Shown piece by piece: positions 1 to 32,968 of a stretch of DNA of 32,968 bases. Each line of letters starts with the position of its first letter. The first letter of the stretch is position 1. Both the position numbers and the translations under genes were made by a program. Source of the stretch: an uncultured bacterium (GTDB lineage: Bacteria > Bacillota_I > Bacilli_A > RFN20 > CAG-826); contig CASDXP010000011.1 of the NCBI GenBank assembly GCA_949285455.1, positions 1 to 32,968 of the forward strand, given 5' to 3'. The notes beneath the pieces are model-generated. The model ran no database searches. It was not told where the DNA came from and saw only the letters and a list, made by a program, of their open reading frames with translations.

Positions 1-109
1 TTGTCAAAGAAATGACAAGGTAAATGCAACACATTTCTTAAAATGATAGAAAAGGACTAATAATTATTTTTCGTTGCAATGAGTTTGTCACCTAACATTA
101 ATACTTTAA

Positions 110-118
110 TGATACAAT
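110..118 (+). promoter_or_regulatory. Extended -10 promoter of the first lipoprotein gene
   Basis: TGATACAAT is an extended -10 element (TG-N-TACAAT), about 22 bases before the ATG at 141. No good -35 lies at the usual 16-18 base spacing, which fits an extended -10 promoter. A strong Shine-Dalgarno, GGAGG at 128-132, follows with an 8-base spacer to the ATG. Bases 1-109 hold no recognisable gene. Confidence 0.5.
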
Positions 119-140
119 GAGATAAACGGAGGAAATTTTT

Positions 141-2370
141 ATGAAAAAAAGACTCTTTTTTTCTCGCTGGCTTATTAGCGATAAGCACGCTTGCATTTGC
201 TACCTCATGCGGTGATCCTGGTCCTAGCGGTCCAGAGTCTTTTACGGTTAGTTTTGATTCTAATGGCGGTAGTAAAATCGAAGATATAACAGTGGAAGGA
301 GGTTGTTTAATTATCGAACCAACTGATCCAACTAAGGATGGTTACGTCTTCGATGGATGGTATGAAGATCAGGCTTTAACTATCCCGTTTGATTTTAATG
401 AAGTGATCATTTCTGATGTGACACTCTTCGCTAAGTGGCGTTATTATTTCGTTAGCGAATTAATAAGTCTAGCTTCTAATTATCCAAATGGAGCGTCAGA
501 AGAAAGATTTTATGTCGAAGCTAATATCGAAACTGTAAGTAATCCATTATATGGTGAGATGACGATAAGCGATGAAACAGGAAGCATTTTAGTATATGGT
601 ACTTACGATGTAACTGGACAAATTCGTTACGGCGATTTAGAAGATAAACCTGTCGCTGGCGATAGCGTCGTCCTCTATGCAAATGTTACATTATATAAAA
701 ATACACCAGAAATTCATTCTGGCTGGATCGTCTCATTCGTGCACAATACACCCACTATCGATCCTAACGAATACCAAGAAATGAGCATTTTAGAAGCTAG
801 AACCGCTCCCGTTGGGACTTTAGTGAAAATCGATGGTGTAGTGGCAAGATTTACATATAACGATGCCTTAAATCCAATTGGATTTATCTTAGTAGATGAA
901 ACTAATTCTATCTACGTTTACGATAATCAAATTGCCCCTCAAGTAGAAGTTGGCAATCTTATTCGAATTGCTGCCAAAAGAGATAATTGGATTTTAGATA
1001 GCGAACAGGCTAATGCGGAAATATATGGTTACGATGGATGCATCCAAGTTATCGAAGCAACACTTCTTTCAAATGATGAGTCAAATAATGAGTTCGATAC
1101 ATCTTGGATTAGCGATTCGACAGTGAAGACACTAATGGATCATGACGTTAGCGAATCTAACTTTACTACTTCAATTTATCGAGTGAATGCTTTAATTGAA
1201 GAAAAAGAAGGTAGCAATTTCACTAATTTCTATTTCTTCGATATCGATGGTACGACTGGCACATACGCTTATAGTCAAGCTAGCGGTCGCGATTTTGCTT
1301 GGTTAAGAGAATTTGATGGGAAAATTTGCGAAGTTTACCTTAGTGTTTTAAATTACAAGAGTGAACAAAGTGGTTTAACCCCACGTCTACTACCGATTAA
1401 AGTAACGGATAATAATTATCAATTCGATTTATCAAATACGCCGAGCATGGTCTTGACTTATTACGTCGACGAACAATTCGAAATCGATTATTATTACAGC
1501 GATCCAAATCTTGCGTTAGTGACAAAAGTCTCCAATGATTTACTCGGTTTTGAAAATGCTTTAGTGAGTTATACTTCTTCGAACGAAGACGCTCTTTACT
1601 TTGAAGAAGTAGAAGGTATTACTTACATGCGTATAAATACTAGCGTCTTAGGCCCTGTGACCGTAAGTGCGAAAGTTACTTATCAAGAATACGAAGCAAC
1701 GAAAGATTATCAGATTATTATAAGCGATGAACCAATGTATGAAACGATCACTGTAAGTCAGGCGATCAATAGCGAATTGAATAGCGAGGTGACAGTGCGC
1801 GGTATCGTTTTAAGTGCTTTAGTAAATCAAGATGGCTTCTATTTGACAGATGAACACGCTATTATCGCTGTTCTAGTTCCAAAAGCTAGTTTATCTACGG
1901 TCAAAGTCGGCGATGAAATTATCGTTAGAGGAATAAGAGAACAATATAATGCTTCAGGAAATATTGTCGGTCAATGCGCTATCACAGGTGGAGAAATTTT
2001 ATCAAATCTTTATGGCGACAACGAAATTCCACATAATTTCTACATTCAAGGTCAAAATCTAGCCTATATTAAAGCGTTAAGCGTCAATGAAAATCATACG
2101 AATGAAGTTTACGTTTTAGAAGCTAAATTTATCTGGGAAGATTTTGGCTTTTATACAGCTTGTCATCTAGAAGATGAAAGTGGTGAAGGTCAACTTTATA
2201 CCAGTAGCGCAAATCAATATAATTGGCTCAAAGATTATAATGACCAAACATTAACTTACGCTGTCGCACCATGCAATTGGAATAAAAAATCATCTTATAA
2301 GCTTTGCATCATCTACGTCCAATTAGAAGATGGAACGATCATTTATAACGATGGTGCTTTCTCTTATTGA
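141..2370 (+). CDS. Surface lipoprotein with InlB-type repeat and OB-fold-like domains; frameshifted in the signal peptide
   Basis: The ATG at 141 has an ideal ribosome site but its frame stops near 215. The long frame, open to 2370, has no good start of its own; its first start-like codon is a GTG at 292. Removing one T from the T7 tract at 156-162 joins the two into a 742-residue protein. It begins MKKRLFFLAGLLAIS, with a hydrophobic core and a lipobox-like ATSC (Cys 23). Residues about 34-98 form a Listeria-Bacteroides (InlB B / Flg_new) repeat with FDSNGG and GWY. Three later segments (about 107-197, 214-310 and 533-620) look like small OB-fold beta domains, with patterns such as DETNSIYVYD. 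It is probably an exported lipoprotein anchored to the membrane; ligand and function are unknown. The shift may be a sequencing error, a real mutation or phase variation. Confidence 0.75.
144..162 (+). repeat. A7 and T7 homopolymer tracts in the signal-peptide region
   Basis: Seven A at 144-150 and seven T at 156-162 sit within the first seven codons of the lipoprotein. Losing one T restores a typical signal peptide. Losing one A also restores the frame but puts an acidic residue (MKKDSFF) in the n-region, which is less natural. Such tracts are classic sites of slipped-strand mispairing and also of base-calling errors. Confidence 0.7.
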
Positions 2371-2392
2371 TCGTTTAAGAATTTAACCAATG

Positions 2393-2421
2393 AAGGGCTA
2401 CCGAAAGGGTAGCTCTTTTTT
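2393..2421 (+). terminator. Rho-independent terminator of the lipoprotein gene
   Basis: A 10-base-pair stem (2393-2402 with 2408-2417, one G-U pair) closes a GAAAG loop and runs into a T tract, starting about 23 bases after the stop codon. Confidence 0.9.
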
Positions 2422-2459
2422 ATCGTTCGTTTTAAAGGTAGCTAAATTTGATAATTTTA

Positions 2460-2488
2460 TAGAAATTTAAAAATAATTATGCTAATAT
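2460..2488 (+). promoter_or_regulatory. Probable promoter of rpmG
   Basis: An extended -10 (TGCTAATAT, 2480-2488) is preceded at 17 bases by a weak -35 (TAGAAA, 2460-2465). It lies between the upstream terminator and the rpmG ribosome site. Confidence 0.4.
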
Positions 2489-2519
2489 TTAACAAGCTTG
2501 AAAGCGAGGAGTGAACTTC

Positions 2520-2696
2520 ATGGCAGAAAAAAAAGGCAAATCCAAGACTAAGAACAATATCATCATGAAATGCACGGAATGCGGTGAAGAAAATTACATC
2601 ACCTACAAAAATAAACGTAAACATCCCGAGCGCTTAGAACTTCGTAAATATTGCTCTCGTTGTCAAAAAGAAACGTTACATCGTGAAAAGAAATAG
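2520..2696 (+). CDS. rpmG: 50S ribosomal protein L33 (zinc-ribbon form)
   Basis: This 58-residue basic protein is a structural protein of the large ribosomal subunit. Two CxxC pairs (Cys 18/21 and 45/48) form the zinc ribbon of the 'C+' L33 type. The lysine-rich N-terminus ([11 protein letters not shown]) and the YITYKNKR strand are typical of L33. The start is the ATG at 2520 and not the in-frame GTG at 2511: the Shine-Dalgarno GAGGAG at 2506-2511 overlaps that GTG and sits 8 bases before the ATG. A terminator begins inside the stop region, so the gene is probably a single-gene unit. The Cys-free paralog (C-) is not in this window. Confidence 0.93.
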
Positions 2697-2716
2697 GCTT
2701 AAGCCTATTTTTCTTT
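2691..2716 (+). terminator. Terminator after rpmG
   Basis: A perfect 20-base palindrome (AAATAGGCTT / AAGCCTATTT, 2691-2710) contains the rpmG stop codon and is followed by a T-rich run. Confidence 0.8.
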
Positions 2717-2728
2717 AATTTAGTGCTT

Positions 2729-3373
2729 ATGGAAAATAAATTTATCTTAAGTTGTTTCATCGCTAGGGAAGAAAATGATGATTTTTCTTCTAATGTTTAC
2801 GTCTACGGTTTAAAAGATGGACCGTGTATTATCATCGATGCTGGAATATGTTCTAAAGCCCTAAAAGATTATATTCATCGCTTTCATCATGATGATGTAA
2901 GAATGATTCTGCTTACGCACGCTCATTTTGATCACATTCTTAAACTCGATACATTAGAAACGTTATATAAGTGTCCTATCTACCTTGATAAATTAGATGT
3001 TTCACAACTAAAAGATAGCTATTTAAATGGTTCTAAATCATTCGGACTAGATATCGTTACGCATCTAGATTATCAAATAATTAGTAAACCTAGTGATTTA
3101 AATTTGGATTTTTTAAAAATTGAAGCGATAAGAACACCTTTTCATACGTTAGGTTCAACTTGCTTCTATTTAGAAGAGGCTAAAATCTTATTTAGTGGGG
3201 ATACGGTATTTGCTAGAGGCGGCATTGGTCGTTACGACTTACCCCATGCGGATGTTTCTAAGATTGAAGAGAGCCTTAAGAAAATTTTAAAATTAGACGA
3301 TGAAGTCGTCATCTATCCAGGACATGGTGAAATAACTAACATCAAAGAGTTAAAAACTTACTTAGTAAGTTAA
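2729..3373 (+). CDS. Metallo-beta-lactamase-fold hydrolase, glyoxalase II-like (YqgX type)
   Basis: This 214-residue protein has the metal-binding series of the metallo-beta-lactamase superfamily: THAHFDH (residues 63-69), a later His in FHTLGS, the Asp of FSGDTVF, and the His of YPGHGE. The short length and the GDTVFARGGIGR segment resemble the small glyoxalase II-like hydrolases of Bacillota, which hydrolyse thioesters such as S-lactoylglutathione analogues in the cytosol. The substrate cannot be read from sequence. There is no Shine-Dalgarno before the ATG at 2729; a GTG two codons upstream (2723) is also possible. It lies between the rpmG terminator and the efp promoter, so it appears to be its own unit or weakly transcribed by read-through. 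Confidence 0.85.
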   Translation: MENKFILSCFIAREENDDFSSNVYVYGLKDGPCIIIDAGICSKALKDYIHRFHHDDVRMILLTHAHFDHILKLDTLETLYKCPIYLDKLDVSQLKDSYLNGSKSFGLDIVTHLDYQIISKPSDLNLDFLKIEAIRTPFHTLGSTCFYLEEAKILFSGDTVFARGGIGRYDLPHADVSKIEESLKKILKLDDEVVIYPGHGEITNIKELKTYLVS

Positions 3374-3375
3374 TA

Positions 3376-3404
3376 ATGACAATAAGCAAGAAAAAAGATA
3401 TAAT
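3376..3404 (+). promoter_or_regulatory. Promoter of efp
   Basis: ATGACA (3376-3381, 5/6 of the -35 consensus), a 17-base spacer and a perfect TATAAT (3399-3404) stand just after the hydrolase stop. The predicted start is near 3411, giving a short leader with AAAGGAG at 3421-3427. Confidence 0.85.
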
Positions 3405-3436
3405 ATTAAAGAAATTTTTGAAAGGAGTAGTGTTAA

Positions 3437-4009
3437 ATGAGCAATATTACCGAATTAAGACCGGGCAATTACTTCATGGAAGATGGTAATATCTATCAGG
3501 TCCTAGACATCTTACTTAATAAGACTGCGATGGCGAAGATGAAAGCGACTGTGAAAGTGAAAAATATGCGCACTGGATCAGTGACTGAAATTTCTCGAAA
3601 TGGTGGTTACGATGTCGATTTAGTCCGTCTCGACAAAGTCGAGATGCAATATCTTTACGATAGTGGGGACGGCTTAGTGTTCATGAATCAAACAACTTAT
3701 GAACAAATCGAAATCCCAAAGGAAAGGCTCGAATGGGAAAAACAATTCCTTAAAGGTGATGAAATCGTCACTATTACGAGCTATGAAGATGAGATTCTTG
3801 GTATCGTCCTTCCAAGTAAAGTTGTCTTGAAAGTAACCGATTGCGAACCTGCTGTCAAAGGCGACACCGTTCAAAGAGCGATGAAAGAAGTAACTTTGGA
3901 AACAGGACTTAAAACACGTGTACCATTATTTGTCGAACAAGGTGATGACATTTACGTTCGCACCGATAACGGACAATACGATGGCCGCGCTAATAAGGAA
4001 AGGAAATAA
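3437..4009 (+). CDS. efp: Translation elongation factor P
   Basis: EF-P (190 residues, usual about 185) binds between the P and E sites and relieves ribosome stalling at polyproline stretches. All three domains are visible: N-terminal KOW-like (RPGNYF, VKVKNMRTGS), a central OB domain with MQYLYDSGDGLVFMN, and a C-terminal OB domain ending TDNGQYDGRANK. The odd part is the tip loop. The usual KPGKG is replaced here by K29-T-A-M-A-K34 at identical length, so Met 32 stands where Bacillus carries the modified Lys 32. Mollicutes EF-P often has KTGRG there, and this looks like a further step in that direction. It is transcribed from the strong promoter just upstream, with the UPF0154 gene 6 bases downstream in the same unit. 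Confidence 0.95.
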   Translation: MSNITELRPGNYFMEDGNIYQVLDILLNKTAMAKMKATVKVKNMRTGSVTEISRNGGYDVDLVRLDKVEMQYLYDSGDGLVFMNQTTYEQIEIPKERLEWEKQFLKGDEIVTITSYEDEILGIVLPSKVVLKVTDCEPAVKGDTVQRAMKEVTLETGLKTRVPLFVEQGDDIYVRTDNGQYDGRANKERK

Positions 4010-4015
4010 AACCTT

Positions 4016-4231
4016 ATGGAACTTTGGTTAGCTTGTGTCTTGATGGCCGTTTTCTTCATCCTTGGTGGGGTTGCTGGATTCTTCATCGCTAGGCTTCTTA
4101 TCAAACGTGAGATGAAGAAAAATCCTCCTATCAATGAAAACATGATTAGAGCGATGTTTATGTCGATGGGAAGAAAGCCTTCCGAAGCACAAATTCGTCA
4201 AGTTATGAATAGTGTTAGAAAGCAACAATAA
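4016..4231 (+). CDS. yneF: UPF0154 family small membrane protein (YneF-like)
   Basis: This 71-residue protein has one N-terminal transmembrane helix (about residues 3-28, containing FFILGGVAGFFIARLL). A basic stretch and a soluble tail with NPPINENMIRAMFMSMG and PSEAQIRQV follow, which is the signature of UPF0154/YneF. Its biochemical role is unknown in the family. The ribosome site (GGAAAGG) overlaps the efp stop, so the two are translated from one message. In Bacillus yneF also lies in the neighbourhood of plsY-parE-parC, which matches the genes to the right here. Confidence 0.9.
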   Translation: MELWLACVLMAVFFILGGVAGFFIARLLIKREMKKNPPINENMIRAMFMSMGRKPSEAQIRQVMNSVRKQQ

Positions 4232-4259
4232 CAATCTAAAAACTTATGAAGAAAAAGAT

Positions 4260-4290
4260 AAATTCCTTTCGCTTGAGGGGAATTTTTTTC
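4260..4290 (+). terminator. Terminator of the efp-yneF unit
   Basis: A ten-pair stem (4260-4269 with 4276-4285, two G-U pairs) closes the loop CGCTTG and overlaps the T7 run at 4283-4289. Confidence 0.8.
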
Positions 4291-4406
4291 TTATCAAAAT
4301 TTGCCAAATTTTCATTCACATGATTTTGTAAGGAAATGTAGTAGTGGTTATGTATTTTAAATTTTTATAGTCAATGAAAACACGAGTGCTATTCTATTAT
4401 TTCAAG

Positions 4407-4467
4407 TTTTCCACAAAAGAGTTAGTAATTTATACACAATACTAAAAAACTACTAAATAACTACTTT
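4407..4467. other. DnaA-box-like pair next to CTA/ACT-rich triplet repeats
   Basis: The gap between yneF and plsY (4232-4476) carries two matches to the DnaA consensus TTWTNCACA: TTTTCCACA at 4407-4415 and TTATACACA at 4430-4438. Immediately after come TACTAA, CTACTAAAT and AACTACTT elements (4440-4467), resembling the DnaA-trio repeats of Bacillus oriC. dnaA and dnaN are not nearby, and the genes either side are convergent. It may be a secondary DnaA-binding site or a chance feature of AT-rich DNA. Confidence 0.25.
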
Positions 4468-4476
4468 ATATTTTGA

Positions 4477-5187
4477 CTATTTCATCCATTTAATTTTATT
4501 TTCATCACCGTCATGAAGACGTTTGATATTCGCATGATGGGCTAAAACTAAGATGATGCTCATAAGGAAAAATGCACCGAACATTTCATAGCTTGGAGCG
4601 AGCAATAAACCGTTCATCAAAATAGCGATTTGAGGGTAGCCATTTTCGTATAAGCAAGCGAGTAAAATTGCTAATAAGAACATACCGGTCGAAGCTGTAA
4701 TGCTCGCTAGGGAAACGAACTTTCTCATCTTCAGAGTGATGAAGAAAAGTATCGCCCCAACGATCGTCATAAACCATGAACAGCCGACGATTGTTCCAGC
4801 GTAACACGAGACAGCTTTTCCTCCTTTAAAATGTAAGAACATTGAAAAGCAATGACCAAGACACGCTCCAACTGGAGTGAGCCAATAATAATTAAAATCG
4901 ATCGCAGGAGCGACAACTTCCTCATAAATCGGAGTTAAATAGATGATCATCCAGACAATGTAAGTGGCAAGAATTGCTTTTAGCATATCGAGAATGATGA
5001 CGATCAAGCCAACTTTCTTACCATAAATTCTTCCAGCGTTCGTTCCGCCGGCGTTATGTGAACCATAATCTCTCGGATCTTTATGGAAGAAGATTTTTCC
5101 GATGAGAACAGAAAAAGAGACCGAACCGATTAAATATCCGACCGCTAGAGCCATAATTCCAACTAGAATGTTATAAAATACTATCAT
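4477..5187 (-). CDS. plsY: Acyl-phosphate glycerol-3-phosphate acyltransferase
   Basis: PlsY is the membrane enzyme that transfers an acyl group from acyl-phosphate to glycerol-3-phosphate, the first step of phospholipid synthesis. The family motifs are present: GSVSFSVLIGK after the first helix, GSHNAGGTNAGRIYGKK (usual GSxNxGATN), and GHCFSMFLHFKGGKA (usual GHxFPxFLxFKGGK). Several hydrophobic helices span the rest. At 236 residues it is longer than the roughly 200 usual, the extra lying mainly in the loop after helix 2 (around YLTPIYEEVVAPAID). The ATG at 5187 has no Shine-Dalgarno; a start at 5154 (MALAVGY) would align better with short PlsY proteins. It is divergent from parE, an arrangement related to the Bacillus plsY-parE-parC locus. 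Confidence 0.93.
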   Translation of the reverse strand: MIVFYNILVGIMALAVGYLIGSVSFSVLIGKIFFHKDPRDYGSHNAGGTNAGRIYGKKVGLIVIILDMLKAILATYIVWMIIYLTPIYEEVVAPAIDFNYYWLTPVGACLGHCFSMFLHFKGGKAVSCYAGTIVGCSWFMTIVGAILFFITLKMRKFVSLASITASTGMFLLAILLACLYENGYPQIAILMNGLLLAPSYEMFGAFFLMSIILVLAHHANIKRLHDGDENKIKWMK

Positions 5188-5201
5188 ATTTTATATGTGA
5201 G

Positions 5202-5218
5202 GTAAGAAAAAATCTTAC
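5202..5218. repeat. Short inverted repeat in the plsY-parE divergent region
   Basis: GTAAGA and TCTTAC are separated by AAAAA, just upstream of plsY and about 45 bases before the parE -10. It could be an operator or a minor hairpin; no regulator is implied by the sequence. Confidence 0.3.
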
Positions 5219-5239
5219 TGCTTAAATAATACTTATTTA

Positions 5240-5270
5240 TTGTATTTTTTCAACAAAAGTTTGCTATAAT
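5240..5270 (+). promoter_or_regulatory. Promoter of parE-parC
   Basis: A perfect extended -10, TGCTATAAT (5262-5270), is preceded by TTGTAT (5240-5245) at 19 bases. Predicted transcription starts near 5277, leaving a leader of about 16 bases with only a weak purine-rich ribosome site. Confidence 0.8.
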
Positions 5271-5292
5271 TTTTAAGAAAGAAACGAAATAG

Positions 5293-7254
5293 ATGGCTGA
5301 AGAATTAAGAAAAAAGACATATAACGAAGACGATATAACGATTTTACACGGCTTAGAAGGTGTGCAAAAAAGACCGGCCATGTACATCGGCTCAACTGGT
5401 TCGACAGGACTACATCATTTAGTGTGGGAAATTGTCGATAATGCCGTCGATGAAGCTTTAAATGGTTTCGGTAGTTCCATCAGTGTTACCATTCATAAAG
5501 ATGGATCTATTTCTGTTTTAGATGATGGTCGTGGCATTCCTACTGGCATTCATAAGGAAGCAAAAATTCCAGCAGTGGAACTCATTTTTACTACTCTTCA
5601 TAGCGGTGGAAAATTCTCTTCTAAAGCTTATACTACTTCCGCTGGGATGCACGGGGTAGGGGCAGCAGTCACAAACGCATTAAGTGAATTTGTTGACGTC
5701 ACTATTTGGCGCGATGGAAAAATTCATCATATCCGTTTTGAAGATGGAGGAAAAACTGTCGTTCCTTTAGAAATTATTGGTAATACCAATAAGCATGGCA
5801 CATTAGTGACTTTTAAACCTAGTGCGAAATATTTTACGACGAGTGAATTTAGATGGCAAACTATCTTCGATCATCTACAAGAAAGTGCTTATTTGCTCAA
5901 AAAGATTCATTTCGATTTAAAAGACGAAAGGACAAATTTAAGTCAATCTTTCTACTATGAAAATGGTATTCAACAATTCGTTGAAGACATGAACGCTAAT
6001 AAAAATACGCTAGATAAAGTGCTTTACATGCATGATCTGAGTGACGATATCTACGTCGAAATCGCCATGCAATATGCTTTTAATGACTATAATGAAACAT
6101 TATATTCTTACGTTAATAACGTAAGAACTATCGACGGTGGTACCCATGAAACCGGCTTTAGAATGGGCTTAACACGAGCGGTGAATGATTTTGCCGAAGC
6201 AAATAATTTACTCAAAGGCAAAACTAAACTTGAGGGAACGGATATTAGAGAAGGCTTAACCGCTGTCATCTCACTTAGAATTCCTGAAGCCATCGCTGAA
6301 TTCGAAGGGCAAACGAAAGCTAAACTTGGTACTCCGCAAGTATTAAACATCGTTTCTAACTTCATTTATAATAAGTTTACTTATTATCTTGCTGAAAATA
6401 AGGAATTTTCCATCAATTTAATCAAAAAATGTCAAGATGCACAAAATGCACGCGTTGCGGCAAGAAAAGCAAAAGATGAGGCTAGAGCTAGTAAAACGAA
6501 GAAAACTGAAGTAATTATTTCCGATAAACTAACACCTGCTCAAAGTAAGGATTACGCTAAAAATGAACTATTTATCGTCGAAGGTGATTCAGCAGGCGGC
6601 ACGGCAAGAAATGGTAGAGATAGAATTCACCAAGCCATCTTACCACTTCGTGGTAAACCACTTAATACCGATTCTGCTACTGTCTCTAAGATGCTCGAAA
6701 ATAAAGAATTTGCGACCATCATTAACGCAATTGGTGCGGGATATGGTCAAGCCTTCGATGTCAGCGAAGCAAAATACGGTAAAATTATCATCATGACTGA
6801 CGCTGATACTGATGGAGCGCACATCCAAACGTTACTATTAACTTTCTTTTATAATTTCATGCGACCACTCATCACATCTGGTCACGTCTACGTCGCAGTT
6901 CCTCCCTTATATCGAGTCTATAAAGAAACGAACAAGAAAGAAATTGAAGAATATGCTTGGAATGATGAAGATTTAGCTTTAGCTAAAAAGAAGATTGGCC
7001 CAGGCTATAAAGTCTCACGTTTCAAAGGTTTAGGTGAGATGAATGATAAACAATTAAAAGAGACGACGATGGATCCAAAGCATCGTCAACTCATCCAAGT
7101 TAACATCGAAAATCCCTTCTTAGCGGAAAAACGTATTTCTACTCTCATGGGCAAAGATACAGCAATAAGACGCAAATGGGTCGAAGAAAATGTCGACTTC
7201 AATACCGAAGATAGTTTCTTCAAGGAGCAAATTCATGGCGAAGAGAAAAAATAG
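5293..7254 (+). CDS. parE: DNA topoisomerase IV subunit B
   Basis: ParE is the ATPase half of topoisomerase IV, which unlinks daughter chromosomes. The GHKL ATP site is seen in EIVDNAVDEALNG, DDGRGIPTG and GMHGVGAAVTNALS. The TOPRIM domain carries EGDSAGGTARNGR and the metal-binding TDADTDGAHI. Length (653 residues) is normal. It is called ParE and not GyrB because GSTGSTGLHHLVWEI and PTGIHKEAKIP match the ParE pattern, because plsY is adjacent, and because its partner is ParC-like. parC begins 20 bases before this gene ends, so the subunits are translationally coupled. The ATG at 5293 has little Shine-Dalgarno character. Confidence 0.93.
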   Translation: MAEELRKKTYNEDDITILHGLEGVQKRPAMYIGSTGSTGLHHLVWEIVDNAVDEALNGFGSSISVTIHKDGSISVLDDGRGIPTGIHKEAKIPAVELIFTTLHSGGKFSSKAYTTSAGMHGVGAAVTNALSEFVDVTIWRDGKIHHIRFEDGGKTVVPLEIIGNTNKHGTLVTFKPSAKYFTTSEFRWQTIFDHLQESAYLLKKIHFDLKDERTNLSQSFYYENGIQQFVEDMNANKNTLDKVLYMHDLSDDIYVEIAMQYAFNDYNETLYSYVNNVRTIDGGTHETGFRMGLTRAVNDFAEANNLLKGKTKLEGTDIREGLTAVISLRIPEAIAEFEGQTKAKLGTPQVLNIVSNFIYNKFTYYLAENKEFSINLIKKCQDAQNARVAARKAKDEARASKTKKTEVIISDKLTPAQSKDYAKNELFIVEGDSAGGTARNGRDRIHQAILPLRGKPLNTDSATVSKMLENKEFATIINAIGAGYGQAFDVSEAKYGKIIIMTDADTDGAHIQTLLLTFFYNFMRPLITSGHVYVAVPPLYRVYKETNKKEIEEYAWNDEDLALAKKKIGPGYKVSRFKGLGEMNDKQLKETTMDPKHRQLIQVNIENPFLAEKRISTLMGKDTAIRRKWVEENVDFNTEDSFFKEQIHGEEKK

Positions 7255-9910
7255 AATTGTCGAAGAAGAACCATTACTCATCGAAGAAAAAATTTTCGAG
7301 CAGCCTTTAGAAGATGTCATGTCTGATCGCTATGCATCTTATGCTAAATACGTCATTCAAGACCGCGCTTTACCAGATGTTAGAGATGGTCTAAAGCCAG
7401 TGCAAAGAAGGATAATTTATGACATGTACATTGAAGGTTTTACCTTCAATAAACCGAGAAAAAAATGCGCTCATACCGTCGGTAATGTCATGGGGCGCTT
7501 TCATCCGCATGGCGATTCTAGTATCTATGAAGCCTTAGTGAGGATGGCGCAAGATTGGAAAGTACGTGTACCTTTAATCGACTTCCAAGGCAATAAAGGT
7601 TCGATCGATGGGGATGGTCCAGCTGCATATCGTTATACTGAAGCAAGATTAGAAGAAATTGCTGAAGAGATGATTCGTGGCATCGATAAAGAAACGGTCG
7701 ATATGCAATTTACATTTGACGATTCTGAACTTGAACCAGTCGTCTTACCCGCGAGATTTCCTAACTTATTAGTCAATGGAGCAGAAGGTATTGCAGTCGC
7801 TTTAGCGACTGATATTCCAACACATAACTTAAAAGAAGTTATAGATGCAACGATTTATCGCATCAATCATCCTAATTGTAGTTTAGAAAAATTAAGAGAA
7901 TTTATTCTAGGTCCTGATTTTCCTACGGGAGGTATCATCTATCGTAGTGAGGGGTTAGATTCAATTTATAAAAGTGGTCGAGGTCGCATCGAAATTGCTG
8001 CTAAATGTGACATTAAGACAAATAAAGAAGGAATATCACAAATTATCATCAGTGAAATTCCTTACAAAGTTGTCAAAATTGAACTCGTCTACATGATCGA
8101 TAAAATACGTTCTTCGAAAGTGATTGACGGTATTCAAGAAGTGAGAGATGAATCCGACATTTCTGGTTTACGTATCGTCATCGATTTAAAAAAGAACGCT
8201 AAACCAGATGTAATTTTAAATTATTTAATGTCGAAAACGACATTACTTACTTCCTATAGCGCAAATATGGTCGCAATCGTCGAAGGTAGACCAAAAACTT
8301 TAAGCTTAGAAGAAATTTTAGATGCTTACATCGCTCATCAAGTTGACGTTGTCACAAGACGTATTAAATTCGACTTAAATAAGCAAAGAAGACGCCTTCA
8401 CATCTTAGAAGGATTAATTACCGCTATCATCAATATCCACGAAGTAGTCAAAATTATCGAAAAGAGTAAAGATAAGGCTGATTCTAAGAAAAATATTATG
8501 GAAGCTTATAATTTAAGCGAAGAACAAGCCGAAGCTATCGTCACTTTACCTTTGTATCGTCTTTCTTCTAGCGACGTCAATATTTTTATCAAAGAAAAAG
8601 AAACTTTATTAGCATCGGTAGCGGACCTTGAAGAAACTTTAAATGATGAAAATAAACTTCATCAAGTTATCTGCAAAGATTTGCGCGCGATTGCAAGTAA
8701 ATATGGAACGCCTAGGAAGACTCTTATTTCTGATAAAGTGGAAATTAAATCGATCGATAAACGTGATCTTATCGCTAAAGAAGATGTCATCGTCGCTCTA
8801 ACGAAAGATGGTTACGTTAAACGTTCATCTTTAAAATCTTACCGCAGCAGTGGCGAAAATGCTTTGCCAGGTATTAAAGAAGGGGACGTCTTAGTCGCAT
8901 TAGGCCAAGTTTCGACCCTAGATTATTTATTAGCCTTTACGAATTTTGGCAATTATTTATTAGTTCCAGTGCATGAAATCAACGAAAATAAATTCAAAGA
9001 TGAAGGTAAACATCTCAACTATTTAATTAATTTGCCATTCCAAGAAAAAATTATTCGTGCTTTTGCTATCTCGAAATTTAGAGAAGATTTAAACGTCGTT
9101 TTAGCTTCGAAAAGAGGACAAATTAAAAAGACTTCATTAGCGAGTTTTTACGTAAGTAAATGTAACCGTCCTTTAACCGCTATGCGCTTACTTACAAACG
9201 ATGAATTAGTGGATGTTTCCATCTCTAATGGCGGACATGATATTTTAGTTCTCACAAGTCTTGGTATGGGTTCATATTTCGATGAACAAGATGTTAGTCA
9301 AACCTCATTAAAATCTGGCGGTGTCAAATCGATTGCTTCACTTAAAGGTGGAGAAATTTCCGCTATGCTCACCTTTGAAAAAGGTGAAAGAAAGAAAATT
9401 CTCCTTTTAAGTAAAGAAGGGTGCGTCCGTTTCTTCGATTTAAATTATCTAAAGAAGACGCCGCGTCTTGGTAAGATTCAACTCGTCTATTCTTGTTTTA
9501 AAAAAGATATTCATCATCTCATCTTCGTCGATAAAGTTGGCTTTAGAAATAATGAAACATATCATCTTGATTATTTGACGAATAATTATGATTTATTAAA
9601 TTATGATGTCGAAGATTTTAGCTTATGGCCAGTTGAAAAAAATTCTAAACGTAACATGAATCTTCCGAGTAAAAATATTATCTACGACGTCTTTAGAACA
9701 AATCTTGAAACGTATGGTAGTGGAACGCCTTCTTATACCGAAACTAAAATCGAAGAAGAAGTACCTGTTTTAGAAGAAGTAGAAACTCCATCTTTTGTAG
9801 CGGAAGAAAAGCTTGAAGAAAAAGAAATTTCAAGAGAAGTCCACGAAGAAAAAAAGAAGGAAAAAGAAGAACATTACGAACAACTTTCTATCTTCGATGA
9901 TTTCGATTAA
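7235..9910 (+). CDS. parC: DNA topoisomerase IV subunit A with a clamp-motif-like tail
   Basis: ParC cuts and rejoins the DNA segment; the active tyrosine is Tyr 134 in AAYRYTEARL. The quinolone-determining region HPHGDSSIYEALVRM keeps the usual Ser and Glu. YASYAKYVIQDRALPDVRDG and FPTGGIIY are ParC-type. The C-terminal domain has degenerate beta-pinwheel blades (for example DGYVKRSS and NFGNYLLV). The start is the ATG at 7235, with AAGGAG at 7222-7227; the reading frame extends further upstream without a better start. At 891 residues it is some 80 longer than Bacillus ParC. The excess is largely a charged Glu/Lys tail (about 830-882) ending in QLSIFDDFD, whose QLSIF resembles a beta-sliding-clamp binding motif. 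Confidence 0.93.
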   Translation: MAKRKNRIVEEEPLLIEEKIFEQPLEDVMSDRYASYAKYVIQDRALPDVRDGLKPVQRRIIYDMYIEGFTFNKPRKKCAHTVGNVMGRFHPHGDSSIYEALVRMAQDWKVRVPLIDFQGNKGSIDGDGPAAYRYTEARLEEIAEEMIRGIDKETVDMQFTFDDSELEPVVLPARFPNLLVNGAEGIAVALATDIPTHNLKEVIDATIYRINHPNCSLEKLREFILGPDFPTGGIIYRSEGLDSIYKSGRGRIEIAAKCDIKTNKEGISQIIISEIPYKVVKIELVYMIDKIRSSKVIDGIQEVRDESDISGLRIVIDLKKNAKPDVILNYLMSKTTLLTSYSANMVAIVEGRPKTLSLEEILDAYIAHQVDVVTRRIKFDLNKQRRRLHILEGLITAIINIHEVVKIIEKSKDKADSKKNIMEAYNLSEEQAEAIVTLPLYRLSSSDVNIFIKEKETLLASVADLEETLNDENKLHQVICKDLRAIASKYGTPRKTLISDKVEIKSIDKRDLIAKEDVIVALTKDGYVKRSSLKSYRSSGENALPGIKEGDVLVALGQVSTLDYLLAFTNFGNYLLVPVHEINENKFKDEGKHLNYLINLPFQEKIIRAFAISKFREDLNVVLASKRGQIKKTSLASFYVSKCNRPLTAMRLLTNDELVDVSISNGGHDILVLTSLGMGSYFDEQDVSQTSLKSGGVKSIASLKGGEISAMLTFEKGERKKILLLSKEGCVRFFDLNYLKKTPRLGKIQLVYSCFKKDIHHLIFVDKVGFRNNETYHLDYLTNNYDLLNYDVEDFSLWPVEKNSKRNMNLPSKNIIYDVFRTNLETYGSGTPSYTETKIEEEVPVLEEVETPSFVAEEKLEEKEISREVHEEKKKEKEEHYEQLSIFDDFD

Positions 9911-9953
9911 TTTATAACTAATTAGTGGATTTTAAGTATTTATTTAGTAAATA

Positions 9954-9971
9954 TATTTTATTAATAAAATA
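9954..9971. repeat. AT-only palindrome after parC
   Basis: TATTTTATT followed by AATAAAATA is a perfect 18-base palindrome 44 bases after the parC stop. With no G-C pairs it would be a poor terminator. Apart from the putative yqeG promoter nothing else is evident in 9911-10073. Confidence 0.35.
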
Positions 9972-10038
9972 GTTCTTGGTCGACTTTTTAACCCTACGCA
10001 GATGATAAGAAATATCTAATCAAATATTTTATTTTCTC

Positions 10039-10067
10039 TTTATACTTTTTTTAAAATACATTAAACT
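10039..10067 (+). promoter_or_regulatory. Candidate leaderless promoter of yqeG
   Basis: TTTATA (10039-10044), 17 bases, TAAACT (10062-10067), then six bases and the ATG. Both hexamers are only 4/6, but the geometry equals that of rel and dinB in this window, and yqeG has no Shine-Dalgarno. Confidence 0.4.
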
Positions 10068-10073
10068 ATAAGC

Positions 10074-10610
10074 ATGTCAAATAAGTTCAAATTACCATAC
10101 GCTCATGCGGAGAATATATACGACATCGATCCTAACTTTTTTAAGAAAGAAGGTGTAAAAGTTCTCCTTTGTGATTTAGATAATACGCTCGATTCTTACA
10201 AAGCTTTACTTCCACGCAAGGAAGCTATAGATTTAAAAAACAAATTGGATGAACTTGAAATTAAATTAGTCATCATTTCAAACAATCGTCCTAAACGAGT
10301 GGAACCATACGCTAAAGCACTAGGTGTTACTTACATCGCTAAAGCAGGTAAACCATTTAAAAAAAAGATTAGTCGTTTTCTTAAAGAAAACTGCTATAAT
10401 TTAGATGAGGCGATGCTCATCGGCGATCAACTTCTCACCGACATCAAATGTGCCTCTCGCCTCAAAATTAAGTCCATCCTTCTTGAAAAATTAGTGGAAG
10501 AAGATCAATGGACGACAAAGATTAATCGTCTCTTCGATAGACCTTTAAGAAAAAGGTTAAGAAGAAAAAATGCACTAGTGGATTGGAGAAAACGCTATGA
10601 GCACAGTTAA
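10074..10610 (+). CDS. yqeG: YqeG family HAD IIIA-type phosphatase
   Basis: This 178-residue HAD-superfamily hydrolase has motif I DLDNTL (nucleophile Asp), motif II VIISNN, a conserved Lys around GKPFKKK, and motif III-like IGDQLLTDIKCA. It lacks a large cap, as expected for class III HAD enzymes. It is related to the mitochondrial phosphatidylglycerophosphate phosphatase family, but the bacterial substrate is not settled. It opens the conserved yqeG-yqeH-yhbY-nadD-yqeK cluster and its end overlaps the yqeH start by 14 bases. No ribosome site precedes the ATG. Confidence 0.92.
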   Translation: MSNKFKLPYAHAENIYDIDPNFFKKEGVKVLLCDLDNTLDSYKALLPRKEAIDLKNKLDELEIKLVIISNNRPKRVEPYAKALGVTYIAKAGKPFKKKISRFLKENCYNLDEAMLIGDQLLTDIKCASRLKIKSILLEKLVEEDQWTTKINRLFDRPLRKRLRRKNALVDWRKRYEHS

Positions 10611-11727
10611 AAGAGTTAAACAATGCGCCGGATGTGGTTCAATTTTGCAATCGATCGATTCTAATTCTAATGGTTATGTTAGCCAAGAAGTCTTAGAAAA
10701 GACTGATAATCGTGTTCTATTTTGTAATGAATGTTACGAACATTATAAAAATAACTACGTGGCCCAAGAACCGACGTTAAACGAAGAATTTCTAACTCTG
10801 TTAGATGACGCTATCGCAAAGAAAGCTCTCATCGTCTACATCCTCGATTTATTTTCATTTGAAGCATCTTTTGTTAGACAAATTGATGAATACTTACGTC
10901 CTTTAGACGTCATCATCGTCGGCAACAAAGTTGACGTCTTCCCTGATAAGGCGAATTACGATGCTCTTAAGGAATATGTTGCACACCGTGCAAGAATTGC
11001 TTCTTTAAACGTTAAAGACATCGTCTTGGTGGACATGCATAAAAAAGAAACGATCGATAAAATGTTCGACGTCATCAACACCAATAGAAAAGGTAAAGAC
11101 GTTTACGTCTTAGGTGCAAAATCATCTGGTAAAACGACACTCATCAATGCTTTCTTAAAAAATTTTAAGAACGATACGAAACAATTGATTGAAACTTCAC
11201 CTTATCCTGGAACTTCGTTAAGGACGATTAAGATTCCTCTAGATAATGAATCTAGCATTTATGAACCACCTGGTTTCAGCATCGATAATTCGATCATTTC
11301 TAAAGTGGAGCCAAGTGTCCAACGCTTTCTTGTCCCGAAGAAAAAAATTACCATGTACAAATTTAATTTACATCCAGGTCATTCCATTTTCATCGGTGGC
11401 TTAGCAAGAATCGATTTGATCGATGGTCCGAAGACGAACATTAAACTTTACGTAAGTGACCAAATAGAGGCTAAAAAGAAAACGAGCAGTAATCTCGATA
11501 AGAAATTCTTAGAATATATCGAAGAGAAAAAACTATTCCCTGTCAGTGGAAATCTAAATAAGAAATCTGATTTTGACGTCTATGACGTCGATGTGGAAGA
11601 AAGCGGTCTTAGAGACATCGGCATCCAAGGTTTAGGTTGGATATCTTTCGTCGGCGAGAAACAAAAACTACGTTTCATCGTGCCAAAGAAAGTATCCATC
11701 TATTCGACGCGAGCAAAAATCTTATGA
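10597..11727 (+). CDS. yqeH: Circularly permuted GTPase YqeH, 30S ribosome assembly
   Basis: YqeH helps mature the small ribosomal subunit. A treble-clef zinc finger (Cys 10, 13, 43 and 46) precedes a GTPase with permuted motif order: G4 NKVD at 110-113, the G1 P-loop GAKSSGKT at 173-180, a G2-like SPYPGTS at 201-207, then G3. The G3 motif, normally DTPG, reads EPPG here (223-226), changing the residue that positions magnesium and water. The C-terminal domain (for example FIGGLARID and QGLGWISF) is typical. Length (376) is normal. A GGAG ribosome site lies inside yqeG, and the TGA stop overlaps the yhbY ATG (ATGA). Confidence 0.95.
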   Translation: MSTVKRVKQCAGCGSILQSIDSNSNGYVSQEVLEKTDNRVLFCNECYEHYKNNYVAQEPTLNEEFLTLLDDAIAKKALIVYILDLFSFEASFVRQIDEYLRPLDVIIVGNKVDVFPDKANYDALKEYVAHRARIASLNVKDIVLVDMHKKETIDKMFDVINTNRKGKDVYVLGAKSSGKTTLINAFLKNFKNDTKQLIETSPYPGTSLRTIKIPLDNESSIYEPPGFSIDNSIISKVEPSVQRFLVPKKKITMYKFNLHPGHSIFIGGLARIDLIDGPKTNIKLYVSDQIEAKKKTSSNLDKKFLEYIEEKKLFPVSGNLNKKSDFDVYDVDVEESGLRDIGIQGLGWISFVGEKQKLRFIVPKKVSIYSTRAKIL

Positions 11728-12011
11728 TCGACAATAAAACGAAAAGGAAATTGAAAGGCTTAGCAAGCCTTGATAAGACGAATTATCAAATTGGAAAGCA
11801 AGGCTTAACACAAACTGCTTTAGCGATGCTTGATAATGCTTTAAATGCACGTGAACTCATCAAGATTACCGTCAATCAAAGCGTCCATGATGATATCGTT
11901 AAATTTATGCTCGATTTAAGTGCGAAGTTGCACGCAGAAATAGTCGAAAAGAAAGGATTCACTATCGTCTTATATCGTAAAAATCCGAAAAAAGACATAT
12001 TAAAATTATAA
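11724..12011 (+). CDS. yhbY: YhbY family RNA-binding protein (CRM domain)
   Basis: This 95-residue protein consists of one CRM domain, a fold that binds the large subunit precursor RNA during 50S assembly. Signatures are KGLASLDKTNYQIGKQGLTQ (the GxxG loop is GKQG) and the C-terminal strand GFTIVLYRKN. The ATG at 11724 overlaps the yqeH stop as ATGA; the frame is open further upstream but that part only mirrors yqeH. nadD follows after four bases. Confidence 0.92.
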   Translation: MIDNKTKRKLKGLASLDKTNYQIGKQGLTQTALAMLDNALNARELIKITVNQSVHDDIVKFMLDLSAKLHAEIVEKKGFTIVLYRKNPKKDILKL

Positions 12012-12015
12012 TTTT

Positions 12016-13119
12016 ATGGGAAATATTATCATCTTCGGTGGATCATTTGACCCCATTCATAATGGCCATTTAAAAATAGCGTTAGAAGCTTATGAACATC
12101 TCGGCGGAAAAGTGGTGTTCGTGCCTTCAAAATATCCGAGATGGAAAGAACCTACTGCCCAAGCAGAACATCGCTTAAAAATGCTTAAAATCGCGATTAA
12201 ACCCTATTCTAGCTTCTTTCAAGTCGACGATTTGGAATTAAAAGCGACAAAAAATCCTAATTACACGATCGATACGATAAAAATTTATAGAGAAAAATAT
12301 CCAAATGATCACCTCTACCTTTTAATTGGCGAAGATCAAGTTAACAAATTTCACGAATGGAAATCTCCTGATGAAATCGCAAAGTTAACAACCGTCGTCT
12401 ATTATGGAAGAAACGATTCATCACACGCATACGTAAGTGAGAATGCAAAAAAATATCAGATGATGCACTTAGAAGGGGAACTTTCTAACACTAGTAGCAC
12501 GGATATTCGTGAGATGCGTTCGGTCGATTTGCCTCTCCTTGTTCTAAAATACATTTTAGATCACGACTTATATTTTTCTAAATTAGTGCGAAAATACTAT
12601 TCTTACGCACGCTATAAGCACGTGTGTGCGAGTGCTATAACTGCTTGTTTAATGGCGATGATGAATGAAGATGTACATATCGATTTTTCCAAAGCTTTCA
12701 TCGCTTCTTATCTACACGATTTAGGTAAGGAAGTAAGAAGTAGTGTACAAGAAGAAATAATGAACACTAAATTCTTAGAATTTAATGATATTCCATCTTA
12801 CGCATGGCACCAGTTCGTTGGTCGCTATTTAGCTAAAGAAGATTTTTGCATCGAGGATGAAGATATCTTAAACGCTATCGAATATCATTGTACAGGCAGG
12901 GCTAATATGTCTTTGCTTGAAAAGGTCGTCTATTGTGCTGATAAGGTTGAACCGACAAGAGAATATGAAACACAAGAGATGTTAGATGTCTGTAATCGTG
13001 ATATCGAAGAAGGATTTTTATTCGTCTTAAGTGAAAATAAGAAACATATTGAATCGAAGAAGAATAAAGGCGCAGTGAATCGCCTAAGTGAAGAATGTTT
13101 TGCTTATTATTTGGAATAA
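12016..13119 (+). CDS. nadD-yqeK: Fused nicotinate-nucleotide adenylyltransferase and YqeK HD-domain Ap4A hydrolase
   Basis: Residues 1 to about 185 are NadD, which makes nicotinic acid adenine dinucleotide from NaMN and ATP: GGSFDPIHNGH (8-18), IGEDQ and the SSTDIRE motif (160-166) are intact. Residues about 190-367 are YqeK, an HD-domain enzyme that cleaves diadenosine tetraphosphate symmetrically; ligands His 202, His 234-Asp 235, His 265, His 291 and Asp 309 are all present. In Bacillus these are separate neighbouring genes, while Mycoplasma-type genomes also carry the fusion. No Shine-Dalgarno is visible, so translation is probably coupled to yhbY, four bases upstream. The rsfS gene that usually follows is absent, and a terminator closes the unit. 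Confidence 0.93.
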   Translation: MGNIIIFGGSFDPIHNGHLKIALEAYEHLGGKVVFVPSKYPRWKEPTAQAEHRLKMLKIAIKPYSSFFQVDDLELKATKNPNYTIDTIKIYREKYPNDHLYLLIGEDQVNKFHEWKSPDEIAKLTTVVYYGRNDSSHAYVSENAKKYQMMHLEGELSNTSSTDIREMRSVDLPLLVLKYILDHDLYFSKLVRKYYSYARYKHVCASAITACLMAMMNEDVHIDFSKAFIASYLHDLGKEVRSSVQEEIMNTKFLEFNDIPSYAWHQFVGRYLAKEDFCIEDEDILNAIEYHCTGRANMSLLEKVVYCADKVEPTREYETQEMLDVCNRDIEEGFLFVLSENKKHIESKKNKGAVNRLSEECFAYYLE

Positions 13120-13134
13120 GGCATAAATAAATGC

Positions 13135-13162
13135 TGTCTTCATAAAAGAAGGCACATTTTTT
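13135..13162 (+). terminator. Terminator after nadD-yqeK
   Basis: TGTCTTC (13135-13141) pairs with GAAGGCA (13148-13154) around ATAAAA and is followed by CA and six T. It ends the yqeG-nadD unit before the convergent mazF-like gene. Confidence 0.8.
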
Positions 13163-13289
13163 AAAATATATATAACTTCGCATAATGTCCATTATGTTAA
13201 CCATAAGTAATAAAAATTAAGTCCTATACTAGATAGAACCCAATTTTATTTATTGTTTTTCGTATTTTTCTCGTAGCGAATTTATGGAC

Positions 13290-13338
13290 TTTTTCACAAT
13301 ATTTAGATATTCATCTTTATATAAAAATATACTAAATA
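13290..13338. other. DnaA-box-like site with TACTAAATA in a convergent gap
   Basis: In the gap 13163-13360, TTTTTCACA (13290-13298) fits TTWTNCACA, and TACTAAATA recurs at 13330-13338 followed by TCTACTAACTAG. The layout partly repeats that at 4407-4467. Nothing else is recognised in this gap. Confidence 0.2.
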
Positions 13339-13360
13339 TCTACTAACTAGTTTTGCCCTA

Positions 13361-13933
13361 TCATTCATTAATAGCGTCATTTAACGTCTCTAAACTTAAA
13401 TTGTCGACGTACATCATTTTGACTGCTTTGATTATTTTTTCCATCTGAGCATCGCTTAATCTTAATACTTGATCTTGATAATTTGGTTCATTGATAATCA
13501 TCGTTGCATATAGACGCATCTTATCTAAACTTCTTATTTGATTGATGACAGCGAGAGTTTGATGCGTCGTTCTGATTTGCGGGATGAATCCTAATTCGAC
13601 ATCACTTTTTGGATGCGCGCCGTACTTATCGCTCTTCAACGGACAAACGATCACTAATGGATTAAATTCATCTGAATCTTTTAAGACGACACCGTAATGG
13701 CGATTAGAAAATTCCGCGTTGACATTCACACCCCAATCGAATTCATAAATTTCCCCACGCTTCATATTAAGTTTTAATCGATACTTGGTCGCAAACGTTG
13801 CGTATTCTAGTTGTCGTTTGACCCATTCGAGCTGCATCCGCATATTTTTAAGACGGATGACGTTATTGTTTTCCCTTTCTTCTTGGCTGAAAGGATGGCC
13901 TTGTGTGACATTTTCTTTTTCTGCATGTTCCAT
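13361..13933 (-). CDS. PemK/MazF-like protein with an N-terminal helical extension, no adjacent antitoxin
   Basis: Residues about 57-175 resemble the PemK/MazF SH3-like fold: KRGEIYEFDWG at the start, then RHYGVVL, PLVIVCPLKS, and TLAVINQIRSLDKMRL, which match the usual GEI, RPxxVL, ViPlTS and QirtidkxRl blocks. MazF toxins are mRNA-cutting endoribonucleases. The first 56 residues are a charged, probably helical segment not found in classical MazF. No antitoxin gene lies next to it; the neighbours are yqeK (convergent) and an ABC operon. The start is the ATG at 13933, set by GGAGGA at 13941-13946; a TTG at 13948 is in frame but lies inside that ribosome site. It may be a solitary housekeeping member, not an active toxin. 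Confidence 0.8.
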   Translation of the reverse strand: MEHAEKENVTQGHPFSQEERENNNVIRLKNMRMQLEWVKRQLEYATFATKYRLKLNMKRGEIYEFDWGVNVNAEFSNRHYGVVLKDSDEFNPLVIVCPLKSDKYGAHPKSDVELGFIPQIRTTHQTLAVINQIRSLDKMRLYATMIINEPNYQDQVLRLSDAQMEKIIKAVKMMYVDNLSLETLNDAINE

Positions 13934-13963
13934 ATACTTTTCCTCCAAAATAAAAAAAATGTA

Positions 13964-13995
13964 TTTATATGATAAAGGAAAAAAAGAAATGTCAA
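13964..13995 (-). promoter_or_regulatory. Probable promoter of the mazF-like gene
   Basis: A perfect TTGACA (13995-13990) is followed by TATCAT at 15 bases or TATAAA (13969-13964) at 20 bases; neither spacing is ideal. Confidence 0.45.
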
Positions 13996-14003
13996 CACGA
14001 TAC

Positions 14004-14789
14004 TTAATTTTCTTTAAAAGCGTATTTTTTGCTAATGTATTTCTTTAAGAAATAAAGTCCGATATCAATAATTATGGTTAACATAATCGACACGATTGCG
14101 ACTGCATAGATTCCCGCATAATTTGCGTCCTGTTGATAAACTTTGATTAAATTACCGAGCCCTGGCAAAGTATTGCTCGCACCCATAAGTTCCGCCATCA
14201 TGGTCACTTTTAAACCGAGTCCAACCGTTTGAGTTATCGATAAAGCAATGTAAGGAAAAGATAATGGCAATAATATTTTGAAGACATTTTTTGGATTCCT
14301 CACATTTCCTTCGATTCTTAAAGATTTGATAATATTTTCGTCGATGTTGTTGATTCCTTCATAAAATGCTTGATAGATGATAGGAAAAAGCACTAATGAG
14401 GAAATGATATAAGGCGAAAGGCGATCGTTTACTAAGATGACGACAATTACCAAGAAGATGATCGTCGGATAAACTCTTAAGACGGTGATGAGAGGATATA
14501 AAAATGTTCCTAATGGTTTAAATAGAGCAGAAAGTGTTCCAAATAAACCGCCTAAAATGAAACATATTAACAAAGTTAATATAATTCTTAATAAAGTATA
14601 ACCTAACGAAGAATAGAAGAAACTATTAGAAAAAAGCGGACCTAGCGCAACGAAAGTTTCGCTTGGTCCTGGTAAAACGCTCGAATGAGCAAGATAAGCG
14701 ATGAGCCACCAAAGAAAGAAGATGAAGGCGATACCTAAAAGAAGGAAGATAATCTTTTGATATTTTTTTAGAGTTTTCATTCCCTTCAT
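14004..14789 (-). CDS. ABC transporter permease, SsuC/TauC/ThiX type
   Basis: This 261-residue protein has about six transmembrane helices and a BPD_transp_1-type permease fold. The cytoplasmic EAA-like loop is in the region SLRIEGNVRNPKNVF to LPLSFPYI, where the ATPase subunit would dock. It follows the binding lipoprotein by 11 bases, with AGGA before the ATG at 14789. The family moves small organic solutes (sulfonates, taurine, nitrate, thiamine precursors), and the sequence does not say which. No ATP-binding subunit is present in the operon or anywhere in this window, so one must be supplied from elsewhere. Confidence 0.88.
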   Translation of the reverse strand: MKGMKTLKKYQKIIFLLLGIAFIFFLWWLIAYLAHSSVLPGPSETFVALGPLFSNSFFYSSLGYTLLRIILTLLICFILGGLFGTLSALFKPLGTFLYPLITVLRVYPTIIFLVIVVILVNDRLSPYIISSLVLFPIIYQAFYEGINNIDENIIKSLRIEGNVRNPKNVFKILLPLSFPYIALSITQTVGLGLKVTMMAELMGASNTLPGLGNLIKVYQQDANYAGIYAVAIVSIMLTIIIDIGLYFLKKYISKKYAFKEN

Positions 14790-14800
14790 CTATTTTTCCT

Positions 14801-15754
14801 TTATAAAATGAGTGTTGAATCCACCGTAGGTTGACCTAATAAGGTCAAGAATTCGTTAATATCGATTGAATCACGCTCGCTTGCGCGGACGAGTCCAAAA
14901 CGATTTTGATCATTTTGTTGTAAAGCATATACAATATTAGCGTTATAACCAAATTTCATCTTGACTGCATCTTGATCGAATTGATTTAAATAATCTCTTA
15001 CCACTTCAGGATGGTCGATAGCAGTATCGATGTTCGTATCGATAAATGATAAATATTCATCAATTTCTTTTTGATGATCGGCGTAGAAACCTTCGTAACG
15101 GACAAATAAACCAGCTTGTGGCATCCCTGGCATTCCAGTTTTTTCTTCGACTTCGTCTTTAATATTAGCGATGACGCTTACTCTTCCGTGAGTATTAGCC
15201 TGCGCATCGTTCATCGCACTTGTGAGAGAAGGTTCAGCGATGAAGACAAAATCGACTTCGTTACCTTGGTAAGAACCATCTTTAAGCACGCTTGCGGCAT
15301 CCGCGGTCGCAGCGACGTAAGCATCAACTGGAGCGTTCGGATATAAATAATTGTAGACGATATCTGGAATTAAGCCTTGGCCAAAGCTCACGATGTAATC
15401 ATCCGCGGTTGGCGTAGCGTTCGCTTCCTTATCGATACCAGCTAAGAAATAATTTCCGCCTGTAAGAAGACCATACAATTTAAAATTTGCATCATTTTTT
15501 TCAATAGCTCTTAAGCCATTTATAGAATCGAAAATAACGTAATTGAAATTGTTACCTAATAGTTCAGCCGAGACTAATTGAGGATTAGATTTCGTCTGAT
15601 AATTAACATCATCTTCAAATAAAGTATACAAAGCTAAAGAAGGCGCGCCAGAAGGCGAGACGAAATTATGCACTAGTGGGTTTGGGCTAGGTGGATTACA
15701 AGCCGCTAATAGAAAAGTGCTCGCTAAAAGAGTAAATGATAATTTTTTGTTCAT
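14801..15754 (-). CDS. ABC transporter substrate-binding lipoprotein (SsuA/NMT1-like)
   Basis: A signal peptide (MNKKLSFTLLASTFLL) with lipobox LAAC places the protein as a lipid-anchored receptor outside the membrane. The SPSGAPSLAL segment near the N-terminus, the 'open decision' strand YVIFDSINGLRAI and the FVFIAEPSL region fit the periplasmic-binding type II fold used by SsuA, TauA and ThiY proteins. Length (317) is normal. It starts 9 bases after deoB, whose final codons contain the GGAGG ribosome site (a rather long 14-base spacing). Co-transcription with phosphopentomutase hints at a nucleoside- or cofactor-related ligand, but this is only inference. Confidence 0.85.
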   Translation of the reverse strand: MNKKLSFTLLASTFLLAACNPPSPNPLVHNFVSPSGAPSLALYTLFEDDVNYQTKSNPQLVSAELLGNNFNYVIFDSINGLRAIEKNDANFKLYGLLTGGNYFLAGIDKEANATPTADDYIVSFGQGLIPDIVYNYLYPNAPVDAYVAATADAASVLKDGSYQGNEVDFVFIAEPSLTSAMNDAQANTHGRVSVIANIKDEVEEKTGMPGMPQAGLFVRYEGFYADHQKEIDEYLSFIDTNIDTAIDHPEVVRDYLNQFDQDAVKMKFGYNANIVYALQQNDQNRFGLVRASERDSIDINEFLTLLGQPTVDSTLIL

Positions 15755-15763
15755 AAAGTAATA

Positions 15764-16966
15764 TTATTCCTCCAATATTTCTTCGATGGGAGTACCAATT
15801 AAAGTTTTAGTCGAACTTAAATTGAAATTTTTTAAGATCGTCTGACCGATGTCAGCAAAGCTCTTGCGGTCACTTAGATGACGTCCTTTATCGAATGATT
15901 TGCTATAAATTAGTAAAGGAACCATCTCACGTGTATGATCTGTACCATGCCACGTCGGATCGTTACCGTGATCAGCAGTCACCATCAAGACATCATCATC
16001 TCTTAAAACTTTCATCAATTCATTTAGACGAATATCGAAAGCTTCGATACAATTACCGTAACCGATAGGATTACGACGATGGCCATATTCGCTATCGAAT
16101 TCGACGAGGTTAACAAAACATAAACCTTCTTTAAATTCATTACCTTTGGCAATAGCAATCGTCTTATCCATACCATCTTCATTTGAAGAAGTTTTGACCG
16201 TTGCAGTCGCCCCTTGGCCGTCGAAGATATCATAAATCTTTCCGACGCAGGAGACATCGTAATGATTTTCTTTTAAGATGTCCATGACTGTTTTTTCAGA
16301 AGGCGCTAAAGCGAGATCATGTCGATTAGCTGTCCTTTTGAACTCACCAGGCTTACGTCCAACGTAAGGACGGGCGATGACTCTTCCTACTAAATATTCA
16401 GGTCTTAAACATATCTTACGCGCGATTTCGCAGCATCGATAAAGTTCTTCTAAGCCAGTTACTTCTTCGCTTGCCGCAATTTGTAAAACGCTATCTGCGG
16501 AGGTGTAGACAATCAACGAATTATCGCGAATTTGTTCTTCGCCTAGTTCTTCGATAATTTGTGTTCCGCTCGCAGCTTTATTACCGATTATCTTATGCCC
16601 AGTTGCTTTCTCTAATTCATCGATAAGTTCTTTAGGGAAACCAGTGTCGGTGAATGTTTTAAATGGCTTGGTCGTAAGGATACCCATCATTTCCCAATGC
16701 CCAGTCATCGTATCTTTACCGTTGGACATTTCATGTAATCGTAACGAATAGCTTTGTGGGTGAGAATAAGTTTCTACACCTTTGATATCCGCTAAATCTT
16801 TGATACCTAAGGATGCAAGTGTAGGAATATTTAAACCGTTCTTAGCTTCGGAGATGTGGACGAATGTATTCGCCCCAGCATCGCCAAACTTATCTGCGTC
16901 TTCCATCGCACCGATGCCGAGTGAATCCATGACGATGAGGAAGAATCTCTTATATTTTTGTTCCAT
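15764..16966 (-). CDS. deoB: Phosphopentomutase
   Basis: DeoB interconverts (deoxy)ribose 1-phosphate and 5-phosphate, linking nucleoside breakdown to the pentose phosphate pathway. It belongs to the alkaline phosphatase superfamily and needs two manganese ions. Seen are the N-terminal metal motif VMDSLGIGAMEDA, the phosphorylated Thr in GKDTMTGHWEM, and the C-terminal ligands in FDSEYGHRRNP, VTADHGNDP and GTDHTREMVPLL. Length (400) is typical. It heads the operon with the ABC lipoprotein and permease, transcribed from a good promoter just upstream. Transketolase, encoded further right, uses the same pentose phosphate pool. Confidence 0.95.
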   Translation of the reverse strand: MEQKYKRFFLIVMDSLGIGAMEDADKFGDAGANTFVHISEAKNGLNIPTLASLGIKDLADIKGVETYSHPQSYSLRLHEMSNGKDTMTGHWEMMGILTTKPFKTFTDTGFPKELIDELEKATGHKIIGNKAASGTQIIEELGEEQIRDNSLIVYTSADSVLQIAASEEVTGLEELYRCCEIARKICLRPEYLVGRVIARPYVGRKPGEFKRTANRHDLALAPSEKTVMDILKENHYDVSCVGKIYDIFDGQGATATVKTSSNEDGMDKTIAIAKGNEFKEGLCFVNLVEFDSEYGHRRNPIGYGNCIEAFDIRLNELMKVLRDDDVLMVTADHGNDPTWHGTDHTREMVPLLIYSKSFDKGRHLSDRKSFADIGQTILKNFNLSSTKTLIGTPIEEILEE

Positions 16967-16997
16967 ATGATTTTATTTCCTTTCTAACTTCGCTTTA

Positions 16998-17026
16998 ATC
17001 ATAGAATAAATTTTTCTTAGATACAA
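16998..17026 (-). promoter_or_regulatory. Promoter of the deoB-ABC operon
   Basis: On the minus strand TTGTAT (17026-17021), a 17-base spacer and TATGAT (17003-16998) lie between xerD and deoB. A small hairpin, TTAGAT-TTGT-ATCTAA, overlaps the -35 and could end xerD transcripts weakly. The leader of about 25 bases holds AGAAAGGAA as the ribosome site. Confidence 0.75.
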
Positions 17027-17038
17027 ATCTAATGCTTA

Positions 17039-17920
17039 TTATTTTTTTAGGTAAGTATCATACGCGCTTAGTATGCGCGAGGTCGTGACGTGCGTATAAA
17101 TTTCCGTCGTAGCGATTTTTGAATGACCGAGCATCTCTTGCACTGCACGCAGTTCCGCCCCATTGTTTAACATATGCGTCGCAAAACTATGTCTTAACGT
17201 ATGGGGAGAGATATTTTTTTCTATACCAGCTTTCAAAGCATATTTTTTTATACGTAAAAAGAAAAATTGGCGAGATAAAGGTTTGCCGTAGCGATTTAAA
17301 AATATGTAAGGTGTTCTTCGCCCAGGATTATCGATTCTAACTTCGTTTAGATATTTATTTAAAGCGCTCAAAGCGTAATCACCAATGGGAATATTTCTTT
17401 CTTTATCGCCTTTACCGATAATGTTAAGATAGCATCTTTTTATGTTAACCGAAGCCATCTTTAAATTGACGAGTTCGGAAACACGTAAACCAGTCCCATA
17501 CATAATTTCTAACATCGCTTGGTCTCTTATACCATCGGGTGTTTTTTTATTCGGTGCGGCTAAGAGACGTTCGACTTCATCGTAAGTTAAAAAAGTTGGA
17601 AGTTTTTTTATCTTGCGTGGAGGGTCGATCTTAGGAATGTCGAAATTGATGATCTTTTCGCGCATCAAAAATAAATAAAATCGACGCGTGGAAGATAGTC
17701 TTCTTGCAATCGTCGAAGGCTTTAATCCATCGCTAGCCTGTTTACGCATGTAATCAGTTAAATCGGAAAGTAAAAGATCTTCGCTCGTCACTTTAGAAGG
17801 TCCAAAATAAGCGAAAAAGTGCATGATATCACTCACGTAAGACTCGATCGTATTTTTCGCTAAGCCACGTTCAACTCTTAAGTATTGGACATATTTATCG
17901 ATACATTCTTTAATTTCCAT
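17039..17920 (-). CDS. xerD: Tyrosine recombinase XerD
   Basis: XerD resolves chromosome dimers at dif with XerC. The SAM-like N-terminal domain (residues 1 to about 90, KNTIESYVSDI) is followed by the catalytic domain with all key residues: Arg 146 (TGLRVSEL), Lys 170, His 240 and Arg 243 (HTLRH), His 266 (GHSKI) and nucleophile Tyr 275 (TEIYTHV). Length 293 is standard, and there is no integrase-type DNA-binding arm, so it is a housekeeping enzyme and not a phage or transposon integrase. It overlaps the end of dinB by 11 bases, so the two are cotranscribed. XerC is not in this window. Confidence 0.93.
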   Translation of the reverse strand: MEIKECIDKYVQYLRVERGLAKNTIESYVSDIMHFFAYFGPSKVTSEDLLLSDLTDYMRKQASDGLKPSTIARRLSSTRRFYLFLMREKIINFDIPKIDPPRKIKKLPTFLTYDEVERLLAAPNKKTPDGIRDQAMLEIMYGTGLRVSELVNLKMASVNIKRCYLNIIGKGDKERNIPIGDYALSALNKYLNEVRIDNPGRRTPYIFLNRYGKPLSRQFFFLRIKKYALKAGIEKNISPHTLRHSFATHMLNNGAELRAVQEMLGHSKIATTEIYTHVTTSRILSAYDTYLKK

Positions 17921-19109
17921 GGTTTTTCTTTTCCTCCCTTTCTTTTAGAAGTTCACCCGCTCTTTTTAAGATAGGTTTATCCATCTTACGATTCAATTCG
18001 TTGATGAGTAATCTTACTTCGTTTTCCTTTTCGTGTTCTTGATAATCGAATAAAGACATTTGGACGCTCATATCGCGTGGGGAAATAAGATTTTGTAAAG
18101 TGACACCGACGAGGCGAATCAAACTCCCATCGTAATTTTTTTCGAATAATTGCATCGCTCGATTAAAGATGATTCTTTCGTCATTCGTCGGTTTATTAAA
18201 AGTAATACTTTTATTGATGACTTTAAAGTCCGTCTTTTTCATGACTATTTGGATAGTTTTGCCTAATTTATCTTCTCTTTTTGCTCTTTGACTTACTTCT
18301 TTAGATAGTTTAAGAAACATATCTTCTATTTCATTTTCATCGTTCGTATCGTGCATGAAAGTGATGCTATGACCAATCGATTTAGGATCGCTTGGTTCAG
18401 CATTAACTTCAGCGTCACCTTCTCCATTAAGCCATTCTTTGACTGTGAAGAAGAATTTACCAAGATGATTTTTGATAATATCATCTTCTTCGTTCACGCG
18501 TTTCGCTAAGTCAGCGATCGTCATGACACCTAAAGCTTTTAATTTTGGCGCGCTTTTTTTACCGATGCCATACATCGATTCGATGGGCAAAGGGTAAAGT
18601 AAGCGAGGAATATCTTCTTTAAAGATAAAAGTAAGGCCAGAAGGCTTTTTATAATCGCTCCCCATCTTCGCTAAAAATTTTGATGGACCAACTCCGATAG
18701 AAAAAGTTAAACCTAACTCCTTTTGAATACTATCTTGCATCCTTTTTAAATATTTATGTTGATCTACGTCATTTAATACATCGCTCATATCCGCAAAACA
18801 TTCATCCACGCTCGCCACTTCAATCTTTTGACAATATCTTCTAATCGCGTCAAAAAATTTCTTCGATAAAGCGTGGTAATATGCAAAATCTTCTTTACGG
18901 ATAATTAATTGTGGGCATTTTTGTAAAGCCATGAATGTCGGCATTCCGCTTTTTACGCCATATTTTCTTGCTTCGTAAGTACAAGTTGAAATGATGCCGG
19001 AACGGCCGTTACGTCCGATAGCTAATGGTAAACCTTTCAAACTTGGATCTCTTAAAATTTCCGCATTTGCGAAGAAAGCATTTAAATCGATGTGAACGAT
19101 AAATTTCAT
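17910..19109 (-). CDS. dinB: DNA polymerase IV (Y-family)
   Basis: Pol IV copies past damaged bases. The catalytic acids are in the first block (HIDLNAFFANAE) and in ASVDECFADMSD. The thumb helix-hairpin-helix reads MYGIGKKSAPKLKALGV, and the little-finger domain follows (GHSITFMHDT). QMSLF at residues 350-354 is a clear beta-clamp binding motif, followed by a charged tail to residue 399. It has its own promoter, which lies so close to the ATG at 19109 that the message should be leaderless; no Shine-Dalgarno is present. It is cotranscribed with xerD. No LexA-like operator was recognised upstream. Confidence 0.95.
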   Translation of the reverse strand: MKFIVHIDLNAFFANAEILRDPSLKGLPLAIGRNGRSGIISTCTYEARKYGVKSGMPTFMALQKCPQLIIRKEDFAYYHALSKKFFDAIRRYCQKIEVASVDECFADMSDVLNDVDQHKYLKRMQDSIQKELGLTFSIGVGPSKFLAKMGSDYKKPSGLTFIFKEDIPRLLYPLPIESMYGIGKKSAPKLKALGVMTIADLAKRVNEEDDIIKNHLGKFFFTVKEWLNGEGDAEVNAEPSDPKSIGHSITFMHDTNDENEIEDMFLKLSKEVSQRAKREDKLGKTIQIVMKKTDFKVINKSITFNKPTNDERIIFNRAMQLFEKNYDGSLIRLVGVTLQNLISPRDMSVQMSLFDYQEHEKENEVRLLINELNRKMDKPILKRAGELLKEREEKKNHGN

Positions 19110-19115
19110 ATTTAT

Positions 19116-19144
19116 ATGATAAAAAATTTTAGATAATTAAGCAA
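19116..19144 (-). promoter_or_regulatory. Leaderless promoter of dinB-xerD
   Basis: TTGCTT (19144-19139), 17 bases, TATCAT (19121-19116), then six bases (ATAAAT) and the ATG at 19109. Transcription should begin at or next to the A of the start codon. Confidence 0.65.
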
Positions 19145-19175
19145 CTATTATGTTAACCAAATATTTTAAAAAATG

Positions 19176-21056
19176 TTAAATGTTCTTTTTGATGCAAGCG
19201 ATGACATCATCTTCACTTATATGAGCGTCTTTTTCTTGTTCTTTAATCGAACCACGTTCGATGTAATCTTGTGGAATGCTCATTTCGATTATCTTATTTT
19301 TGTAAGGAAGTTTAGATAGATGATAAATAATCTCATTCACTAAGCCGTTTTTTGTCGAATATGCATCGTGGATGATGATCGTTTCATGCTCTTTTGCGAT
19401 TTTTTCTAACAAGTTGATATCGATTGGCTTTTGATAGATGGCATCGTAGACATCTATTTCGATATTATCTACAGATAATCTATCCATAATTTTATTTAAA
19501 ATTGGTCCGTAACTTATAAGAGCAATTTTATTATCATTTTCTTTTAAAGTTAACCAGTCACCAATTTTTAAAGAAGGATAATTTACTTCCTTTTCATCTT
19601 CTTTTAAATAATCGCGTGGAATACGGATGACGTGGACATCACTACGTGCATCTAAAGCATTTTTAAAGATAAGTCGCGCCGTCTCCTTATCTTTTGCCAT
19701 CGCAACACTTACGTGAGGTAAAGCAAAAAAGATAGCGTTATCAAAATATCCTTGATGCGTCTTACCATCCGCTCCGACGAGTCCTGCTCTTTCAATTGTT
19801 AAAATAGCTTTTAATCTTTGCCTTACTAAATCGGTGATGAGTTGATCGACTGCGCGAAGGAAAAAAGTTGAATAAATGGAAACGATAGGTAATTTATTAC
19901 CTAATGCTAAACCTTCTGCAAAAGACAAAGCATGTTCTTCACTTATACCAACATCGAAAAAGCGGCGCGGAAAATCTCTTGCCACCTGCATAAGATTAGC
20001 CCCGACTGGTGTCGCTGGAGTAATAAGATAAGTGTCTTTATTCGTTCTAATTGCTTCATAAATTAATTCGCCGTAAATATGGGAATAAGAAACGTAACCT
20101 TGGTGCATATTCTTCGGCTCACCTGTTTCGACGTGAAATGGACTTGTCCCATGCCAATAACCTTCCTTATCCACCATGGCTTTATCGTAGCCGAATCCCT
20201 TGCGCGTTTTCGCATGAATTAAAACAGGTTTAGTCGATTTCTTCGCTCTTCTGATACATTTTTCGATGAGACGAATATCATGTCCATCGATTGGACCGAT
20301 GTAAGTAAAACCTAAATTGTCGAATAAGGTCGTCGGAACGAGCCATCTTTTGATGACGTTTTTCGTATGGATGCTACGTAGATAAATCTTCTTACCTAAT
20401 CTCGTCTTATTCAATAACTTTCGGTAGGCACTTTTCGTCTCTAGATAAGCGCTAGAAGTAGAGATTTTGGAAAAGAATTTCCCAAGGCCACCTACGGTCG
20501 GAGTAATGGACATCCCATTATCGTTTAATACGATAATTAAAGGTAAATTATAGTGCCCTGTGAAATTAAGTCCTTCAAACGCTACACCGTTAAGTAAAGA
20601 TGAATCACCAATTAGCGTGACGATATACGGCTTATCTTTACTATCTTGCTTTGCGATAGCTAAACCATCCGCGACAGAAATAGAAGTCGAAGAATGGCCT
20701 GATTCAAAAATGTCGTAAGGTGATTCTTTACAATCGATGAATCCTGATACACCCTTACGCGTACGAATATTAGCCAACTTGCGTCCAGTTAAAATCTTAT
20801 GCGTATAGCATTGATGACCGACGTCGAACAATAAAAAATCTTTTTTAAAATCGAAACTACGATGTAAGGCGATAGTTAAGTCCACTACGCCTAAATTAGA
20901 AGATAAATGTCCACCTGATTCGCTGACATTTTTAATAATATCTTGTCTAATATCGCTCGCTAAAACTTCGAGTTCTTCATAACTTAAATCTTTTAAGAAT
21001 TCCGGGGATTCAATATTTTCTAATGGGTAATGTTTCGTTTCTTTCTTTTTGGACAT
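19176..21056 (-). CDS. dxs: 1-deoxy-D-xylulose-5-phosphate synthase
   Basis: DXS condenses pyruvate and glyceraldehyde 3-phosphate with thiamine diphosphate, the first step of MEP isoprenoid synthesis. Conserved pieces include GGHLSSNLGVVDL, DVGHQCYTHKILTGR, GHSSTSIS, NDNGMSI, DVGISEEHA (catalytic Glu 373) and RAGLVGADGKTHQG. Length (626) is usual. Two changes stand out. The metal-binding GDG motif is GDS (150-152, GDSSLLNGVAFEGLN), and the usual EQH is EEH. A segment at about 195-245 is more basic than usual. There is no Shine-Dalgarno; three stop codons in the 27-base gap after xseB suggest reinitiation. The exo VII-dxs order is common in Bacillota. Confidence 0.93.
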   Translation of the reverse strand: MSKKKETKHYPLENIESPEFLKDLSYEELEVLASDIRQDIIKNVSESGGHLSSNLGVVDLTIALHRSFDFKKDFLLFDVGHQCYTHKILTGRKLANIRTRKGVSGFIDCKESPYDIFESGHSSTSISVADGLAIAKQDSKDKPYIVTLIGDSSLLNGVAFEGLNFTGHYNLPLIIVLNDNGMSITPTVGGLGKFFSKISTSSAYLETKSAYRKLLNKTRLGKKIYLRSIHTKNVIKRWLVPTTLFDNLGFTYIGPIDGHDIRLIEKCIRRAKKSTKPVLIHAKTRKGFGYDKAMVDKEGYWHGTSPFHVETGEPKNMHQGYVSYSHIYGELIYEAIRTNKDTYLITPATPVGANLMQVARDFPRRFFDVGISEEHALSFAEGLALGNKLPIVSIYSTFFLRAVDQLITDLVRQRLKAILTIERAGLVGADGKTHQGYFDNAIFFALPHVSVAMAKDKETARLIFKNALDARSDVHVIRIPRDYLKEDEKEVNYPSLKIGDWLTLKENDNKIALISYGPILNKIMDRLSVDNIEIDVYDAIYQKPIDINLLEKIAKEHETIIIHDAYSTKNGLVNEIIYHLSKLPYKNKIIEMSIPQDYIERGSIKEQEKDAHISEDDVIACIKKNI

Positions 21057-21083
21057 ATTTACTAATATTACACTAATTTATTA

Positions 21084-21311
21084 CTAATCTTTGTAATCTT
21101 CTATCGTATTATCATCTTTAACAATTTTCGCTAATTTACTTTCCGCTTCGCTTAAGCGCTTTTCTAAATCTTTGATAATATTCATTCCTTCTTCGAAGAT
21201 GGCTAAGGATTTTTCCAAAGGCAAAGTTTCGTTTTCGACGACGTTAACTATCTCATCTAATTTCTTTAGACTTTCTTCGATTGATAAAGTAACTTTTTCT
21301 TCTTTTGCCAT
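21084..21311 (-). CDS. xseB: Exodeoxyribonuclease VII small subunit
   Basis: This 75-residue, mostly helical acidic protein is the small partner of exonuclease VII, which degrades single-stranded DNA. SIEESLKKLDEIV and the GMNIIKDLEKRLSEAESKLAKI coiled segment match the family. It begins 4 bases after xseA, with AGGAAAGGA as the ribosome site, so the two subunits are made together. Confidence 0.93.
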   Translation of the reverse strand: MAKEEKVTLSIEESLKKLDEIVNVVENETLPLEKSLAIFEEGMNIIKDLEKRLSEAESKLAKIVKDDNTIEDYKD

Positions 21312-21315
21312 AATT

Positions 21316-22527
21316 TTATTCCTTTCCTACAACTTCACTTACGAGCGTTCCATCTTTCAAAGTAATGCGCAATGTATCTTTAATTTTAACATTTTTTACG
21401 CTCATGATGAGCGAATCTTTACTTTCGATGATGGCAAAGCCTCTTTTCAAGACTTGTTTAGGGTGACTTGCTTCTAGTCTTAAACGGTAATTATTTAAAG
21501 CTGTTTTAAATTTTTCTAAACGAAAATTCATCGCGTTAACGATAGTGTTTTTATCATTATCTAGCTTTGCTAGAGTTTTGATGTAGATACTTTCTGGAGC
21601 TTTGAAAAAATCAAGATTCTTGTAAGAAGATAGAAGATATTTAAGTTTCAAGATGCGATTTTGGATATTTTTCACCAATAAATTTCTTTTTTGATCTAAG
21701 TCGAACAAGATATCTTCTTTATCTGGTACAGCTTTTTCTGCCGCAGCGGTAGGCGTAGACACTCTTATATCACTTACTAAATCGAGCAAAGATAAATCAA
21801 TTTCATGCCCGACTGCAGAAATAAGAGGAATATTTCTTTTCGCTACAAATCTAATTAAAGTTTCGTCATTAAAAGCATCTAAGTCTTCGCTTGATCCCCC
21901 ACCTCTAGCGACGATAATCGTATCGATTTTAGGTCGAAAATGATAGGCTTTGTCTAGAGCGTTTATCAAAGCTTTCGGGGCATCTTCACCTTGGACGAGA
22001 CTTGGAAAAATGTAGATATCGACGAGAGGATATCTCCTATTAATATTAAATATTAAATCTTTTAAAGCTGCACTCTTTGGTGCGCATATTAAAGCGATAT
22101 TAGAAGGAATTTCTTTTATTTTCATCTTCTTGCTATCATCGAATAAGCCTTCTTCGTAAAGCTTGCGTTTCAAGGCTTCTAAAGCTTGAAGTTTTTTTCC
22201 TGCCCCTATTTCTTCCATCTGGTGGACGACGATTTGATAGACACCATTTTTTAAATAAACTCTAATATCTCCTTGCACGATCACTTCATCGCCATCTTTT
22301 GGTAAGAAATTAAGTTTAGTATTATCGTAACTAAACATAACGGCTTTGATTAAAGCTTCTTCGTTTTTTAAAGAAAAGTACATATGTTTTCCGTGGCTAA
22401 AAGAAAAATTAGATATTTCGCCTCTTAGTAAAACATTAGAAAAATAAGGGTTAGATTCGATATTTTCTTTAATTAAAGAAGAAATTTCTAAGACGCTGAA
22501 GATGTGTCGACCTTCAATTTTCATCAT
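21316..22527 (-). CDS. xseA: Exodeoxyribonuclease VII large subunit
   Basis: XseA is the catalytic subunit of exonuclease VII. An N-terminal OB domain (about 1-100: VLLRGEISNFSFSHGKHMYFSLKNE split by short loops) binds DNA. The catalytic core has ALICAPKSAALKD, DTIIVARGGGSSEDLDAFND and ISAVGHEIDLSLLDLVSDIRVSTPTAAAE, all diagnostic. A helical coiled-coil region and a C-terminal GFAIIESKD strand finish it. Length (403) is slightly short of the usual 440. The first ATG overlaps the nusB stop (ATGA). A second ATG follows directly. Confidence 0.95.
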   Translation of the reverse strand: MMKIEGRHIFSVLEISSLIKENIESNPYFSNVLLRGEISNFSFSHGKHMYFSLKNEEALIKAVMFSYDNTKLNFLPKDGDEVIVQGDIRVYLKNGVYQIVVHQMEEIGAGKKLQALEALKRKLYEEGLFDDSKKMKIKEIPSNIALICAPKSAALKDLIFNINRRYPLVDIYIFPSLVQGEDAPKALINALDKAYHFRPKIDTIIVARGGGSSEDLDAFNDETLIRFVAKRNIPLISAVGHEIDLSLLDLVSDIRVSTPTAAAEKAVPDKEDILFDLDQKRNLLVKNIQNRILKLKYLLSSYKNLDFFKAPESIYIKTLAKLDNDKNTIVNAMNFRLEKFKTALNNYRLRLEASHPKQVLKRGFAIIESKDSLIMSVKNVKIKDTLRITLKDGTLVSEVVGKE

Positions 22528-22943
22528 AAGACCTTATCTAAAATCGCATTGATGAAGCGATAATCATGGGGATTAAGATAACGTTTCGCTAATTTGACAG
22601 CATTATCGATGACGACTTCTTTACTTAGATTAGTGAGATATTTCATCTTAGCGACGCTCGCTAAAAATATAGCACGGGTCAATAGAGGAAGTCTTTCGTA
22701 ACGCCACTTGATGAGATGTGGGCTTATCAAAGTTTTAATATCTTCTTCGTGTAAGAGAGCTTTGATGACGCATTCTTTGATGAATGGGTCGATTTCATCA
22801 TATTTCCCCCCGACGATATTTTCGATGATATCTTTAACATCGTATGGCACATCAAATTTATTGAAGAGAAGAACATCATAAATGATGAATAAAATGGAAC
22901 TATGAGCTTTATTTCTCGAGGAAATCGTATTTGTGCTGTTCAT
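22524..22943 (-). CDS. nusB: Transcription antitermination factor NusB
   Basis: NusB (139 residues, all helical) binds boxA RNA with NusE/S10 in ribosomal RNA antitermination. The N-terminal basic patch (SSRNKAHSSIL) stands where the usual ARxxAlQ block lies and is divergent. The C-terminal part, RLPLLTRAIFLASVAKMKYL to EVVIDNAVKLAKRY and HDYRFINAILDKV, is clear NusB. The start at 22943 lies inside the 3' end of the membrane-protein gene (35-base overlap), with AAGGAG about a dozen bases ahead. Its place between asp23 and xseA matches many Bacillota. Confidence 0.9.
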   Translation of the reverse strand: MNSTNTISSRNKAHSSILFIIYDVLLFNKFDVPYDVKDIIENIVGGKYDEIDPFIKECVIKALLHEEDIKTLISPHLIKWRYERLPLLTRAIFLASVAKMKYLTNLSKEVVIDNAVKLAKRYLNPHDYRFINAILDKVL

Positions 22944-23505
22944 CTTTAACTTCTTCTCCTTCCTGAATTATTTTTCCTTTTACTACTTTAATGTTTTTGA
23001 AACGTTTTTCAATAGAAATGACGCTGTAATATGAATATAAGCATAAAAAAGCAAAGAATAAAATGATGATATGACAAAACATCGCGACGCAGTAATTTGC
23101 AAAACCTGTATCTAAAAATGAAAAGATGGAGACGATGGAATCGATGAAGTAAAAGGCAAAAGAAATGATGATCCAGACGATATTAACTTTCATCGAAAAG
23201 GAAGCAAAAAGGATGAGTAAAGCACTAAAAATAGCGGCCACTAAGACGATTAAAATATTGCCTGCCACCGCATCAGTAACGTAAGTTTGAATAACTAAGA
23301 ATAAATAATGAGCACTACCGAGGCATAAAGAATAGCCGCCACCGAAACCACTTTGATCACTATTAGAAAGCATCATGAGACCAAATATGGCCCCACAAAG
23401 ATTTAAAATAGCCGCCCAGATCATGATCTTCGAAGATTTTTTGAAGAGGCGAACTGCGCGGTTATGAAGAGTAGAATATGTTTTCGGTTTCTTCGCTATT
23501 TTCAT
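22909..23505 (-). CDS. Uncharacterised multi-pass membrane protein
   Basis: I do not recognise a family. The 198-residue protein has a basic N-terminus (about 30 residues), then roughly four hydrophobic helices: near 32-50 (IMIWAAILNLCGAIFGLMML), 80-108, 110-130 and 136-160. A charged, mostly cytoplasmic tail follows (SIEKRFKNIKVVKGKI, then acidic). A Gly-rich loop (SGFGGGYSLCLG) lies between helices 1 and 2. The ATG at 23505 overlaps the asp23 stop (TGATG) and the gene's end overlaps nusB by 35 bases, so it is tightly coupled to both. Its position suggests partnership with Asp23, like the AmaP membrane anchor of staphylococcal Asp23, but similarity to AmaP is not evident. Confidence 0.75.
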   Translation of the reverse strand: MKIAKKPKTYSTLHNRAVRLFKKSSKIMIWAAILNLCGAIFGLMMLSNSDQSGFGGGYSLCLGSAHYLFLVIQTYVTDAVAGNILIVLVAAIFSALLILFASFSMKVNIVWIIISFAFYFIDSIVSIFSFLDTGFANYCVAMFCHIIILFFAFLCLYSYYSVISIEKRFKNIKVVKGKIIQEGEEVKDEQHKYDFLEK

Positions 23506-23825
23506 CAAACTAATGAAGTAATTTTGACGTTCACGGCAAATGGTACAATATCCGCCATCGTCGTGATAAGACGAGCGATGTGAGCTTGTAAATCTTCTGA
23601 AACTTGTTTGACATCGCTATCTTTTGACATCTTGACGTTTAATGTGATCGTCAATTGATTATTATGAATATGACTTGCAATCGGCTTATCTAAAGTAAGT
23701 TTTGCATCTTTATGTTCATTGACTACTCTTTGAATAGCGCGACCAGCGAGTTGAGAAAAAGCGAAGTTAGAAATACCTAAACTTCCTCCTTGTGCATAAT
23801 TGTCGACGTAAAGATAATTAGCCAT
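23505..23825 (-). CDS. Asp23/Gls24 family envelope stress protein (YqhY-like)
   Basis: This 106-residue protein has the Asp23 pattern: an N-terminal GxxxISNFAFSQLAGRAIQRV helix, a beta strand LTITLNVKM, a helix (VSEDLQAHIARLITTM) and a terminal strand FAVNVKITSLV. Members are cytosolic, often attached to the membrane through a partner, and respond to cell-wall or alkaline stress; those beside nusB (YqhY) have been tied to fatty-acid synthesis control. A ribosome site (AGAGGAAA) precedes the ATG at 23825. The next gene overlaps its stop by one base. Confidence 0.88.
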   Translation of the reverse strand: MANYLYVDNYAQGGSLGISNFAFSQLAGRAIQRVVNEHKDAKLTLDKPIASHIHNNQLTITLNVKMSKDSDVKQVSEDLQAHIARLITTMADIVPFAVNVKITSLV

Positions 23826-23855
23826 AAATTTTTCCTCTCGTATATGTATTATAAA

Positions 23856-25847
23856 TTAAATTTTCAAAGCTTTCTTAATTAATTTTACTAAATGGTCGCT
23901 TGTGAAATTAAATTTAGCGATGACTTCTTTTACTGGCGCACTCGCTCCAAAATCATCTAAACCCATCTGATATTTAGCCCATTTAGCCCAGCCGAAAGTT
24001 GAAAGCATCTCACAAGAAATACGTTTATCGTAACTTGTTCCAAGAACTTCTTTTTGATAGCTTTCTTCTTGCCTAGCAAACACTTCTAAAGAAGGTAAGG
24101 AAACGACTCGAACATAAATCTTTTCTGCCTCTAATATTTTTTGTGCTTCGATAGCTAAAGAAACTTCGCTACCTGTCGCTAAGACGGTGAACATCAAAGG
24201 TCCATTCTCTTTGCTTGCGATGTAGCCACCTTTCTTTACATTTTCGTAACTTGATGCTTCTAACTTTGTTAGATTTTGTCTAGATAAAATGAGACATGAT
24301 GGATGAGTAGTGTTTTTTAAAGCGAGTAACCACGAAGCATAAGTTTCCATCTCATCCGCAGGACGATAGACGTCGACGTGTGGAATGCTACGTAACATCG
24401 CAAGCTGTTCGATCGGTTGATGAGTTGGACCATCTTCCCCGACTGCGATAGAATCGTGAGAGAATAGATAGATGGCCGGTAACTTAGAAAGGCTAGCGAT
24501 ACGAATAGCAGGTTTTAAATAATCTGCAAATACTAAGAAGCAACCACCATAACTTCTAAGTCCACCGTGCAATAAAATACCATTATTGATCGCCGCCATA
24601 GCGAATTCGCGGATACCATAATTGATGTTCACTCCTTCTAAACAATTAGGAGAATAAGTCTCTTTATTTTTTAAAGAAGTCATGACCGAATGAGCGACAT
24701 CCGCACTACCGCCAAATAGATTTGGAACGATATCGACTAACCAATTGAGAGCATTCCCGCTAGCGACGCGGGTAGAAATGCTATCTTTCTTTTCTAAAGA
24801 AATATCTTCCGGTAGATATGCGCTCACATCATTTTCTAAAGTTTTCAAAATTACTTCATATTGTTCTGGGTGAACTTTTTTATACCATTGCAAGGTATCT
24901 TCATATTTTTGGTAAGCTTTTTCACCCTTTTCGATGACGTTTTCTTTAAATAAGTTGTAGACTTCTTCAGGGACGGTGAAATTAGGATAATCGTAACCAT
25001 AAGATTTTTTAGCGGCTAAGCCATCTTCTTCGCCTAGTGGCGAACCGTGAACTTTATTCGTCCCTTGTAATTTAGAGCCATAACCAATAATCGTATGGAC
25101 GATGATGAGCGTTGGCTTACTGACGCTCAATTTCGCGCTATTAAGGGCTTTATCGATCGAATCGATGTCATTTCCGTCCTTCACTTCTAACACGTCCCAA
25201 TTCGCGCTTAAGAAGCGATATTTCGCATTTTCGCTGTTAGATAAATTAAGTCCACCATCTAAAGTGACATCATTTGCATCATAAATTAGGATGAGATTAT
25301 TAAGTTTATTATGTCCAGCGAAGGAAATAGCTTCTTGAGAGATACCTTCTTCTAAGCAACCATCGCCACATAGACAATAAACTTTATGGTCGAATAATTT
25401 ATCACCATCGGGGTATAAAGCACTTAAATGTTTGCTCGCAAGTGCCATACCTACCGCTTGAGCGATACCTTGACCTAAGGGTCCAGTCGTCGCATCCACG
25501 CCTACCGTGTGAGCGTATTCTGGATGCCCTGGCGTCAAAGAATCGATTTGACGGAAGGCTTTCAAATCCTCGATTGTTAAACCATAGCCAGCAAGATGAA
25601 GCAAAGCGTAAAGTAAACTAGAGGCGTGTCCTGCACTTAAGACGAAACGATCTCTTTTCATCCAATGCGGATGTTTCGGATCGATATTCAAATGATTTAA
25701 AAATAAAGTTGTCAAGATAGGCGCACTGCCTAAAGCCATACCAGGATGACCGCTTTTGGCTTTATTAATTTCATCGATACATAAAGCTCTCGTCGCGGCG
25801 ACTGCGAGATTTTCTTGTTTCTTTCTTGAAGGTGTTTTCATATTCAT
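23856..25847 (-). CDS. tkt: Transketolase
   Basis: Transketolase moves two-carbon units between sugar phosphates in the non-oxidative pentose phosphate pathway, using thiamine diphosphate. Seen are AKSGHPGMALGSAPI, GHASSLLYALLH, DATTGPLGQGIAQAVG, the TPP motif GDGCLEEGISQEA ... IYDAND, KVHGSPLGEED, and the C-terminal SHDSIAVGEDGPTHQPIEQL. Length 663 is standard. The first ATG (25847) is only 3 bases from AAGGAG (25856-25851); the ATG two codons later (25841) has better spacing and may be the true start. It lies 31 bases after aspS. With deoB it serves pentose conversion, and its glyceraldehyde 3-phosphate can feed DXS. Confidence 0.96.
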   Translation of the reverse strand: MNMKTPSRKKQENLAVAATRALCIDEINKAKSGHPGMALGSAPILTTLFLNHLNIDPKHPHWMKRDRFVLSAGHASSLLYALLHLAGYGLTIEDLKAFRQIDSLTPGHPEYAHTVGVDATTGPLGQGIAQAVGMALASKHLSALYPDGDKLFDHKVYCLCGDGCLEEGISQEAISFAGHNKLNNLILIYDANDVTLDGGLNLSNSENAKYRFLSANWDVLEVKDGNDIDSIDKALNSAKLSVSKPTLIIVHTIIGYGSKLQGTNKVHGSPLGEEDGLAAKKSYGYDYPNFTVPEEVYNLFKENVIEKGEKAYQKYEDTLQWYKKVHPEQYEVILKTLENDVSAYLPEDISLEKKDSISTRVASGNALNWLVDIVPNLFGGSADVAHSVMTSLKNKETYSPNCLEGVNINYGIREFAMAAINNGILLHGGLRSYGGCFLVFADYLKPAIRIASLSKLPAIYLFSHDSIAVGEDGPTHQPIEQLAMLRSIPHVDVYRPADEMETYASWLLALKNTTHPSCLILSRQNLTKLEASSYENVKKGGYIASKENGPLMFTVLATGSEVSLAIEAQKILEAEKIYVRVVSLPSLEVFARQEESYQKEVLGTSYDKRISCEMLSTFGWAKWAKYQMGLDDFGASAPVKEVIAKFNFTSDHLVKLIKKALKI

Positions 25848-25878
25848 TTACTCCTTTTAGTATAAATTTAGTAACAAT

Positions 25879-27621
25879 TTAGTTATTTTCATAATCGGTG
25901 ACAGCAATGCCTAAATCAGTTAATTGCTTTTCATCTACGCGACTTGGAGCGTGCGACATCGGGCAAACTGCGTTAAGGTTTTTAGGGAAAGCGATGACGT
26001 CACGAATATTATCAGTTTTAGTGAATAGCATAGTTAATCTATCTAAGCCAAAAGCCATGCCGCCATGCGGAGGTGTGCCATATTTGAAGGCGTCGACGAA
26101 GAAGCCGAATCTTCTTTCCACTTCTTCTTTGCTCAAACCTAAAATTTTAAAAATTAATTGTTGCATATCGCTACGATAAATTCTCATCGAACCGCTACAA
26201 GTTTCTTGTCCATTGATGACTAAATCGTAAGCGTAAGCGCGAACTTTTAAAGGATCGGATTCTAAATATTTTAAATCTTCATCGTGTGGGCGAGTGAAAG
26301 GATGATGCGTGGAAGTAATCGAACCATCTTCCGCTCTTTCGAAAAGTGGGAAATCGATGATGAATAAAATATCAAAGATATTTTTATCAATCAAAGATAA
26401 CTTTTCACCATATTTTAAACGTAAAGCACCTAAACCATTAGAAAGACGTTGATAATTCGAAGAAGCAGCAACAAATAAGACATCTCCATCCTTTAGATCG
26501 TAATCTTTAATAATGTTAAGCTTATCTTCATCGCTCATGAATTTAGCGATGCTAGAAACAATTTCACCATTTTCCATCTTGATAGCCACAAATGTCGCAT
26601 TTTTATCGTATTTATGGATGAGACTAGTTTCTTCATCGATGACTTTTCTTGAAGTTAAGTGAGCGACATCGTGCACCTTAATGCCGCGAATACGATGACT
26701 TTCATCCTTGAAAGGAGCGAAATCGATCTTTCTTAAATCATCGTAATCTTCGATTTCCATCGCAAAACGTGTATCTGGCTTATCTGAGCCATATCTTCTT
26801 ATCGCCTCTTCGTAAGTGAGACGTTTGAATGGCTTTTTAATATCTAAAGATAAGACGTCTTTAAAAAGAGTAGAAATAAAATTTTCGATAAATTTTAAAA
26901 TTTCTTCTTGCGTGATAAAACTCATCTCGATATCAATTTGAGTGAATTCGGGCTGTCTATCCGCTCTTAGGTCCTCATCTCTAAAACAACGAGCGATCTG
27001 ATAATATCTTTCTAGACCACCGACCATCAAAAGTTGTTTAAATATTTGTGGACTTTGCGGTAAGGCGTAAAATGCACCATGATGTAATCTAGAAGGTACG
27101 AGATAATCTCTTGCCCCTTCTGGCGTCGATAAATTTAAGATAGGTGTTTCTATTTCATAGAAGCCTAAACTATCTAAATAACGATGGACGCTCATCTTAA
27201 TTTGATGACGCACTCTCAATCTTTCTTGATTGATTGGTCTTCTTAAATCTAAGTAACGATATTTAAGACGGACGTCTTCTAAAGCATCGGTCTTATCGTC
27301 GATTATTAAAGGTGTCGTCTTCGCTTCGCTTAAAATGTTAAGATGAGTTACTTCAATTTCAATTTCGCCTGTCTTCAAATTCGCATTCGCATTTTCTCTA
27401 CGTCTCACCACGCCTTCAACTTCTAAAACGTATTCATGATGGACGTTTTTTGCTACTTCTTCATCTTTGATGACAAGTTGCACGATCCCACTTCGATCAC
27501 GTAAATCGATGAAAGTTAATCCTCCTAATTTACGAATTCTCTTAGCGAAGCCATAAACTTTCAAAGTTCGACCTTCGTCTTTTAAAGAAATTTCACCATT
27601 TCTAGTTCTTTCTAAATCCAT
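25879..27621 (-). CDS. aspS: Aspartyl-tRNA synthetase
   Basis: AspRS charges tRNA-Asp. The N-terminal OB anticodon-binding domain (KVYGFAKRIRKLGGLTFIDLRD) precedes a class II core with motif 2 (ARCFRDEDLRADRQPEFTQ) and motif 3 (GMAFGLDRLTML). The bacterial GAD insertion is present between them, so it is the long bacterial type (580 residues). NGQETCSGSMRI replaces the usual NGxELGGGSxRI, a small departure at the amino-acid/ATP pocket. Whether it also charges tRNA-Asn cannot be told without gatCAB and asnS. The start codon follows hisS by 14 bases, with AAGGAA inside the gap. Confidence 0.96.
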   Translation of the reverse strand: MDLERTRNGEISLKDEGRTLKVYGFAKRIRKLGGLTFIDLRDRSGIVQLVIKDEEVAKNVHHEYVLEVEGVVRRRENANANLKTGEIEIEVTHLNILSEAKTTPLIIDDKTDALEDVRLKYRYLDLRRPINQERLRVRHQIKMSVHRYLDSLGFYEIETPILNLSTPEGARDYLVPSRLHHGAFYALPQSPQIFKQLLMVGGLERYYQIARCFRDEDLRADRQPEFTQIDIEMSFITQEEILKFIENFISTLFKDVLSLDIKKPFKRLTYEEAIRRYGSDKPDTRFAMEIEDYDDLRKIDFAPFKDESHRIRGIKVHDVAHLTSRKVIDEETSLIHKYDKNATFVAIKMENGEIVSSIAKFMSDEDKLNIIKDYDLKDGDVLFVAASSNYQRLSNGLGALRLKYGEKLSLIDKNIFDILFIIDFPLFERAEDGSITSTHHPFTRPHDEDLKYLESDPLKVRAYAYDLVINGQETCSGSMRIYRSDMQQLIFKILGLSKEEVERRFGFFVDAFKYGTPPHGGMAFGLDRLTMLFTKTDNIRDVIAFPKNLNAVCPMSHAPSRVDEKQLTDLGIAVTDYENN

Positions 27622-27635
27622 AATATTTATTCCTT

Positions 27636-28973
27636 CTATTCATCCTTATGATGATGACGACAGCAATGATATTCTTCATCGTCATTTTCTTCATGACAAC
27701 AATGATGTTCTTCTTCGTTTAATAATGCGAGAAATTCCTCCAAACTCATCGCTTTTTGTACTTGTGTTTCTAAATCTTTAACTTGAATAATTCTTTCTTT
27801 TTCTTCCTCTTCCCCGACGAGAATCGCATATTTAATTTTGTTTTTAGAAGCGTATTTCATCGCGCTAGAAACCGATTTTGTATTTAAAGCAATATCAGTT
27901 TCTATACCAGCGACGCTAGAAAGATAATAACGTACGAATAAAGCATAAGTTCTTACATTTTCATCTTCCCCGATAGGAATGACATATGCATTCGGGGCTA
28001 AGATAAAATTATCGACGTCCGCATGAGTTTTTAAATACATGACGAAACGATCGACACCTAAAGAAAAGCCGACGCTAGAAAGACTTGGCCCACCTAATTG
28101 TTCCACTAAGTGATCGTAATGTCCACCAGCTAAAAGCGCTCCTAACTCCAAATTATCTTCCGCATAGATTTCAAAGACGACGCCGCTATAATAATCTAGG
28201 CCTCGCACTAAATTTTCATCTAATTGGTAATCGATACCCATATCATCTAATATGTTTAAGATGCGAGTAAATTTATTTTTATCTTCTTCACTTAAATAGT
28301 CTTTAAGTTTTGGAGCATCTTTTAAAATTTCTTGGTCTTCTTTTACTTTGCAATCGAGCATGCGTAAAGGATTTTTTTCAAATCTTTCCTTACAATCCCC
28401 GCACATGTCATCTAATTTAGGCGCGACGTAAGCTTTTAAAGCTTCCATATATTTTTTTCTCGATTCATCGCTTCCTAAATAATTGATCTTAAGTTTAGCG
28501 GGAATGGAGAAAGATAAAAATATTTCATAGGCTAAAATGATGACATCGACATCTTCTTCAACATTGGAAACACCAATCGATTCGACACCGAATTGGATGA
28601 ATTCACGTAGACGACCTTTCTGCGGTCTTTCATAACGGAAAGCTGGGCCTAAATAATAGGCTTTATAAGGAAGATGTGCGGTCGCATAAAGTTTAGCGTT
28701 GACGAACGCTCTTATGATGGAAGCGGTATGCTCTGGTCTTAAAGAAATGCTTCTTCCACCTTTATCTAAAAAAGAATACATCTCTTTTCTTACGATATCG
28801 CTACCCCCACCTACAGAACGTAAAAACAATTCGCTCATTTCGATCGTCGGAGTCGAAATAGGGACGTAATTAAATCTTTTAGCAAGAGCGATAATTTCTT
28901 CTTCGCTCGCTTCATATAATGCCGCATCGACACCGATTAAGTCGTGCGTGCCTTTCAAGGTTTGATAATCCAT
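27636..28973 (-). CDS. hisS: Histidyl-tRNA synthetase with a His/Cys-rich tail
   Basis: HisRS charges tRNA-His. Class II motifs are clear: RPEHTASIIRAF (79-90), motif 2 FRYERPQKGRLREF (112-125), the HisRS-specific LVRGLDYYSG, and motif 3 with GVDRF. The anticodon-binding domain ends near residue 418. Beyond that sits an unusual tail of about 27 residues: EEEHHCCHEENDDEE, then YHCCRHHHKDE, with seven His and four Cys in two similar blocks. This is not part of normal HisRS and looks like a metal-binding extension. The gene has a GAAGGAAAA ribosome site, follows rel by 61 bases, and is followed by aspS, the usual order in Bacillota. Confidence 0.96.
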   Translation of the reverse strand: MDYQTLKGTHDLIGVDAALYEASEEEIIALAKRFNYVPISTPTIEMSELFLRSVGGGSDIVRKEMYSFLDKGGRSISLRPEHTASIIRAFVNAKLYATAHLPYKAYYLGPAFRYERPQKGRLREFIQFGVESIGVSNVEEDVDVIILAYEIFLSFSIPAKLKINYLGSDESRKKYMEALKAYVAPKLDDMCGDCKERFEKNPLRMLDCKVKEDQEILKDAPKLKDYLSEEDKNKFTRILNILDDMGIDYQLDENLVRGLDYYSGVVFEIYAEDNLELGALLAGGHYDHLVEQLGGPSLSSVGFSLGVDRFVMYLKTHADVDNFILAPNAYVIPIGEDENVRTYALFVRYYLSSVAGIETDIALNTKSVSSAMKYASKNKIKYAILVGEEEEKERIIQVKDLETQVQKAMSLEEFLALLNEEEHHCCHEENDDEEYHCCRHHHKDE

Positions 28974-29014
28974 AGATTTATTTTCCTTCTACCTTTCTTA
29001 TTTTAATTCTAATC

Positions 29015-29042
29015 TTCACTAATTTCACTATCATTTAGTGAA
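29015..29042 (-). repeat. Inverted repeat in the rel-hisS gap with an alternative hairpin
   Basis: TTCACTAA and TTAGTGAA (8/8) flank 12 bases, spanning the rel stop codon. Within it CACTA-AATGA-TAGTG can form a competing five-pair stem. No T tract follows, so it is not a standard terminator. It may damp read-through into hisS or protect the 3' end. Confidence 0.4.
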
Positions 29043-31245
29043 TTAAACGCGAAACTTCGTAGACGCTTGGAACGTTAAGTAGGACGTTATGAATATCTTG
29101 ATATTCATGAGCATCCTTCACTAATATCTCAGCTTTAAATGTCGTCGTAAGCGTCTCAGGATGAAGTCTAGCGTCTAGATGATTAACTGGAACTTTATGC
29201 TGCGAAAAAGCAGCCATGATATCGACGAGTAAATTAGGGCGATCGCTCGCTTCGATGACGATGTCTAAAGGATATAAATTATCGCTTAATTCATCATTCC
29301 ATTTCGCTTCGATAAGTCTTTTTTTATCGTGAGCGACATTAGGACAATTTACGCAGTGAATAGTAATACCTTTGCCTTTAGAAATGTAGCCGACGATGTT
29401 ATCGCCAGGAATGGGTGAACAACAATTAGCTAAATTGATAGCGATACCTTCTGCCCCACTTATGATGACGCTAGATTTAGAATTGCCTTTAAAGGCTTTA
29501 TTGAAAATAATTTTTGGTTTCTTTCTTAATTTTAAGAAATCTACGACCGCACTTGGAGCAATAGTTTTATTGGCGACGGCGACGTAGAGATCTTCGACAT
29601 TTTCGAAAGAAAAATGTTCTAATACTTTCGATGAATTAAGCATCTCTTGCATCTTTGTTTCATCGACATCTCTTTCTTTGAACATTTCCAATAAAGATTG
29701 CCTACCTTTAGCGATTCTTTCATCTTTTAATAAAGAAGCGTTCTTTTTAGCGATAGCTTTTCTAATGTGTGACAAAGCGGAACTCGTCTTAGCTATTTTA
29801 AGCCAACCTTCATTTGGACCAGGCGAAGAGGAAGAAGTTTTAATTTCTACTACTTCACCCGTCTTTAAAGCGGTATTAAGTGGGACCATGACACCATTCA
29901 CTAAAGCACCGACAGCTTGATCTCCGACGCGCGAATGAATCTTGTAAGCAAAATCTAATGGCGTGGCCCCATTCGGCAATTCGATAACTTTACCTTGTGG
30001 AGTAAAGACGTAAACATTAGCTTCGAAAATATCTTTAGTTAAATTATCGATATACGTTTTAGCGTCAACATTTTTTTCATCGCTCATAGAGACAAAGTCT
30101 CTAAACCAATAAAGTTTCTCTTCAATTTCTTTTTGTTCTTGCTTTGGATTATAGTTAGAACCTTCTTTATATCTCCAATGCGCGGCTACGCCAGTTTCCG
30201 CTACTTCATCCATTTCTTCCGTTCTAATTTGTACTTCAAAAATATTGCCGTCGCCTGAAACGATCGTCGTATGTAAAGATTGATACATATTCGATTTTGG
30301 CATAGCAATATAATCTTTAAAACGACCTGGTAAAGGCGTATAAACCGCATGAATTAAGCCAAGTATTTCATAGCAATTAATTTCAGTTTTAGTAATGATA
30401 CGAAGGGCTAATAAATCATAAATTTCATCGAAATGATAACCTTTTTTAAAGATTTTTCGATAAATGGAATAAATAGATTTTTCTCTAGCTTCAATATTGA
30501 AAGGAATGTTAGCTTCAAAAATGATATCAGCGATCTTTTTCTTTAAATTGTTTAAAGATTTCGCTCTATTTTTCACTTTTTGATTTAATTTAGAAGAAAT
30601 ATCTCGATAAATTTCCGGTTCAAGATATTTTAAAGATAAATCTTCTAATTCGCTCTTAAGTTTAAAAATACCTAGACGATGGGCGATAGGCGCAAAAACA
30701 TCTAATGTTTCTTGAGCGATGGCTTTTTGTCTTTCTTCACTCAATGCATCTAATGTTCTTAAATTGTGCAGACGATCTGCGAGTTTTATGATGATGACAC
30801 GAATATCTCTAGCCATCCCTAAAAATATTTTACGATGGTCTTCTGCTTCAAAATCTTGGGCTTTACGATGCGATAATTTAAGTCTTTGAATTTTCGTTAA
30901 AGAATCGACTAAATTTGCGACATCTCCGCCAAACATTTTCTTTATATCTTCAACAGTGACATCCGTATCTTCCACTACGTCATGTAATAAGCCCGCGATG
31001 AGCGTTGCTGGACCCGCTTGATAAGAGGCTAAAATGTAGGCTACTTCTATTAAATGATGAATATAGGGTTCACCACTTTTTCTTATTTGATTACGATGTT
31101 TTTCTTCCGCGAAGCGATATGCTTTAGCAATATTTTCTCGATCTTTAGGATTTTGAATATATTCATAAAATACATCCTGCACATCTTGAAAAGTATGCAT
31201 CGGATAGCCACCATTAGGTTTTAACACCTGCTTATCTTTTTCCAT
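29035..31245 (-). CDS. rel: Bifunctional (p)ppGpp synthetase/hydrolase Rel
   Basis: Rel makes and degrades the starvation alarmone (p)ppGpp on the ribosome. The HD hydrolase domain is intact (HHLIEVA, HDVVEDTD at 88-95, KLADRLHNLRTL). The synthetase domain has RFKD at 308-311, the form found in bifunctional Rel, and MPKSNMYQSLHTTI. A TGS domain (about 405-465), a Cys-rich zinc-finger region (CCSPIPGDNIVG, HCVNCPNV) and a C-terminal ACT domain (about 660-736) complete the long form. Length 736 is normal. The promoter's -10 lies six bases from the ATG, so the mRNA should be leaderless. It heads a co-directional series running to dxs. Confidence 0.96.
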   Translation of the reverse strand: MEKDKQVLKPNGGYPMHTFQDVQDVFYEYIQNPKDRENIAKAYRFAEEKHRNQIRKSGEPYIHHLIEVAYILASYQAGPATLIAGLLHDVVEDTDVTVEDIKKMFGGDVANLVDSLTKIQRLKLSHRKAQDFEAEDHRKIFLGMARDIRVIIIKLADRLHNLRTLDALSEERQKAIAQETLDVFAPIAHRLGIFKLKSELEDLSLKYLEPEIYRDISSKLNQKVKNRAKSLNNLKKKIADIIFEANIPFNIEAREKSIYSIYRKIFKKGYHFDEIYDLLALRIITKTEINCYEILGLIHAVYTPLPGRFKDYIAMPKSNMYQSLHTTIVSGDGNIFEVQIRTEEMDEVAETGVAAHWRYKEGSNYNPKQEQKEIEEKLYWFRDFVSMSDEKNVDAKTYIDNLTKDIFEANVYVFTPQGKVIELPNGATPLDFAYKIHSRVGDQAVGALVNGVMVPLNTALKTGEVVEIKTSSSSPGPNEGWLKIAKTSSALSHIRKAIAKKNASLLKDERIAKGRQSLLEMFKERDVDETKMQEMLNSSKVLEHFSFENVEDLYVAVANKTIAPSAVVDFLKLRKKPKIIFNKAFKGNSKSSVIISGAEGIAINLANCCSPIPGDNIVGYISKGKGITIHCVNCPNVAHDKKRLIEAKWNDELSDNLYPLDIVIEASDRPNLLVDIMAAFSQHKVPVNHLDARLHPETLTTTFKAEILVKDAHEYQDIHNVLLNVPSVYEVSRLIH

Positions 31246-31251
31246 ACGACT

Positions 31252-31280
31252 ATTATATAGACTTCATTTTTCTTATTCAA
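31252..31280 (-). promoter_or_regulatory. Leaderless promoter of rel
   Basis: TTGAAT (31280-31275), exactly 17 bases, a perfect TATAAT (31257-31252), then six bases (AGTCGT) and the ATG at 31245. The -35 begins where the T tract of the preceding terminator ends. Confidence 0.8.
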
Positions 31281-31316
31281 AGAAAAAAGAGACGAGATTT
31301 GACTCTCGCCTCTCTT
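31280..31316 (-). terminator. Strong terminator of the right-edge surface protein gene
   Basis: A 13-base-pair stem with one G-U pair (31316-31304 with 31297-31285, loop GTCAAA) overlaps a T-rich stretch (TTTTTTCTTT on the minus strand). It insulates rel from the surface protein gene. Confidence 0.92.
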
Positions 31317-31351
31317 ATTAATTGTTATTGTGCTATAAATTCAAGGTTTGA

Positions 31352-32968
31352 TTAGGCAGCAGCAACGTATAGACGAATAGCAGCGACGTAGCCACGGTTC
31401 GTGACCACTAATGATAAATCGGTCGTTGCATCTAAATTCCAGCCTAAGGTGCTAAATTCTTCAGCGGTTAACGTAGTTGTACCTGCTGTTTTAGCAGCTG
31501 GACCATCTCGTGCGACGCCATTTATAGCAAATGTATCTTTAGCACTATCGTTCCATTTCACGCAATCGATTTCGACGCGAACAATTTCACGACTTAATGT
31601 GACATCAATTTTGCCTTGGGCAGAGCCGGTTCCAAATTTCAAATAACCAGTTGATCCTTGACTATGATAACCACCTGCACCACCAGAATACACTTTTGCG
31701 GTGTTTGTAACCGTTACTATTAATCCTGGATCATTGATGGTAGTTGCACTATCTATCAATACTTGTTGTAGAGTGGTTGCATCCATCTCTTGAGAAGTCG
31801 CAAGAGAAGAAAAATCCATTTCTACGAGAAGTTCGGACGCAACTGCAGCAGTTACTGTAAGATGAATGGTATCAGTAACAGTTGCGACGACTGTGGAAGT
31901 AACGGTAATGTCAACTTCGCCAGCAGCGACTGCGGTCACTAAACCAGTCTCGCTAACGGTAGCAATTTCATCGTTGCTAGAAGTCCAAGTCACATCATTA
32001 ACGCATGGAGATGGAGTCCAAGCAAGATTAAGTTGTAAGGTATTACCTTGCATTAGGGAAGTTTCAGTATTGGTAATTTCAACCGCAGTTGGATTTGGTA
32101 AATCACCTTCCACTAAATCAGTGAGAACGATTGATGCATAGTTATAATAACCAATGAAATAACCTGTGACAGTATAAGGCATACCAGTTTCAATTTGATA
32201 TGCACTAGAATCTAAGTAAACTGGTTCGATAGTAGTGTCAGAACCAGCAATGTTTAATGTATCATAATTGCCAGACTTACCAGCCACAGCTTCCCAAGTG
32301 TATTCTTTAACATCTTTAGTTGTGAATGCATCAGCAGTTTTCCAAGAATCGGCAATTTCAGCTGTTAATGGAGTTGGTTCTGGAATAACGATATTATGGG
32401 TTTCGCTAAGTTTAGTTACACTTGCAGGAGTTGATGCATCGTACTCCATTTGAAGAGCACCGTTATATGAATTTACACTTCCGGTTGCTTCAACATAATC
32501 GCCAATTGCGAACCCACTGACAAGATTTCTATCGTAGATATAAAGCGAGTCATCACCATCGGAAATGACAAGAGCGCTTCTATTCTTAGCGACCACTAAT
32601 CCTCTAACGGTATAAACTTGATTAGCAGTTGTAACTTGGCTAATGTCATAATTACTTGGTGTTGGTGGAACATCTCCTCCGCCTTCACCTTCGTGAGAAA
32701 CGTAGAGCATATTCACGACGTTTTGACCAGATGAATTGGTTCTTGTGTAGTTTACGTAACCAGTAACAGTATAATCACCAGTTTCTAATTGGACTGAACT
32801 TGGCATACCGAGTTCGATAGTTTTGGTAGCACCATCGACGTTAGCGGTATATTCGTATTCACTATGTTCAGAATCATATGTTGCAGTGACATGAGCGTCA
32901 ACAGTAACTAAGATTGCTCTTGCTTGGTTAGTGTAAGCATCGACTGCAGCACCATCCCAAACGACTGG
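31352..32968 (-). CDS. Partial surface protein with OB-like and Ig-like (BIG2) domains
   Basis: The frame is open through the right edge, so the N-terminus (and any signal peptide or lipobox) lies outside; the ATG at 32806 is internal. At least 538 residues are visible. Several segments look like small OB-fold domains: VYTVRGLVVAKN ... LVISDGDDSLYIYD ... GFAIGDYVEATGSV, and similar pieces before and after. A bacterial Ig-like BIG2 domain follows (VTWTSSNDEIATVSETGLVTAVAAGEVDITVT). The last 150 residues form a beta-rich domain ending AIRLYVAAA, with no LPXTG or transmembrane anchor. The protein is probably exported and lipid-anchored at its missing N-terminus. Its function is unknown; the OB segments resemble those of the lipoprotein at 141-2370. 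Confidence 0.85.
   Translation of the reverse strand, partial: PVVWDGAAVDAYTNQARAILVTVDAHVTATYDSEHSEYEYTANVDGATKTIELGMPSSVQLETGDYTVTGYVNYTRTNSSGQNVVNMLYVSHEGEGGGDVPPTPSNYDISQVTTANQVYTVRGLVVAKNRSALVISDGDDSLYIYDRNLVSGFAIGDYVEATGSVNSYNGALQMEYDASTPASVTKLSETHNIVIPEPTPLTAEIADSWKTADAFTTKDVKEYTWEAVAGKSGNYDTLNIAGSDTTIEPVYLDSSAYQIETGMPYTVTGYFIGYYNYASIVLTDLVEGDLPNPTAVEITNTETSLMQGNTLQLNLAWTPSPCVNDVTWTSSNDEIATVSETGLVTAVAAGEVDITVTSTVVATVTDTIHLTVTAAVASELLVEMDFSSLATSQEMDATTLQQVLIDSATTINDPGLIVTVTNTAKVYSGGAGGYHSQGSTGYLKFGTGSAQGKIDVTLSREIVRVEIDCVKWNDSAKDTFAINGVARDGPAAKTAGTTTLTAEEFSTLGWNLDATTDLSLVVTNRGYVAAIRLYVAAA

Follow-up and report, generated by a model that had tools for sequence, protein, structure and literature searches.

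A histidine- and cysteine-rich, probably metal-chelating tail on histidyl-tRNA synthetase recurs across a bacterial class

The histidyl-tRNA synthetase (HisRS) encoded in the window (the whole stretch of DNA that was analyzed, 32,968 nucleotides) ends in a short tail in which His, Cys, Asp and Glu predominate, and tails of similar composition recur, in variable order and length, on the HisRS of many other members of its class. Judging by their composition and by analogy with known proteins, these tails are probably disordered, metallothionein-like appendages that chelate metal, whether their purpose is tied to histidine charging or HisRS merely carries them. The features of the window that are relevant to this analysis are collected in Table 1.

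Table 1. Features of the hisS region of the window
Feature	Coordinates	Strand	Basis or remark
hisS, histidyl-tRNA synthetase, 445 aa	27636..28973	minus	TIGR00442, PF13393 and PF03129 matches; start ATG at 28973, stop TAG at 27638-27636
His/Cys-rich acidic C-terminal tail, residues 419-445, NEEEHHCCHEENDDEEYHCCRHHHKDE	27639..27719	minus	sequence
First tail block, HHCCH	27693..27707	minus	direct reading
Second tail block, HCCRHHH	27648..27668	minus	direct reading
aspS	25879..27621	minus	its start lies 14 nt beyond the hisS stop codon

Apart from the tail, the window protein is an ordinary HisRS. It matched the TIGR00442 hisS profile over its full length with 418 bits (curated cut-off, 287), and the match to the model stops at residue 410. 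The VRGLDYY region is invariant in the HisRS alignment, the window protein included. The nearest sequence with a solved structure is that of Staphylococcus aureus HisRS (1qe0), and when the predicted model was compared with known structures it matched HisRS crystal structures (E 6e-42). The core also carries three cysteines (Cys 191, 194 and 208) in a CxxC...C arrangement that is near-invariant among the aligned class members and is present in S. aureus HisRS as well; as read from the sequence, it is a possible metal or redox site. The adjacency of hisS and aspS was observed in 166 of 171 testable loci, 86 with a tail and 80 without. The linkage is equal in tail-less loci, and the tail was thus ruled out as its cause.

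The original prediction of a His/Cys-rich tail of about 27 residues on this HisRS was confirmed, and the coordinates given for the tail and for its two blocks proved exact. The 27 residues include 7 His and 4 Cys (11 His+Cys) together with 11 Asp/Glu; the whole core has only 6 His, so the protein has over twice as many His with the tail as without it. Against the background of the genome sample (2.0% His and 1.04% Cys), the binomial probability of at least 11 His+Cys in 27 residues is 1.7e-10, a value that refers to a single test at a picked site. Site picking is allowed for by an empirical control: among 846 non-overlapping ORFs, which cover 833 kb or 75% of the genome, the runner-up to HisRS had 6 His+Cys in its C-terminal 27 residues and most ORFs had 0-1, and no second protein with a similar tail was found. 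The HHCC codon pattern occurs at three sites genome-wide; at the hisS site it is in frame with the local ORF, and at the other two it is not. An assembly error or a frameshift was ruled out, since congeners with 85-87% core identity have their own open tails with HHCCH units.

The structure of the window HisRS was predicted as a single chain with AlphaFold2 on a 33-sequence alignment (mean pLDDT 86). In this model the anticodon-binding domain ends with a helix (residues 411-423), after which the pLDDT is below 50 (residues 424-445). By this prediction, the tail extends from that helix as a flexible, disordered appendage.

A search for the tail in related hisS genes covered 234 distinct HisRS genes, all from the class of the window and mostly from metagenome-assembled genomes; named relatives include "uncultured Bacilli / Erysipelotrichaceae / Bacillales bacterium" and Candidatus Onthovivens. 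A draw from the whole phylum likewise returned members of this class only. At least four His+Cys beyond the conserved core were found in 110 of the 234, which contradicts an absence of the tail from all close relatives, the outcome that the original proposal had named as grounds for its rejection. The remaining 124, with fewer than four, include members of the window's own family, which indicates that the tail is dispensable. Both His and Cys are present in 82 of the 110 tails, His without Cys in 16 and Cys without His in 12. Pooled, the tails contain 16.4% His, 16.5% Cys, 31% Asp+Glu and 7.8% Gly, so that, relative to the window genome, Cys is enriched 16-fold vs 8-fold for His, and their median net charge is -7. 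The motifs CC, CCC, CxC, HEC, HHH and HxH recur, the longest His run is at most 3 in most tails, and the order of residues is scrambled between lineages while composition is kept. A Pfam search with six representative tails returned no family above its cut-off, zinc fingers included, and no metallothionein at E up to 10; descent from a metallothionein is thus unsupported, the tails being without any profile match.

HHCC units are found in the tails of each of the congeners G001-G003, whose core identity is 60-87%, and in two of these tails a third His/Cys block is added. The HHCCH unit is repeated in L002, whose tail ends in ...EHHCCHHQNEDDEHHCCHKEDEENEHHCCCSNHHKEK, and in L003, and is present in L004 (...KRHHCCHHEEDGEHECHCHHEEEEKKN). 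Within the window's family and order, tail length ranges from 0 to 105 residues. The richest tail, that of L129, has 105 residues with 17 His and 25 Cys (42 in all) and an internal duplication; the 101-residue tail of L160 is also internally duplicated; the tail of L026 is rich in CxC, that of L025 terminates in EGEHHHHHEE, that of L062 has Cys only, and L027 is essentially tail-less. Farther away, the tails of family f17 (L205 and L216) contain CDCGDDCHCGDDCHCH repeats and those of family f18 (L313 and L317, from genomes of 2.4-3.0 Mb) CCGGHGHG repeats. The sister families f19, f26, f27 and f28 mostly have short conserved tails with two or four Cys (e.g., GGGCSGGCGSCDGC), and no tails were found in the members read of families f11-f16, f20 and f23. 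The four-Cys form in f19 and f28 (CxxC...CDxC) was observed in L198, L199, L208, L209, L213, L215, L223 and L277-L284, and some members of the group have two Cys only; from its sequence, this short tail may form a compact, fixed site for metal or redox chemistry and is possibly the ancestral form. In three genomes of family f4 (G036, G043 and G053) the HisRS matches were weak or fragmented (best E 1e-10 to 1e-39), which suggests that the HisRS of f4, a family of the same order, has diverged.

The history of the tail was followed on a FastTree tree of the HisRS cores, tails excluded, in which many inner branches are weak. Tail presence changed at least 27 times on this tree, gains and losses being counted together. 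A 174-row tree required 24 changes, of which well-supported branches forced 17, compared with ∼58 when the labels were shuffled; hence, the trait is heritable but labile. Among 19 close pairs, 150 His/Cys codons of the tails were unchanged, 57 differed synonymously and 44 non-synonymously, whereas the other tail codons showed 37 synonymous and 94 non-synonymous differences; these counts are indicative, given the overlap between pairs and the imperfect alignment of repetitive tails. Only 1 of the 9 possible single changes of a His or Cys codon is synonymous. Relative to this expectation, the 57:44 ratio indicates strong purifying selection on the His/Cys residues of the tail. Selection keeps the composition of the tail more than its sequence.

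Within the sampled genomes the His/Cys-rich tail is confined to HisRS. Besides the window genome, this was observed in G298, an unrelated genome of family f18, in which the top C-terminal count again belonged to HisRS (12 in 27 residues) as a single outlier among 446 ORFs, in a 400-kb sample selected to contain the hisS region. A 333-kb sample of G249 that excluded its hisS gave no His/Cys-rich tail of this type.

The metal genes of these organisms provide a setting that weakly fits a chelating tail. No match to ZnuA or to Fur/Zur was found in the window genome; across 62 genomes, ZnuA was without a match in 57 and the Fur family in 36, and tail presence showed no association with either (Fisher p ∼0.4 each). 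The window genome does encode a ZIP-family zinc transporter (PF02535; L176:13565-14398, contig C6) with a His-rich loop, THHHEEEHGC, and with ZnuA and Fur/Zur absent, zinc uptake may proceed via ZIP alone. HisG was not found in 61 of the 62 genomes tested, hence histidine is probably imported. Elsewhere in the window genome (L246:2935-4314, contig C1), one ORF of 459 aa encodes a formamidopyrimidine-DNA glycosylase (N-domain, H2TH and zinc finger) followed by dephospho-CoA kinase, an apparent Fpg-CoaE fusion.

A metal-binding appendage was one of the two roles originally proposed for the tail. The His/Cys/Asp/Glu-rich composition, the predicted disorder, the recurrence throughout the class and the purifying selection on His and Cys all favor it, and from these features we infer binding. 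Clusters of His and Cys amid acidic residues could reversibly hold soft divalent metals; the likeliest ligand would be Zn(II), with Cu, Ni or Cd as further candidates. The tail would then act as the SlyD tail does, as a local metal buffer carried by a housekeeping protein. HisRS was the one protein sampled that had such tails, and from this recurrence we lean, tentatively, to a purpose linked to histidine charging. Free histidine is among the strongest amino-acid ligands of Zn, Cu and Ni, so that metal close to the active site could be removed or buffered by a HisRS tail; the substrate histidine and the enzyme's own cysteines would be kept metal-free. Alternatively, the tail might lower HisRS activity under metal excess, and the near-invariant core cysteines are possible targets of metal poisoning. 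The fullest version of this idea, which we regard as speculative and rather doubtful, is a metal-responsive synthetase, in which the tail chelates Zn/Cu, histidine arrives metal-free and charging is tuned to cellular metal. If that were true, translation would be directly coupled to metal homeostasis in organisms where ZnuA is mostly and Fur/Zur often absent, through a trait gained or rebuilt repeatedly, and on HisRS only.

The composition and the disorder would equally suit a general zinc store for which HisRS is just a stable, constantly made carrier with no role in charging, and this may well be so, though we would put it somewhat below an even chance. Most of the genomes are without ZnuA and full-length Fur-family regulators, and a passive buffer could help them. 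If any carrier would do, however, the carrier should vary, and in two unrelated sampled genomes the tails are on HisRS alone despite the 27 or more changes in presence; the objection is weaker if there was one old origin followed by many losses. A different chemistry, in which the tail is a thiol redox or Fe-S element whose cysteines modulate HisRS in response to oxygen or disulfide stress, or dock a partner like the zinc tail of SecA, would account for the CxxC and four-Cys tails conserved in the sister families, but it is unlikely, given that 16 tails contain His but lack Cys, that the Cys arrangement varies within the window's order, and that the His and acidic enrichment is not needed for a redox role. 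That the tail is a neutral low-complexity extension drifting through repeat slippage is improbable: the highly variable length, the internal duplications in L129 and L160 and the frequent absence of the tail are what slippage would give, but the His/Cys codons are under purifying selection, and unrelated lineages share a biased composition that the other proteins of the sampled genomes do not have.

The second original proposal, that the tail is a His-demanding self-sensing device, fared worst. In this reading, low charged tRNA-His would stall the ribosome at the His-rich end of hisS and thereby alter the expression of hisS or aspS. The excess of tail over core His in the window protein, the start of aspS 14 nt past the hisS stop and the probable import of histidine all speak for it. 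Yet Cys is as frequent as His in the tails and more enriched, the His residues are dispersed with no dominant run of His codons, 12 tails contain Cys but lack His altogether, and the tails of the sister families are mainly of two to four Cys. The order of hisS and aspS is the same with or without a tail, and the His codons of the window tail are CAT, the common His codon of the genome. At the hisS 3′ end no T-box or other Rfam RNA scored above the gathering threshold, and RNA folding was unremarkable (z -0.9). We therefore consider self-sensing very improbable for the tails in general, although for the window species alone it keeps a small probability.

The closest parallel to a metal-chelating tail on HisRS is the tail of SlyD, which is described as unstructured, with an abundance of His, Cys, Asp and Glu and a sequence that differs among species, and is reported to bind up to 7 Ni in Escherichia coli and about 3 Zn in Helicobacter pylori (PMC7055735). 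The HisRS tail is likewise C-terminal, His/Cys/Asp/Glu-rich, species-variable and, according to the model, disordered. The hosts differ: SlyD is an FKBP-type prolyl isomerase and HisRS an essential aminoacyl-tRNA synthetase, for which no hydrogenase partner is implied and whose metal binding is proposed by analogy. The window protein is thus not a SlyD, though its tail may act like one. Klebsiella UreE has an added His-rich tail, HGHHHAHHDHHAHSH, that provides extra metal sites and without which the core function is intact (PMC7055735). The HisRS tail is similarly appended and dispensable; however, UreE is a dedicated nickel chaperone with a tail that lacks Cys, whereas most HisRS tails combine His, Cys and acidic residues. 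Bacterial metallothioneins are short peptides with Cys/His clusters (CxC, CCC) and little other structure. The HisRS tails share clusters of this type, but metallothioneins are free proteins with conserved family profiles, and the tails are fused to HisRS and match no metallothionein in Pfam. The WHEP of human HisRS is another lineage-specific, non-catalytic extension of the same enzyme; it is a folded helical domain, unlike the tail described here, which is predicted to be disordered and is rich in metal ligands. Metal-chelating tails are known on metallochaperones, and no published His/Cys-rich tail on HisRS or on any other tRNA synthetase was found in the open-access literature searched. 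The kind of tail is known from SlyD and UreE, and HisRS as its host protein appears to be new. Its repeated appearance on HisRS only, in a class of small genomes mostly unable to make histidine, points to an unrecognized link between metal homeostasis and translation.
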